Source: Candidatus Gastranaerophilales bacterium
Lineage (GTDB): Bacteria > Cyanobacteriota > Vampirovibrionia > Gastranaerophilales > Gastranaerophilaceae
Direction of reading: 5' to 3'
NCBI GenBank assembly: GCA_944323335.1
Contig: CALUSB010000012.1
Coordinates: 1-51,430, forward strand
Length of the DNA: 51,430 nucleotides
The notes under the pieces are model-generated. The model was not told the origin of the DNA, made no database searches, and saw only the letters and a program-made list of their open reading frames with translations. This document shows, one piece after another, positions 1-51,430 of the stretch. Both the position numbers and the translations under genes were made by a program. Numbering within the stretch: the stretch's first letter is position 1; every line of letters starts with the position of its first letter.

Positions 1-29
1 GCCGGTTTTAAATCTTCTAATGTTATCAT
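1..29 (-). CDS. rplO: 50S ribosomal protein L15, N-terminal fragment
   Basis: Only the first nine codons and part of the tenth lie in the window (M-I-T-L-E-D-L-K-P-A). They match the typical L15 start (M..L..L.PA). It follows rpmD on the minus strand with a 17-bp gap, the order usual for the spc operon. The rest of the gene lies beyond the left edge. The short length limits certainty, but the context is strong. Confidence 0.8.
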
Positions 30-46
30 TTATATACCTTTACTTT

Positions 47-235
47 CTATTCTACTACCTGTACTAAGTGAGGGATTTTGTTTACCATGCCCATAATTGT
101 TGCACTTGGGCTATGTTCAACGATTTGATTTGTTTTTGTTAAACCTAATGCACGAACAATTTTAACATGTTTTTCGGGTGCACCAATAGTACTTTTTACT
201 AATTGTATTTTTATTTTTTCTTCTTTTTTAGCCAT
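47..235 (-). CDS. rpmD: 50S ribosomal protein L30
   Basis: A 62-residue protein of the usual bacterial L30 length. It has the family pattern of a basic N-terminus, then KIQLVKS.IG.P..H...V.ALGL.K.N, and ends in a hydrophobic strand (HLVQVVE). It is a component of the large ribosomal subunit. The start is supported by a Shine-Dalgarno sequence (AAGGAAGG) about 9 nt upstream. It sits 16 bp after rpsE and 17 bp before rplO, so it is part of the same ribosomal transcript. Confidence 0.95.
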   Translation of the reverse strand: MAKKEEKIKIQLVKSTIGAPEKHVKIVRALGLTKTNQIVEHSPSATIMGMVNKIPHLVQVVE

Positions 236-251
236 TTTTCAAATACCTTCC

Positions 252-911
252 TTAACCTAACATTTTCTTCATATCAATGCCTCTTGAACGTGCAACATCA
301 GAAAATGACCTTAAACTTTTAAGAGCATTTAATGTAGCATTTGCAGCGTTAAGCGGAGATTTTGAACCCAATGATTTAGACAAGATATTTTCAATACCTG
401 ATAATTCAAGAACCGCACGAACCGCACCACCTGCGATAACACCGGTACCTTGAGAAGCGGGTTTTAATACAACCGAACCGGCACCTGAACGTCCTGTAAT
501 CATGTGAGGAATTGTTGTTTTGAAAATAGGAACGGTGATGAGATTTTTTCTTGCGTCTGCAACTGCTTTTTGAATAGCAATAATAACTTCAGCAGCCTTA
601 GCAACACCCATACCGACCTGACCTTTTTTGTTACCAACGATAACAATTGCCCTGAAACTAAGTTTCTTACCGCCTTTTACAACTTTTGTAACACGACGGA
701 TTTGAACGACCTGTTCTTTCCATTCTGATTCAACAGGTTCAACTGTTTCGATTTTTCTTCTTCTTTGTCCTCTTCTTTGAGGTTTAAGTTGTTGAACTTC
801 TTCAACTTCAACTTCTTTTTCTTCAACAACGGCTTCTTGAGCGTCAGCTTGAACTTCTTCGCTTACAACTTCTTCAACCGTTTCATTTTGAATTGTTTCT
901 TTTTCTTCCAC
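252..911 (-). CDS. rpsE: 30S ribosomal protein S5 with acidic N-terminal extension
   Basis: The last ~158 residues are a normal S5: a double-stranded-RNA-binding-type N-domain ([16 protein letters not shown]), the glycine-rich segment around [14 protein letters not shown], and the C-terminal [18 protein letters not shown]5 acts in decoding accuracy and in the mRNA entry channel. In front of the core are ~60 extra residues, very rich in Glu and Val and followed by a basic patch ([10 protein letters not shown]). This makes the protein 219 aa against about 165 usually. S5 normally follows rplR; here the upstream neighbour is plsY, so the spc operon is split at this point and a separate promoter is expected. 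Confidence 0.95.
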
Positions 912-1040
912 GTTTTATACCTTTCAAATTACGTTATAACTCTTTTTATTTCCCAATAAAAAACAAAAAACAGCAAAAAAGACCCGCTTTTGAGGGAATA
1001 TTTTTACTATTTGGATGTTGGGATTTCTCTGACATATCTA

Positions 1041-1068
1041 ATAATACATGCTCATATTATTTTTGCAA
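1041..1068 (-). promoter_or_regulatory. Candidate sigma-70 promoter for rpsE-rpmD-rplO
   Basis: On the minus strand, TTGCAA (1068-1063), a 16-bp spacer and TATTAT (1046-1041) lie upstream of rpsE and just after the plsY stop. Since rplR is not upstream of rpsE, this operon fragment needs its own promoter. The resulting leader would be about 120 nt. A weak CCC...GGG hairpin followed by a T-rich stretch (around 980-1000) lies inside it; I do not call it a terminator. Confidence 0.45.
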
Positions 1069-1074
1069 TACTTT

Positions 1075-1728
1075 TTATCTGACCTTGTTTTCATTACCGT
1101 CAATAAGTCTTTTAATGTTTTCCCTGTGCAGATAAACAATGTAGAGCGCTGCAATTGTGCAATATGCAACATAGGCAACAGGTGCATTTAAAAAATACAT
1201 TATAAAAGGTGATAAAACAAGCGCCACAATAGAGCCTAAAGATACGTAGCGGCTAATGTATGTAACAACAGACCAGATAAGCGCTATCAAAAGTCCCGCA
1301 AGAGGCGAGAGCGCAAGGATTGTACCAACGCCCGAGGCTACGGATTTTCCGCCTTTGAAGTTTAAAAACAGGGGTTTTGAGTGCCCTACAATAACAAAAA
1401 TAGCACAAGCAACGGCATAAACACCGTACGGGTCAAGCAGCATGCCTGCAGATAAGAAATATTTTGAAATCATAACAGGCAAAGCGCCTTTAAATGCATC
1501 AAGCAGCATTACTATAAAAAACCACTTTTTACCAAGCACTCTTTTAACATTTGTAGCGCCCGTTGAGCCTGAGCCAACCTGCCTTATGTCTTTTCCTGTT
1601 TTAAGTTTTACAATTATATAACCTGTAGGAATTGAGCCTATTAAATAAGCTAAAATACAAAAACCCAAAAGAAACTTTAGTGATTCCATCGAATAAAACG
1701 ATAAAAAAGTATTAAAAATAAATTCCAT
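1075..1728 (-). CDS. plsY: Glycerol-3-phosphate acyltransferase PlsY
   Basis: A 217-residue polytopic membrane protein of the PlsY family. PlsY transfers an acyl group from acyl-phosphate to glycerol-3-phosphate, the first step of phospholipid synthesis. Visible family motifs are the first transmembrane segment with Y-L-I-G-S-I-P-T-G-Y, then G.GS.GATN with VLG.KW, a second loop with G-H-S.P.F.NFKGGK.VA, and several hydrophobic spans. The ATG at 1728 overlaps the der stop by one base (TAATG) and has a GGAG 8 nt upstream, so coupled translation is likely. An internal Met 13 codons later would give a more typical N-terminus. It is the last gene before the rpsE promoter region. Confidence 0.93.
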   Translation of the reverse strand: MEFIFNTFLSFYSMESLKFLLGFCILAYLIGSIPTGYIIVKLKTGKDIRQVGSGSTGATNVKRVLGKKWFFIVMLLDAFKGALPVMISKYFLSAGMLLDPYGVYAVACAIFVIVGHSKPLFLNFKGGKSVASGVGTILALSPLAGLLIALIWSVVTYISRYVSLGSIVALVLSPFIMYFLNAPVAYVAYCTIAALYIVYLHRENIKRLIDGNENKVR

Positions 1729-3044
1729 TATTTATCTCCTTTTTGTCTGAATGAAATTCTTATCGGAACTCCGAAAAATCCGAAAGAATCGCGCAGTTTC
1801 TTCAGTAAATATCTCTTATACGAGTCTTTGACCAAGTCTTTATTATTTATAAACAACACAAAAGTCGGGGGTTTTGTTTTAGGCTGTGTTGCATAGTAAA
1901 CTCTTAGCATTTTACCTTTAATCGACACTGGCGGATTAAGCGCAAATGCCTCGTTTACAACTTTGTTTAAAAGACCTGTAGAAATTCTTTTTGAGCGCTC
2001 AAATGCTACTTCACGAGCCGTTTCAAATATTTGATTAAGTCTTTGGCCTGTTTTTGCACTGACAAAAAGTTTTTTTGCATAGTTTAAAAACGGTGCGTCT
2101 TTTTCCACTTCGTTTTCATAAGTATGCGTCTGCACGCCTTTTTTTAAATCCCATTTATTAAAAGCAAGAATCAAGCCGCAGCCCGCTTCTTCCGCTATTT
2201 GGGCTATTTTTTTATCCTGATCGGTCAAACCTTCGGTGGAATCAACAACCAAAAGTGCAACATCAGCCTCTCTTATGGCTCTTATTGCCCTATCTACCGC
2301 AAAAGCCTCTACACCGTAGTCTACTTTTGATTTTTTTCTGATACCTGCGGTATCTATAAGCACATACTCTTGATTATCAAACATTATTTTTGAATTTATA
2401 CTGTCGCGGGTAGTGCCTGAAACATCGCTTACAATAGCCCTTTGCTCATTTAAAAGATTGTTTAATATTGAGCTTTTACCTGCGTTTGGTTTGCCGACAA
2501 TTGCTATTTTTATTACATCCTGCTCATCTTCAGGTGACTTTTGAGGTTCAATGTCTTTGACTATTTCGTCCAGCAAATCACCAACTCCGCCGCAGCCATG
2601 GAGCGCTGTTATTGAGCGGGGTTCACCGAATCCGAGCGCATAAAACTCGCTCACATCATCTTTTTGAGCGTTTGAATCAACTTTATTTGCAACAAGAATT
2701 ACTTCTTTTTTGGATTTTCTTAAAATATTTGCAATGTCATAATCATAAGGGCTAAGACCCGTTTTTGCATCTACAAGAAAAATAATTGTATCGGCCTCTT
2801 CAACCGCAAGTTTTGCCTGAGAGAGTATATTATTTACAAACTCATCATCGTCGTTTGTAATAATACCGCCTGTATCAATAATGGTAAAATCACGTCCCTG
2901 CCAGTTTGCGTCAAAATATATTCTGTCACGCGTTACACCCGGCATATCATCAACGATAGATTTCCTTGCCCCCACTATACGGTTGACAAGGGTTGATTTT
3001 CCCACATTAGGACGTCCGACTATTGCAATTATCTTCTCATTCAT
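1728..3044 (-). CDS. der: Ribosome-assembly GTPase Der (EngA)
   Basis: Two GTPase domains in tandem: G1 motifs GRPNVGKST near residue 10 and GKPNAGKSS near 180, DTGG and DTAG switch-II motifs, NKVD and NKWD base-recognition motifs. The C-terminal KH-like domain (about 350-438) is usual for the family. Der is needed for 50S subunit maturation. I start at the ATG at 3044 (M-N-E-K-I-I-A-I-V-G-R-P), giving 438 aa, because the family begins right at the first G domain. The longer frame to 3119 adds a hydrophobic stretch of no known role and crosses a likely promoter. There is no good Shine-Dalgarno; a TATAAT lies 7 nt before the ATG, which suggests a leaderless mRNA. Confidence 0.95.
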   Translation of the reverse strand: MNEKIIAIVGRPNVGKSTLVNRIVGARKSIVDDMPGVTRDRIYFDANWQGRDFTIIDTGGIITNDDDEFVNNILSQAKLAVEEADTIIFLVDAKTGLSPYDYDIANILRKSKKEVILVANKVDSNAQKDDVSEFYALGFGEPRSITALHGCGGVGDLLDEIVKDIEPQKSPEDEQDVIKIAIVGKPNAGKSSILNNLLNEQRAIVSDVSGTTRDSINSKIMFDNQEYVLIDTAGIRKKSKVDYGVEAFAVDRAIRAIREADVALLVVDSTEGLTDQDKKIAQIAEEAGCGLILAFNKWDLKKGVQTHTYENEVEKDAPFLNYAKKLFVSAKTGQRLNQIFETAREVAFERSKRISTGLLNKVVNEAFALNPPVSIKGKMLRVYYATQPKTKPPTFVLFINNKDLVKDSYKRYLLKKLRDSFGFFGVPIRISFRQKGDK

Positions 3045-3051
3045 AAACCAG

Positions 3052-3057
3052 ATTATA
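3052..3057 (-). promoter_or_regulatory. -10 box for a leaderless der transcript
   Basis: A perfect TATAAT on the minus strand ends 7 nt before the der ATG, so transcription would start at or within a base or two of the start codon. The -35 region is AT-rich and does not match well. A strong plus-strand promoter (3113-3141) lies back to back with it. Confidence 0.45.
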
Positions 3058-3112
3058 AAACAAACAACATTTAAAAAAATATAAAGATAATATAAAAATT
3101 TACATTTCACCC

Positions 3113-3141
3113 TTGACATCAGTATTTTAGAATTATAAAAT
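3113..3141 (+). promoter_or_regulatory. Strong sigma-70 promoter for the 60-aa protein gene
   Basis: A perfect TTGACA (3113-3118), a 17-bp spacer and TAAAAT (3136-3141). The predicted start near 3148 gives a ~64-nt leader containing CCTC...GAGG and ACCCT...AGGGT pairings. Both would tie up part of the purine-rich ribosome-binding region (GAGGAAGGG) of the next gene. Confidence 0.7.
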
Positions 3142-3211
3142 ATAAATCCGTTAAAGGCACAAACCGATGTAATAACAACCCTCGGGGCGTGAGGAAGGGT
3201 AGGGATATAAA

Positions 3212-3394
3212 ATGATTAAACCCATTCAGGCAATAGCCTCAAAAACTCAATGTTCAAAACCTGTTACATTTGGTGCTGCAAAAAAATACCAAAGCGCTAT
3301 GAACAGATTTGAAAAAGGAGAAAAACTTAACATCAACTGCTGCGGCGGACGCGAAGTTAGCGTCAACGGGCAAAAACTTGATGTATTGGCCTAA
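3212..3394 (+). CDS. Small hypothetical protein (60 aa)
   Basis: I do not recognise this protein. It is 60 residues long, basic, and has no signal peptide or membrane span. It carries a central Cys-Cys-Gly-Gly (NINCCGGREV) and a short VTFGA motif near residue 20. That motif resembles the FxG motif near the N-termini of other small proteins in this window (9228, 9901). Being a real gene is supported by a perfect promoter upstream, a purine-rich ribosome-binding region (GAGGAAGGG...TAGGG) and a clear Rho-independent terminator 27 bp downstream, which together make a complete one-gene unit. The function is unknown. Confidence 0.7.
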   Translation: MIKPIQAIASKTQCSKPVTFGAAKKYQSAMNRFEKGEKLNINCCGGREVSVNGQKLDVLA

Positions 3395-3420
3395 CCGAAG
3401 TAATTAACAACACCCTATAA

Positions 3421-3459
3421 AACACAGAGAAAGCGAAAGCAACCCCCTCTGTGTTTTTT
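3421..3459 (+). terminator. Rho-independent terminator of the 60-aa gene
   Basis: A 9-bp stem (AACACAGAG at 3421-3429 with CTCTGTGTT at 3447-3455) around a 17-nt loop is followed by a T-run. It separates the small gene from ribE. Confidence 0.85.
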
Positions 3460-3466
3460 ATTTTTG

Positions 3467-3475
3467 TGGTAAAAT
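3467..3475 (+). promoter_or_regulatory. Extended -10 promoter, leaderless ribE
   Basis: TGG immediately followed by TAAAAT forms an extended -10 element whose hexamer (3470-3475) ends 6 nt before the ribE ATG. No Shine-Dalgarno is present. A start of transcription at the ATG is therefore predicted. The -35 position is occupied by the preceding terminator stem and is poor. Confidence 0.45.
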
Positions 3476-3481
3476 TTTATT

Positions 3482-4111
3482 ATGTTTACAGGACTCATTG
3501 AACAAATAGGAACGGTTAAATCCATAAAAGATAAAAATGGCGGAAAAATCCTTGAGATTGAGGCGTCTTTCTGTGATGAATTAAAAATAAAGGACTCTGT
3601 TGCAATTAACGGAGCATGTCAGTCGGTAACAGAAAAGACTTCAAAGACTTTTAGCGTTTTTACTATGAGAGAAAGTTTATTAAGAACAAATTTAAAATCC
3701 CTAAAGGCAGGCGAGCCTGTTAATCTTGAAAGAGCTATGCTTGTAAACTCAAGGCTGGATGGGCATATAGTTCAAGGGCACATCGACGGATGCGCAAGAT
3801 TTATGGGCAAAACAAACGACGGCGAAGCAGGGATTTTTGAATTTGAATACGATACAAAATACATTGTTGAAAAAGGCTCTGTTGCAATAAACGGGGTAAG
3901 CCTTACGGTTTCAGATGTTAGGGAAAATTCTTTTTGCGTAGCACTTATTCCTCAAACACTTGAAAATACAAATCTTAAATACCTTAAAAAAGGTGACTTT
4001 GTAAACATAGAAAATGACATTTTTGCAAAATATATTGAAAAATTTTTGTCAGCAAAAAATAATAAAGCAAGCAGACTTAGCGAGGAATTTTTGAGGGAAA
4101 ACGGCTTTTAA
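3482..4111 (+). CDS. ribE: Riboflavin synthase, alpha chain
   Basis: This enzyme converts two molecules of 6,7-dimethyl-8-ribityllumazine into riboflavin plus the pyrimidinedione. Its 209 residues fold as two similar lumazine-binding barrels: the first begins M-F-T-G-L-I-E-Q-I-G and the second begins near H-I-V-Q-G-H-I-D-G. The conserved S-R-L-D-G-H-I-V-Q-G-H segment links them, and both halves have the VAINGACQSVT/VAINGVSLTV repeat. It is followed 27 bp later by ribBA, so two riboflavin steps are encoded together; ribD and ribH are not in the window. I looked for an FMN riboswitch upstream and found none. Confidence 0.95.
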   Translation: MFTGLIEQIGTVKSIKDKNGGKILEIEASFCDELKIKDSVAINGACQSVTEKTSKTFSVFTMRESLLRTNLKSLKAGEPVNLERAMLVNSRLDGHIVQGHIDGCARFMGKTNDGEAGIFEFEYDTKYIVEKGSVAINGVSLTVSDVRENSFCVALIPQTLENTNLKYLKKGDFVNIENDIFAKYIEKFLSAKNNKASRLSEEFLRENGF

Positions 4112-4138
4112 AAATTCTTTTCGGGGGGATATTTAAAA

Positions 4139-5380
4139 ATGAGTGAAATAATCTTTAATACTATAGAAGAGGCAATTGAAGACTTCAAAAACGGCAAGGG
4201 CGTCATTGTTGCGGATGATGAAGACAGAGAAAACGAAGGCGACCTGTTGTTTCCTGCCTCTTTTGTAACTCCTGAGGTTATTAACTTTATGGCAAAAGAA
4301 TGCAGAGGGCTTGTTTGTCTTGCAATAAATGAAAAAATTGCCAAAAAAGCAGGCATAAACCCTATGGTTGAGCACAATACCGACGTTAAGGGTACAAATT
4401 TTACTCAAAGCGTAGATGCTGACCCAAAATACGGTGTAACTACAGGCATAAGCGCTTATGACAGGGCAAAAACAGTTGAGGTTATTCTTGCAAACGACAC
4501 AAAACCTGAGGATTTAAGACGCCCTGGGCATATTTTCCCGATTATTGCAAGAAAAGGCGGAGTACTAAAGCGCACGGGACACACGGAAGCAGGCGTTGAC
4601 CTTGCCCGTCTTGCAGGGCTTGAACCATCTGCCGTTATGTGCGAGATAATGAAAGAAGACGGCACAATGGCGCGCCGTGACGACCTTGTAGAATTTGCAA
4701 AAAAACACAATTTAAAATTTATAACCGTAGCTCAGCTTATTGAATACAGACTTAAAAAAGAAAGATTTGTTAAAAGAGAGATAAAAACAAAGCTGCAGAC
4801 TATTTTTGGCGAATTTGAAATTTACGGCTATGTTGATGAACTTACCAAAAAAGAACATGTAGCCCTTGTTAAAGATGACGGCTCAGATAAAATCCCATTG
4901 GTCAGAATGCACTCATGCTGCCTGACGGGAGATGTTTTCCATAGTCTTAAATGCGACTGCAACCAGCAATTACACTCATCTCTTACTATGATTAACGAAT
5001 ACGGCAAGGGCGCTCTTGTTTATATTTTAGACCATGAGGGCCGCGGCATAGGGCTTGTAAACAAGCTAAAAGCTTACGCTCTTCAAGATAAAGGACAGGA
5101 CACGATTGAAGCCAACATCTCACTCGGGTTTAAAAGCGATATGAGAAACTACGGCACAGGTGCTCAGATTTTATATGATTTGGGTTATAAAAAAATAAAT
5201 CTCATTACAAATAACCCCACAAAAATAGTTGCCCTCAAGGGTTATGGAATAGAGATTAACGAGAGAGTAGCCATAACCCCTGATATCAATAAGTTCAACG
5301 AACGCTACATTATGACAAAAAAAGAAAAAATGCACCATTTGATATCAGAATGCCACTGTGATATAATTGCTACAAATTAA
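4139..5380 (+). CDS. ribBA: Bifunctional RibBA: DHBP synthase / GTP cyclohydrolase II
   Basis: The N-terminal half (~1-200) is 3,4-dihydroxy-2-butanone-4-phosphate synthase, with the acidic metal motif DDEDRENEGD at 26-35 and RPGHIFPI / R.GHTEA.VDLA. The C-terminal half is GTP cyclohydrolase II, with the zinc ligands C-x10-C-x-C (C-L-T-G-D-V-F-H-S-L-K-C-D-C), then D-H-E-G-R-G-I-G-L and the K-A-Y-x-L-Q-D motif. Together they supply both precursors for lumazine, from ribulose-5-phosphate and GTP. Length (413 aa) is normal for the fusion. A G-rich ribosome-binding site (GGGGGGAT) precedes the ATG. It is co-oriented with ribE and with the acetyltransferase gene 16 bp downstream. Confidence 0.96.
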   Translation: MSEIIFNTIEEAIEDFKNGKGVIVADDEDRENEGDLLFPASFVTPEVINFMAKECRGLVCLAINEKIAKKAGINPMVEHNTDVKGTNFTQSVDADPKYGVTTGISAYDRAKTVEVILANDTKPEDLRRPGHIFPIIARKGGVLKRTGHTEAGVDLARLAGLEPSAVMCEIMKEDGTMARRDDLVEFAKKHNLKFITVAQLIEYRLKKERFVKREIKTKLQTIFGEFEIYGYVDELTKKEHVALVKDDGSDKIPLVRMHSCCLTGDVFHSLKCDCNQQLHSSLTMINEYGKGALVYILDHEGRGIGLVNKLKAYALQDKGQDTIEANISLGFKSDMRNYGTGAQILYDLGYKKINLITNNPTKIVALKGYGIEINERVAITPDINKFNERYIMTKKEKMHHLISECHCDIIATN

Positions 5381-5396
5381 TTAAGGAAAGTTCGGA

Positions 5397-6392
5397 ATGT
5401 ATCAAACTCGAGTTTTGAGTGAAAATTATTTTAAAATTTTTGCAGGCGTGTACAACGACTTTAGGACAAAATGCGCTCAAGACTACAAGTTTGAAATAGA
5501 ACCCCTTAGTTATGACGAATTTATTGAATATTTCACAAAAAAACTTATAAACTGCATTATTCTGCTTGAAGATGACATCCCAACGGGATTTTTAGCCTAC
5601 TCTTGCGCAACAAGCGATGTTATAGAATTGTTTTTAATCCATATTTTAGGAAATGAAAACATAAACGACAAACGCGACGCCCTTGTGGAAAACTTTATGC
5701 TTGAAACAACACAGAGAAGAAAGCAAGCCCTTGTAAGCTATCCAATGCTGGGTGTGCAGACGGATTACCGTGACAGGGCAGCGTCATTTGGCTTTAAGTT
5801 TGTTGATTTAGGTGTTATGGTCTTTGATATCAATAACAAAAGACTTGTAAAAGAAATCGAGCAGCTTAATTTATACTCTATCCCGATAGGATATAAAATT
5901 GTTCCCTACAGCGACATTTACGCAGATGAGCTTGCGGGAGTTATTTTAAGAAGCTTTGATGAATCAACTGATATTAATTTTGACATCAGATTTGGTTCTA
6001 TTGAAGGCTGCAAAGATATAGTGGAAAAAATCACAAAATCAGTCTATGGCAGATTTTTGTCACATTCTTCAAAAGTTTTATTACATGAAAACAAGCTTAT
6101 CGGCTTTTGCCTGTCTAACGTAACAGGCGATAGTATCGGCAACATTCCGCTTGTGGGTATTTTAAAAGAACACCGCGGCATGGGGCTGTCTAAACTGCTA
6201 TTAAAATCAGTAGTCGGCGATGTTGTTAAACTGAACCAGTCAGGTCTTGTAAATCTAACAGAAATTAATGCAAGCGTTGACCTTGACAACTCTCATGCTG
6301 TTAAAATGTACGAGGACGCGGGCTTTGTTCGATCGTACAGCTACCCTCAGGCTTATTTACCAAAAAGTATTGATAGTAGTATAGATTTATAA
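5397..6392 (+). CDS. GNAT-family acetyltransferase, probably two GNAT domains
   Basis: 331 residues. The C-terminal half has a recognisable GNAT core: a strand with ..GFCLSN.., then L.V.GILKEHRGMGLSKLLLKSVV (the acetyl-CoA-binding R-G-x-G-x-x-x-L motif) and D.DNSHAVKMYEDAGFVR. The N-terminal ~150 residues show weaker GNAT-like spacing and may be a degenerate second domain. The substrate cannot be read from the sequence. It lies between ribBA (16 bp) and the aminotransferase gene (11 bp) with an AAGGAAAG ribosome-binding site, so it is likely co-transcribed with riboflavin and serine genes. Confidence 0.8.
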   Translation: MYQTRVLSENYFKIFAGVYNDFRTKCAQDYKFEIEPLSYDEFIEYFTKKLINCIILLEDDIPTGFLAYSCATSDVIELFLIHILGNENINDKRDALVENFMLETTQRRKQALVSYPMLGVQTDYRDRAASFGFKFVDLGVMVFDINNKRLVKEIEQLNLYSIPIGYKIVPYSDIYADELAGVILRSFDESTDINFDIRFGSIEGCKDIVEKITKSVYGRFLSHSSKVLLHENKLIGFCLSNVTGDSIGNIPLVGILKEHRGMGLSKLLLKSVVGDVVKLNQSGLVNLTEINASVDLDNSHAVKMYEDAGFVRSYSYPQAYLPKSIDSSIDL

Positions 6393-6403
6393 AGGAAGAG
6401 AAG

Positions 6404-7504
6404 ATGAAAGACAAAGATTTTTTAATGATTCCGGGGCCTACGCCGGTTCCTGAGAGCGTGCTTTTGGCTATGGCAAAACACCCTATCGGGCACAGAAGTT
6501 CAGAGTTTTCTAAGGTCGTAAGAAGAGTGGAAGAAAACCTCAAATGGGTTTTTCAAACAAAACATGATGTTCAAATTTACACTTCATCAGGCACAGGGGC
6601 AATGGAATCTGCTATGTCTAACCTTGTAAGCGTTGGTGATAAGGTTTTATCTCTTGTTATCGGTAACTTTGGCGCACGCTGGGCAAAAATTGCCGCTATG
6701 CGAGGAGCAATTGTTGAAAAACTTGAAGTTCCATACGGTAAGGCAATTGACCCGAATGAACTCAAAAAAGTTCTTGATGCCGATGTAAATAAAGAAATTA
6801 AAGTAGTAACACTGACTCACAACGAAACATCTACAGGTGTGACAAACCCTGTAAAAGAACTTGCAAAAATTATCCGCGAACACGGTGCAGTATCTGTTGT
6901 AGACGGTATTACATCAATCGGCGCTATAGATTGCAAAATGGATGAATGGGGTATAGATGTTCTTATTTCAGGTTCTCAAAAAGGCTTTATGATTCCCCCG
7001 GGTCTTGCATTCCTTGTTGCAAACGATAGAGCATGGGAACTTCACAAACAATGCAAATACCCGAGTTTCTACTTTAACTGGGACGATTACAAAAAGAATT
7101 TAGACAAAGATACAACCCCTTGGACTCCTGCTGTTAATCTTTTTGTAGCACTTGATTGTGCACTTGAGATGATGAAGGAAGAAGGGCTTGATAACATCTT
7201 TGCCCGCCACAAACACAACGCACAGCTTTTAAGAAAAGGTTTGAAAGACATGGGTCTTAAACTTTTTGTTGAAGATGAATCAATTGCAAGCTGGGCAATT
7301 ACATCGGTTCTTCCTCCTGAAGGCATCAGCGTACCTGACATAAGAAAAACACTTAAAGAAGATTACAACATAGTTGTAGCAAACGGTCAAAACGACCTTA
7401 AAGACAAAATCTTCAGAATGGGTACATTGGGCTTTGTAACGGAACGCGACGTTTTAACTGCACTTGCAAGCTTAAAAGCTACCATTGATAAACTTAAAAA
7501 GTAA
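6404..7504 (+). CDS. Class V PLP aminotransferase, likely phosphoserine or serine-glyoxylate type
   Basis: Fold-type I aminotransferase of class V. Visible are the N-terminal M-I-P-G-P-T-P-V-P, the H-R-S/S-E-F substrate region, the cofactor-binding S-S-G-T-G-A-M-E, Asp168 (V-V-D-G-I-T-S), and the PLP-binding Lys193 in S-G-S-Q-K-G-F. Length is 366 aa. Close relatives act as alanine/serine-glyoxylate aminotransferases. In lineages that use a class V enzyme for phosphoserine they sit beside serA, as here, with 11 bp between the genes. The neighbour makes 3-phosphohydroxypyruvate, so I infer that this enzyme aminates it to phosphoserine. The specificity is inference. Confidence 0.85.
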   Translation: MKDKDFLMIPGPTPVPESVLLAMAKHPIGHRSSEFSKVVRRVEENLKWVFQTKHDVQIYTSSGTGAMESAMSNLVSVGDKVLSLVIGNFGARWAKIAAMRGAIVEKLEVPYGKAIDPNELKKVLDADVNKEIKVVTLTHNETSTGVTNPVKELAKIIREHGAVSVVDGITSIGAIDCKMDEWGIDVLISGSQKGFMIPPGLAFLVANDRAWELHKQCKYPSFYFNWDDYKKNLDKDTTPWTPAVNLFVALDCALEMMKEEGLDNIFARHKHNAQLLRKGLKDMGLKLFVEDESIASWAITSVLPPEGISVPDIRKTLKEDYNIVVANGQNDLKDKIFRMGTLGFVTERDVLTALASLKATIDKLKK

Positions 7505-7515
7505 GGAAAAATAAC

Positions 7516-9126
7516 ATGGCAAAAGTTTTAATTACGGATAAAATTAATGAAGCTGCGGTTAAAATAGTTGAAAAAGCAGCTCATGTTGATAATCTTCCCA
7601 CCATGGAAGAAGATGAATTATGCAAAATAATCGGCGAGTATGACGCACTTTTAGTCAGAAGCCAAACAAAAGTCACCGCAAAAATTATCGAAGCGGGCAA
7701 AAACTTAAAAATTATAGGCAGAGCAGGCGTTGGTGTGGATAACATTGACCTTGATGCAGCAACATCTAACGGCATTATCGTTGTAAACTCTCCTGACGGC
7801 AATACAAACGCAGCGGCAGAGCATACTGTAGCTATGATGCTTGCAATGGCTCGCAACATCCCTGAGGCTGTTAAATCGGTAAAAGAAGGCAAATGGGAGC
7901 GCTCAAAATTCACCGGTGTTGAAGTTTTTGGTAAAACTTTAGGTGTCATCGGACTTGGTAAAATCGGTCACCATGTAGCTCAAGTTGCACTGGCTTTGGG
8001 CATGAAAATTGTTGTATTTGACCCTTATACATCTCGTGAAGCGGTTGAGAATATGGGTGCAAAATACGTTGAACACTTGGATGATTTCTGGGGACAGTGC
8101 GATTTTATAACTATTCACACACCAAAAACCAAAGAAACAACATCTTTGATTAACAAAAACACAATAAACAGAATGAAAAAAGGTGTAAGAATAGTAAACT
8201 GCGCAAGAGGCGGTATTATTGATGAAGCAGCCCTTAAAGAGGCACTTGAATCAGGTCAGGTAGCATCATGCGCTCTTGATGTTTATGAAGATGAAAAAAA
8301 TATACAAAATAATGTACTTTTAGGCTTTGGTAAAAATGTAATTTTGACACCGCACCTTGGCGCAAGTACGGATGAAGCGCAAATTAACGTAGCACTTGAT
8401 GTTGCAAATCAGGTCGTATCAGTCTTAACAGGCGGGGATGCTACAAGCGCGGTAAATATCCCGTCTCTTAAACCTCAAAAACTTGAACCTGTTAAAGACT
8501 ATATGTCAATTTCGGAAAATATTGCTCAAATGGCCTCACAAATTTCAAAAGGCAATTTAAAATCCATTGAAATTGAAGTTAAAGGGACTTTAGCAGAGCT
8601 TGATACTTCACCTCTTGAAACGGCAATTTTAAAAGGTGTATTATCAAACAACTTAGTTGGTGTAAACTACGTAAATGCACCGCTTTTGGCTAAAAAGAGA
8701 GGTATTGAAATTTCAACCAAAAAATCTCAACAATCAACAGACTACATTGGTTCAATTTCAGTTACACTAAACACCGAAAGCGGCAGCACAAGCGTTTCGG
8801 GCGCACTGATTGCAAAACATATCAAAAGAATAGTAAAAATTAACGACTACAATACTTCAATTAAGCCTGAAAAACATATGCTCCTTGTGCCGCATGAAAA
8901 CAAACCAGGTATGATAGCAGCCGTTGCAACGGTTTTAGGTGATGACGGCGTTAACATCTCTCGCATGCAAGTAGCTCAAAAATCTTATACCAAGGGTCAA
9001 ATGAGGGGCGATGAGAAGAGTATAATGATTATAAATACTGATGATACGGTTGAACAAAATACTCTTGATAAAATCGCTAAAATTAACGGCATAGACGAAT
9101 CTTGCTATATTAAATTAAACGTATAG
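7516..9126 (+). CDS. serA: D-3-phosphoglycerate dehydrogenase with ACT domain
   Basis: First step of serine synthesis: oxidation of 3-phosphoglycerate with NAD+. The 536 residues have a split substrate domain, an NAD-binding Rossmann motif G-V-I-G-L-G-K-I-G near 143, catalytic Arg (N-C-A-R-G-G), and the His of L-T-P-H-L-G-A-S. An intervening domain (~320-450) and a C-terminal ACT domain (M-L-L-V-P-H-E-N-K-P-G-M) follow. The ACT domain is the usual site for serine feedback. It is the last gene of the block and ends at a strong terminator. Confidence 0.96.
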   Translation: MAKVLITDKINEAAVKIVEKAAHVDNLPTMEEDELCKIIGEYDALLVRSQTKVTAKIIEAGKNLKIIGRAGVGVDNIDLDAATSNGIIVVNSPDGNTNAAAEHTVAMMLAMARNIPEAVKSVKEGKWERSKFTGVEVFGKTLGVIGLGKIGHHVAQVALALGMKIVVFDPYTSREAVENMGAKYVEHLDDFWGQCDFITIHTPKTKETTSLINKNTINRMKKGVRIVNCARGGIIDEAALKEALESGQVASCALDVYEDEKNIQNNVLLGFGKNVILTPHLGASTDEAQINVALDVANQVVSVLTGGDATSAVNIPSLKPQKLEPVKDYMSISENIAQMASQISKGNLKSIEIEVKGTLAELDTSPLETAILKGVLSNNLVGVNYVNAPLLAKKRGIEISTKKSQQSTDYIGSISVTLNTESGSTSVSGALIAKHIKRIVKINDYNTSIKPEKHMLLVPHENKPGMIAAVATVLGDDGVNISRMQVAQKSYTKGQMRGDEKSIMIINTDDTVEQNTLDKIAKINGIDESCYIKLNV

Positions 9127-9150
9127 TTAATATAACTTTACAAAAATAAA

Positions 9151-9184
9151 AATCCTGTCAATTTCATTGGCGGGATTTTTTTTA
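9151..9184 (+). terminator. Rho-independent terminator after serA
   Basis: An 11-bp stem (9151-9161 with 9167-9177, including G-T pairs), a 5-nt loop and an 8-T tract. It closes the ribE-serA block. Confidence 0.9.
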
Positions 9185-9227
9185 TATAAACATAGAAGGT
9201 TTAGGTTTATAGAAGGAAGGTTTTACT

Positions 9228-9707
9228 ATGTCAATGAATGGTATTACAGGTTACAACGCTTACGCATATTCTAATCCATATGCGCTAAATAACAACTATG
9301 CCAATACTTACACAACAACAGATGCAACAGCTTTTCAAGGCTACAATACATCTGCGATGTATGGCACAGAAGAAACTCAAGAAAAAGATAAGGGCACAAA
9401 TCCGCTTTTAGCAATTGGAGCTGCAATTGCAACCGTTGGCGGTGCAATTTATGCAATTAAAAAAGGTAAAAGCATAAATGGCGCAGATTCATCAATATTT
9501 AAAAACTTGAAAACCGGTTTAGGTGAAATAGGTAAGACGCTATTAAATAAGGGTAAGGAAATTTTTAACAATAAAACAAAAACAAATATTGCCCAAACAG
9601 TAGAAGATACAACCGTAAGCGTTGCTGATATGGCGGCAAGAGATGCAGACTTGGTAGAAAAATACGGAAGAAATATGTCGGTTGCGGGATATTTCCACAG
9701 TCTATAA
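9228..9707 (+). CDS. Small hypothetical single-span protein, Tyr/Asn-rich N-terminus
   Basis: 159 residues that I do not recognise. The first ~45 are low in charge and rich in Tyr, Asn and Ala (repeated NAYAYSNPYAL-like text) and end in A-F-Q-G-Y-N. A short charged linker precedes one hydrophobic segment (about 61-79, LLAIGAAIATVGGAIYAI), then K-K-G-K and a Lys-rich helical tail. There is no cleavable signal peptide. The layout (polar leader, FxG, Ala/Gly-rich span, basic stretch, amphipathic tail) is repeated in the next gene. A strong AAGGAAGG site lies before the ATG, and the gene stands alone between two terminators. Confidence 0.75.
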   Translation: MSMNGITGYNAYAYSNPYALNNNYANTYTTTDATAFQGYNTSAMYGTEETQEKDKGTNPLLAIGAAIATVGGAIYAIKKGKSINGADSSIFKNLKTGLGEIGKTLLNKGKEIFNNKTKTNIAQTVEDTTVSVADMAARDADLVEKYGRNMSVAGYFHSL

Positions 9708-9721
9708 AAATAATTTATTAA

Positions 9722-9754
9722 AATCCCCTGAGCACTTCCTCGGGGGATTTTTTT
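9722..9754 (+). terminator. Rho-independent terminator
   Basis: An 11-bp stem (9722-9732 with 9739-9749), a 6-nt loop CACTTC and a T-tract end the 9228 gene unit. Confidence 0.9.
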
Positions 9755-9755
9755 A

Positions 9756-9764
9756 TGCTATAAT
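9756..9764 (+). promoter_or_regulatory. Extended -10 promoter with ~130-nt leader
   Basis: TGC followed by a perfect TATAAT (9759-9764), immediately after the previous terminator. Transcription from about 9771 would give a 5' leader of ~130 nt before the ATG at 9901, containing a CATGTT-TAT-AACATG hairpin. The length and structure suggest post-transcriptional control, which is inference. Confidence 0.5.
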
Positions 9765-9900
9765 ATGTCCAAGTTAGGTTGTTCATTGTAAACATATGTA
9801 ACAAAAAATACTCATGTTTATAACATGATAGCAATTTTAAAAAATCATATGACTTATAGTGGCAGAAGGCAAGTTGATAATATTTGGAAAGGGAACATAT

Positions 9901-10275
9901 ATGCAAGTTAACGGTGTAAATTCTTTCTCTAACGCACAAGCATTCCGCGGTGAAGAAGGTAAAAAAATTAACAAAAAAGCAATCGCAGCAGGTGTTGTTG
10001 CAGCAGCAGCGGTAGCTACAACAGTTGCAGCAGGTCTGCACGGTAAAAAAATTCTTAATGCGCCTGATTTCGTTGGCCCTCAAGAAAAAGGGCTAAAAAA
10101 AGCTGTTAAATGTGTAAAAATAGGTTTTGGCGAAGCTTGGAATAAAGTTAGCGCAAAAGCGAATGAGACCATAAAAACAATAAAAGAAAGATTTAAAGGA
10201 AAAGCCTCAGAAGCACAAGCAGCTACTGAAGATTTGGCTGAAGGCGCTGCAGAAGTCGCTGAAGAAATTCTATAA
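9901..10275 (+). CDS. Small hypothetical Ala-rich membrane-type protein
   Basis: 124 residues from the ATG at 9901, chosen because GGAAAGGGAA sits ~7 nt upstream; an in-frame GTG at 9859 has no such site. The sequence starts with a short polar leader ending A-F-R-G-E, then lysines, then a very Ala/Val-rich hydrophobic segment (~24-42), a G-K-K basic turn and a long Lys/Ala/Glu-rich amphipathic region. The architecture matches the 9228 product, and the leader plus Ala-rich span recalls the 50410-51027 product. The function is unknown. It is a one-gene unit with its own promoter and terminator. Confidence 0.75.
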   Translation: MQVNGVNSFSNAQAFRGEEGKKINKKAIAAGVVAAAAVATTVAAGLHGKKILNAPDFVGPQEKGLKKAVKCVKIGFGEAWNKVSAKANETIKTIKERFKGKASEAQAATEDLAEGAAEVAEEIL

Positions 10276-10291
10276 TTAAGCAAATATACAA

Positions 10292-10323
10292 AAACCCGTC
10301 CTACACCATAGGGCGGGTTTTTT
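10292..10323 (+). terminator. Rho-independent terminator
   Basis: A 12-bp stem (10292-10303 with 10309-10320), a CACCA loop and a T-tract lie downstream of the Ala-rich protein gene. Confidence 0.9.
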
Positions 10324-10334
10324 ACTGCCTTATT

Positions 10335-10363
10335 TTGCAAATAATATGTTGATAATATAATAT
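10335..10363 (+). promoter_or_regulatory. Sigma-70 promoter of the mla-lpxK-metF operon
   Basis: TTGCAA (10335-10340), a 17-bp spacer and TAATAT (10358-10363); the -10 ends 7 nt before the mlaE ATG. A leaderless or near-leaderless mRNA is predicted, though AAAGG lies directly before the ATG. Confidence 0.55.
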
Positions 10364-10370
10364 AAAGGTA

Positions 10371-11168
10371 ATGATTAATGTTAAAAAAACACTGTTCTAT
10401 CAGGGTATAAATCTATTCTGGTCAGAAATAAAAGAGTTTTTAATCACCCTTGGCAACATAGGCAAGGACTTTGTTTGCACAGTAAAAGCCATGGGCACAT
10501 TAAGGATAGACAGAAAAACTCTTATTGAGCAGTGCTCGCGCTTTTCTGTGGATTCTCTGCCCATAACTCTTACAATTGTTGCAATGACTTCAATAATTAT
10601 CGCTATGCAGATAGCTCCCGAGCTTGCAAAACAAGGAGCAGGAAACTACGTAGGCTCGCTTAGTGCTCTTGTTATGGTGCGCGAATTGTCTGCAATTATG
10701 TCAGGATTTGCAATTATTTCTATGATAGGTTCATCTTATGCCTCAGAAATTGCCTCTATGGCAGTAACCGAGCAAATTAGCGCCATGAAAGTGCTTAAGG
10801 TTGACCCTGTTGAATATTTAATTGTTCCAAGATTTTTATCGGGCGTTATTATGATGCCTTTTGTGGTTGTTGTATCAACATTTTGCGGCCTGGTGTGCGC
10901 TGCTGTTATCTCAAACATCACAGCTGAGATAACTTATCTTAACTTTATAAACTCTATGTGGCATGGGCTTTTTGTCAAAGATATTTTTGTAGCACTGTTA
11001 AAATCTTCCTTTTTTGGAGGTACAATAGCACTTATAAGCTGCTCATGCGGATATTCAACCCGCGGAGGAGCACTTGAAGTAGGTATATCAACAACGCGCG
11101 CCGTTGTGTGGTCGTTCGTTGCTATTGCAATATGGGACTACATTTTTGCATCAGTATTTTATCTATAG
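10371..11168 (+). CDS. mlaE: ABC transporter permease MlaE
   Basis: The inner-membrane permease of the Mla-type (MCE) phospholipid transporter, which moves lipids between inner and outer membranes. The 265 residues contain an N-terminal interfacial helix and five or so hydrophobic segments. Family hallmarks are present: the region A-L-V-M-V-R-E-L (cytoplasmic E.L coupling motif), G-S-S-Y-A-S-E-I-A-S-M, the E-Q-I-S-A-M-K-V/DPVEYL stretch and the R-G-G-A..VG..TT.AVV end. ATPase and MCE partners follow immediately. Confidence 0.93.
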   Translation: MINVKKTLFYQGINLFWSEIKEFLITLGNIGKDFVCTVKAMGTLRIDRKTLIEQCSRFSVDSLPITLTIVAMTSIIIAMQIAPELAKQGAGNYVGSLSALVMVRELSAIMSGFAIISMIGSSYASEIASMAVTEQISAMKVLKVDPVEYLIVPRFLSGVIMMPFVVVVSTFCGLVCAAVISNITAEITYLNFINSMWHGLFVKDIFVALLKSSFFGGTIALISCSCGYSTRGGALEVGISTTRAVVWSFVAIAIWDYIFASVFYL

Positions 11169-11176
11169 GGTAGAAA

Positions 11177-11902
11177 ATGGGTATAGAAGTAAAAAATCTT
11201 ACAAAAGAATTTAACAATAAAAAGGTCTTAAACAACATAAGCTTTAAGGTTGAAGACGGAGAGACGCTTGGTGTTGTAGGATTCTCAGGAAGCGGCAAAA
11301 GCACTCTTTTAAAAATAATCTGCGGACTGTTATACCCTAACTCCGGAGAAATCATAACCCCTCCCGACGCTGATATTGCAATGACTTTTCAATACAGTGC
11401 ACTTTTTGACTTTCTTACCGTGTATGAAAATATAGCTTTCCCGCTTGTTGAGAGAAAAGAATTCAGAGGAAAGTACTCAAAAGAAGAGCTCAAGCAAATC
11501 GTAGCGCAAAAGCTAAAAATCGTAGGCCTGCAAGGAATTGAAGATAAATACCCCTCGGAACTCTCAGGCGGTATGCAAAAACGTGTGGGGTTTGCGCGCG
11601 CTATAGTCACTAACCCTAAAATTATCCTCTACGACGAGCCGACCGCAGGTCTTGACCCCGTGTCATCAACTTTAATTGAAAATTACATAGTAGAGCTAAA
11701 AAAAGAACTAAACGCAAGCTGCCTTGTTGTAACACACCAGCTATCAACAATAAAACGTGCAACCGATAAGGCAATTATGTTATACGAGGGTGAAATTGTC
11801 TACAAAGGCTCTACTCAAGAGCTTTTAGAGGGCAAAAACCCATACACTCATCAGTTTGTAACGGCATCAATAAAAGGGCCTATGCAAATTAAGTCACTTT
11901 AG
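11177..11902 (+). CDS. mlaF: ABC transporter ATPase MlaF
   Basis: Nucleotide-binding subunit that powers MlaE. Of its 241 residues, Walker A is G-F-S-G-S-G-K-S-T near 37, a Q-loop lies at ..MTFQYSALF.., the signature is L-S-G-G-M-Q-K-R, Walker B is I-I-L-Y-D-E-P-T-A-G-L-D-P, and the switch His is in V-T-H-Q. It begins 8 bp after mlaE with a short GGGTAG site, and mlaD follows 40 bp later. Confidence 0.95.
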   Translation: MGIEVKNLTKEFNNKKVLNNISFKVEDGETLGVVGFSGSGKSTLLKIICGLLYPNSGEIITPPDADIAMTFQYSALFDFLTVYENIAFPLVERKEFRGKYSKEELKQIVAQKLKIVGLQGIEDKYPSELSGGMQKRVGFARAIVTNPKIILYDEPTAGLDPVSSTLIENYIVELKKELNASCLVVTHQLSTIKRATDKAIMLYEGEIVYKGSTQELLEGKNPYTHQFVTASIKGPMQIKSL

Positions 11903-11942
11903 TATTTTTTATGTATAATAATAAAATAAATCGGAAAGTATT

Positions 11943-13304
11943 ATGGAACCTAAAAAAACATCATCATCACTAAAAGTAGGAATATTAACACTAACTGCCA
12001 TATTTATTTTAATCTTCACTGTTTTGTGGATTAAAGGAAGAAGCCTCTCATCGGGCGAAAGAATAGATGTAGTGTTTAAAGACGTTAACGGTATGCGTGC
12101 AGGCTCGGGCGTGCAGATGATGGGTCTTAGAATAGGTCAGGTAGAGGAAATTACCCCTGTAATAGACGGAAAAGACAGCTATATAAAGTTGAGATTTGTA
12201 ATTACCGAAAAAGATGTAAAAATCCCTCCGGCCTCAAAAATCTCTATACAACAGTCAGGTCTTATAGGCGAGCAGTTCTTAGAAATTACTCCTCCTGAAA
12301 TTCAGACTGTTTTTGTTGAAACCATGAAAAATACGACCGCTATTAAAAGAGGTCAAAATATCTATATGGAATTATCCGATAAAATGCATAAAATAGGCTA
12401 CGTTGAAGAATGTGTAGTAATGCCTACAAGCCAAATTCCATTTGATTTAAAAAGCAAAATAAATACAAAAAATTCTCTTAAAATCAAATACACAATTACT
12501 CTGCCGGGTCTTGTACTCGATAGCAGCGAAATAAGCGCAAAAATTGTCAACAATGACCTTATTTTCTACGAACGAAACGGAGAAAAACTCTACGCCCCCG
12601 ATGCTAATTTAAAGTATACCGTAATTGAGCCTATGAGAATAAGCGATTTTATGGAAATTAACTACAAAGCCTCAAAATCACTTAACGAAACAAACGAAAG
12701 AATATCAGAAATCCTATCTGACGAGTTAGTGGGCGATTTAAGAGAAAGCATTAAAAACATAAACGAACTTACAATAAATGCTTCAACAACACTTGAAAAG
12801 GCTCAAGTACTTATCGACTCATCCAAAGACGAACTTGAAGAGGTTCTTACACAGTCAAATAAGCTTATTTCAAAACTCATTGTCTTAACTGACAGTATTA
12901 ATGAAATCGCAACAGATGAAGAGCTTAAAGACTCAATTGTTTCAACAACAAAATCGGTAGGAAAGCTCTCAAATAACATGAACACACTTCTTGAAGATAA
13001 GAAAACAAAAGAAATAGTCACTAACTTAAATGAAATTTCAAGAAACTTGGCTGATATATCCTCCTATATGAATGAATTTACAAAAGATGACAAGCTCAAA
13101 AAAGATATATCAGGAACCGTATCTAACATAAATAAAATTTCATCAAATATTAATAAAACACTAAATGGTCTTAATAACCTTGATGCAAATCAAAAAGCAA
13201 ATATGGACTGCATTATATCAGACGCTGTTGTAACATCGAGAAACTTAAGAAAATTCTCAGAAAAACTGAACAAGAGATTTTTACTCTTCAGACTAATGTT
13301 CTAG
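11943..13304 (+). CDS. mlaD: MCE-domain protein MlaD, long form
   Basis: Periplasmic lipid-carrying subunit anchored by one N-terminal membrane helix (~13-29). An MCE domain lies at ~37-118, with F.DVNGMR.GS.VQM.GL.IG.V and the ..QQSGLIGEQFLEI.. core. The protein is 453 aa, far longer than the ~180-aa E. coli MlaD. The extra C-terminus is mostly predicted coiled coil, rich in Asn/Ser/Leu heptads. Long MlaD-type proteins are the rule in Cyanobacteria (TGD2-like), where the helices may form a channel across the periplasm. It ends 1 bp before lpxK. Confidence 0.9.
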   Translation: MEPKKTSSSLKVGILTLTAIFILIFTVLWIKGRSLSSGERIDVVFKDVNGMRAGSGVQMMGLRIGQVEEITPVIDGKDSYIKLRFVITEKDVKIPPASKISIQQSGLIGEQFLEITPPEIQTVFVETMKNTTAIKRGQNIYMELSDKMHKIGYVEECVVMPTSQIPFDLKSKINTKNSLKIKYTITLPGLVLDSSEISAKIVNNDLIFYERNGEKLYAPDANLKYTVIEPMRISDFMEINYKASKSLNETNERISEILSDELVGDLRESIKNINELTINASTTLEKAQVLIDSSKDELEEVLTQSNKLISKLIVLTDSINEIATDEELKDSIVSTTKSVGKLSNNMNTLLEDKKTKEIVTNLNEISRNLADISSYMNEFTKDDKLKKDISGTVSNINKISSNINKTLNGLNNLDANQKANMDCIISDAVVTSRNLRKFSEKLNKRFLLFRLMF

Positions 13305-13305
13305 T

Positions 13306-14412
13306 ATGGAAAAATTAAAAATTTTATTTAATAAATACCACTACCAAAAAAAGCCTGATGCAGGTTATATTCTGTTCTTTATATTAACAGCTCTGGCAAG
13401 TTTCTTTTATTTTATTGCAATTTCAATAAAAAATTTCCTCTATAAAATAAAAATTCTAAAAGAAAAACAAGTCGCCCCCCTTGTCATTTGCGTTGGCAAT
13501 TTAACAACGGGCGGAGTAGGCAAAACCCCTATCGTATGCGAGATTGCAGATTATCTGGCAAATACCTTAAAACAAAAAACAACTATAATATCTCGCGGTT
13601 ACAATTCAAAATTGGACAACAAAAAAATTAACGTAATAAAAGATAAAGACGGCACATACTTTGACGATGGCACAATTTGCGGTGATGAAGCACTTTTAAT
13701 TGCCAATAATACAAAAAATTCAATAGTTATCGTCTGCAAAGACAGAGCAAAAGCGGCAGAATTTGCATACAAAAAATACGGCGCAAAAGTTGTCATACTG
13801 GATGACGGGTTTTCAAACAGAAAAATCAAAAAAGACTTCAGCGTCCTTGTTGTCGATTCAAAAAAAATGTTCGGTAACAACTTTACACTACCCCTTGGCC
13901 CTCTAAGAGAACCTGTTTATGAGGCAAAAAGAGCAGATTATATCATTATTTCAAATAAAAATGACAAAAACGCGGCAATTGCTCTTGATAAAATATCAAA
14001 AAAATTAAAAACAAAACAAATCTCATGCTGTAATTTTGTTTATGATTATTTCTACAATATAAAAAACTCACTTCAAATTATCCCCCAAAATACAAAAGCA
14101 GGCGCATTTTGCGCCATTGGTCAGCCCGAACAGTTCTATAAATACCTAAATGAGCATTTTGATATCATATTTACAAAAAGCTATGCCGACCATCACAGCT
14201 ATACAAAAGAGGATTTAGACACTATTTGCAAAGAAATTCACACACTTGGCGCAGACACTTTAATCACTACACAAAAAGACGAAGTTAAAATCAAACACTT
14301 TGTTAAAAAAATAAACGATACAAATTTCTTGAGCCTAAAACTGAAAGCAGATTTTGAAGATAAAGGGTTATTTTACGCTATAGAAAAAAGGATGAGAGAA
14401 TATGCGCCTTAG
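13306..14412 (+). CDS. lpxK: Tetraacyldisaccharide 4'-kinase LpxK
   Basis: Phosphorylates the lipid A precursor at the 4' position in the inner membrane. The 368-residue protein has an N-terminal membrane helix (~18-38), the P-loop V-G-N-L-T-T-G-G-V-G-K-T-P near 57-70, then S-R-G-Y, G-D-E-A/LLA, and the V-I-L-D-D-G-F family motif. Its presence shows that the cell makes lipid A and therefore has an LPS-type outer membrane. The ATG follows the mlaD stop directly, and its 3' end overlaps metF by 11 bp. Confidence 0.94.
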   Translation: MEKLKILFNKYHYQKKPDAGYILFFILTALASFFYFIAISIKNFLYKIKILKEKQVAPLVICVGNLTTGGVGKTPIVCEIADYLANTLKQKTTIISRGYNSKLDNKKINVIKDKDGTYFDDGTICGDEALLIANNTKNSIVIVCKDRAKAAEFAYKKYGAKVVILDDGFSNRKIKKDFSVLVVDSKKMFGNNFTLPLGPLREPVYEAKRADYIIISNKNDKNAAIALDKISKKLKTKQISCCNFVYDYFYNIKNSLQIIPQNTKAGAFCAIGQPEQFYKYLNEHFDIIFTKSYADHHSYTKEDLDTICKEIHTLGADTLITTQKDEVKIKHFVKKINDTNFLSLKLKADFEDKGLFYAIEKRMREYAP

Positions 14413-15265
14413 TGAAATATACAAAAATAAAGAAAAACCGATTTTTTCTTTTGAAGTATTCCCGCCAAAGGGTGATAATTTAGACAAAAAAATAGAAAAT
14501 CTCTTTAGCGAGCTAAATAAACTGTCTAAACTAAAACCCGCGCTGATTTCTGTAACCTATGGAGCAGGAGGTTCAAACAGGGATACATCTCTTGAAATAG
14601 TAAAAGAATTAAAAACTCACCTTAAACAACCCGTAATGCCGCATTTTACCTGTGTTTGCTCAAGCAGGGAATACATAAAAAAATACATTGAAGAAATTGA
14701 AGAACTTGGCATATTAAATATTCTTGCCCTAAGGGGGGATGAGCCTCAAGACATTGATGTTTGCTACAGAGATTTTAAAAGCGCACTTGAGCTTATTGAA
14801 TACTTAAAAAACTACTCGGAACTTGAGTTTGCAGTTGCGGCTTATCCCGAAAAACACCCAAAAGCAATAACTTTTGATGATGACTTAAATGTTTTAAGAA
14901 AAAAACAAGACTTAGGGGCAAAAGTAGCCTATACTCAACTGTTTTTTAAAAACGATAACTATTATAAATTCCACGACGAGTGTACAAAAAAAGGCATAAA
15001 TATCCCTGTTATCCCCGGTATTTTGCCCGTTGCAAGCTTTTCTCAGCTTGATAGAATAGTTGAACTCTCAGGTGTTCAAATTGATAAAAAAACATATGAA
15101 TACTTTGAAAAATACAAAGACTCAAAAGAGGACATTATTAAAGCAGGTATTGAAATAGCATCTTGTCAGTGTCAAAAACTGCTTGAATTTGGCGCTAAAG
15201 GGGTGCACTTCTACACGCTTAATAAAGCTCTAAGCTCAACTGAAGTCATAAAAAATATTACTTAG
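14402..15265 (+). CDS. metF: 5,10-methylenetetrahydrofolate reductase
   Basis: Flavoprotein TIM barrel that makes 5-methyl-THF for methionine synthesis. In 287 residues it shows F-S-F-E-V-F-P-P-K (catalytic Glu), S-V-T-Y-G-A-G-G-S (FAD/folate loop), N-I-L-A-L-R-G-D-E-P, the A-Y-P-E-K-H-P motif and T-Q-L-F-F downstream. Length is typical. It overlaps lpxK by 11 bp at its start and the opposite-strand formyltransferase gene by 8 bp at its end. Confidence 0.95.
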   Translation: MRLSEIYKNKEKPIFSFEVFPPKGDNLDKKIENLFSELNKLSKLKPALISVTYGAGGSNRDTSLEIVKELKTHLKQPVMPHFTCVCSSREYIKKYIEEIEELGILNILALRGDEPQDIDVCYRDFKSALELIEYLKNYSELEFAVAAYPEKHPKAITFDDDLNVLRKKQDLGAKVAYTQLFFKNDNYYKFHDECTKKGINIPVIPGILPVASFSQLDRIVELSGVQIDKKTYEYFEKYKDSKEDIIKAGIEIASCQCQKLLEFGAKGVHFYTLNKALSSTEVIKNIT

Positions 15266-16133
15266 TAATCTCAACAAGACAATCAAGAGCTCTTATAATA
15301 ACTATCTTAGCATTTTCAAAAACCTTTGAGCCTATTCTTACATCTTTGTATTTATCAGCTAAAGCTAAGAACCTATAATTTTTTATGTATATTTTTCTGC
15401 TATCAAGCCTAAAAGATGGCATATACCAAGGTCTTAGTGCTCTTATATGGTTGTGAATATCCTTTTTTGCTTTTCTTAAATCAACAATTGTATCTTTGTA
15501 TTCTATCTGACTTTCATAGCTTGCACGGCTCTCATCCTGCACTTTAGCCACTATCTCGCCTCGCTCAATTTTATTTAAAAGTTCACCCACAAGACCTTGA
15601 GCGTATTTTGAACACCTGTCACGAAGCTCGCCTGCGTTCATATTATTATCTATTGTAACCGCCTCTTGCAAAAGAATATCCCCGCAGTCAAATTTTTCAT
15701 TTACATAGTGAAAAGTAACGCCCGTCAAATCTTCCCCAAGAAAAATCGTCCAAAAATAAGGGTTTGCGCCCCTGTGCCTCGGAAGAAGAGAGGGGTGGCA
15801 GTTAATGCAGCCAAGTTTAGGCAGAGAAGCAATTTTAGGAGAGATTTTCTCCGCCCAGGAACCCACCAAAATAACATCAGGCTTTAGTTTTTCGAATTCT
15901 TTTACAAATTCTTTTGAATTAATTGAGGGGGCTTTAACATCATACACTCCAAACGCCCGAAGCAAAGACAAGTCGTGACTTGGAGCAAAAATATCTTTTA
16001 AAAACAGGGTAAATTTTGAATAACTTACCCTGTCACATCTTAGTGCGCCGACCACTTTGTGTCCCGAGTAGACACTCCCTGATATAAGGGCGCTTAACAT
16101 TTTATTGTATCCTACAACAAGAACTCTAAGCAT
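15258..16133 (-). CDS. Formyltransferase-family protein (Fmt/ArnA-like)
   Basis: 291 residues of the formyl-THF-dependent transferase family. The N-terminal domain has the active-site set Asn and His in I-N-C-H-P-S-L-L-P-R-H-R-G, then T-G-V-T-F-H and Asp in F-D-C-G-D-I-L. A smaller C-terminal domain resembles that of Fmt. It could be methionyl-tRNA formyltransferase. The H-P-S-L-L-P-R-H-R-G-A-N-P and H-Y-V-N-E variants also resemble sugar-nucleotide formyltransferases, so I leave the symbol blank. The ATG overlaps the nusA stop by 8 bp, tying it to the rimP-nusA operon and thus to translation. Its tail overlaps metF. Confidence 0.75.
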   Translation of the reverse strand: MLRVLVVGYNKMLSALISGSVYSGHKVVGALRCDRVSYSKFTLFLKDIFAPSHDLSLLRAFGVYDVKAPSINSKEFVKEFEKLKPDVILVGSWAEKISPKIASLPKLGCINCHPSLLPRHRGANPYFWTIFLGEDLTGVTFHYVNEKFDCGDILLQEAVTIDNNMNAGELRDRCSKYAQGLVGELLNKIERGEIVAKVQDESRASYESQIEYKDTIVDLRKAKKDIHNHIRALRPWYMPSFRLDSRKIYIKNYRFLALADKYKDVRIGSKVFENAKIVIIRALDCLVEITK

Positions 16134-17307
16134 CTTCTTGTGCTTCTTGCTCTTCCTGTAATACTTCTTCGTCTTGATTTAGTACTTCTTGTACTTCTTG
16201 TTCCGTTTGCATTTCTTCAAGCACTTGCTTTTCGCGCTCATCTTCCATAGCGCGCGCTTGAGTTTCGGATTTGATATCTATTTTCCAACCTGTCAGGCGG
16301 TGTGCAAGTCTTACGTTTTGACCTTCTCTGCCTATTGCAAGAGAAAGCTGGTCATCAGGAACGATAACAAAGACTTCTTTTCTGTTTTCATCATCCGCTA
16401 AAATATCTACAGATATTATACGAGCCGGAGATAGAGCATTTACAATGTATTCAACAGGGTCTTGAGAATATCTTACGATATCGATTTTCTCGTTTTTCAA
16501 TTCACCCACAATTGTTTGTATTCTTGAACCGCGAGGACCTATACAAGCACCGACAGAGTCAACTGAGGGGTCATTTGACCATACGGCAAGTTTTGTTCTG
16601 AAACCTGCTTCGCGGGCAATTGACTTAATTTCTACAATACCGTCTTCAATTTCAGGTACTTCAAGTTCAAAAAGTTCTCTTACAATTTCAGGGTGTGCTT
16701 GAGATACTATAACCTGAGGCAGGCGGGATGTTTCTTTAACATCAAGAACAAAAACTCTTATTCTGTTACCCGGTTTGTAGTATTCACCCGGTATTTGCTC
16801 ACGAGAAGGCATAACGGCATCAGTTTTGCCGATATTTACAATGACATTTCTTTCATCTCTTCTTTGAATTATACCTGTAATAAGTGTACCTTTTTTAGAT
16901 AAAAATTCATCCAAAACAAGTTTTCTCTCAGCTTCTCTGATTCTTTGGGTAATAACTTGTTTTGCACTCTGAGCGGCAATTCTGCCAAAGTTCTCGGGAG
17001 TAACTTCGATTTTTACTTCATCATCAAGCTCAACTTCCTCGTCAATTTCTTTTGCATCTTCAAGAGAAATTTCTAAATCTTCGTTTTCAACTTCACTTAC
17101 TACAACTTTTGTCCTAAAAACGCCGATTTCACCCGTGCTTTCATCTAAGATTGCTTCAACATTTTCCGCGTCTTTATCTCTTATGTGTTTTTTATAAGCT
17201 GCAACAAGTGCGTCGCAAAGAGAGCTCACAAGAACGTCTTTAGATATCCCTTTTTCTCGCTCAAGCTGTTCTGCAGCTTCAAAAAGAGCTGTTCCTATTT
17301 TAATCAT
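16126..17307 (-). CDS. nusA: Transcription termination/antitermination factor NusA
   Basis: 393 residues. The N-terminal RNAP-binding domain (~1-125) is followed by an S1 domain (G-T-L-I-T-G-I-I-Q-R-R-D..). Two KH domains follow, with D-P-S-V-D-S-V-G-A-C-I-G-P-R-G-S-R as the KH1 signature and A-I-G-R-E-G-Q-N-V-R-L-A in KH2. The E. coli-type C-terminal acidic repeats are absent; instead there is a Gln/Glu-rich tail of ~45 residues. NusA binds nascent RNA and RNAP and modulates pausing and termination. It overlaps rimP by 8 bp. Confidence 0.96.
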   Translation of the reverse strand: MIKIGTALFEAAEQLEREKGISKDVLVSSLCDALVAAYKKHIRDKDAENVEAILDESTGEIGVFRTKVVVSEVENEDLEISLEDAKEIDEEVELDDEVKIEVTPENFGRIAAQSAKQVITQRIREAERKLVLDEFLSKKGTLITGIIQRRDERNVIVNIGKTDAVMPSREQIPGEYYKPGNRIRVFVLDVKETSRLPQVIVSQAHPEIVRELFELEVPEIEDGIVEIKSIAREAGFRTKLAVWSNDPSVDSVGACIGPRGSRIQTIVGELKNEKIDIVRYSQDPVEYIVNALSPARIISVDILADDENRKEVFVIVPDDQLSLAIGREGQNVRLAHRLTGWKIDIKSETQARAMEDEREKQVLEEMQTEQEVQEVLNQDEEVLQEEQEAQEDA

Positions 17308-17821
17308 TATCTTCTCCTTTATTTTGATTATTTATGTTTATATCTTCATCAAGTCTTACACTAAAAATATTATCAAGACTTATGCAAATTTCTTTCTCTG
17401 TTTCCTTGGGTGCAACCACAAGCCCGACATTTTCCTGATAATTGACAAGCTTTGCCTTAAATGTCTTAGTATCAAGCCCCTCAATCGGGTTTTTAACCTT
17501 AACTAAAATATCTTTTCCTCTAAAAATCACATATTCTCTTGGGCTTTTCATCTTGCGATTTAACCCGGGGGAAGAAACTTCAAGGTAGTATTTAAAAGGA
17601 ATAAGCTCATCTAAAAAATCCCCTAAGCCTCTTGTAATATTCTCACAATCCTGATGAGAAACAGGATGGTCGGGACAGTAGATAAAAATCCTTAAAAACC
17701 AATGCGCGTTTTCCTTTTCAAGTGAAACTTCAAGCGGTATAAGGTTGTAGCGCATTGCAGTATTTTCTACAACCGGTATCAAACTGTTTAATATTTCTTT
17801 TTTATTAAAGTGTTCGCGCAT
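17300..17821 (-). CDS. rimP: Ribosome maturation factor RimP
   Basis: 173 residues; aids 30S subunit maturation. Family features are L.V.L..E....L.I.I (strand-rich N-domain), ..DCE..T...GD.LD and the Y-x-L-E-V-S-S-P-G-L-N-R-K motif that marks RimP. A C-terminal SH3-like domain follows. The first gene of the rimP-nusA unit, it has an AAGGTAG site upstream and lies behind a ~90-nt leader carrying a terminator-like hairpin. Confidence 0.93.
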   Translation of the reverse strand: MREHFNKKEILNSLIPVVENTAMRYNLIPLEVSLEKENAHWFLRIFIYCPDHPVSHQDCENITRGLGDFLDELIPFKYYLEVSSPGLNRKMKSPREYVIFRGKDILVKVKNPIEGLDTKTFKAKLVNYQENVGLVVAPKETEKEICISLDNIFSVRLDEDININNQNKGEDND

Positions 17822-17840
17822 TTCTACCTTAATTTTTTTG

Positions 17841-17870
17841 AAAAAAAAGAACGGTTTTTTAAGGCCGCTC
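17841..17870 (-). terminator. Terminator-like attenuator hairpin in the rimP-nusA leader
   Basis: On the minus strand GAGCGG (17870-17865) pairs with CCGTTC (17854-17849) around a 10-nt loop, and eight T residues follow at once. It lies between the operon promoter (17915-17942) and the rimP ATG at 17821, so it can only act as a premature terminator of this operon. Because NusA promotes hairpin termination, autoregulation is the natural inference. Confidence 0.6.
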
Positions 17871-17914
17871 CGGAATTTTCTTAAATAATCCGTGTGCTAA
17901 TTAAGCACCTAATA

Positions 17915-17942
17915 AGTATACCATAAAAGGAGTAAATGCCAA
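17915..17942 (-). promoter_or_regulatory. Sigma-70 promoter of rimP-nusA
   Basis: TTGGCA (17942-17937), a 16-bp spacer and TATACT (17920-17915) on the minus strand. The leader then contains a GTGCT-TAATT-AGCAC hairpin followed by the attenuator. The divergent porin -10 box starts only 21 bp from this -35, so the two promoters are back to back. Confidence 0.7.
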
Positions 17943-17959
17943 CAAATTTTTAAGTTTTG

Positions 17960-17968
17960 TGTTACAAT
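17960..17968 (+). promoter_or_regulatory. Extended -10 promoter of the porin gene
   Basis: TGT followed by TACAAT (hexamer 17963-17968) matches the extended -10 pattern; the same TGTTACAAT string precedes the glycosidase gene at 27995-28003. The -35 region is poor. Confidence 0.5.
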
Positions 17969-17994
17969 AGATATCTCCATACTCTTTGCAATTT

Positions 17995-19179
17995 ATGAAA
18001 AATAGGTTAATCAAAACTGTCTTAACTGTATTTTGTTTTCTCTTTTTCCCCATAGGCTCATACGCTATTGAAGAAGTTGAGAAGCTAGTCCCTGATGTCA
18101 AAAAAGGGGAAGTTTTAAAAGATAAAATTATTACCCTTGATGAAACAATTGACGGTGATACTACGACAGATGTTGAGTTTGACGATGATGATGAGCTTGA
18201 TTTTAAGCTTTTTGCGGAAAAAACTTTTGCTCAAAAAAAAGCAATAAGATTTGACAATAAATTTATAAATGAAATATCAGGAGAGCTTCGTTTTCAAGGT
18301 ATAACAAGCTTTGAAGAGAGAAAAGGAAGCCTAAACACCACATATCCTTTTGATATAAACGCAGTTGTTGAGTCAAAATTTGGAGATGAAAAATATCGTT
18401 TCTTCACAGAATACGCCTTTACAAGAGATGTTGAAGATATGGACAACAAATTTTTCGGTAAGTTTTCAAACTTATATATAGAGCGCAACTTCAGCAAAAA
18501 CCACAAAATGCGCGTCGGTGTATCTCGCTCGCCTATCGGACTTGAGGGGTCTATGAGCTCATTTTCTCTGCCTTTTGCCAGAAGGGCGCAAATATCAAGA
18601 GAATTTGGCGATGCCATATCTACGGGCGTGTCTTTTATAGGTAAGAAAGGCGCGTTTGAGTATAACCTTGGCGGATATACAAGCACAAGATTTACTCAAG
18701 GCTTTAAAGACGGGGCGGAATTTATAGGCAGAGTTGGGGTAAAGCCTTTTTATAAACAAGAGGGAAGTTATTTTAAAAACCTGAAACTCTACGCCGGAGC
18801 AGACGTTGGGCACAGAGGCGAAAACTATGGCGTATACAGTGCCGCTATGACATATGAGTACAAAAAATTTCTTATGAACTTTGAATACGCTCATGCTAAC
18901 GGCTCAAACGGCGACTACTTTGACCCGAGAAACAGGCAGGGCTTTTTTACAACCGTAGGGTGGAACTTTACACCAAAGTTGCAGCTGCTTGCAAGATATG
19001 ACTACTTTAACTACAACCTTGATGAGTCAAAAAGCGTTAATCACGAATACAGTGTCGGGGTTAATTACTTTGTATTCAAACAAAGGCTAAAATTTGCACT
19101 AAACTACGTCTTTTCAAATGATGAAAAGACTCAAACCAACAAAAACGCTATTTACTTTTTAACCCAGTTTTTTATCTAA
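17995..19179 (+). CDS. Outer-membrane porin, phosphate-selective O/P-like
   Basis: 394 residues from the ATG at 17995 (an in-frame TTG three codons earlier is less likely). A signal peptide (basic K-N-R-L-I-K, hydrophobic core, S-Y-A cut near 24) is followed by a ~60-residue acidic region with a D-D-D-D run. The rest alternates polar and aromatic residues as in a beta-barrel and ends in Phe-Ile, an aromatic-rich barrel terminus. Stretches such as ..RVGVSRSPIGLEG.. and ..GYTSTRFTQGFKDG.. resemble OprP/OprO-type porins. It probably passes small anions through the outer membrane. The family call is by pattern only. Confidence 0.75.
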   Translation: MKNRLIKTVLTVFCFLFFPIGSYAIEEVEKLVPDVKKGEVLKDKIITLDETIDGDTTTDVEFDDDDELDFKLFAEKTFAQKKAIRFDNKFINEISGELRFQGITSFEERKGSLNTTYPFDINAVVESKFGDEKYRFFTEYAFTRDVEDMDNKFFGKFSNLYIERNFSKNHKMRVGVSRSPIGLEGSMSSFSLPFARRAQISREFGDAISTGVSFIGKKGAFEYNLGGYTSTRFTQGFKDGAEFIGRVGVKPFYKQEGSYFKNLKLYAGADVGHRGENYGVYSAAMTYEYKKFLMNFEYAHANGSNGDYFDPRNRQGFFTTVGWNFTPKLQLLARYDYFNYNLDESKSVNHEYSVGVNYFVFKQRLKFALNYVFSNDEKTQTNKNAIYFLTQFFI

Positions 19180-19295
19180 CCTATATGAAAAAGCGCACCA
19201 AGGCACATAACCCCGACAGAGCTTATAATAATCCAAAAGTGGGTTACAGGGTGCATATTATTCCATATGTAAGCAATTAAATTTCTCTGATTCAT
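19176..19295 (-). CDS. 39-aa membrane microprotein
   Basis: A 39-codon frame: M-N-Q-R-N-L-I-A-Y-I-W..., a conserved-looking H-P-V-T-H-F-W, then one hydrophobic span (I-I-I-S-S-V-G-V-M-C-L-G-A-L-F) and a short H-I-G end. A near-consensus promoter (TTGGCG-17-TATACT) ends 14 nt before the ATG, and its stop codon overlaps the porin stop on the other strand. That pairing of promoter and hydrophobic frame in an otherwise empty 170-bp gap is why I call it. No Shine-Dalgarno is seen. I recognise no family; a regulator or subunit of a membrane complex is possible. Confidence 0.5.
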   Translation of the reverse strand: MNQRNLIAYIWNNMHPVTHFWIIISSVGVMCLGALFHIG

Positions 19296-19309
19296 AGATA
19301 CATTATGGC

Positions 19310-19338
19310 AGTATAGAGGGTGTTTTATTATCCGCCAA
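19310..19338 (-). promoter_or_regulatory. Sigma-70 promoter between mutS and the microprotein
   Basis: TTGGCG (19338-19333), a 17-bp spacer and TATACT (19315-19310), just downstream of the MutS stop. It serves the 39-aa frame or a short RNA covering the same stretch. Confidence 0.6.
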
Positions 19339-19349
19339 AAAAAGTATTT

Positions 19350-21677
19350 TTATATTTGCCCGAGAGCGTATTTTTTTGCCTCATCAACTATGCTTTTGTC
19401 TATGCCTGATAGAAGTGCGACCTCATAAGCGTTTGAGTCAAGGTTTATGCCTTTTTTAATTTTTCTTGTATTTAAGTCAATATAAGAAACTTCTAAATAC
19501 TGAGCATTCTTTGCCCTTTTTGCAACATCAAGCAAATGTGTTGAAACTATGGCCTTAGCTTTTATTTTTTGCGCTATGTAATTACAAATTGCAATTAAAA
19601 TTGATGAAGCATCAAGGCTGTTTGTTCCTTTTATCGGTTCGTCAAGCAAAATCAGGCTTCTTTTTGTAGAGTTTTTTAAAATCCTTGAAATGCTCTTCAT
19701 CTCTGCCATAAAACCCGATTCGTTTTCTCTGAAATTATCAAAAATTGAACCGTGGAAAAATATTTTATCTACAGAATAAATATTTACCTCACCTGCAGGG
19801 GCAAAACCGCACATTTGAGAGAGTATTACAATAACGCCGTTTTGCTTTAAATATGTCGATTTACCTGACATATTAGCACCTGTCAGCACCAATAAACCTT
19901 CGCTTTTAGTATCATTAGGCACGTAGTTTTCAACAATTTTATTAACACAAGGGTGAACGCCCTCTTTTATCACAAATGTATCATCCAAATTGAACTCAAC
20001 AGGACAGTATTTATTTTCAAGTACAATTTTTCGCATTGAATTTACAACATCAAGATATGCCACATCTCTTGCAAAAGCTCTTATTTTTGAAGTCAGCTCA
20101 CAACAGTAATCTTTTATTTTTTCATAAATATTATTTTCGCACTCCTCAATTTGATACTTTATGGAGCAGATTTTCTCCTCAATATCAACTAACTGAGAGT
20201 CCATAAACCTTACATATGAAGTTAGTTTTTGTTTTATAAAATAACCGTCATTAAGCTCTTTTAAAATACTCACGGGGGCTTCAAAAAAGTAGCCGAGATT
20301 TGGAGCATACTTAGCCCTAATATCTTTTTGAAACTTTTCTTTTAAATTTGCTTCAATATTTTTTAATTTATTCTCAAGCGTCTCTAAATCATCCCTTAAA
20401 AGGTCAAGACGAGGGTCTACCCCGTTTTTTATGGGAATATTGCCGTTATTTTCAATATCAAAAGTTTTGTTAATTATGCTTGAAAAATCAACAAGCAAGC
20501 TTAAAGTATCAGCTTTTGTTTCTATGTCAAATCCGCTTAACTCCCTTAGCACTTGCTCTATGGCATTTACCCTGCTTAAAACTTGAGATATTTCAATTAA
20601 TTCTTTATAGGTTATTGTCCTGTTTGAAATTTTTGCACTGTATCTTAAAATGTCACAAAAATCCTCTAAAAAATCATCCAAAATTTTACACAAAAAAGGC
20701 TTTGCACAAAATTCTTTAATGACCCTTTGTCGTTTTATAATTTTTTGCGTATCCGTTAAAGGGGCGCTCATCCAGTTTTTTAAAAGCCTTTTTCCCATAG
20801 GAGTCTTTGTATTATCCAAAAACCAAAACAGTGAGCCTTTTTTCTTAAAATCAGATTGCATCCTTGTAAGCTCAAGGGAGCGCCTTGTATTAAAATCAAG
20901 CATTAAAAAATCGTTTATACTGTATTTTTTAATGTCATCAAGCCTTGGAGCATAGGTTTTTTGAGTATATTTAAGATAATTTACTATCGCATTTGCGCAA
21001 ATATACCCGCATTCAAAATCACCCTTTAGAACCTCTATTTCATCTTGAATAAAATATTTAGAATCAACAAAGGTATTTTTGTAATTTTCTATAGTATCTC
21101 TAAAGTCAAAAAGCAAATCTTCACTATTTAAAAGAATCTCTTTTGGCGAGATTTTCATAAGTTCAAAAAACACCTCTTCTTTTGTGCCAGATGTTATGTA
21201 AAATGACCCCTCTGACACATCACAGTAAGAAAAACCGTACTTACCGTTCTTTTTTATAATTGCTGCAAGGTAGTTATTTTTATCGGCATCTAAAAACTCA
21301 TTTTCATAAATTGTAGCAGGCGTATAAACCCTTATGACTTTTCTTGTGCAGCTGCCATCTTCCCCCTTAAACTGCACGGCGCGGGCAATTTTTAAGTTTT
21401 TATCAAGAAGTTTTTTTACATAAATATCAAAACTTCCTCTTGGAACACCTGCAAGAGGAACTTCTCCAAGCCCGCCGTATTTTCTTTTTGTAAGAGTAAT
21501 ATCGCAAATTTTTGAAACAAGTTGGGCATCTTCAAAAAAAGTCTCGTAAAAATCACCTATTCTATACATCAAAATGACATCAGGATATTCTCTCTTAAGC
21601 TCCAAATAGCCTTTCATACCCTCTGTGGCTTTTTTAATATCTGCGTCTTTAAAACTTGTTGTTTTTTTCTCATCCAT
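19350..21677 (-). CDS. mutS: Divergent MutS-family ATPase
   Basis: 775 residues. The N-terminal mismatch-binding domain keeps the Phe-x-Glu motif (G-D-F-Y-E at 41-45), in context very like MutS1. The connector, core and clamp helices follow, then the ATPase with Walker A T-G-A-N-M-S-G-K-S-T at 599-608. The rest is unusual: Walker B reads L-L-D-E-P-I-K-G-T-N-S instead of the normal DEIGRGTST; V-S-T-H-L-L-D replaces A-T-H-Y-x-E; and the C-terminal clamp-binding tail is short. It may be the cell's mismatch repair MutS or a second paralogue. The start at 21677 fits the family; a TATCAT ends 6 nt upstream. Confidence 0.8.
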   Translation of the reverse strand: MDEKKTTSFKDADIKKATEGMKGYLELKREYPDVILMYRIGDFYETFFEDAQLVSKICDITLTKRKYGGLGEVPLAGVPRGSFDIYVKKLLDKNLKIARAVQFKGEDGSCTRKVIRVYTPATIYENEFLDADKNNYLAAIIKKNGKYGFSYCDVSEGSFYITSGTKEEVFFELMKISPKEILLNSEDLLFDFRDTIENYKNTFVDSKYFIQDEIEVLKGDFECGYICANAIVNYLKYTQKTYAPRLDDIKKYSINDFLMLDFNTRRSLELTRMQSDFKKKGSLFWFLDNTKTPMGKRLLKNWMSAPLTDTQKIIKRQRVIKEFCAKPFLCKILDDFLEDFCDILRYSAKISNRTITYKELIEISQVLSRVNAIEQVLRELSGFDIETKADTLSLLVDFSSIINKTFDIENNGNIPIKNGVDPRLDLLRDDLETLENKLKNIEANLKEKFQKDIRAKYAPNLGYFFEAPVSILKELNDGYFIKQKLTSYVRFMDSQLVDIEEKICSIKYQIEECENNIYEKIKDYCCELTSKIRAFARDVAYLDVVNSMRKIVLENKYCPVEFNLDDTFVIKEGVHPCVNKIVENYVPNDTKSEGLLVLTGANMSGKSTYLKQNGVIVILSQMCGFAPAGEVNIYSVDKIFFHGSIFDNFRENESGFMAEMKSISRILKNSTKRSLILLDEPIKGTNSLDASSILIAICNYIAQKIKAKAIVSTHLLDVAKRAKNAQYLEVSYIDLNTRKIKKGINLDSNAYEVALLSGIDKSIVDEAKKYALGQI

Positions 21678-21683
21678 TTTTGT

Positions 21684-21712
21684 ATGATAAAATAAAATTG
21701 TAAAAAATTAAA
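21684..21712 (-). promoter_or_regulatory. Promoter for leaderless mutS
   Basis: TTTAAT (21712-21707), a 17-bp spacer and TATCAT (21689-21684), ending 6 nt before the mutS ATG. It overlaps the short region shared with the divergent lipoprotein gene. Confidence 0.4.
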
Positions 21713-21728
21713 CCGTTGGAGCAAAAAT

Positions 21729-22364
21729 ATGGGTTGCCTAAAAAGCCTGATTAGAAAAATAATATTTATCGCACTTTTAATAGCTTTTTTCTTCTTTGGA
21801 GGGTGCGATTTTGTAGTTACAAAATATAACGAATTTACCTGCCCGCCAAGAGAAGATCTGCTTGAGCAGTCAAAAGATTTTGGCGATTTTTCTCAGGTTT
21901 CAAGCGACTACAGACTGACTCGCTCACTAAATATTGCAGGGTATAGAAAATTTAACTCCGAATATCTCCCCACGGGGCAAAAAATAACTATCCTTGACCT
22001 GAAAGACAAAGAGCTTGTAAGCCCGAACGACTTTTCAACAAAGGCTATAGATACAAAAATTGATGATACGCTAAAGATGTTTAAAGATTCCCTCATAACG
22101 CTTGAAAACCTTGAAATAACAGGCAGGGGAGTAGTTTATGCCAAAGGTAAAAACATACCTTATGTAAACTTTAAAGCTGATGTAAAAAATGTACCTTTTA
22201 AAACAGTTGAAGGCATGTTAGGCGCATACACAAGTGCAAATGTAAGCAAAGCAAAAAAGGACAAACCCGCACAGCAGACAGTCAAGGTAGTACTTTCAAT
22301 GCGTGATTGCAAAAAATATAACCAGCAAATAAGTACAAATTATCTTAAATCGGTAAGATTTTAA
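21729..22364 (+). CDS. Hypothetical exported or lipoprotein-like protein
   Basis: 211 residues that I do not recognise. The N-terminus has basic residues (K-S-L-I-R-K), a strongly hydrophobic stretch (~9-24) and then F-F-G-G-C at 22-26. This is close to a lipobox, although Phe at -3 is unusual; the alternative is an uncleaved anchor. The mature part is mixed alpha/beta, with ..ILDLKDKELVSPNDFS.., ..LEITGRGVVYAKGKNIPYVNFKADVKNV.. and two further cysteines. It probably faces the periplasm. A GGAG site precedes the ATG. Its stop shares a TTAA with the stop of the opposing fucosyltransferase gene. Confidence 0.7.
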   Translation: MGCLKSLIRKIIFIALLIAFFFFGGCDFVVTKYNEFTCPPREDLLEQSKDFGDFSQVSSDYRLTRSLNIAGYRKFNSEYLPTGQKITILDLKDKELVSPNDFSTKAIDTKIDDTLKMFKDSLITLENLEITGRGVVYAKGKNIPYVNFKADVKNVPFKTVEGMLGAYTSANVSKAKKDKPAQQTVKVVLSMRDCKKYNQQISTNYLKSVRF

Positions 22365-23227
22365 ATAACTGTCCAATCATCAGGATACAAGTCAGAGGGG
22401 TTGTTTTCAATCTTTTGGAACCATTTTTTTGGTGCAACAACAATTTTTTGATGATTATTGTTAAGATAAGCACCCCACCAAGAAAAACTGGAGTTTGCTA
22501 TTATATTATACTTGCAATTTGACATAAGCCTTAAATCTTCATAAGACTTTTCACCGGTGTTGTGTGAAACAAATTCAAACCTTGCATTTTTCTTGAGGCA
22601 AATAGGGCAATCTTTAAAGCTAAGGTTTTCTTTTGCCCAGTCAATATCATCAGAAAAAACATACACCACAGGGTTTTGCACCTTGTTTGCAATTATTTCC
22701 ATGGCAAAGTTGTAATATTTCATATCTAAGTGGTTATAAATACTTGCATAGCGCTTCTTTTGAACATAATCGCCTCGTCTTATGTGAAGCGATATGGAAT
22801 CTGAGTTTTTTATATCTTCTAAAATTAAAGCATTTTCTTTATCCGGTTCAACTTTAAAGCTAAAGTGCTTTCTTGCTAAATCTTGATTTATATACCTGTG
22901 ACTTTGAAAAAAGCCGTATATATAAGTGTTGTCCTTAATTTCTTCAAATCTTTGCTCAAAGTTAAAATCTTTTTCAGCGTAAACATTTAAGTCAAAAAAC
23001 TTTTTTCCTATGTATTTTCTTAAAGTCCAAAGAGTTTTGTATTTTAAGCCATTGACTTCTTTATTTTCTACATTAAAAATCCCTAGCCCCCAAGGGCGGC
23101 AATACCTTTTATTAAAAAAGTCCATATCAAAAGCAAAATCGACACCAAGTTTATCCGCAAGGGTTAAAACTGCAGCGTATTGAAACATCTGATTGCCCAA
23201 ACCGCCATTATATCTCATTATTAGCAT
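22361..23227 (-). CDS. GT11-family fucosyltransferase
   Basis: 288 residues from the ATG at 23227, chosen because AAGGAG lies ~6 nt upstream and GT11 proteins begin with this M-x-x-x-R-Y-N-G-G-L-G-N-Q-M-F-Q-Y text. The donor-binding H-I-R-R-G-D-Y is at 148-154, and the late motif N-S-S-F-S-W-W-G-A-Y-L lies near 250. GT11 enzymes transfer fucose from GDP-fucose, usually alpha-1,2 to galactose, on surface polysaccharides. It follows gtrA by 1 bp at the end of the rpmG-secE-nusG-rplK-rplA transcript, an odd place for a surface-sugar gene. Such enzymes often decorate O-antigen or capsule in gut bacteria. Confidence 0.9.
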   Translation of the reverse strand: MLIMRYNGGLGNQMFQYAAVLTLADKLGVDFAFDMDFFNKRYCRPWGLGIFNVENKEVNGLKYKTLWTLRKYIGKKFFDLNVYAEKDFNFEQRFEEIKDNTYIYGFFQSHRYINQDLARKHFSFKVEPDKENALILEDIKNSDSISLHIRRGDYVQKKRYASIYNHLDMKYYNFAMEIIANKVQNPVVYVFSDDIDWAKENLSFKDCPICLKKNARFEFVSHNTGEKSYEDLRLMSNCKYNIIANSSFSWWGAYLNNNHQKIVVAPKKWFQKIENNPSDLYPDDWTVI

Positions 23228-23228
23228 A

Positions 23229-23723
23229 TTACTCTCCTTGAGGTTTTGTCTTAAAAACAAAAGTCTTAAAAATTAAAAACGATAAAATTGCAATCGGTAA
23301 AACCATAATTGCCTGAGATAAATACTTGCCTATTCCAATGTGCACAAGGGCGTTTAAGCAGATGAGGTTTATTGAATAGGTAAATATGTAAGACAAAAAG
23401 AATCTTAAAATTAGGCTGTTATCGTGGTTTTTAAATACAATTGTTCCCGTTGTTTTAAAATTCCAAAATACACCTAAGATGTACTGAATTGTAAGCGCCA
23501 CATTATGGGAGGCATGAAGCGTAACAAAAAGTGCATATACGCTGTAGCCAAAGGCAGTGTTCAGTGCACCGACAAAGAGGAATTTCATAAACTTTCTATC
23601 CACTCTTTTTAAAATTCCAAAAAACGCCTCTTGGTGTATATAGTTAAAAATATTTGAAAGCACGGAGAGGATAAATCTCCCCGCCGTGCTGTCTTTAATT
23701 TTTTCAATAAAATTAGCTGACAT
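23229..23723 (-). CDS. GtrA-like membrane protein
   Basis: 164 residues. After a ~45-residue cytoplasmic leader comes a GtrA-type domain with four hydrophobic helices and the family patterns K-F-x-x-V-G-x-L-N-T-x-x-x-Y and W-N-F-x-x-x..F. GtrA proteins are thought to help move undecaprenyl-linked sugars across the inner membrane. The frame starts 11 bp inside the end of rplA and ends 1 bp before the fucosyltransferase ATG, so the two are translationally linked and likely act on the same glycan. Confidence 0.85.
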
Positions 23724-24438
23724 GTTCTTTTATTTCTGAAACAACATCTTTGGGTTCAAGTTTGATCGAAGGACCCATTGTAGTTGTAAGATACATTGAT
23801 TTAATGTAAGTACCTTTTGCTGCAGACGGTTTTGCTTTAACGATAGCGTCAGTTAAAGTTGAGAAGTTTTTCATCAAATCTTCTGTTGAAAATTTAACTT
23901 TACCAATAGGTACGTGAATCATACCTTGTTTGTCGGCACGAAACTCTACTTTACCTGCTTTAGCATCTTTAACAGCTTTAGCTACATCAGGTGTAACAGT
24001 ACCTGTTTTAGGGTTAGGCATTAAACCTTTGGGACCTAAAACACGACCTAATTTACCCAAGGGAGCCATCATATCGGGCGTTGCAATCAAAGTATCGAAT
24101 TCAAACCAGCCGTTTGCGATTTTTTCGATAACTTCTTCAGCTCCGGCTTCGTCTGCTCCTGCTTCTTTTGCAGCAGCTGCCTTATCAGCTTTTGCTATAA
24201 CGCAAACTCTTACTTCTTTACCAAGACCTGCAGGAAGTACTGTGGTAGAGCGAATTTGCTGGTCAGCGTGTTTAACATCGATACCTAATCTCATGTGAGC
24301 TTCTACTGTTTCATCAAATTTAGAAACTTCTTTAGAGATTTTTTGAAGCATTTCAATAGCGTCTTTAGCTGTTGATGGTTGATTGAAACCTTCAAGCATT
24401 TCTTTTATTTTTTGTTTTTTCTTAGTTAATTTTGCCAT
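23713..24438 (-). CDS. rplA: 50S ribosomal protein L1
   Basis: 241 residues, close to the usual L1 length. The middle contains [20 protein letters not shown], the hallmark of the family, followed by the V-E-F-R-A-D-K strand and G-K-V-K-F/L..N. L1 forms the mobile stalk near the E site and in many bacteria represses its own operon. The ribosome-binding site GAAAGGAG is part of a conserved hairpin motif shared with rplK. rplJ and rplL, the usual next genes, are missing here. Confidence 0.96.
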
Positions 24439-24451
24439 TTTTTCTCCTTTC

Positions 24452-24484
24452 GTGGTTTTAGCGGCAGTTTTTTCTGCCTCCCAT
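24452..24484 (-). promoter_or_regulatory. L1-operator-like hairpin before rplA
   Basis: Minus-strand order: ATGG, unpaired GA, stem GGCAG, A6 loop, stem CTGCC, unpaired GCTAAAA, CCAC, then GAAAGGAG. The rplK copy (24940-24976) has the same outer pairs, the same 3'-side bulge pattern and the same downstream sequence but a different inner stem. Confidence 0.5.
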
Positions 24485-24487
24485 CAT

Positions 24488-24925
24488 TTACTCAGCAACA
24501 GTAACACCCATTGCGCGAGCTGTACCTTCAATCATCTTAACTGCTGCTTCAAGACTAGTAGCATTTAAGTCTTCCATTTTTGTTTTTGCTATTTCTTCAA
24601 GTTGAGCACGTGTAATTTGACCAACTTTTGTTTTGTTTGGTACAGAAGAACCCTTAGGAAGATTAAGAGCTTTCTTAATTAGCACTGCAGCCGGCGGTGA
24701 TTTTGTAACAAAGCTGAAACTTCTGTCTTCGTATACATCGATAACTACAGGAATAATGAAACCTGCTTGAGAAGCAGTTTTTTCATTAAACTGTTTGCAA
24801 AAATCCATGATGTTTACACCTTTTTGACCCAACGCAGGACCAACCGGAGGTGAAGGATTAGCTTTGCCGGCTTCAATTTGAAGTTTAATTTTTCCGGTAA
24901 CTTTTTTGTTTGATTTTGGTGCCAT
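24488..24925 (-). CDS. rplK: 50S ribosomal protein L11
   Basis: 145 residues from the ATG at 24925 (GAAAGGAG 6-7 nt upstream); a longer frame to 24976 would translate through the operator-like hairpin. Standard L11: [21 protein letters not shown] at the N-domain. The C-domain binds the GTPase-associated 23S rRNA ([12 protein letters not shown] ... G-T-A-R-A-M-G). It lies 59 bp after nusG and 49 bp before rplA. Confidence 0.96.
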
Positions 24926-24939
24926 TATTTTCTCCTTTC

Positions 24940-24976
24940 GTGGTAATAGCGAACAGCTTCTATGCTGCTCTTCCAC
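24940..24976 (-). promoter_or_regulatory. L1-operator-like hairpin before rplK
   Basis: Minus-strand order: GTGG, unpaired AA, stem GAGCAGC, ATAGAA loop, stem GCTGTTC, unpaired GCTATTA, CCAC, then GAAAGGAG. The asymmetric internal loop between two helices is the kind of shape ribosomal protein L1 binds in its mRNA targets. Assignment to L1 is inference. Confidence 0.5.
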
Positions 24977-24984
24977 ATTTGTTA

Positions 24985-25617
24985 TTATACTTTTTGAATT
25001 TGTTTGTATTCAAGTTCAACAGGTGTTTCACGGCCGAATATTGAAACATTTGCACGAAGTTTCGATTTGTCGGGATAAACTTCTGTAATGTCTCCAATAA
25101 ATTCGGCAAACGGGCCTGAGACGATTCTGACCTTGTCGCCCACTTTAACATCAAGTTCAATTTTAGGAGCTTGAGTTTGACCGCGGTGAATAATTTTCTT
25201 GATTTCCGAGTCTTTAGCAGGGATAGGTTTCTTAGATGAGCCTACAAATTTTGTAACGCCAGCCGTGTGACGAACAACATACCAAGAGTCATCATCCATT
25301 ATCATTTCAACTAAAACATAGCCGGGGAAAATTTTTTCTTCTTTTTCGGTCTTTTTACCGCCCTTAACTTGTGTAATAGTCTTTTGAGGTACTTCTACGC
25401 GGAAGATTTTTTCCGACATGTTCATATACTCGATACGCTTTTCAAGGTTAACTTTTACCTTATTTTCATGTCCTGAGTATGTATGAACAACGTACCAGCG
25501 TTTTTTAGGAGCTTTGTCAACTTTAGCTGAAGCTTCTTTCTTTTCCTCAGCTTCAAAGTCAACTGCTTCTGTTTGCTCTTCCATTTGTTCCAGATTTTTT
25601 TCTTCTTTTTTATCCAT
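24985..25617 (-). CDS. nusG: Transcription elongation factor NusG
   Basis: 210 residues. The core begins at ~40 with [16 protein letters not shown]. It has the F-P-G-Y-V-L-V-E-M segment and the C-terminal KOW domain ([17 protein letters not shown]). NusG binds RNAP and links it to Rho or the ribosome. The first ~38 residues are an extra acidic extension (many Glu, Gln). It follows secE by 30 bp and precedes rplK, the classic order. Confidence 0.96.
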
Positions 25618-25647
25618 GATTTACCTTACATTGATTAGTTTTACTTA

Positions 25648-25881
25648 TTAATGCGGCAGAAGCCCCAATATACCTTTAAATATGATATCCATAAGATACA
25701 CAATTATCGTAAAGGCAATTACGACAAACAGAACTACACCTGTTTCAAATATTATTTGATTTTTTTGAGGCCAAGAGATTTTTCCCCATTCAGCCTTTAC
25801 CCCTTTAAAGTAAGCTATAAAGCTTTCTTTAAATGAAGTGTTATTTTCAGATGTTTGTTTTTTTTGTGGTGTATTTGCCAT
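25648..25881 (-). CDS. secE: Preprotein translocase subunit SecE
   Basis: 77 residues: a polar N-tail, the amphipathic F-K-G-V-K-A-E-W-G-K-I-S-W-P motif that clamps SecY, and one membrane span (~44-66). This is the single-span short form found in most bacteria. It is positioned between tRNA-Trp and nusG, as in many genomes, but separated from the tRNA by the repeat array. Confidence 0.93.
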   Translation of the reverse strand: MANTPQKKQTSENNTSFKESFIAYFKGVKAEWGKISWPQKNQIIFETGVVLFVVIAFTIIVYLMDIIFKGILGLLPH

Positions 25882-25936
25882 TATATTTGCCTTATTTCTT
25901 AATACGGACTATTTTTTTGCCAAGAAACTTATTAAA

Positions 25937-26149
25937 ATCGCGCCCTTGTGGACTTGAAGTCCCTTCGACACGCGCTTTTGCGCAGATACCGAAACCGTTT
26001 TCTTAAATTGTATCCTGATGGACTTGAAGTCCCTTCGACACGCGCTTTTGCGCAGATACCGAAACCGTTTTCTTAAATTGTATCCTGATGGACTTGAAGT
26101 CCCTTCGACACGCGCTTTTGCGCAGATACCGAAACCGTTTTCTTAAAAT
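25937..26149 (-). repeat. Three 70-bp tandem repeats resembling the 3' half of tRNA-Trp
   Basis: A 57-bp core is identical at 25951-26007, 26021-26077 and 26091-26147, and a 13-bp linker is identical between copies. The period is 70 bp. Read on the minus strand, each unit lines up with the 3' half of the adjacent tRNA-Trp: the T-arm-like GGGACTTCAAGTCC matches the tRNA T-arm region, and GTGTCGA is shared. The last unit ends in a copy of the acceptor strand (GGGCGC) and the flank ATTTTAA. The anticodon arm is replaced by a TGCGC-AAAA-GCGCG hairpin. In the two inner units GTATC pairs with GATAC, closing a ~50-nt two-hairpin domain (26010-26059, 26080-26129). Confidence 0.95.
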
Positions 26150-26222
26150 CGCGCCCTGAAGGACTCGAACCCTCGACATCCGGTTTTGGAGACCGACGTT
26201 CTACCAACTGAACTAAGGACGC
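26150..26222 (-). tRNA. tRNA-Trp (anticodon CCA)
   Basis: 73 nt with a full cloverleaf. The acceptor stem is GCGTCCT/AGGGCGC with discriminator G; the D-arm is GTTC-AGTTGGTA-GAAC; the anticodon loop CTCCAAA gives CCA; the variable loop has 5 nt; the T-loop is TTCGAGT. The 3' CCA is not encoded. It is located between rpmG and secE on the same strand, a common arrangement. Confidence 0.97.
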
Positions 26223-26264
26223 AACCTAAACTATTAACTTGTCAACCCGTTCAGTTGGTAGAAC
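26198..26264. repeat. Perfect 16-bp inverted repeat of the tRNA D-arm
   Basis: GTTCTACCAACTGAAC at 26198-26213 (the tRNA D-arm region seen on the plus strand) and its exact reverse complement at 26249-26264, separated by 35 bp. In the minus-strand transcript the upstream arm is antisense to the D-arm of the tRNA that follows. A GGACC-GTCG-GGTCC hairpin lies a little further upstream (around 26281-26296). Confidence 0.9.
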
Positions 26265-26327
26265 ATATTTTTGAACTATCGCGGACCCGACGGTCCACTC
26301 GCAACTGAACTTAATATGCAACTAAGA

Positions 26328-26495
26328 CTATTTTGTCTCTTTATGAGTTGTGTGTCTTTGGCATCTTGGGCAGTATTTGCTAAGTTCCATTCTTTCTTTA
26401 AGAGTCTTTTTATTTTTTGTAGTTGTATAGTTTCTTTCCTTGCATTCTTCGCATGCCAGTACAACCATCTTGTCGTTTTTGCCTTTTATACCCAT
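26328..26495 (-). CDS. rpmG: 50S ribosomal protein L33
   Basis: A 55-residue frame starting [18 protein letters not shown]. It has two CxxC pairs (C-E-E-C and C-P-R-C) that bind zinc, the N-Y-T-T-T-K-N-K-K core and the H-T-T-H-K-E-T-K end that typify L33. The ATG at 26495 has AAAGGAG ~6 nt upstream. It is first in the rpmG-tRNA-Trp-secE-nusG-rplK-rplA unit. Confidence 0.95.
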
Positions 26496-26533
26496 TTCTT
26501 CTCCTTTGTGTAGGGGTGTAAATATCTTCTAAT

Positions 26534-26564
26534 TAATAGAATGTCCGATAGGGACATTCTATTA
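26534..26564. repeat. Perfect 13-bp inverted repeat in the rpmG leader
   Basis: TAATAGAATGTCC (26534-26546) and its exact complement (26552-26564) around GATAG. No T-run follows on the minus strand, so it is not an ordinary terminator for pilT. It sits between the candidate rpmG promoter and the gene, and could be an operator or a leader hairpin. Confidence 0.7.
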
Positions 26565-26589
26565 GTAATTTTATTAACTTTATAAAATC

Positions 26590-26617
26590 ATTCTAACAAG
26601 AACATGTTTTCTTGCAA
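26590..26617 (-). promoter_or_regulatory. Candidate sigma-70 promoter of rpmG-tRNA-secE-nusG-rplKA
   Basis: TTGCAA (26617-26612), a 16-bp spacer and TAGAAT (26595-26590) between pilT and rpmG. The predicted leader is ~90 nt and includes the 13-bp inverted repeat. Confidence 0.5.
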
Positions 26618-26653
26618 ACATTTTTTTAAAATACTTAACAAAAAAACGGATTA

Positions 26654-27763
26654 TTAACCAAGACTTGACCTCGCGCTTTGAATTGACGGAGTGCTTGAAC
26701 CCAGCATACGCTTTAGTTCTTCTATATGCTGAGCTTTTGCTATAGCGTCTTCTTTAGTAATAAGCCCTTGTTTGCACAAATCTCTAAGTGCCATCTCTAA
26801 AGTCTGCATACCCATACCTGCACCCGTTTGAATAGCGGAATAAATCTGTGCGGTTTTTTGCTCTCTTATAAGGTTTGCTATGGCGTTATTTACTATCATT
26901 ATCTCTTGTGCCATAACACGACCTTTTTTGGTTACACCATCTTCAGAGAGTTTTTGCAACAAAGTTTGAGAAAAAACAGCAATCAAACTGTTAGACAACT
27001 GCAAACGAATTTGTTGTTGCTGACCTTGCGGGAATACGTCAATAATACGGTCAATTGTCTGCGAAGCAGATGAGGTGTGAAGTGTTCCCATAACAAGGTG
27101 ACCTGTTTCAGCAGCAGTTAGCGCAAGCCCTATTGTTTCTAAGTCCCTCATCTCACCGACCAGAATAACATCCGGGTCTTCACGAAGTGCCGAGCGAAGA
27201 GCGTTTGCGGTTGAGCGGGTATCTTGCCCCAGTTCCCTTTGGTGAACAACACTTTTTTTAGACGTGTGAATAAATTCGATAGGGTCTTCAATGGTCAAAA
27301 TATGTTCTGTTCTGTTTGTATTAATATAATCAACCATAGCAGCAAGCGTTGTAGATTTACCCGAACCGGTAGGCCCTGTTACAAGTATTAAGCCTCTTGG
27401 CTTTTGAGCAATTTTTTTGACAATTTCAGGCAAGCCTAAATCATCACAACTTGGAGGTTCAGAGTTAATTGTACGAAACGCCGCAGCGTAGTTGCCTTTA
27501 TCCCTGTACACGTTTACCCTGAAACGTCCTACACCATGCAAACCGTAACCAAAGTCCAACTCCCAATTCTGCTCAAGACTGCGTCTTTGCTCGTTTGTTA
27601 AAATAGGGAAAACAATAGTTTCCACATCTTCTCCGCTCAACACGGGCAGATTAGTTCTAACCAACTCGCCGTCAATTCGAAGCACAGGCGGCAAATTAGC
27701 AGATATGTGCAAGTCGCTTGCTTTTTTTGCAACGGTAAGTTCGAGTATCTCTTCAATAAGCAT
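26654..27763 (-). CDS. pilT: Type IV pilus retraction ATPase PilT
   Basis: 369 residues. An N-terminal PAS-like domain (D-L-H-I-S-A-N-L-P-P-V-L-R) is followed by the secretion ATPase domain: Walker A G-P-T-G-S-G-K-S-T-T near 130, Asp box (I-L-T-I-E-D-P-I-E-F), Walker B (D-P-D-V-I-L-V-G-E-M-R-D), and the His box H-L-V-M-G-T-L-H-T. The A-I-R-N-L-I-R-E-type motif of PilT is present as A-I-A-N-L-I-R-E-Q-K. It pulls pilin subunits back into the membrane for twitching or surface contact. It stands alone, with a CCGGAG ribosome-binding site. A pilin-like gene lies at 35853. Confidence 0.95.
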   Translation of the reverse strand: MLIEEILELTVAKKASDLHISANLPPVLRIDGELVRTNLPVLSGEDVETIVFPILTNEQRRSLEQNWELDFGYGLHGVGRFRVNVYRDKGNYAAAFRTINSEPPSCDDLGLPEIVKKIAQKPRGLILVTGPTGSGKSTTLAAMVDYINTNRTEHILTIEDPIEFIHTSKKSVVHQRELGQDTRSTANALRSALREDPDVILVGEMRDLETIGLALTAAETGHLVMGTLHTSSASQTIDRIIDVFPQGQQQQIRLQLSNSLIAVFSQTLLQKLSEDGVTKKGRVMAQEIMIVNNAIANLIREQKTAQIYSAIQTGAGMGMQTLEMALRDLCKQGLITKEDAIAKAQHIEELKRMLGSSTPSIQSARSSLG

Positions 27764-27789
27764 TATTTATCTCCGGTATATAATTAACA

Positions 27790-27818
27790 ATATTACACAT
27801 ATAAGCCAAAATTGTAAA
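27790..27818 (-). promoter_or_regulatory. Sigma-70 promoter of pilT
   Basis: TTTACA (27818-27813), a 17-bp spacer and TAATAT (27795-27790), about 27 nt upstream of the pilT start. The rest of 27764-28040 is AT-rich, with no gene visible. Confidence 0.55.
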
Positions 27819-27974
27819 GAAAACTAAGCTTTAAATACTCTAAAATTATTAATAAATTTTTTTTAAACCTTGTATAAATTTTACACTTAATCAAAATAAG
27901 CCCTACATAAAGGAGTCTGATTTTTGCTTTTTTAAAAACTGTATAAAGTGTCAAAAGTACTATAAATAAAGGGC

Positions 27975-28003
27975 TTGCGGGATTTGTAAATTCGTGTTAC
28001 AAT
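27975..28003 (+). promoter_or_regulatory. Promoter of the glycosidase-like gene
   Basis: TTGCGG (27975-27980), a 17-bp spacer and TACAAT (27998-28003) preceded by TGT, giving an extended -10. The leader is ~30 nt with a GGAG ribosome-binding site. Confidence 0.55.
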
Positions 28004-28040
28004 AGTAGTAGATAAGAAAAGTACGAAGACGGAGCATTAA

Positions 28041-29354
28041 ATGAGTACGGCAGAAATCACCGGACAAATTTCCTGTTCGTCGGGACATATAAGGCAATTG
28101 AAAGAAAAAGTCCCGCCAAACTCCGTCTATAACATTATTTTGGCCACAATAGTAACACTATGCATAACTGTAACATCGGGTGTCTGCTCAAAAGCTCTAA
28201 GCTCAAGCCACCCGATTTTTATTGAAAAAAATCAAGGTTCGGAGCAACTTGCCTACGTTTCACCCCTGCAACAGGAGGCAATTAACCAACATAAATTTGT
28301 CGAAAGAATAAATAAAAAATACCCGATACAAACACTCAGCTACCCGACAAAAGGCGTTGCTCACATAAAAATGACACGCTATATAAACTCAAAACCCATC
28401 AAACTAAACATTGTAGAAATTGACCGCGGTGCAAACCACGCCTTAAGCATAAAACCCCAAACTGCAAGCACAAAGCTCAATGCCAGAGCGCAAATAAGAA
28501 CAATAGCTCAAAAAAACAATTCAATAGTTGCAATTAATGCCGGATACTTTAAACCCCAAACGGGCGTACCCCTTGGCGCTTTAATGATAAATAACGAGGT
28601 TTTAACAGGCCCAATTTATAACAGAGTAGGCATAGGAATTATAGAAGATAACAACGAAACCCGCTTTGTTATGGACAAAGTTACAATGGATATCACCATA
28701 AAATCCAACAGATTAAACATAAAAGCAGATAACATTAACCAGCCCAGAATGCTTAGCACTTACACTATTATCTACACCCCGCACTGGGGCAAAATGTCGC
28801 CTATGGCGCCAAAATACGGAAAAGTTGCAGCCGTTAAAGACGGCAGAATAATTGCAATGAGTGCAAATCAAATCGCAATTCCTGAGGATGGTTTTGTAAT
28901 AAGTGCTCCTGCCAAAATCCTTGATGATTTTGCAAAAGGAAGAAACATCTCCTATGAAATTAAGCTCCCCGAAACATTTAAAGATGCAAATCACATAATA
29001 GGTGCAGGCCCCTACCTTGTAAAAGACGGGGAAGTCTTTGTTGACGTTAGCGCGCAAAAATTTGGCTCAATTACAGGCAGAAACCCTCGCTCTGCCATAG
29101 GTTACAGCGAAGATAACAAACTTATTATTCTAACCGTTGACGGCAGAGAAGAAAGCTCGGTCGGCGTGACCTTAACGGAACTTGCCTACATTATGAAAGG
29201 TCTTGGCTGCAAATATGCAATGAACTTTGACGGAGGCGGCTCAAGTGTAATTTATGTAAACGGCAAAGTCACAAACTCGCCCGCCCAAAGAGACGGTATC
29301 AGCATATCAAACGCGCTTACCGTAAGTGAAATTCAGGAAGAATCTCAAACTTGA
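28041..29354 (+). CDS. Membrane-anchored phosphodiester glycosidase (NAGPA)-domain protein
   Basis: 437 residues. A short cytoplasmic N-terminus is followed by one membrane helix (~31-49), then ~90 residues of linker and a C-terminal NAGPA-type domain. Visible family marks are V-A-I-N-A-G-Y-F, G-A-L-M-I-N-N, the ..GRNPRSAIGYSEDNKLIILTVDGR.. block and the M-N-F-D-G-G-G-S-S region near the end. In other bacteria such domains are exported and act on phosphodiester-linked sugars of cell-wall or exopolysaccharide; the exact substrate is unknown. Its last 10 bp overlap the opposing O-methyltransferase gene. Confidence 0.85.
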   Translation: MSTAEITGQISCSSGHIRQLKEKVPPNSVYNIILATIVTLCITVTSGVCSKALSSSHPIFIEKNQGSEQLAYVSPLQQEAINQHKFVERINKKYPIQTLSYPTKGVAHIKMTRYINSKPIKLNIVEIDRGANHALSIKPQTASTKLNARAQIRTIAQKNNSIVAINAGYFKPQTGVPLGALMINNEVLTGPIYNRVGIGIIEDNNETRFVMDKVTMDITIKSNRLNIKADNINQPRMLSTYTIIYTPHWGKMSPMAPKYGKVAAVKDGRIIAMSANQIAIPEDGFVISAPAKILDDFAKGRNISYEIKLPETFKDANHIIGAGPYLVKDGEVFVDVSAQKFGSITGRNPRSAIGYSEDNKLIILTVDGREESSVGVTLTELAYIMKGLGCKYAMNFDGGGSSVIYVNGKVTNSPAQRDGISISNALTVSEIQEESQT

Positions 29355-29941
29355 ACTTTGTAGGATAGAAATAAACCCGCTTCAAAATTTAGCATCTGAT
29401 TTTGATAATTAGGGTGCTCTTCAAGCGCTTTTATATACGGCTCAACTTTTTTAGCGTGAGAAATAGTATTATCGGCAGCAATTATACCGCCAAATTTTAA
29501 TAAGGGGTCAATTTTATGAAAATACTCGATATATTCAAGTTTATTGGCATCGATGAAAATGAAATCGAAAGGCTCTCTTGTGCCTTGTTTAACTTCGCTA
29601 CCCATTTCATCTAAAATTGCAAGTGCCGAGCCTAAAAGCGGTTCTATAAGACTATCTACCTTGCAGATTTTAAAGTTTTCTTTTGCAACAGATTGTCTTT
29701 TGTCCCAAAATTCAATCGTCGTAAGTTTTCCGCCCGTATGTCTTAGCGCATCAGCGAGCCATATTGCACTATAGCCGTTAGATGTACCAAGCTCGAGCAC
29801 GTTTTTTGAATTGTGCATTTTAATCAACATATTCAAAAAATTTGCCGTAGCTCTGTCTATATTCCAAAATTCTTTTCTTGTCTGCTCAAGAGCAAATAAA
29901 ACATCTTTTGATTTTGTATCAAACTTATCTATAGTATTCAT
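29345..29941 (-). CDS. SAM-dependent O-methyltransferase (CCoAMT-like)
   Basis: 198 residues with the class I fold. The SAM-binding V-L-E-L-G-T-S-N-G-Y-S-A-I-W-L lies near 45, an acidic residue follows at T-T-I-E, then D-F-I-F-I-D-A-N-K-L-E-Y and the G-G-I-I-A-A-D-N-T pattern of the caffeoyl-CoA-type O-methyltransferase group (metal-binding Asp residues). Length fits. The substrate is unknown. It starts 1 bp after the stop of the upstream beta-propeller gene, so the two are co-transcribed. Confidence 0.88.
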   Translation of the reverse strand: MNTIDKFDTKSKDVLFALEQTRKEFWNIDRATANFLNMLIKMHNSKNVLELGTSNGYSAIWLADALRHTGGKLTTIEFWDKRQSVAKENFKICKVDSLIEPLLGSALAILDEMGSEVKQGTREPFDFIFIDANKLEYIEYFHKIDPLLKFGGIIAADNTISHAKKVEPYIKALEEHPNYQNQMLNFEAGLFLSYKVQV

Positions 29942-29942
29942 A

Positions 29943-31400
29943 TTACAAATCCTGAACAGGAGTCTTATCCATAATTACAATATTTGAAACATCGATAAGC
30001 GCAGGCTGTTTTTTTATAAGAGTCATTTTTTCAAGGTCGTAGAGCAAAAATTTCTTTGAATTGACACCTGTTATAATAACATTATGCTGGTCAGGTACAA
30101 GGGTTATTTTTGAATAAAAACCGTCTTTATCAAGCTGAGTTGAGAGTATTATTTTTTTCTTTTCACTGTCATACACTTCAAGCACGCCTTCTTTGGCACA
30201 AAGAACATAGATTTTGCTCTGATACATAATGGCGTCAACCGGTTTTTCATTCAGGTTTTCTTCATCGACAAGAGCAAGTGTATTTCTGTCGTACACGTAC
30301 ATTTTATTCTGTGTTCTTGATATTGCATAAATAAAGTTATTATCACACATAACTTTTGAGATATTTTTAATCTTGGCTACAGGGTTTACTTGAGTATTTT
30401 CACCGAGTTTAAGAGTAAAAAGTTCCCCTGAAACGCCGTCTACAAAAACAATTGAACCCCCATCAGTTGAAACTGCCAAACGAGATGGCGACTGCTCTAG
30501 CCTTATGGCGCGCTCTAACCTTGCCGAGTTTAAATCAACACAATAAATTGTATTTGCATTTTGCGAACTTACATACGCCATATTTGAATTTGCGTCTATA
30601 TCAACATCCTTTGCAACATCATCCAAAGGAATTTGAGTTAAGATTCTTTCATTTTTAAGGTCAATGATTTCAAGATTTTTATTTGCAAAATAAACTACAA
30701 GGGCAAATTTTGTAGAGTTTGATGCAACTATTTTTGATGGCAGAGCACTCAGTTTTAGCTCGTATAAGGGGGATTTTGAACTGTCGTCATATACAAACAT
30801 AAACTTAGAATTTGCTGTCGTAAGGTATGTTTTTTTATTTTTGAGTTCCCTAAGCGGTATAAACTCGTTTTTCATAAGAGTTTCTGACGGGTCTTTTTTG
30901 TCTTTTGTCAAATAAACAAGGTTTCCCTCATTTTTTGAAGGTATAACAAGGTCACCCAAAACAAGTTTTAAATTCTCCGGCATCTTGAGCCCCGGCGGAA
31001 CAAGCATATCTTGAGGCATAACACCTAATTTAACTTTCATAGGGAAATCTTCATAACTTGTAAGAGTGTAGTCGCCTTTTTTGTCCTTAAAGAGTTTTAA
31101 AAGTACAAAATTATTGTTAAAAACAACAATTTCAGGTTTGTCTTTTAGAGTTTTTCCTTTTGGATATGTATATTCAATCTTTAAATTATTGACTGCATTT
31201 GTTTGAGCAGGATATAAGGGTATATACATAACATCAGGCGATACAACAATCACAGAGTCAAAACGCTGAGTTGATGAGGGCAATTGCTCTTTTACATATT
31301 CCCAAACTTCAATCGGGAGCTTAGAAGCGTGAGCACTTTGGCATAAAACCACAAGTGCAAATAAACTTACAAAAAGCTTTAACCCTCTTTTAAAACCCAT
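29943..31400 (-). CDS. Exported beta-propeller (YVTN-like) protein
   Basis: 485 residues. A signal peptide (K-R-G-L-K-L-F, hydrophobic core, H-A-S cut near 26) is followed by an N-terminal beta-rich domain and then, from about residue 200, repeated ~40-residue units of the type D-x-x-S-N-M-A-Y-V-S-S...I-Y-C-V-D-L-N-S. These fit blades of a seven-bladed propeller. Such proteins usually bind partners at the cell surface or in the periplasm. No catalytic motif is seen. It follows dnaJ by 8 bp on the same strand as grpE-dnaJ. Confidence 0.75.
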   Translation of the reverse strand: MGFKRGLKLFVSLFALVVLCQSAHASKLPIEVWEYVKEQLPSSTQRFDSVIVVSPDVMYIPLYPAQTNAVNNLKIEYTYPKGKTLKDKPEIVVFNNNFVLLKLFKDKKGDYTLTSYEDFPMKVKLGVMPQDMLVPPGLKMPENLKLVLGDLVIPSKNEGNLVYLTKDKKDPSETLMKNEFIPLRELKNKKTYLTTANSKFMFVYDDSSKSPLYELKLSALPSKIVASNSTKFALVVYFANKNLEIIDLKNERILTQIPLDDVAKDVDIDANSNMAYVSSQNANTIYCVDLNSARLERAIRLEQSPSRLAVSTDGGSIVFVDGVSGELFTLKLGENTQVNPVAKIKNISKVMCDNNFIYAISRTQNKMYVYDRNTLALVDEENLNEKPVDAIMYQSKIYVLCAKEGVLEVYDSEKKKIILSTQLDKDGFYSKITLVPDQHNVIITGVNSKKFLLYDLEKMTLIKKQPALIDVSNIVIMDKTPVQDL

Positions 31401-31408
31401 ACTCTCTC

Positions 31409-32530
31409 CTATTTTTTAAGCGTAGCTTTTACCCTCTCAAGCAGACTTTCTTCTTTTTTTGTGCTGTTTTGAAGTTCAAAAAGCTCTCTGTATAATTTTT
31501 CTTCCCTGTCTGATAATTTTTTAGGCGTCTTTACAATTATTGTAACATAATGAGCGCCTTTTTGTGAATCAGAACCCAAGTGAGGTACGCCAAAGTCTTT
31601 AAGGACAATATTTTCTCCGCTTTGGATACCTTGAGGGATATTTATTTGTTTTTCGCCGTGGATTGTATTTATAGTAACACTATCACCTAAAACGGCCTGT
31701 GGAACTGATATTTCAAGTTTTGTATGAATATCATAACCGTTTCTTATAAATTCTTTTGAATCTCTAACGTGTAATACAACGTACAAATCACCCGCTCTGC
31801 CGCCATTTTTACCGGCGTCGCCCTCGTTTGCAAGTCTTATTTTTGAACCCATATCTACACCATGGGGAATTTTTATTTTTATGGATTTTTCTTTAGCTAC
31901 ACTTCCTTGACCCTTACACTTTTTGCAGGCAGCTTTTGGATTTTTTCCGCTGCCATGGCATGTAGGACAAACGGTAACTGATGTAAAAGAACCTAAAATT
32001 GTCCTTGTGCTCTGCTGTACTCTTCCTTGCCCGTGACATGTGGGGCAGACTGTATCTTTTGCATCTTTATCAAGACCCGTACCCGAGCAGACATCACAGG
32101 GTTCAAGGTGGTCAAATTTAATTTCTTTTTCAGCACCAAAGACAGCTTCCATAAAGTCTATTTCTATATCAAGCCTTAAATCAGCCCCTCTTTGCGGTGC
32201 GTTAGGATTAACACGGCCTGATGAAAAACCGCCCATACCGCCGCCAAAAAATGACGAAAAAATATCTCCCAAATCGCCAAAATCAAAATCAAAGGCGTTT
32301 GTATTATATCCGGCGTTTTTAAGGCCCTCTTCACCGTATCTGTCATAAAGTTCTCGCTTATTGTCATCCATTAAGGTTTCATAAGCTCTGCCCAGTTCTT
32401 TAAACTTTTCTTCCGCCCCTTCTTCTTTGTTAACATCGGGGTGATATTTCCTTGCAAGTTTCCTAAATGCGCTTTTTATCTCATCTTTTGTGGCATTTCT
32501 GCTAACGCCAAGGGTTTCATAGTAATCCAT
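31409..32530 (-). CDS. dnaJ: Chaperone DnaJ
   Basis: 373 residues, complete type I Hsp40. The J domain has H-P-D at ~33-35, followed by a Gly/Phe region. The zinc-finger domain has all four CxxCxGxG repeats ([32 protein letters not shown]), then the substrate-binding C-domains. It stimulates DnaK ATPase. Its ATG shares a base with the grpE stop (TAATG). Confidence 0.96.
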
Positions 32531-33111
32531 TATTCTTCCTCATTTAGCGCAACATTTACAAGAGCAGGCCTTAATACCCTGTCTGCAAGCTTATATCCCT
32601 TTTGCATTTGAGATATTACAGTATTATCAGGGTGCTCGTTTGTTGAAGTTTGAGCGATTGCTTCATGTAAATTCGGGTCAAATTCAGCCCCGAGCGCGTC
32701 TATTGTCTCTAATCCGGCTTTTTTAAGGGTATCCATAAGCTGCTTAAATGCAACTTCATAACCCTCTTTTACACTTTGGACATCTTCAACATCCTTAAGA
32801 GATTCTTGTGCTCTTTCAAAAGTATCAAGAACGGCAAGGAGTTTTGTCATTGTATCGGCTGCGCCGTATTTTAGGAGGCTTTCTCTTTCTTGCATTTGAC
32901 GTTTTCTGTAGTTATCAAAGTCAGCCGCCATCCTAAGGTACTTATTGTTAAGGTCGTCTAACTCAGCTTTTAGCTTTTCACATTCGTCCTGCTCGCTAAC
33001 TTCTTCTTTCTGCTCAACTTGAACCTCATCTTCAGATTCTTTTTGCTCAAAAGGATTATTTGTATTTTGAACATCTTCAGTGTTTATTTCATTCTCGTCT
33101 TGAGCGAACAT
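32530..33111 (-). CDS. grpE: Nucleotide exchange factor GrpE
   Basis: 193 residues. A Glu/Gln-rich N-tail (~1-45) is followed by a long coiled coil ([27 protein letters not shown]) and the beta-domain with [15 protein letters not shown]. It releases ADP from DnaK. A strong AAAGGAGG site precedes the ATG. dnaK is not between grpE and dnaJ, and no hrcA or CIRCE element is visible. Confidence 0.95.
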
Positions 33112-33148
33112 TGTCTTAACCTCCTTTTAGAAACTCTAATTAATTAAC

Positions 33149-33176
33149 ATTATAAATTATCAATACAACTTGTCTA
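33149..33176 (-). promoter_or_regulatory. Sigma-70-type promoter of grpE-dnaJ
   Basis: TAGACA (33176-33171), a 16-bp spacer and a perfect TATAAT (33154-33149), giving a ~30-nt leader. No CIRCE inverted repeat is found around it. Confidence 0.6.
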
Positions 33177-33317
33177 TTTAAATTTATTTTTTATTAATAT
33201 TTCCAATTTGTTAAGTTTTGTTTCAATTTGTTGAAAAAATACTCATAAATATTAAAGTAAGAGGCAAAAATGCCGAATATCATGGCATAAGGAACAATAA
33301 AGTAAGGAGTGACCCTT

Positions 33318-34046
33318 ATGGGAATGTCCGCCAGCCAGGCAAGATTTTTGATTTTAACGGCACAAAAGAACAACAATGAGTATCAAGCGCAACGTATTAC
33401 TCATGAACGTCTTATGCTTGCTCGAGAAACCGAATCTTGGACCAGTGAATACAATGACAAAATAAACAACACTACTCTTTTGTTCAACGCTAAAACTGCT
33501 GCGGATACTGACTTGTACAACTATAACGCTAAATTAACTTATGACGATATAGTACGCTCCGAACTTGCAGAAACTCCCGGTCTTGGTGGCAGATTGGTTA
33601 CAACATCAGGCAAAGTTGTAGTACCAAAACTCCCTGAATTTGATGAAAACGGGTTATCTTCGGACGGTCTTACAAAAGAACAGTACTTTGTTGACCCCGA
33701 GATATCAAGAACCGATGCACTTCAAAGAAGCCTAACAGAGGGGATTTATTTCATAGAACTTATGAAATACTCTTCAGATGAAGATGCAACAAGTGCAAAT
33801 TGGGAAAGAGTCAACTATGCAGATACAAATGAAACATTAATTTCTGAAGTATTGGATAAAACAGATGACGCGGCAGCTCAAGCTGATTATGATGAAAAAC
33901 AAAGCTTATTCCAAAACAAAGATAAGTCTCTTGAGATGAGATTAAAACAACTTGAATCAGAGCACAAGGCGCTCGAAACAGAAATGGAAAGCGTAAAAAA
34001 AGTAATTCAAGAAGATGTTGAGGCATCATTTAAGACATTCGGATAA
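33318..34046 (+). CDS. Hypothetical coiled-coil protein with S-A-S-Q-A-R N-terminus
   Basis: 242 residues from the ATG at 33318 (AAGGAG 8 nt upstream; an in-frame GTG at 33309 lies too close to that site). No signal peptide or membrane span. The N-terminus G-M-S-A-S-Q-A-R-F-L-I-L-T-A-Q-K-N-N-N-E-Y is followed by heptad-like helix to ~60, a mixed middle region and a strong C-terminal coiled coil (~190-240, many Glu/Lys/Leu). The helical N- and C-ends with a variable middle recall rod or hook proteins that assemble through their ends. That is inference; I cannot name a family. Confidence 0.75.
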   Translation: MGMSASQARFLILTAQKNNNEYQAQRITHERLMLARETESWTSEYNDKINNTTLLFNAKTAADTDLYNYNAKLTYDDIVRSELAETPGLGGRLVTTSGKVVVPKLPEFDENGLSSDGLTKEQYFVDPEISRTDALQRSLTEGIYFIELMKYSSDEDATSANWERVNYADTNETLISEVLDKTDDAAAQADYDEKQSLFQNKDKSLEMRLKQLESEHKALETEMESVKKVIQEDVEASFKTFG

Positions 34047-34058
34047 TTAAGACACTAA

Positions 34059-34086
34059 AAAACCCCTTGATTTAACAAGGGGTTTT
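34059..34086. terminator. Bidirectional terminator
   Basis: An 11-bp stem (34059-34069 with 34076-34086), loop ATTTAA, with an A-run before and a T-run after. It lies between two convergent genes. Confidence 0.8.
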
Positions 34087-34102
34087 AAAATTTTAACTTT
34101 AC

Positions 34103-34351
34103 TTAAGCGGCGTAGAATATCTTATGATTATCAGGGTTATTTGTACCGCCTAATCCGTTTTGAAATCCCTGCGCTTTAGCGGCCAACATACCTTGATCAA
34201 GTCCGCCCTCTTCTTTGCCTATAAATTGCGTACCGCCTGAACCGCCTGAGGTTTGTGCTGCACCTGCAGCAAAGGGATTCACGCCCATTGTTTGATTTAT
34301 AGGCTGCTTGTACATTTCATAATCAGGTCCGCCTATTGCTCCAATAGCCAT
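34103..34351 (-). CDS. Small Gly/Ala-rich hypothetical protein (82 aa)
   Basis: 82 residues that I do not recognise. It has no membrane span, and its composition is rich in Gly, Ala, Asn and Gln (N-P-F-A-A-G-A-A-Q-T-S-G-G-S-G-G). A T-Q-F-I-G-K-E-E motif resembles the FxG leaders of other small proteins in the window. A GGACAT site precedes the ATG. It is convergent with the coiled-coil gene and shares its terminator. A structural or surface role is possible, but nothing in the sequence proves it. Confidence 0.6.
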   Translation of the reverse strand: MAIGAIGGPDYEMYKQPINQTMGVNPFAAGAAQTSGGSGGTQFIGKEEGGLDQGMLAAKAQGFQNGLGGTNNPDNHKIFYAA

Positions 34352-34496
34352 ACTATGTCCTTATTTTTTCTATACATATAAATAAAAACTTTTTAATTAT
34401 AAAAATTGCACAACAGATAACAAAACTTTACACAATTTGGCAATGAAAAAATGGAGCACATGGGACAAAATAGTAGATATTAAAGGAGGGAATGAT

Positions 34497-34961
34497 ATGA
34501 AATTTAGCATTATAAAAAGAGAGCCGTCTTATTTTTTTAACAATATCCATGAAGATTTAACAAGGTTTTTAAAAGATACTTTTGGTGATATGGAATTTAT
34601 GGATAAGGGGCATCTACCTGTAGAGATGACTTTTAGGCCAGCTATAGAGGTAAGAGAAACAAGCAAAAACTACAAAATCAAGGTAGAGCTTGCAGGTGTC
34701 AAAAAAGAAGACATTGACGTTGATTTATACGAAAACGGCATAGTCCTGAATGCTCAGGCAAAATACGAAAACAAGGAAGAAAAAGAAAATATTCACATAA
34801 GCGAATTTCGCTACGGTAATTTTACAAGGACAATACCTTTTGAGCATCCTGTAAACCCCGAAAGTGCAAAAAGCGAATTTAAACACGGCGTGCTTAAGAT
34901 TATCCTTGATAAAAAAGAACCCGAAAAAACCGAAGAAAGCAAAAAGCTTAAAATAGACTAG
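34497..34961 (+). CDS. Small heat shock protein, Hsp20 family
   Basis: 154 residues from the ATG at 34497, chosen for the strong AAAGGAGGG site. A longer in-frame start 20 codons earlier would translate through that site. The alpha-crystallin domain spans ~43-140 (F-R-P-A-I-E-V-R-E-T ... V-E-L-A-G-V-K-K-E-D-I-D-V) with the G-V-L motif in H-G-V-L-K-I-I-L. It holds unfolding proteins under stress. A Lys/Glu-rich tail ends the protein. Its stop overlaps the stop of the opposing deaminase gene by 4 bp. Confidence 0.93.
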   Translation: MKFSIIKREPSYFFNNIHEDLTRFLKDTFGDMEFMDKGHLPVEMTFRPAIEVRETSKNYKIKVELAGVKKEDIDVDLYENGIVLNAQAKYENKEEKENIHISEFRYGNFTRTIPFEHPVNPESAKSEFKHGVLKIILDKKEPEKTEESKKLKID

Positions 34962-35452
34962 GCTACAGGGTCATTAGTGCAAGCAGCACAGTCTTTTTCG
35001 CTTACCATAAATGAATTTGAAAGCTCCTCACGTAGAGTTTTTGCATCTACAAACTCTATCGGGGAGTTTTCATCTTTTTGCAGATAAATTTTTTCGATTC
35101 CCGCCTGAACTATAAATCTTTTACACAAAATACAGATAAAATTGTGCCCCCAGATATACATCGTGGCACCCTTACATCTGTCCTGACCCGCCTGAATTAT
35201 GGCATTTTGTTCAGCGTGTATCGAGCGGCAGGTTTCATACCTTGTGCCTGACGGGATATTATTTTTTATCCTGTAACAGAAACCAAGTTCGGCACAAGAA
35301 ACCACTTTTGAGGGTGTACCGTTGTAGCCTGTAGCTTTTATTTTTTTATCTTCACCGACAATGACTGCTCCAACGTGAGCTCTTAGGCAATTTGAGCGTG
35401 AAGCACAGGTTTTTGCTATTTCTAAAAAATACTCATTCCAAGGCTTTATCAT
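34958..35452 (-). CDS. Deoxycytidylate (dCMP) deaminase
   Basis: 164 residues of the zinc-dependent deaminase fold: C-L-R-A-H-V-G-A-V-I-V near 24, the H-A-E-Q-N-A-I zinc/catalytic motif and a second zinc motif C-I-L-C. The ComEB/dCMP deaminase text T-G-Y-N-G-T-P is also present. It converts dCMP to dUMP for thymidylate synthesis. In most relatives the second motif is P-C-x-x-C; here Pro is replaced by Ile. The Cys-rich tail (C-A-A-C) is an extra. Confidence 0.9.
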   Translation of the reverse strand: MIKPWNEYFLEIAKTCASRSNCLRAHVGAVIVGEDKKIKATGYNGTPSKVVSCAELGFCYRIKNNIPSGTRYETCRSIHAEQNAIIQAGQDRCKGATMYIWGHNFICILCKRFIVQAGIEKIYLQKDENSPIEFVDAKTLREELSNSFMVSEKDCAACTNDPVA

Positions 35453-35498
35453 AATCTAAAATTAGCACAACAAGCTAAAGTTATCAAGCAAGGAATTT

Positions 35499-35747
35499 TT
35501 ACTCCGCTCCAAGCCCACTCCAGCTTTTATTTTCATCCAGCCTTACTTTGTAACCAAGAATTGCTGCAATATCTTGAAACTCACTCCATTTAACCGTTTC
35601 GTTGATAAGTTTCCTTGAAAGATTGGATTGAGTTATGTTATATCCGTATTTATCGTTTAAGCTTTTTGCCAGAGAACTAAGCGAAACATTGCGCCTCAAA
35701 AGCATCATTTTAACTATTTCTCTGACGCTTATTTTTTGTTCTGTCAT
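35499..35747 (-). CDS. Small helix-turn-helix DNA-binding protein
   Basis: 82 residues. The central text (V-S-L-S-S-L-A-K-S-L-N-D-K-Y-G-Y-N-I-T-Q-S-N-L-S-R-K, about 21-46) reads as an XRE/lambda-repressor-like helix-turn-helix, with a longer turn than usual. A C-terminal strand (A-A-I-L-G-Y-K-V-R-L) could mediate dimerisation. It is transcribed away from the giant pilin gene, and between the two lie two operator-like palindromes 20 bp apart. I infer that it represses or activates itself and the pilin gene. Confidence 0.75.
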   Translation of the reverse strand: MTEQKISVREIVKMMLLRRNVSLSSLAKSLNDKYGYNITQSNLSRKLINETVKWSEFQDIAAILGYKVRLDENKSWSGLGAE

Positions 35748-35787
35748 TATTCTAATATTCTATAAAATCCGTGTTTGATTGACTTGT

Positions 35788-35825
35788 TATATCAATATTG
35801 ATATAATTATATCGATATTGATATT
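35788..35825. promoter_or_regulatory. Two operator-like palindromes, centres 20 bp apart
   Basis: A perfect 18-bp palindrome TATATCAATATTGATATA (35788-35805) and a near copy TATATCGATATTGATATT (35808-35825). Their centres are 20 bp apart, so two dimers would bind on the same face of the helix. They lie in the 105-bp divergent region between the HTH gene and the pilin-like gene. Confidence 0.75.
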
Positions 35826-35852
35826 TTTAAGATACGAAGGGAGAGTCGATTT

Positions 35853-38384
35853 ATGGCTCAAAATATTTGCGCTGCGCAAAAATTTAGAGGGTTTACTTTG
35901 GCTGAATTATTAACGGCCGTGCTTGTAATATCGGTTATTATGGTGGCACTAGCTCCCGTTATAACAAAGAGGATGAAAGATACCGTCAGCGTACAGACTG
36001 ATAATAAAAAGGGGCTTGAAATTTATCCTAACCCGGGAACTTATACTTTTGATGTTCCGATTGGAATAAACACTTTATTTATCCAAGGTGCAGGAGGCGG
36101 CGGAGGCGGAGGGGGTGCGACCTTAAGCAGTGAAATTTCAATCGCAAAAACCGCTAATTCAACTTGGACGGTGCCAAAAGGGGTAAATCAAATTACTCTT
36201 AGAATAACAGGCGCAGGAGGAGGCGGAGGGGGCGCAAATGGTGTCACTACAGGAAAAATTTGCAAAAGCTACGACTGGGACAAGTGGAACTCAGGCAGCG
36301 GGCTAAGTCCGATACCTGAATATCAAATAGTAAGAGGGGCTGATGACGGCGGAGACCTGTGCATGTTTACAAAATCCATAGACGGAAGGTATCCTAACTG
36401 GGGAGGAGTTCAAAACCTTACCGTAGGAGATAATGTAACTTGCGAAGCAGGAAACTGCTGTTGGAGAATACTGCCCGAAAATATTAAAAAGGGGGTTGCG
36501 GCTTGTACATACACTGCAGCAAACAAAATGTGTGATTACTATCCACATCCAAATTCATTACAGACCATGGGCACATCAAACCCCGAACGAGGTTCTTATA
36601 GACTACCAACAGTGAATGAACTTGACTTTATCAGAAAGAATTTATCAAATTTATACAAAAATCTAAATTTGTGCGGAACAAATTCAGCTGCAGATGTACA
36701 AGCATATTGTCCAGGCCAAAGTGCAAATGTACCGCAAGACTACATATGCGGGAATGCAATCCTTAACGCCTTTGGAGTATCTCAAGTAAGTCTGTATGGG
36801 ACTTATGGGATAAATTCATATCACAAATATGTCACATTTACTTGCCAAAATGGATTAAATGACTCGAGCAAGGATACATCAGCATTCCAAGCCAAATGCG
36901 TACGCCCGCTAAAACATGTAAGTGCATTTTCAGGTGCAGGCGGAGCGTCCGGAGCGGTTTTAGAAAAAAATATCAATGTGTTGCCAAACGATACATTTGA
37001 AATAACTATAGGCACAGGAGGCAATGGAGGAGCTTCAAAAACAAACGGCTCCCAAGGCGCAACAACAAAAGTAGTACACAAAAGGGGCGGAGTTGAACTC
37101 GGCACATATTATGTAAAAGGAGGCTTGGGAGGTAAAGCTGCAACAGCTACAAGCCATGGCGAAGCTTACACAGAGGGGACATCAACAAACGACACAACAC
37201 CCTCCGGTACTTGTTACTCAAAAAGCAGAAAAAGTGCTTCGGATTCATTTGCGGGCGGAAATACTGCATGTAGTATTATCTCTTATTCGGGCACACAAGG
37301 AACTGAAACAAAAGGGGGTGACGGAGGTAAAGTTAATAATACCGGTACTATAAACCAAGGGGAATCATCTTCGGGCGGCTATATTTATGATGACCCCGCA
37401 AGAGCTTTTGGAGTAAGAAATACCACAAAAGAAGCAAATTACGCAAAGGGGCAAAACGCGAGTGAATACGGCTTTGGCGGCGGCGGAGGGTTAACACCTA
37501 CTTGGGCAAGCTCGGCAAGCCATTTTTTCCAAGGAGGCAAGGGAGCAAACGGAAAAGTAGAGATACTGTATAAGCTTGCACTACCCGGCTCGGGAGGAGG
37601 CTCAGGAGCTCGTGTAGGAGGGCAAGAAAGCGGAACTAATAAAAACTATGAAATCAAATATAAAGTAAAAGAGGGTGACAGAATAGTATTAGAAGTAGGT
37701 TCCGGAGGCTCGGGAGGAGCTATAGGACAAGACGGGATAAACGGAACTCCAAGCATTGTTGGTAACAATGAAATAATATTTCTTGCAGGACAGGGCGGAA
37801 AAGCAGTAACTCAAACCCAAAAAGACGGTGTAAGAAGTTGTGTACAAAATGCTTCGAACAACACTGCAATCGCAAACTGCCTGAGCAACTCTTCGTTTAA
37901 ACCTCAAGGCGGAAAATCGGGAATAATTTCAACAGATAATGAAATTAAAACAACAACCCTGGGGCTTATAATCTCAAATACCTCAAACACAACTTTTGAC
38001 TTTAACGCTACCACATTTAAAGGTGAAGACGGTAATACATCCTCACAGGTAAATGCCAATATAATCCCGTGGAGCTACGGCTTTGACGGAGGGGTGGGCG
38101 GAGCACCTTTTGGCATAAGAGCGTCTAATGCGGCAGCAGCCGTTAGCTGCGGCGGCGGTATGAGTGCAAATTATGCAGACAGTACAGATACGGCAAATTA
38201 TGTGTGTACTTCAGGCAATATTAACGGTAATTCAGGAAGGGTGCATGATGTTGCAAACAATGAATTTGGAGGCTCGGGCGGAGGAGGCGCAGGTGTAGTA
38301 AGTGACTCCTTTGAACAAGGCTCGGGAGGTAATGGCTCCAGTGGTTATTTGAGGATAAGGTGGGACATGTCAGAGCAAGAGTGA
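35853..38384 (+). CDS. Giant glycine-rich type IV pilin-like surface protein
   Basis: 843 residues. The N-terminus is a prepilin leader: Gly13 before F-T-L-A-E (Glu at +5), then a hydrophobic helix to ~38. The rest is not a normal pilin. It alternates glycine-rich blocks (G-A-G-G-G-G-G-G-G-G, repeated G-S-G-G, G-G-A-N-G) with a Cys-rich insert at ~125-350. That insert ends ..YRLPTVNELDFIR.. and ..KCVRPL.., resembling DUF1566/FGE-like lectin folds. Glycine-rich blocks recur with T-x-x-V-P-K-G-V-N-Q-I-T-L-type strands. It is probably an assembled or surface-displayed adhesin processed by prepilin peptidase. The ribosome-binding site is GAAGGGAGAG. Confidence 0.85.
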   Translation: MAQNICAAQKFRGFTLAELLTAVLVISVIMVALAPVITKRMKDTVSVQTDNKKGLEIYPNPGTYTFDVPIGINTLFIQGAGGGGGGGGATLSSEISIAKTANSTWTVPKGVNQITLRITGAGGGGGGANGVTTGKICKSYDWDKWNSGSGLSPIPEYQIVRGADDGGDLCMFTKSIDGRYPNWGGVQNLTVGDNVTCEAGNCCWRILPENIKKGVAACTYTAANKMCDYYPHPNSLQTMGTSNPERGSYRLPTVNELDFIRKNLSNLYKNLNLCGTNSAADVQAYCPGQSANVPQDYICGNAILNAFGVSQVSLYGTYGINSYHKYVTFTCQNGLNDSSKDTSAFQAKCVRPLKHVSAFSGAGGASGAVLEKNINVLPNDTFEITIGTGGNGGASKTNGSQGATTKVVHKRGGVELGTYYVKGGLGGKAATATSHGEAYTEGTSTNDTTPSGTCYSKSRKSASDSFAGGNTACSIISYSGTQGTETKGGDGGKVNNTGTINQGESSSGGYIYDDPARAFGVRNTTKEANYAKGQNASEYGFGGGGGLTPTWASSASHFFQGGKGANGKVEILYKLALPGSGGGSGARVGGQESGTNKNYEIKYKVKEGDRIVLEVGSGGSGGAIGQDGINGTPSIVGNNEIIFLAGQGGKAVTQTQKDGVRSCVQNASNNTAIANCLSNSSFKPQGGKSGIISTDNEIKTTTLGLIISNTSNTTFDFNATTFKGEDGNTSSQVNANIIPWSYGFDGGVGGAPFGIRASNAAAAVSCGGGMSANYADSTDTANYVCTSGNINGNSGRVHDVANNEFGGSGGGGAGVVSDSFEQGSGGNGSSGYLRIRWDMSEQE

Positions 38385-38633
38385 AAAGCGTGAGCCGGAG
38401 TGAGCCTAAGGGCTTGCGACGAGCAAGACCGCAGGCGCAACTGTCGATAGGCGACGTAGGATAATCGAGCGCAACGGCGCGAGATACCCACAGGAGCAAA
38501 GCTAAGTCCAGTGTCGCCCTGTCCGCCAAAGCTCCTCGCTTTGCCGCCACGGGCTCACATCCTAAGGCTCGTTTGAAAATTTTAACGGGGCACAAGCCCC
38601 GTAGAAAATTTTCTACACTAAGTTCGTATCATT
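38385..38633 (+). other. GC-rich structured intergenic island
   Basis: About 250 bp with much higher GC than the genes around it and no credible frame on either strand. It holds a series of small hairpins: CTTGC-GACGA-GCAAG, GTCG-ATAGG-CGAC, GCGC-AACG-GCGC, CAAAGC-TCCTC-GCTTTG (38527-38543) and ACGGGGC-ACAA-GCCCCGT (38585-38602). A terminator follows, so it is probably transcribed as a 3' UTR or a separate RNA. Confidence 0.7.
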
Positions 38634-38674
38634 CGGGTGCAACTCCAGGTAAATAAAATTGCACCCGTTTTTTT
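38634..38674 (+). terminator. Rho-independent terminator ending the GC-rich island
   Basis: CGGGTGCAA (38634-38642) pairs with TTGCACCCG (38659-38667), followed by seven T residues. Confidence 0.85.
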
Positions 38675-38685
38675 AAACATTTTCC

Positions 38686-38713
38686 TTGCAAAATCTGAAA
38701 AAAAGGCTACAAT
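38686..38713 (+). promoter_or_regulatory. Sigma-70 promoter of the zinc-ribbon gene
   Basis: TTGCAA (38686-38691), a 16-bp spacer and TACAAT (38708-38713). The ~83-nt leader contains TGGTCT, which pairs with AGACCA overlapping the AAAGGAGA ribosome-binding site. Confidence 0.6.
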
Positions 38714-38802
38714 TATAATATTCAACTATGCGAGCAGTAGATTTTAAAGAAATTTTTATGCTCTGTGGTCTGAAAACAACTTACTAATCAAAGGAGACCA
38801 AA

Positions 38803-39081
38803 ATGTACCAAGACGAAACCCTTAAATGCGAAGATTGCGGCAAAGAGTTCATCTTTAGCGTAGGCGAACAAGAATTCTACGCAGAAAAAGGTTTGGTTAA
38901 CAAACCAAAAAGATGCCCTGAATGCAGAAAAGAACGCAGACAAAAAAACAGAAGAAAAATGCATGATGCCGTATGCTCACAATGCGGAGCAAAAACAAAA
39001 GTTCCGTTCAAACCTATAGAGGGTAAAGAAATCTATTGCAAAGAATGCTATGCAAAAAGACAAGCAGAATCTAATGTATAG
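38803..39081 (+). CDS. Zinc-ribbon protein with two CxxC-CxxC pairs
   Basis: 92 residues. First zinc knuckle: C-E-D-C-G-K-E-F-I-F-S-V-G-E-Q-E-F-Y...P-K-R-C-P-E-C-R-K. Second: C-S-Q-C-G-A-K-T-K-V-P-F-K-P...I-Y-C-K-E-C-Y. A basic stretch (R-R-Q-K-N-R-R-K) sits between. Similar small proteins with this exact double ribbon are widespread and uncharacterised; RNA or DNA binding is likely from the charge. It is a one-gene unit with its own promoter and terminator and a strong AAAGGAGA site. Confidence 0.85.
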   Translation: MYQDETLKCEDCGKEFIFSVGEQEFYAEKGLVNKPKRCPECRKERRQKNRRKMHDAVCSQCGAKTKVPFKPIEGKEIYCKECYAKRQAESNV

Positions 39082-39098
39082 AAAAATTTAAACTCTTA

Positions 39099-39126
39099 AA
39101 AGCCGCTCTTATCGGGCGGCTTTTTT
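39099..39126 (+). terminator. Rho-independent terminator after the zinc-ribbon gene
   Basis: A 10-bp stem (39099-39108 with 39114-39123), loop TTATC, then six T residues. Confidence 0.9.
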
Positions 39127-39210
39127 AGTGCCAAAAATCAACTCACGGGGGTATTTTAAAAAGCTTACAAATGTGCTTTAATAAAATGTGTATCTGATTT
39201 GGGGTAAAAA

Positions 39211-40449
39211 ATGTTTAGTGAACATGTTTTAGCAATGATTTTAGCAGGCGGACAGGGAAAAAGACTTTTTCCTCTGACAAGAGACAGAGCAAAGCCCGCT
39301 GTGCCTTTTGGCGGCAGATACAGAATTATCGATTTTGTTCTAAATAACTTTGTAAACTCTGGCTTTTACAAAATAAAAGTCCTTACTCAGTACAAATCAG
39401 ATTCTCTAAACAAGCATATTTCAAGAGGTTGGAACTTATCATCCTCGGTAGGGCAGTATGTAGACTGCGTTCCTGCGCAAATGAGAACGGATGGCAACTG
39501 GTACAAAGGTACGGCTGATGCTATTTATCAGAATTTAAACCAAATCCTTGACGATAATTTTAAAATTGTTTGTGTCTTTGGCGGAGACCACATTTACAAA
39601 ATGAATGTGCGTCAGATGATTGACTATCACATAGAAAAACAAGCCGACCTTACAATTTCTGCCATTCCTATACCAATAGAGCTTGCAAGCGAATACGGCA
39701 TTATGGAGGTTGATGACTCTTGGCGCTTAATCAACTTTGTTGAAAAGCCTAAACATACACCAAAGCACATCCCCGGCGACCCGACAAAATGCCTTGCATC
39801 AATGGGGAACTATGTATTTAAACCCGAAAAATTAATCGGTGAGCTCGAGCAAGATGCGCTCGATGAAGCCTCCTCCCATGACTTTGGAAAAAATATTATT
39901 CCAAATATGTTAAGGGGCGGAAAAGCCATATATATCTACGATTTTGCTTCAAACAGCTATCCGGATATGAGCGAATCCGAAAAAGGCTACTGGAGAGACG
40001 TAGGCAACATAGACAGCTACTGGCAGGCTAACATGGACTTATTGGAATACAGTCCCGAACTGAATCTATACTCAAGAGATTGGCCTCTTAGAACTTTTAA
40101 CTACAACTATCCTCCCGCAAAATTCATATGGGATGAGGATAAGCGTGTCGGCGTAGCTAAAAATTCGCTAGTATCCGAAGGTTGTATCATAAGCGGGGGC
40201 TCGCTTTCTCGTTGTATACTTTCACCAAAAGTTAAAATAAACAGTTTTTCTAATATATCCAATTCAATACTGCTTGAAAACGTAAATGTAGGGCGCCATG
40301 TACACATTAACCGCGCCATAATCGATAAAAACGTAATAATACCGCCATACACGGAAATCGGCTTTAACAAAGAAGAAGACATAAGACGCGGATTTTTCGT
40401 ATCTCAAGGCGGCATAACGGTAGTACCAAAAGACGCTATACTCGACTAA
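39211..40449 (+). CDS. glgC: Glucose-1-phosphate adenylyltransferase
   Basis: 412 residues; makes ADP-glucose for glycogen. The N-terminal nucleotidyltransferase domain has L-A-G-G-Q-G-K-R-L-F-P-L-T-R-D-R-A-K-P-A-V-P-F-G-G. The glucose-1-phosphate site is around F-V-E-K-P, and F-G-G-D-H-I-Y-K carries the catalytic Asp. The C-terminal left-handed beta helix shows S-x-V-x-x-G-C-I-I and related hexapeptides. The R..D/YRIIDF start is typical. No other glycogen gene is adjacent. The final 14 bp overlap murI on the other strand. Confidence 0.96.
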   Translation: MFSEHVLAMILAGGQGKRLFPLTRDRAKPAVPFGGRYRIIDFVLNNFVNSGFYKIKVLTQYKSDSLNKHISRGWNLSSSVGQYVDCVPAQMRTDGNWYKGTADAIYQNLNQILDDNFKIVCVFGGDHIYKMNVRQMIDYHIEKQADLTISAIPIPIELASEYGIMEVDDSWRLINFVEKPKHTPKHIPGDPTKCLASMGNYVFKPEKLIGELEQDALDEASSHDFGKNIIPNMLRGGKAIYIYDFASNSYPDMSESEKGYWRDVGNIDSYWQANMDLLEYSPELNLYSRDWPLRTFNYNYPPAKFIWDEDKRVGVAKNSLVSEGCIISGGSLSRCILSPKVKINSFSNISNSILLENVNVGRHVHINRAIIDKNVIIPPYTEIGFNKEEDIRRGFFVSQGGITVVPKDAILD

Positions 40450-41242
40450 ACTCGGGCATTTTAACACATTTTACTTCTTTGTTAATTTTAAAGAACATCT
40501 TTGCGCTGTTTTTAAACTCTTCAGGGTCTTTTGTAACGTAAAAATCAACATCACCCTTATCATTTGTATTCTTTATTATCTTAGAAACACTTTTTGCAAG
40601 CGATTTTGAGGGGTTAAAAAATATTTCCCTTGGTGCAAATTCAGATAATAAATCTAGAAGATAAGGGTAGTGCGTACAGCCCAGAATTATTCTTTTTGCC
40701 TTGTTTTCAAGGGCAATTTTCATTCTGTCTTGTATTGCAATATAACTTTCTTTAGTGTTATAGAGCCTGTTTTCAACAATTTCTGTGAATCCGGGGCAGG
40801 GTATTTCAACAACTTTTAAATCAGGGTTTACTTTTTTGATTTCACTTGCATACTTGCCGCTCTTAGCAGTTGCAGCGGTAGATAAAACACATATACAATC
40901 CCCGCTTTTAAGCCCCTCAGCTGCATCATGCGCTATACTTTGAATAAGAGGGAAAATCCTTAGACCCTTGAGGGTGAATTCTTTTTCCAAGTCCTCATAA
41001 GTTAGAGCAGATGTGGTATTGCAAGCTATTACCACATCTTTTACACCAAGGGTTAAGAAGAAATTTAAGATATTTTTATTAAAAAACAATATCTCTTCTT
41101 TTGACCTGCAACCGTATGGCAGATTTGCCGTGTCGCCAAAATATATAAACTTTGAAGAGGGAAGAACCTGAACAAGTTCTTTTAATATCGTAAGACCCCC
41201 GACTCCTGAGTCCATTACCCCTATTGTGTCACTGTAAGTCAT
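40436..41242 (-). CDS. murI: Glutamate racemase
   Basis: 268 residues; supplies D-glutamate for peptidoglycan. Catalytic cysteines are in V-I-A-C-N-T-T-S-A and L-G-C-T-H-Y-P-Y-L. The D-S-G-V-G-G-L-T motif lies near the N-terminus and Y-F-G-D-T-A-N-L-P-Y-G soon after. Length is usual. It overlaps the amidase gene by 4 bp at its start, so two cell-wall genes are coupled. Confidence 0.95.
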   Translation of the reverse strand: MTYSDTIGVMDSGVGGLTILKELVQVLPSSKFIYFGDTANLPYGCRSKEEILFFNKNILNFFLTLGVKDVVIACNTTSALTYEDLEKEFTLKGLRIFPLIQSIAHDAAEGLKSGDCICVLSTAATAKSGKYASEIKKVNPDLKVVEIPCPGFTEIVENRLYNTKESYIAIQDRMKIALENKAKRIILGCTHYPYLLDLLSEFAPREIFFNPSKSLAKSVSKIIKNTNDKGDVDFYVTKDPEEFKNSAKMFFKINKEVKCVKMPEFSRV

Positions 41243-43200
41243 TTTTGAGATTTTAAATACTCCATTATTCCATCAGCAAGTGATTTTGCAATTTCTTCCT
41301 GTCTTTTCTTGGTGATGAGCTCTTTTCTCTCGGCAGGATTTGAGATAAATCCTATTTCTACCAAAATGGCAGGTGCTGTTGTATGATTTATAACATAAAA
41401 TTTTGACTGAAACAAACCACGGTCACGTGTGTCCCATCTAGAGATATTTCTTGAGCTTGCAATTTTTGAATGAACTTTTTTTGCAAAATCAAGACTCACG
41501 GGGTGATACCAGTGTGTTTCCACTCCTATTATATCCTCTTTAACGGAAGAATTCACATGTACGCTTATAAAAACATCAGGACTTATTGAATTTGAAAAAT
41601 CGCTTCTCTCACTAAGCTCTACTGTTTTATCTCTATCGCGCGTCATATGAGTATAAACACCCATTTTTTTGAGGTTTTCTTCAAGCATTTTCGATACTTC
41701 AAGGGTTATATCTTTTTCATAAATTCCCTCTCTTGTAGCACCGACATCAGCACCGCCATGACCCGGGTCAATTACAACGCTATACATTTGTTTAATGGTT
41801 GAGGGGCGCTGCTTTTCAACTTCTTTTTCTTCTTTTTTAACAGGTTGGACGACAACGGGTTTAGGTTGAACTTTTACACGTTTTTTAAAGTATATTCTAA
41901 GTTCTTTGGCGTCAGGAGAAATTTGCGCATTTATGGCGGTTGAATCCTTAAGATGAAAAATTATTCTTGATTTTTCAAGTGCGATTTTTTGTGCGGTTAT
42001 ACCGCTGTAGTCAGGGTTTGCGTGGAGTTTTTTTAGTTCTTCTTCATTAAAATCTGCCACATTTTGCAAATCAACATAAAATTTTGAATTTTCTTCAAAC
42101 ATACTGAGCGCTATAGGGTTTGTAAAAGAAATATTTACAACATCTAAGTTCTCCCCTGCGTTTTTTGCACTGTATGATAAAATGGAACTTGTGGTTTCTG
42201 TGAGCTTTGCATTCAATACATCGGTTCTTTTTGCAATAAAAAGCCCCTGTAAATCAGGAGAAATAACCACTCTGTAGTTTTTTGCCTCACTTCCCTGCAA
42301 GACAAGGCGAGCTGTACTTTGGGTGTTTTGTCCTATTCTTAAAATTTCTCTCTGTGCTACATTTCCATCCACAACAAGAGCACTTGCCTGCGGCATAGTG
42401 TAGGTTTTGTTTCTCAGGTTTTGAGCAACATTTGTGTTTTCAATGTCATAAACCACTCGGAGCGGATTTTCCAGTACAAAAGAGCTTTTAAGAGATATAA
42501 GACCGCTGCCCTTTATCATTAAGCCGTTTTTAAGGGATTGAACAGAGTCAATATAAAACCCTGCTTTCATTTTGGTATTTTTTTCAGGGTTTTTTTTTGT
42601 TTCGTATTCTATTTGCTCTGTGTTTGCAACATTTATTATCTTTTCTTTTGTTTCGCTTGAGTATGTTGCAGCCTCAAAAATATCAGCCTTTCTCTCTCCT
42701 GATGTCATGTTGTTGTAGATTGTTTTATATTTTTCACTGCTAAGCAAAGTTTTTGAGAACAAAATCACTATTTGTCTGTCGTTTGCGTAAATTGAAAAAT
42801 CTTCGGGGTTAAATTTTTTATTGTATTCAAAAACAATCCTTACAGTGTTTGGAGAGGTTGAAAATTGAGATACTTTAACCGTGTCTATTTTTGAGTTTTT
42901 AAGGTTATAAGTTTTGGCGTTACCCGCTAAAACGGCATTTGTAATATCTACAAAAACCCTATCGGGGTTTGTTAAAAAACATTTTGTAATAACATTTTCC
43001 GGAGTTCTGGCGCTTTTTTCATTGTCCTCCGGAGTTTGCTGGGTTTTAGGAAATATTGTTCCTACAGACTGAATAATCACCATATTATCCGAATTATCAA
43101 ACTCAAGACCTGTGATTTTTATAACAGGAGCAGCTTGCGTACTAAACGTAGCGCAAAAAAACAATATCAAAGCCAGTATGAATTTGATTAACTTACTCAT
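41239..43200 (-). CDS. N-acetylmuramoyl-L-alanine amidase with AMIN domains
   Basis: 653 residues. A signal peptide (cut near 23, T-Q-A) is followed by a long beta-rich region with at least one and probably two or three AMIN domains (V-F-V-D-I-T-N-A, V-V-Y-D-I-E-N, F-Y-V-D-L-Q-N mark them). A Lys/Val/Glu/Pro linker leads to the catalytic Amidase_3 domain (~476-653). Zinc ligands are visible in D-P-G-H-G-G, the Glu of Y-E-K-D and S-V-H-V-N; the catalytic Glu is in V-E-I-G-F. It cleaves the amide between MurNAc and the peptide during cell separation. AMIN targets it to the septum. Confidence 0.93.
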   Translation of the reverse strand: MSKLIKFILALILFFCATFSTQAAPVIKITGLEFDNSDNMVIIQSVGTIFPKTQQTPEDNEKSARTPENVITKCFLTNPDRVFVDITNAVLAGNAKTYNLKNSKIDTVKVSQFSTSPNTVRIVFEYNKKFNPEDFSIYANDRQIVILFSKTLLSSEKYKTIYNNMTSGERKADIFEAATYSSETKEKIINVANTEQIEYETKKNPEKNTKMKAGFYIDSVQSLKNGLMIKGSGLISLKSSFVLENPLRVVYDIENTNVAQNLRNKTYTMPQASALVVDGNVAQREILRIGQNTQSTARLVLQGSEAKNYRVVISPDLQGLFIAKRTDVLNAKLTETTSSILSYSAKNAGENLDVVNISFTNPIALSMFEENSKFYVDLQNVADFNEEELKKLHANPDYSGITAQKIALEKSRIIFHLKDSTAINAQISPDAKELRIYFKKRVKVQPKPVVVQPVKKEEKEVEKQRPSTIKQMYSVVIDPGHGGADVGATREGIYEKDITLEVSKMLEENLKKMGVYTHMTRDRDKTVELSERSDFSNSISPDVFISVHVNSSVKEDIIGVETHWYHPVSLDFAKKVHSKIASSRNISRWDTRDRGLFQSKFYVINHTTAPAILVEIGFISNPAERKELITKKRQEEIAKSLADGIMEYLKSQK

Positions 43201-43726
43201 AACTCCTCATAATTAATAATAACACTAAGACACAAATAGGGACAAGAAAATAAAAGTAACAAATATTTAAAAACTCTATAATATTTGTTAGTCATGCTTT
43301 TTTGGACTTTGCAAGTAAATTTTTCTTCATTAAGTTTGTAAATTTTAATTTTCTCTATTGTTTTTGGGGGGCATGGTTGATTGTAAAAAAAAATTAATAT
43401 TTTTAATATTGCCCATGCGCCTATTTTGGTATTTGATAGTTGTGTCAAAGGAATTAAGCCAAGCATTACGAAAGGAGTGGTGGCAAGTATTACGGTCGTT
43501 GTATCGTAGAAATTAAAGAGGAATGTGAAAGAGATTATTAACAACAAAAAAAGATTTTAAAAGGCAGTAATGCTACTGGACTTTAAAAGAGGAAAAACGC
43601 CGCAAATTAAGCGGCTTTTTTTATTGTCGACATTACCCGCAAGGGCAATTTTGTGCAAATTTATTAGTCTTTTTTTTATTTTTTTGTTAAAATTTACATG
43701 TAAATTCTTATAAGGATATTAGAGAA
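43201..43726. other. Unassigned 526-bp AT-rich intergenic region before secD
   Basis: Two weak frames occur. On minus, 43197-43547 (116 codons from a TTG) encodes a hydrophobic start (~50 residues) and ends in a TGA that overlaps the amidase ATG (ATGA). On plus, a 47-codon frame starts at 43374 after a G-run. A TATAAT lies at 43278-43283 on plus, and a GCCGC-AAATTAA-GCGGC hairpin with T-runs on both sides lies near 43601-43625. Something transcribed on plus probably ends there, but I cannot identify it. A 16-bp palindrome AATTTACATGTAAATT (43691-43706) precedes secD. Confidence 0.4.
43601..43625 (+). terminator. Terminator hairpin upstream of secD
   Basis: A GCCGC / GCGGC stem around AAATTAA is followed by a T-run, with an A-run before it, so it can act in both directions. 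No annotated plus-strand gene precedes it closely, which is why the region may hold an RNA or a small gene. Confidence 0.65.
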
Positions 43727-45040
43727 ATGAAAAATAAAATCATTCTTTTTTGGGCGATTGTTTTAATAGCGCTAAGCTGTGCGGTTGTAATTTTTAAAAA
43801 GCCCGCAACTCTTGGTCTTGACCTTGTTGGCGGTTCAAGATTAACACTTGAAGCGCAAACTTCAAGCACTATTAAAAAAATCACCCCCGAGATTATGGAC
43901 TCACTTCAATACGCTATTGAAAACAGGGTTAACGCCCTTGGCGTAGGCGAAACTACAGTTCAAAAAATCGGCGATAAAAGACTGATGATTGAAATTCCAA
44001 ATATCTCAGACACCGCAAAGGCAAAAGAATTCTTGGGTGAAACTGCGGAACTTGAATTTAAACGCCCCGCAGGTATTGATGAAAACGGTGACACAAAATG
44101 GGAAAGCACCGGTCTAACAGGTAAAGACCTTAAAAAAGCCCTCGTAGGCTCAGCTCCCGGAAGCGGAGAGTGGATTGTATCAATTGAATTTAATCAAGAA
44201 GGCGCAAAGAAATTTGCCCACCTTACAAGAGACTTAGTTGGTCAGCAAATGGCAATTTTCTTTAACGGTGAACTTAAATCAGCACCTAGAGTAAATGAAG
44301 AAATCACGGGCGGTCATGCTCAAATCACAGGCGGGGACGGCGGTTTTGAATATCAGGAAGTTAAAAACATGGTTGACCTCTTAAACGCCGGTGCTCTTCC
44401 TGTCGGAGCAAATATTATCGAAGAAAACTCCGTAGGCCCGACTTTAGGTGCTGACAGTATTCAAAAAAGTAAAGTGGCAGGTGCAATAGGTCTTGCTCTT
44501 GTTATGATATTTATGATTGTTTGCTACAGAGCCCCCGGCGTTATATCTTGTATTGCACTTTTAATCTACAGTATTATAGTTTTTGCAATATTTAAGATTA
44601 TTCCCGTAACACTTACTCTTGCAGGTATTGCAGGTTTTATCCTATCAATAGGTATGGCAGTTGACGCTAATATACTGATATTTGAGCGTACAAAAGAAGA
44701 ACTAAGGTCGGGCAGGTCGCTGTTTACGGCTATTAACTCGGGCTTTGAAAGAGCATTTACAAGTATTTTCGACTCAAATATGACAACAATTATCACCTGC
44801 GCTATCTTATACGCTCTTGGAACAGGCGTTGTAAAAGGTTTTGCACTTACGCTTGCAATAGGTGTTTTAGTCAGTATGTTCAGTGCTATTACCGTTACAA
44901 AGAACTTTATGCACCTTGTATTCGGTACGGGCGAACTTAAACACCCTGCCCTGTTTGGTCTTAGAGCAGAAGACATACAAGACGCCTATAGTGCGACCGA
45001 AACAAAGAAAGAAAAAGCAAAATTCGGCGTACTTGATTAA
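43727..45040 (+). CDS. secD: Protein translocase subunit SecD
   Basis: 437 residues. The first membrane helix and the G-L-D-L-V-G-G-S-R-L-T-L block are followed by a periplasmic domain (with N-A-L-G-V-G-E-T and I-E-I-P-N-I) and then membrane helices 2-6. The V-G-P-T-L-G-A-D-S-I-Q motif and the G-M-A-V-D-A-N-I-L-I-F-E-R signature of RND-type translocases lie in that second half. It uses the proton gradient to help pull proteins through SecYEG. It is shorter than the 615-aa E. coli form, like other small SecDs. AAGGATATTAGAG precedes the ATG. Confidence 0.95.
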   Translation: MKNKIILFWAIVLIALSCAVVIFKKPATLGLDLVGGSRLTLEAQTSSTIKKITPEIMDSLQYAIENRVNALGVGETTVQKIGDKRLMIEIPNISDTAKAKEFLGETAELEFKRPAGIDENGDTKWESTGLTGKDLKKALVGSAPGSGEWIVSIEFNQEGAKKFAHLTRDLVGQQMAIFFNGELKSAPRVNEEITGGHAQITGGDGGFEYQEVKNMVDLLNAGALPVGANIIEENSVGPTLGADSIQKSKVAGAIGLALVMIFMIVCYRAPGVISCIALLIYSIIVFAIFKIIPVTLTLAGIAGFILSIGMAVDANILIFERTKEELRSGRSLFTAINSGFERAFTSIFDSNMTTIITCAILYALGTGVVKGFALTLAIGVLVSMFSAITVTKNFMHLVFGTGELKHPALFGLRAEDIQDAYSATETKKEKAKFGVLD

Positions 45041-45069
45041 TAAAGATTTTATAATAGGAGAAATATAAA

Positions 45070-46047
45070 ATGGCTAATCCCAATTTAATAAAAAGCAGTT
45101 ATCTGATTGATGTTGTAAAACACAGATGGCACTACCTTTTAATAAGCATTGTAATTCTTATACCCTGTATTTTGGCAATGTTTTATCTGATGTTTACTCA
45201 ACCAAATCATTCTCCTGTTAAACTCGGTATCGACTTTACGGGCGGTACAATCTTGCAATACGGCGTAAATAACTCGGTTACACCGGAGCAAATAAGTAAA
45301 ATAAGAACAGAGCTTCAAAACAACGGCGTAAACAACCCTATCATTCAAAATATAAGTAACTCAAGCACTGACAAAAACATAAAAAATATAATCTCTATAA
45401 AAACTCGTTTTATGGGTGAAAAAAATAACAACCAAATTGACAAAATTACTATGGTTCTTGCCCAAAACACCCAAGCGCCGCAGCTTATTTCAACAACTTC
45501 GGTCGGACCTACTTTAGGTAAAGAACTTCTTAAAAACTCTCTTGCAGCGCTTATGCTTGCATTTTTAGGAATTGTTATTTATATTTCTTTCAGATTTCAG
45601 GCAGACTACGCTATAATAGCTCTTGCAGCCCTTTTCCACGATGCACTTTTTGTTGTGGGCGTGTTTGCAATACTTGGAATTTTGTACAATGTTCAAGTAG
45701 ACAGCCTATTTATTACTGCAATTTTAACCGTTGTAGGTTTCTCTGTTCACGACACTATTGTTGTATTTGACAGAATAAGAGAAAACAATAGATTTTTGGC
45801 TAAAAAATACACAAGCGGGGAAATTATTAACGCAAGCGTTAACCAAACTCTTGCAAGAAGTTTAAATACTTCTCTTACAACACTTTTAACGCTGAGCGCA
45901 CTTTATTTCTTCGGCGGCTCAACAACCAAAGACTTTATTTTGGCTATGATATTGGGTATCATAGCAGGTACATACTCAAGTATTTTCTTTGCCTCTGTGC
46001 TTCTTGCATGGGATAAAGAAATAAAAGCAAAAAAAGCAAATGCATAA
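45070..46047 (+). CDS. secF: Protein translocase subunit SecF
   Basis: 325 residues. The first membrane helix, then G-I-D-F-T-G-G-T-I-L-Q-Y, the periplasmic stretch, and V-G-P-T-L-G-K-E-L before the five-helix bundle. G-F-S-V-H-D-T-I-V-V-F-D-R-I-R-E-N is the SecF hallmark. It pairs with SecD, from which it is 29 bp away with an AGGAGAAAT site. Its end overlaps the next gene by 8 bp. Confidence 0.95.
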   Translation: MANPNLIKSSYLIDVVKHRWHYLLISIVILIPCILAMFYLMFTQPNHSPVKLGIDFTGGTILQYGVNNSVTPEQISKIRTELQNNGVNNPIIQNISNSSTDKNIKNIISIKTRFMGEKNNNQIDKITMVLAQNTQAPQLISTTSVGPTLGKELLKNSLAALMLAFLGIVIYISFRFQADYAIIALAALFHDALFVVGVFAILGILYNVQVDSLFITAILTVVGFSVHDTIVVFDRIRENNRFLAKKYTSGEIINASVNQTLARSLNTSLTTLLTLSALYFFGGSTTKDFILAMILGIIAGTYSSIFFASVLLAWDKEIKAKKANA

Positions 46048-46474
46048 AGGACAAAAACAATACGACTCTCTGGCTCAGTTTGTAAGCACAGAGAGAGAAA
46101 AACTGGGGCTATCACAGTCAGGGCTTGCAAAAAAGTGCAATCTTACTTTGGGTGAAATAGGCTCTATTGAATCAGGTATAGAGACATTCCTTTCAACCAC
46201 GGTAAGACAAAAGCTCTCCAAAGGTCTTAAAGTCGGCTTATGCGACATTAAAAGATATGAAAAAGGAGAAAGCTTCACGCTTGGCAGCGCTAAAGAAATA
46301 GAAGAGATAAAAGAGCAGATACTCGCTAACGGAGAATTTTCTAAAGTAGCGCTGTACTGCCCTATATGCGGCGAAAGACTGATAACAAGAATTGCAAAAA
46401 TGTATGACCTTGAGGACAACCTTATGTTGCACCCGAAAGCCAAATGTTCTAAGTGTCCGTTTCAAATATCATAA
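46040..46474 (+). CDS. XRE-type HTH protein with zinc ribbon
   Basis: 144 residues. The N-terminal half has an XRE-like helix-turn-helix (R-E-K-L-G-L-S-Q-S-G-L-A-K-K-C-N-L-T-L-G-E-I-G-S-I-E-S-G). The C-terminus has two CxxC pairs (C-P-I-C-G-E-R and C-S-K-C-P-F) forming a zinc ribbon. The ATG is 8 bp inside secF, so it is co-translated with secDF. A DNA-binding regulator is likely; its target is unknown. It ends at a strong bidirectional terminator. Confidence 0.8.
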   Translation: MHKGQKQYDSLAQFVSTEREKLGLSQSGLAKKCNLTLGEIGSIESGIETFLSTTVRQKLSKGLKVGLCDIKRYEKGESFTLGSAKEIEEIKEQILANGEFSKVALYCPICGERLITRIAKMYDLEDNLMLHPKAKCSKCPFQIS

Positions 46475-46502
46475 AAAACGCCCTTACTAAAGGGCGTTTT
46501 TT
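46475..46502. terminator. Bidirectional terminator between the secDF-HTH unit and gltX
   Basis: An 11-bp stem (46475-46485 with 46490-46500), loop ACTA, flanked by A- and T-runs. It serves the convergent units on both strands. Confidence 0.9.
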
Positions 46503-46517
46503 ATGATATTTTATACT

Positions 46518-47957
46518 CTACAGAGCCGCTCTGAGGCGTTTTTCCACTCTATCTTTTCCTAAAATCCAAACCGTTTGCGCCATATCAGCACCCCTTGTTC
46601 TGCCCGTAAGAGCAGCACGCAGCGCCCACATGGTGTCTTTTGGTTTAAGACCTTTATTTTCTTTAAAGTAAGCTCTTAAATCGCCAAGCTTGTTATGAAT
46701 ATTTTCCTCATCATCAAAGTTCCATTGATTAAGCGTATCAATAGTGTATTTAATAACCTCTTTTGATGAATCTTTATCCACAACTTCCCTTACTTCATCA
46801 AGGTTTATATCTTCTTCAAAGAAATAACTTGCATCGTGTTTAATTTCAGATAAAACAGTAAGCGGTTCGCGAGTAATTTCAACAATTTTTTCAAGCTTTT
46901 CTCTTGAATATTTTGAAGTATCATAATCAGCCAAAAACGGCAAAATCATATCGGTTAGTTTTGGCATTTCCATTTTCTTAATGTACTGACCGTTCATCCA
47001 GTTTAATTTATCATATTCAAAAACCGAATTTGAACTTGAAACTTCATGGATTCTAAAGTCAGCAGCTATCTCATCAACTGTCTTTATCTCAACACCATCC
47101 GAGGGTGACCAGCCTAAAAGTGCAACAAAGTTAATAAGAGCATCTGTTAAATAACCCTGTTTTACAAAGTCACTTACAGCGGTTGCACCATGGCGTTTAG
47201 AAAGCTTAGTCCTATCTGGTGCAAGTATCATGCCCAAGTGTCCAAACCTTGGAACTTTAGCACCCAGCGCCTCATAGATTAAAATTTGTTTAGGAGTGTT
47301 TGAAATATGGTCTTCACCCCTTATGATATCTGTAATATTCATCAACATATCATCAATTACAACGGCAAAATTATATGTCGGAGTACCGTTAGATTTCATA
47401 ATTACAAAGTCGCCAATCAAGCTTGTATCAAACTTTAACTCTCCTTTTACAAGGTCATTAAAAATAAGTTCTTTATGCTCAACCTTAAAGCGAATAGAGG
47501 GTTTAATACCTTTAGCACGAAGCTCGTCCTTTTGCTCTTGCGTTAAATTAAGACATTTTCTTGAGTAAACATATGCGTTATGATTTTTAATAGCTTCTTC
47601 TTTTTCTGCTTCAAGTTCTTCATTTGTACAAAAACACTCGTACGCATAACCTTTATCAATAAGCATTTGAGCGTATTTAGGATAAATATCAAACCTTTCC
47701 GATTGGCAATAAGGACCGTAGTTTCCGCCAACATCAGGGCCTTCATCCCAGTTAAGACCGAGCGCTTTTAGCGAATCAAAAATATTTTGTTTAAAAGCTT
47801 CAGAACTTCTGTCTAAGTCTGTATCTTCAATTCTTAAAACAAACTCGCCGCCTGTTTTTTTAGCATATAAAAAATTAAACAACGCGGTTCTTGCCGTACC
47901 GATGTGCAAATTTCCGCTTGGAGACGGTGCAATCCTAACTCTTATTTTGTCTGACAT
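46518..47957 (-). CDS. gltX: Glutamyl-tRNA synthetase
   Basis: 479 residues, class I synthetase. The HIGH motif is P-S-G-N-L-H-I-G-T near 11-19 and KMSKS appears as K-L-S-K-R-H-G near 245. R-I-E-D-T-D and E-D-H-I-S-N-T-P-K lie between, and the C-terminal anticodon-binding helical domain ends in K-D-R-V. It charges tRNA-Glu (and possibly tRNA-Gln, if a GatCAB amidotransferase is present). GAGGATTAATC precedes the ATG. It is divergent from hom, with a 90-bp gap. Confidence 0.96.
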   Translation of the reverse strand: MSDKIRVRIAPSPSGNLHIGTARTALFNFLYAKKTGGEFVLRIEDTDLDRSSEAFKQNIFDSLKALGLNWDEGPDVGGNYGPYCQSERFDIYPKYAQMLIDKGYAYECFCTNEELEAEKEEAIKNHNAYVYSRKCLNLTQEQKDELRAKGIKPSIRFKVEHKELIFNDLVKGELKFDTSLIGDFVIMKSNGTPTYNFAVVIDDMLMNITDIIRGEDHISNTPKQILIYEALGAKVPRFGHLGMILAPDRTKLSKRHGATAVSDFVKQGYLTDALINFVALLGWSPSDGVEIKTVDEIAADFRIHEVSSSNSVFEYDKLNWMNGQYIKKMEMPKLTDMILPFLADYDTSKYSREKLEKIVEITREPLTVLSEIKHDASYFFEEDINLDEVREVVDKDSSKEVIKYTIDTLNQWNFDDEENIHNKLGDLRAYFKENKGLKPKDTMWALRAALTGRTRGADMAQTVWILGKDRVEKRLRAAL

Positions 47958-48013
47958 GATTAATCCTCTTTTAAATTACTTTGCATAAAAATAATACCTC
48001 CAAAATAAAATTT

Positions 48014-48041
48014 TTGCATTTTAAAATTTATTTAGTATTAT
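48014..48041 (+). promoter_or_regulatory. Promoter of leaderless hom-thrC mRNA
   Basis: TTGCAT (48014-48019), a 16-bp spacer and TATTAT (48036-48041), ending 6 nt before the hom ATG. Transcription should therefore start at the ATG. No Shine-Dalgarno is present. Confidence 0.6.
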
Positions 48042-48047
48042 TTTCTT

Positions 48048-49301
48048 ATGGAAAATAAATTGATAATCGGATTAATCGGGCTTGGCACTGTAGGTTCGGG
48101 AGTTGTAAAAACTCTTAAGAACTTTCCCGAAATTGAAATAAAAAGTGCCGCTGTTAGAAACATCAACAAAAAAAGAGACGTCGAAGTTCAAGAAATTACA
48201 GACGACCCTTTTAAAATTGTAAATGACCCTGAAATAAACGTGGTTGTTGAAGTTGCAGGCGGAGTTAACCCTGCTTTTGAACTTTTAAAAACGGCAATTG
48301 TAAACAAAAAGCATATTGTAACCGCTAACAAAGAACTTCTTGCAAAGCACGGGGCGGAGCTTTTTGACCTTGCTAACAAATACAATGTGGCAATTTTATA
48401 CGAAGCAGCCGTTGCAGGCGGTATTCCTATTATTATGCCCATTAAAACAACTCTTCAAGGAAATAAATTTAAAAAAGTTGCAGGTATTCTAAACGGCACA
48501 ACTAACTACATTTTAACCAAAATGGAAGAGAAAAATATCTCTTATCAAGAGTGCCTAAAAGACGCTCAAGAGCTCGGATACGCTGAAGCTGACCCAACAG
48601 GAGATGTTGAGGGCTTTGATACAATGTATAAAATAGCGACATTAGCTAACATTGTATTTCATAAAAGAATTGATATCTCTAAAATCTATCGCGAAGGTAT
48701 TACAAATATTTCGGCTGATGATATTAAATATGCAAATGAACTGGGTTATAAAATTAAACTCATTGCACTTGCTCAAAGCTCGGATGATGAGCTTGATGTC
48801 AGAGTTCACCCTATGCTTGTTAAAAAAGAAAATATCATATCAGGCATAAATAACGCACTAAATGCGGTAATGCTTGAGGGTCATCCTGTAGGACAAGTTA
48901 TGTTCACAGGCCCCGGAGCAGGAGAGTTCCCCACTGCAAGCTCTGTTGTGGGTGATATTCTTGCAATAAAAGCAGAGTATGGAAAATGCGAAAATATTCT
49001 TCCTATGACTCGCTGCCACCACAAAGAAAAAGCAGTGCAAAAAGATATATTGGATACTAAAAACAGCTACTATATTTCAATCACGGCACAAAATGCCATG
49101 GGCACAATAGGTGTAATAGGAACTGTTTGCGGTAATAATAAAATAAACCTCTCAAGCGTATTGCAAAAAGGCACAGAGCCAAACGGCACGGCGCATATTA
49201 TTGTAATAACCGAAGAATGCTCCGAACGCGACATTCAAAACGCAATAGCGCAGCTTAAAAAAGATTCAATTATAATTAATAATTTAATAAGGGTAATGTA
49301 G
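48048..49301 (+). CDS. hom: Homoserine dehydrogenase
   Basis: 417 residues. An NAD(P) Rossmann motif G-L-I-G-L-G-T-V-G-S-G-V-V is followed by T-A-N-K-E-L-L (cofactor/catalytic region) and the signature G-I-L-N-G-T-T-N-Y-I-L-T-K-M. The substrate-binding E-A-D-P-T-G-D-V-E-G-F-D comes next. A C-terminal ACT domain (Y-Y-I-S-I-T-A-Q-N-A-M-G) is the usual threonine feedback site. It reduces aspartate semialdehyde to homoserine for threonine and methionine. thrC begins at the base after its stop. Confidence 0.96.
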   Translation: MENKLIIGLIGLGTVGSGVVKTLKNFPEIEIKSAAVRNINKKRDVEVQEITDDPFKIVNDPEINVVVEVAGGVNPAFELLKTAIVNKKHIVTANKELLAKHGAELFDLANKYNVAILYEAAVAGGIPIIMPIKTTLQGNKFKKVAGILNGTTNYILTKMEEKNISYQECLKDAQELGYAEADPTGDVEGFDTMYKIATLANIVFHKRIDISKIYREGITNISADDIKYANELGYKIKLIALAQSSDDELDVRVHPMLVKKENIISGINNALNAVMLEGHPVGQVMFTGPGAGEFPTASSVVGDILAIKAEYGKCENILPMTRCHHKEKAVQKDILDTKNSYYISITAQNAMGTIGVIGTVCGNNKINLSSVLQKGTEPNGTAHIIVITEECSERDIQNAIAQLKKDSIIINNLIRVM

Positions 49302-50354
49302 ATGAGATACAACGGATTAATCGACAAGTACAGAGAGTATCTGCCCGTAAGCGACAGTACGGAAATTATTACACTATGCGAGGGCAACACCCCTCTTATA
49401 AAAGCAGACAATCTTGCTCGCAAACTTGAGCTTGACTGTGAAATATACCTTAAATACGAAGGTTCAAACCCGACAGGAAGCTTTAAAGACCGGGGTATGA
49501 CAATGGCCGTCACAAAAGCAAAAGAAGAAGGCTCTCATGCTATAATTTGCGCTTCTACAGGCAACACTTCAGCTGCTGCTGCTGCGTACGGCGCAAAAGC
49601 AGGGCTTAAGACTTATGTTTTAATACCTGACGGATATATTGCACTTGGCAAATTATCACAAGCTATGATGTATGGTGCAAGAGTTATAGCAATTAACGGC
49701 AACTTCGATAACGCACTTGATGCCGTTCGTGAAATTTCAAAAAATTATCCTATAACCCTTGTAAATTCTGTTAACCCATACAGAATAGAGGGCCAGAAAA
49801 CAGGTGCTTTTGAAATTATTGAAGCACTTGGCGATGCACCTGATTATCACTTTATTCCCGTTGGTAATGCAGGCAACATAACAGCTTACTGGAAAGGTTA
49901 CAAAGAATTCTTTAACCTTGGCAAATCTAAACAACTGCCAAAAATGATGGGTATTCAAGCAGAAGGCTCAGCGGCAATTGTTAAAGGTCACAAAATTGAC
50001 GCTCCTCAAACCATTGCAACCGCTATAAGAATCGGTAACCCCGCAAGCTGGAAACAAGCAGAGGCAGCGCGTGACGAGTCAAAAGGTACAATTGATATGG
50101 TAAGCGATGAAAAAATAATCGAAGCTTACAATCTTTTAGCCTCAACCGAGGGTGTACTGGCTGAACCTGCAAGCTGCGCACCTGTAGCAGGACTTATTAA
50201 ACTTAAAGATACAATTAAACCAAAATCAAAAATTGTTTGCATCTTAACAGGTAACGGTCTAAAAGACCCTGACTGTGCTATTAAATACGCTAAATCACCT
50301 GTAGAAAAAACAACAAGTGATATTAAAGACATAGTTAAATTAATGGGTCTATAA
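49302..50354 (+). CDS. thrC: Threonine synthase
   Basis: 350 residues, PLP fold-type II. The lysine that binds PLP is in [11 protein letters not shown] near 58-68, followed by [10 protein letters not shown] (phosphate loop) and V-P-V-G-N-A-G-N. It converts O-phosphohomoserine to threonine. Directly abutting hom, it forms a two-gene unit; thrB (homoserine kinase) is not in the window. A terminator follows 13 bp later. Confidence 0.96.
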
Positions 50355-50367
50355 AACAAACACAAAC

Positions 50368-50399
50368 AAAAAATCCCTCTCAAATGAGAGGGATTTTTT
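50368..50399. terminator. Bidirectional terminator after thrC
   Basis: A 14-bp stem (50368-50381 with 50386-50399), loop AAAT, flanked by A and T runs; shared with the opposing small-protein gene. Confidence 0.9.
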
Positions 50400-50409
50400 A
50401 AACTCATTT

Positions 50410-51027
50410 TTAAACAGTTTCATCAAGTACAATCGCAAGCGCTAAACTGTCAGGTGCGTCAATTATCATACCTTCTTTATCATAGTTAATAGCAACTGTT
50501 TGGTCTTGAACTTTTTTAGCGTGAATTGCATTAGATAAAACAGCCATAGTCATAGACGCAGCACCTGCTAAAGCTGCAAAATAAAGAGCGGGTCTTGATT
50601 TTTTAGCTTGCTTAATTACATTGTGATTTAAAACCGCTTCTGTCATCTGACCTACATCTGAGACTCTTTTTGCACAGGTTTTAAATACAGATTTAGAAAC
50701 ATCATCTAAATCTTTTGCAGCCTCTGCAATTTTATCATCAGTACCTTTTAAAATCGCGTCTTTGTTTTTCACAAAAACATCGCCCGCATTTCTAAAGGTT
50801 TCATTTTTTGAGAACTCTTGAACAATAGCGTCAAATTCTTTGCCTTTAGCTTCATTTACGTGATTTTTAATCTCAGTTCTTACAGTTTTTGTAAAAGCAT
50901 CAAGGTGTTCATTGTGCGTCAGTGGTATAAAACGCGTTGCAACGCCGGCTGCAGCCGCACCGCCAACACCGGCAGCGATTACATTTGTGTTTTTTTTCTC
51001 AGCACTATTTATTGATTGTGTTCTCAT
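50410..51027 (-). CDS. Hypothetical Ala-rich protein with two hydrophobic segments
   Basis: 205 residues that I do not recognise. A short polar leader (M-R-T-Q-S-I-N-S-A-E-K-K-N-T-N) precedes an Ala/Gly-rich hydrophobic stretch (V-I-A-A-G-V-G-G-A-A-A-A-G-V-A). A long charged helical region (~40-140) follows, then a second hydrophobic segment (A-L-Y-F-A-A-L-A-G-A-A-S-M-T-M-A-V-L, ~148-165) and an acidic tail. The first ~35 residues resemble the 9901 product. It has the best promoter in the window and a long structured leader, with GAGGTAAG before the ATG, so it is probably abundant. Confidence 0.75.
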   Translation of the reverse strand: MRTQSINSAEKKNTNVIAAGVGGAAAAGVATRFIPLTHNEHLDAFTKTVRTEIKNHVNEAKGKEFDAIVQEFSKNETFRNAGDVFVKNKDAILKGTDDKIAEAAKDLDDVSKSVFKTCAKRVSDVGQMTEAVLNHNVIKQAKKSRPALYFAALAGAASMTMAVLSNAIHAKKVQDQTVAINYDKEGMIIDAPDSLALAIVLDETV

Positions 51028-51056
51028 TCTCTTACCTCGATTTCACACAAACAGAC

Positions 51057-51084
51057 CACCCCGAGCCTCTAAAGGAACGGTGTG
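51057..51084 (-). promoter_or_regulatory. Stem-loop in the leader of the 50410-51027 gene
   Basis: In the ~107-nt leader, CAC...GTG, CCG...CGG and CCT-TTAG-AGG pair to form one interrupted hairpin (read on the minus strand). It lies ~30 nt before the start codon. It could affect mRNA stability or translation; no known riboswitch is recognised. Confidence 0.5.
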
Positions 51085-51140
51085 ACCCACAAGTAACCTA
51101 TGGTCAATTAAGCTAACCGCACAATTTTTAAATTTTTAAT

Positions 51141-51169
51141 ATTGTATCATAACAAAAAAAACTTGTCAA
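51141..51169 (-). promoter_or_regulatory. Near-perfect promoter of the 50410-51027 gene
   Basis: TTGACA (51169-51164), a 17-bp spacer and TACAAT (51146-51141) preceded by TGA, an extended -10. It lies just after the groEL terminator. Confidence 0.75.
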
Positions 51170-51196
51170 TAGTTTTTTCAAAAAAAATATACAAAA

Positions 51197-51220
51197 GACC
51201 CGACATAATTATGTCGGGTC
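51197..51220 (-). terminator. Terminator downstream of groEL
   Basis: A perfect 24-bp palindrome (GACCCGACATAA and its complement) is followed on the minus strand by TTTT and more T-rich sequence. It ends transcription coming from groEL. Confidence 0.85.
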
Positions 51221-51256
51221 AAAAATTCACACACTTTTGGGTCATTCGTAATTTTT

Positions 51257-51380
51257 AACGCAGCACAAGTACTTAAAGGGTACGGACTACAGAAATGGTC
51301 GCCAAACTCCTCGTTTGCCGACAATTTCTTTCGCACACCTTGGCAAAACTTGTTTTTTTCTAACGTGGCACAAGCCACGT
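51257..51380. repeat. Intergenic hairpin element related to the one at 38527-38602
   Basis: It contains GTCG-C-CAAAC-TCCTC-GTTTG-C-CGAC (51298-51322) and ACGTGGC-ACAA-GCCACGT (51363-51380), both with counterparts downstream of the pilin gene. An extra partial AACG..GCACAAG copy is at 51257-51269. No credible gene fits here. It forms the 3' UTR of groEL on the minus strand. Confidence 0.65.
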
Positions 51381-51404
51381 ATGGAAAAAACTACGTTTTG
51401 GAAA

Positions 51405-51430
51405 TTACATCATTCCCATTCCGCCGCCCA
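51405..51430 (-). CDS. groEL: Chaperonin GroEL, C-terminal fragment
   Basis: Only the last seven codons and the stop are in the window: G-G-G-M-G-M-M, the typical Gly-Met tail of GroEL that projects into the folding chamber. The gene runs off the right edge. Downstream lie the hairpin element and a strong terminator. Confidence 0.8.

Follow-up and report, generated by a model that had tools for sequence, protein, structure and literature searches.

Units built from their own tRNA flank many tRNA genes of a Gastranaerophilaceae genome

Many tRNAs of this Candidatus Gastranaerophilales genome (G000) carry two-sided units, each built from its own tRNA, and the tandem array behind tRNA-Trp is one piece of this larger tRNA-flanking architecture. 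The array lies in the 51,430-nt stretch of DNA analysed here (the window). The original prediction described a phenomenon of the 3′ side of tRNA-Trp only; this view has to be given up, as units were found on both sides and around many tRNAs. The 5′ units are conserved and structured. Our preferred reading, modelled from sequence and predicted folds and given a probability of roughly 40 %, is that the units would act in cis as RNA, as conserved tRNA-specific antisense hairpins that compete with folding of the precursor tRNA.

The tRNA-Trp locus

A repeat search of the window returned three direct repeats (25935-26007, 26005-26077 and 26075-26147; spacing 70 and 70), and TRF placed an array at 25949-26147 (period 70, 2.8 copies, 100 % matches, score 398). 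As the runner-up array of the window scored 69, the 70-bp array is not attributable to chance, and both searches confirm the three 70-bp units originally described behind tRNA-Trp (Table 1). ORF order likewise bears out their position between tRNA-Trp and secE: with names taken from translations and gene order, the genes run rpmG, tRNA-Trp, secE, nusG, rplK and rplA, and rpmG-trnW-secE-nusG is likely a co-transcribed unit.

Table 1. Annotated features of the tRNA-Trp locus (window coordinates)
Feature	Position	Strand	Basis
rpmG-like ORF, 55 aa, ribosomal protein L33, upstream neighbour	26328-26495	minus	Translation and gene order
Entire 5′ unit per model R1 (the leader box TTGACAAGTTAATA is partly covered)	26230-26313	minus	82.2 bits, E 1.3e-14 (the R1 alignment contains this sequence itself)
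5′ unit, segment A: repeats the D-stem/D-loop strand of the tRNA (GTTCAGTTG)	26302-26310	minus	Sequence
5′ unit, core E: 7-bp hairpin GTGGACC-GTCG-GGTCCGC	26281-26298	minus	Covariation count, fold
5′ unit, segment A′ (GTTCTACCAACTGAAC)	26249-26264	minus	Inverted repeat, 16 nt, 100 %
tRNA-Trp (CCA), gene with copied ends	26149-26223	minus	ARAGORN
tRNA-Trp (CCA)	26150-26222	minus	Rfam RF00005, 65.9 bits
3′ unit 1, closest to tRNA-Trp	26078-26147	minus	Repeats, TRF, fold prediction
3′ unit 2, same sequence as unit 1	26008-26077	minus	Repeats, TRF, fold prediction
3′ unit 3, most distal; terminates in intact acceptor strand and trailer (GGGCGCGATTTTAA)	25938-26007	minus	Sequence
secE-like ORF, 77 aa, downstream neighbour	25648-25881	minus	Translation and gene order

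The description of the units as tRNA-derived and rich in hairpins is supported by alignment and folds. Each aligns with the 3′ part of the tRNA, sharing GTGTCGA and a T-arm-like hairpin, and the distal unit does close with a copy of the acceptor strand and its flank, both as originally claimed. Unit 1 consists of a GCGC-AAAA-GCGC hairpin, a fold-back T-arm (GAAGGGACTTCAAGTCC) and a changed acceptor tail; the GC-rich AAAA-loop hairpin reappears in the predicted folds of the 3′ units (units 1-2: -19.7 kcal/mol, z -2.7; unit 3: z -1.55). The domain said to be closed by GTATC/GATAC appears as a predicted fold in two units. Its closure is not conserved: GATAC was found in a single one of 13 distinct Trp 3′ units of relatives, the one common to the own species and its nearest relative, and this comparison rules out the closure as a conserved feature.

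The original prediction overlooked an equally striking 5′ unit of tRNA-Trp (26249-26310). Its segment A′, located in the leader, is the exact reverse complement of the whole tRNA-Trp D-arm (26198-26213) and is near invariant among 23 distinct Trp 5′ units. Beyond the part paired with A, the antisense continues with GTTCTAC, which is complementary to tRNA-Trp nt 20-26, lies outside the closing stem and is nearly invariant across six genera. The acceptor part of the segment A copy has decayed in the own genome and is intact in G003 (TGCGTCCTTAGTTCAGTTG).

Similar units follow tRNA-Trp in related genomes, as had been anticipated, with copy numbers of 0 to 3, and copy numbers differ among relatives on both sides of the gene. 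Relatives of the same genus carry a complete Trp 5′ unit that is sometimes repeated (L003, L009, L012), in the order tRNA nt 1-19, hairpin, antisense D-arm, leader, and then again. Since relatives G004 and G009 lack the 3′ units and G013 lacks units on either side of tRNA-Trp, the units are dispensable in these genomes. All genomes are draft assemblies, in which short-read assembly may collapse arrays.

tRNA-specific units across the genome and the family

A survey of about 30 tRNA loci of the own genome revealed a common plan. A 5′ unit comprises a sense copy of nt 1 to about 14-19, core E, the antisense of about nt 26 to 7 and a leader box (consensus close to TTGACAATTRAATA), followed by the tRNA; a 3′ unit comprises an antisense T-arm, a core or hairpin and a sense copy of the tRNA 3′ end, the two arms abutting directly in Trp 3′ units (GAAGGGACT-TCG-AGTCCTTC in G002). 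Core E typically forms one or two hairpins and is recognisably common to the Trp, Arg, Val and Ala units (a hairpin, then AGTTCA-AAAT) despite their differing tRNAs. Some units also retain the sense D-stem 3′ strand immediately before the antisense (GTAGAGC-TT-GCTCTACC for Phe in G099; GAGAGC-A-GCGCTC for Met in G007); such a unit can therefore be read as the first third of the tRNA folded back on itself, E being an insertion in the D-loop. Examples in the own genome include Val-TAC, Arg-CCG, Arg-CCT, Asp, Gly-TCC, Phe and Leu-CAA on the 5′ side, and Asp, Glu, Leu-CAG and Phe on the 3′ side. The 3′ unit of the Asp, Glu, His, Pro and Leu-CAA tRNAs sits beyond a strong terminator-like hairpin; for Asp and Glu the layout is terminator, antisense T-arm, hairpin, 3′-end copy with encoded CCA and second terminator.

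Specificity for the own tRNA was assessed by scanning the flanks of each tRNA for its own sense and antisense sequences. A pair passed with a sense copy of ≥10 nt together with an antisense of ≥9 nt, both limits being fixed, and swapped tRNA-flank pairs served for comparison. In the own genome, examples from which were viewed before the thresholds were chosen, 9/28 own pairs passed on the 5′ side and 4/29 on the 3′ side, versus 0/756 and 0/782 swapped pairs. Other genomes are the fairer test for that reason. G007, of the same genus, returned 7/32 own versus 4/1011 swapped pairs on the 5′ side and 3/33 versus 0/1042 on the 3′ side. Three further genera, chosen because model R1 (see below) had matched them, gave 5′ own pairs of 8/35 (G173, versus 13/1148 swapped) and of 4/31 and 5/32 (G277 and G099), with about 1 % or less of swapped pairs. 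No own-tRNA units were detected in G020 (another genus), in G045 (another family) or at the nine tRNAs seen of G057.

R1, a covariance model of the 5′ unit built from 22 sequences, was used to follow the distribution of the units. In the own genome it returned 13 matches, and all 12 that are listed with coordinates lie directly upstream of tRNAs. All 15 genomes of the genus carry matches (4-15 each), as do 98 of the 288 genomes of the family (E 0.01 or better); these positives fall in 23 of the 41 genera, where weak single matches may be chance. Across a sample of 386 genomes of the phylum (E 0.001), R1 matched only this family and one genome of another family in the same order. The Trp unit also occurs in the MAG records Kiruna2 and Ja1, taken as freshwater samples; the family comprises gut as well as freshwater bacteria.

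Several further observations were made around these loci. A motif close to the leader box consensus (window 26232-26245) stands before the tRNA and before each sense copy in most unit-bearing leaders, and also before some related tRNA-Trp genes without units; it may serve as a signal for antitermination or processing. On contig C7 of G000 (L076), the units preceding tRNA-Ala(GGC) bear a sense copy of the adjacent tRNA-Val(GAC), a sequence relationship that suggests possible conversion or spread of units between adjacent tRNA genes. Upstream of tRNA-Tyr (L065 and L183) lies a 175-nt structured element that begins with a copy of tRNA-Tyr nt 1-14; comparison of G000 with G007 gave only 10 differences, and the element could represent a separate RNA gene. 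A match to the AdoCbl-II riboswitch (37.4 bits) was found downstream of tRNA-Leu(CAA) (L094:1204-1269). Many contigs terminate at or within about 200 bp of tRNA genes (G000 C11, C19, C22 and C24; G007 C3, C5, C7, C12, C15, C23, C25 and C28), as would be expected if flanking repeats stop assembly; the units may thus hinder short-read assembly of these genomes.

RNase P RNA genes are unusual in unit-bearing genomes (L396:1-310, G000 C44; L397:1165-1583, G007 C19; L398:626-1122, G173 C3; L399:560-877, G277 C22). In three such genomes the contig is interrupted within the 5′ portion of the gene, the RNA of G007 and G173 is enlarged near the P12 region by a structured segment of >100 nt, and in the two members of the genus the hairpin close to the 3′ terminus of the model (probably P18) is missing; in unit-free genomes the RNase P RNA matches are full-length and without breaks. 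After the RNase P RNA (L396:310-579, L397:1006-1165) lies a perfect palindrome with 17-nt arms (CCAAAACCCCAAAATAC...GTATTTTGGGGTTTTGG) that is partly repeated 112-212 nt further along, and non-tRNA stable RNA genes may therefore carry similar repeats.

A possible folding switch and its rivals

The proposed switch would work on the nascent precursor. The antisense segment would pair with the upstream sense copy, an order of events that transcription would favour by letting A pair with A′ before the tRNA emerges, and the tRNA would then be free to fold. Where the sense:antisense hairpin is unformed or opened, the antisense would capture the real D-arm (or T-arm) and maturation would be blocked. 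The unit would thus act on precursor-tRNA processing as a kinetic folding switch or as a brake, and core E would be a putative binding site for a regulator.

Predicted folds are consistent with such competition. The minimum-energy fold of the tRNA-Trp leader joined to its tRNA pairs the antisense with the D-arm, while each part folds separately as expected. Across tRNA loci, joining a 110-nt leader to its own tRNA gained on average 10.1 ± 4.4 kcal/mol over the separate folds through leader-tRNA pairing, versus 2.1 ± 3.2 kcal/mol for swapped tRNAs and 1.0 ± 1.7 for unit-free genomes, in sequences pre-selected for complementarity before the calculation and with energies that predict the stability of the competing fold only, not its formation.

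The comparative data concern conservation. Across six genera, 23 distinct Trp 5′ units show 96 % pairing in the inner hairpin, where 5/7 pairs have changed on both sides; the core E hairpin is kept with compensatory changes across six genera. The whole Trp 5′ structure has a covariation score of 0.237, versus 0.100 ± 0.013 under a shuffle that leaves the relatedness of the sequences in place (0/500) and at most 0.069 in slid controls; the closing stem hardly varies and therefore says little on covariation. Between G000 and G007, the Tyr, Val, Met, Phe and Leu units are 6-15 % different, versus 33 % at fourfold sites of rpmG, secE, nusG, rplK and rplA, and the Trp unit diverges by 1.6 % versus 16 % at fourfold sites in G009 and by 8 % versus 46 % in G006.

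Several points count against the switch. Copy number varies, and the relatives named above do without 3′ units or, at tRNA-Trp, without any. For Asp, Glu, His, Pro and Leu-CAA, transcription would reach the 3′ unit only by reading through the preceding hairpin. Pairing of A with A′ is not universal, because the sense and antisense arms of the Phe (G099) and Thr (G173) units are each locked in separate local hairpins, and the conservation of A and A′ could alternatively stem from conversion by the tRNA gene. The main rival is template switching during replication: switching at the D- and T-arm palindromes would make fold-back copies, tandem duplication would multiply them, and further switching and conversion would maintain complementarity, with no regulatory role. 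We lean against this explanation while taking it to be a real possibility. The units do look like fold-back copies of tRNA ends, as in the Phe (G099) and Trp 3′ (G002) examples given above, their copy number differs between species, and the antisense D-arm of tRNA-Trp lies 35 nt from the D-arm, one of the reverse-complement copies that adjoin their source at many tRNAs, as template switching would leave them. It would also cover the equal treatment of both tRNA ends, whether transcribed or not, and thus the 3′ units beyond terminator-like hairpins, and PMC8794818 reports that template switching creates RNA hairpins and compensatory changes. However, the cores are not copies of tRNA, yet they are alike between tRNAs and conserved across genera, including the unpaired AGTTCA; the units evolve several times more slowly than fourfold sites and have been kept in small genomes; and D- and T-arms exist in every genome, yet the units recur in many genera of one family and are unseen elsewhere in the phylum.

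A mobile or selfish hairpin element that targets tRNA genes (REP/BIME-like, integrase-linked or retroelement-like), with the tRNA copies as displaced target ends, is less likely than template switching and in our view improbable. It would accommodate the core common to different tRNAs, the expanding arrays, the patchy distribution and the distal unit, which closes with a displaced tRNA 3′ end and trailer as after integration into a tRNA gene. Yet the listed R1 matches of the own genome all stand directly before tRNAs, and a single element would not bear the sense and antisense ends of a different tRNA at each site. Neither phage and plasmid records nor viral contigs, searched by pattern, gave a match to the units. 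Y1 transposase (PF01797) was absent from G000, G007 and G014, and reverse transcriptase (PF00078) from G000 and G007; PF01797 occurs in 4/16 genomes without relation to the units, and both enzymes were rejected as drivers, being absent from G000 and unrelated to unit presence.

The original prediction favoured small tRNA-mimic RNAs, freed by processing of the transcript and acting in trans on RNases, the synthetase, the operon or, in an extended form, other precursors. The position of the array within the likely co-transcribed rpmG-trnW-secE-nusG unit, the predicted structure of the units and the presence of RNase P RNA genes in 9/10 genomes searched are compatible with this, but release by tRNA processing cannot be the general explanation because several 3′ units sit beyond terminator-like hairpins. 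Nor does anything point to a role specific to TrpRS or to this operon, because the same design surrounds tRNAs for many amino acids; we consider trans-acting RNAs unlikely. Least plausible of all, and barely credible to us, is that the units are decoys which draw integrating elements away from the tRNA genes: integration often targets tRNA 3′ ends and arms, and the tRNA-end copies adjoin the gene and on the 3′ side include the trailer, but the antisense arms, the conserved core and the 5′ units would be left unexplained. On visual inspection, matches to integron attC sites, IS200/IS605 guides, T-box and group I intron motifs were weighed and set aside. A nested giant tRNA-like fold was abandoned too, since at many tRNAs just one of the two sides carries units.

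Relation to known systems and significance

The rtT repeats of E. coli tyrT, which immediately follow their tRNA gene in tandem and each contain a copy of the tRNA 3′ end, were originally proposed as the nearest formal parallel, and they remain so. They belong to one tRNA operon, on its 3′ side, and yield a stable released RNA and a small basic peptide. The Trp array resembles them in its three 70-bp tandem units directly downstream of the tRNA and in repeating the tRNA 3′ end, exactly so in Trp unit 3 and in unit 1 of G006; in contrast to rtT, the units described here measure about 70-100 bp, occur on both sides, have antisense arms and concern many tRNAs genome-wide. Like REP/BIME sequences they are short, hairpin-forming, intergenic and multi-copy in variable number, but their arms are tRNA-specific, no Y1 transposase (RAYT) was found in this genome and, among the matches listed with coordinates, they adjoin tRNAs rather than being dispersed between unrelated genes. 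T-box leaders share with them a leader RNA, alternative pairing and the involvement of tRNA; whereas T-boxes sense tRNA and control other genes, the controlled gene here would be the tRNA itself. Rfam searches gave no T-box match in the window or in 11 tRNA loci down to E 0.5 and no family for the units down to the same E value, and at the gathering score the tRNA itself was the sole Rfam 15 match of the window.

Attenuators with 1:2 versus 2:3 pairing offer a parallel in their mutually competing segments, here three (A, A′ and the real tRNA), but the 5′ unit has no terminator and the competitor is the tRNA body. Elements integrated at tRNAs leave a displaced tRNA 3′ end downstream (att duplications); here only about 70-100 bp separate the copies, no recombinase is present, the 5′ end is also concerned and there are antisense arms. 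Template-switch inverted repeats (quasipalindromes; PMC8794818) are similar in placing reverse-complement copies beside the original with compensatory changes, and differ from the units in that the latter recur at many tRNAs and have a shared non-tRNA core and strong conservation.

A search of the open-access literature found no description of such tRNA-flanking units. To our knowledge, no bacterium is known to regulate a single tRNA at the stage of precursor folding with an antisense element private to that gene. Should the units be mutational products instead, they would offer a natural example, of unusual clarity, of structured repeats beside tRNA genes being generated and upheld time after time by template switching. 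If the folding switch holds, a possibility that we advance tentatively and with some doubt, one bacterial family would control individual tRNAs through private antisense hairpins in leaders and trailers, a genome-wide, per-tRNA folding switch with a shared structured core.
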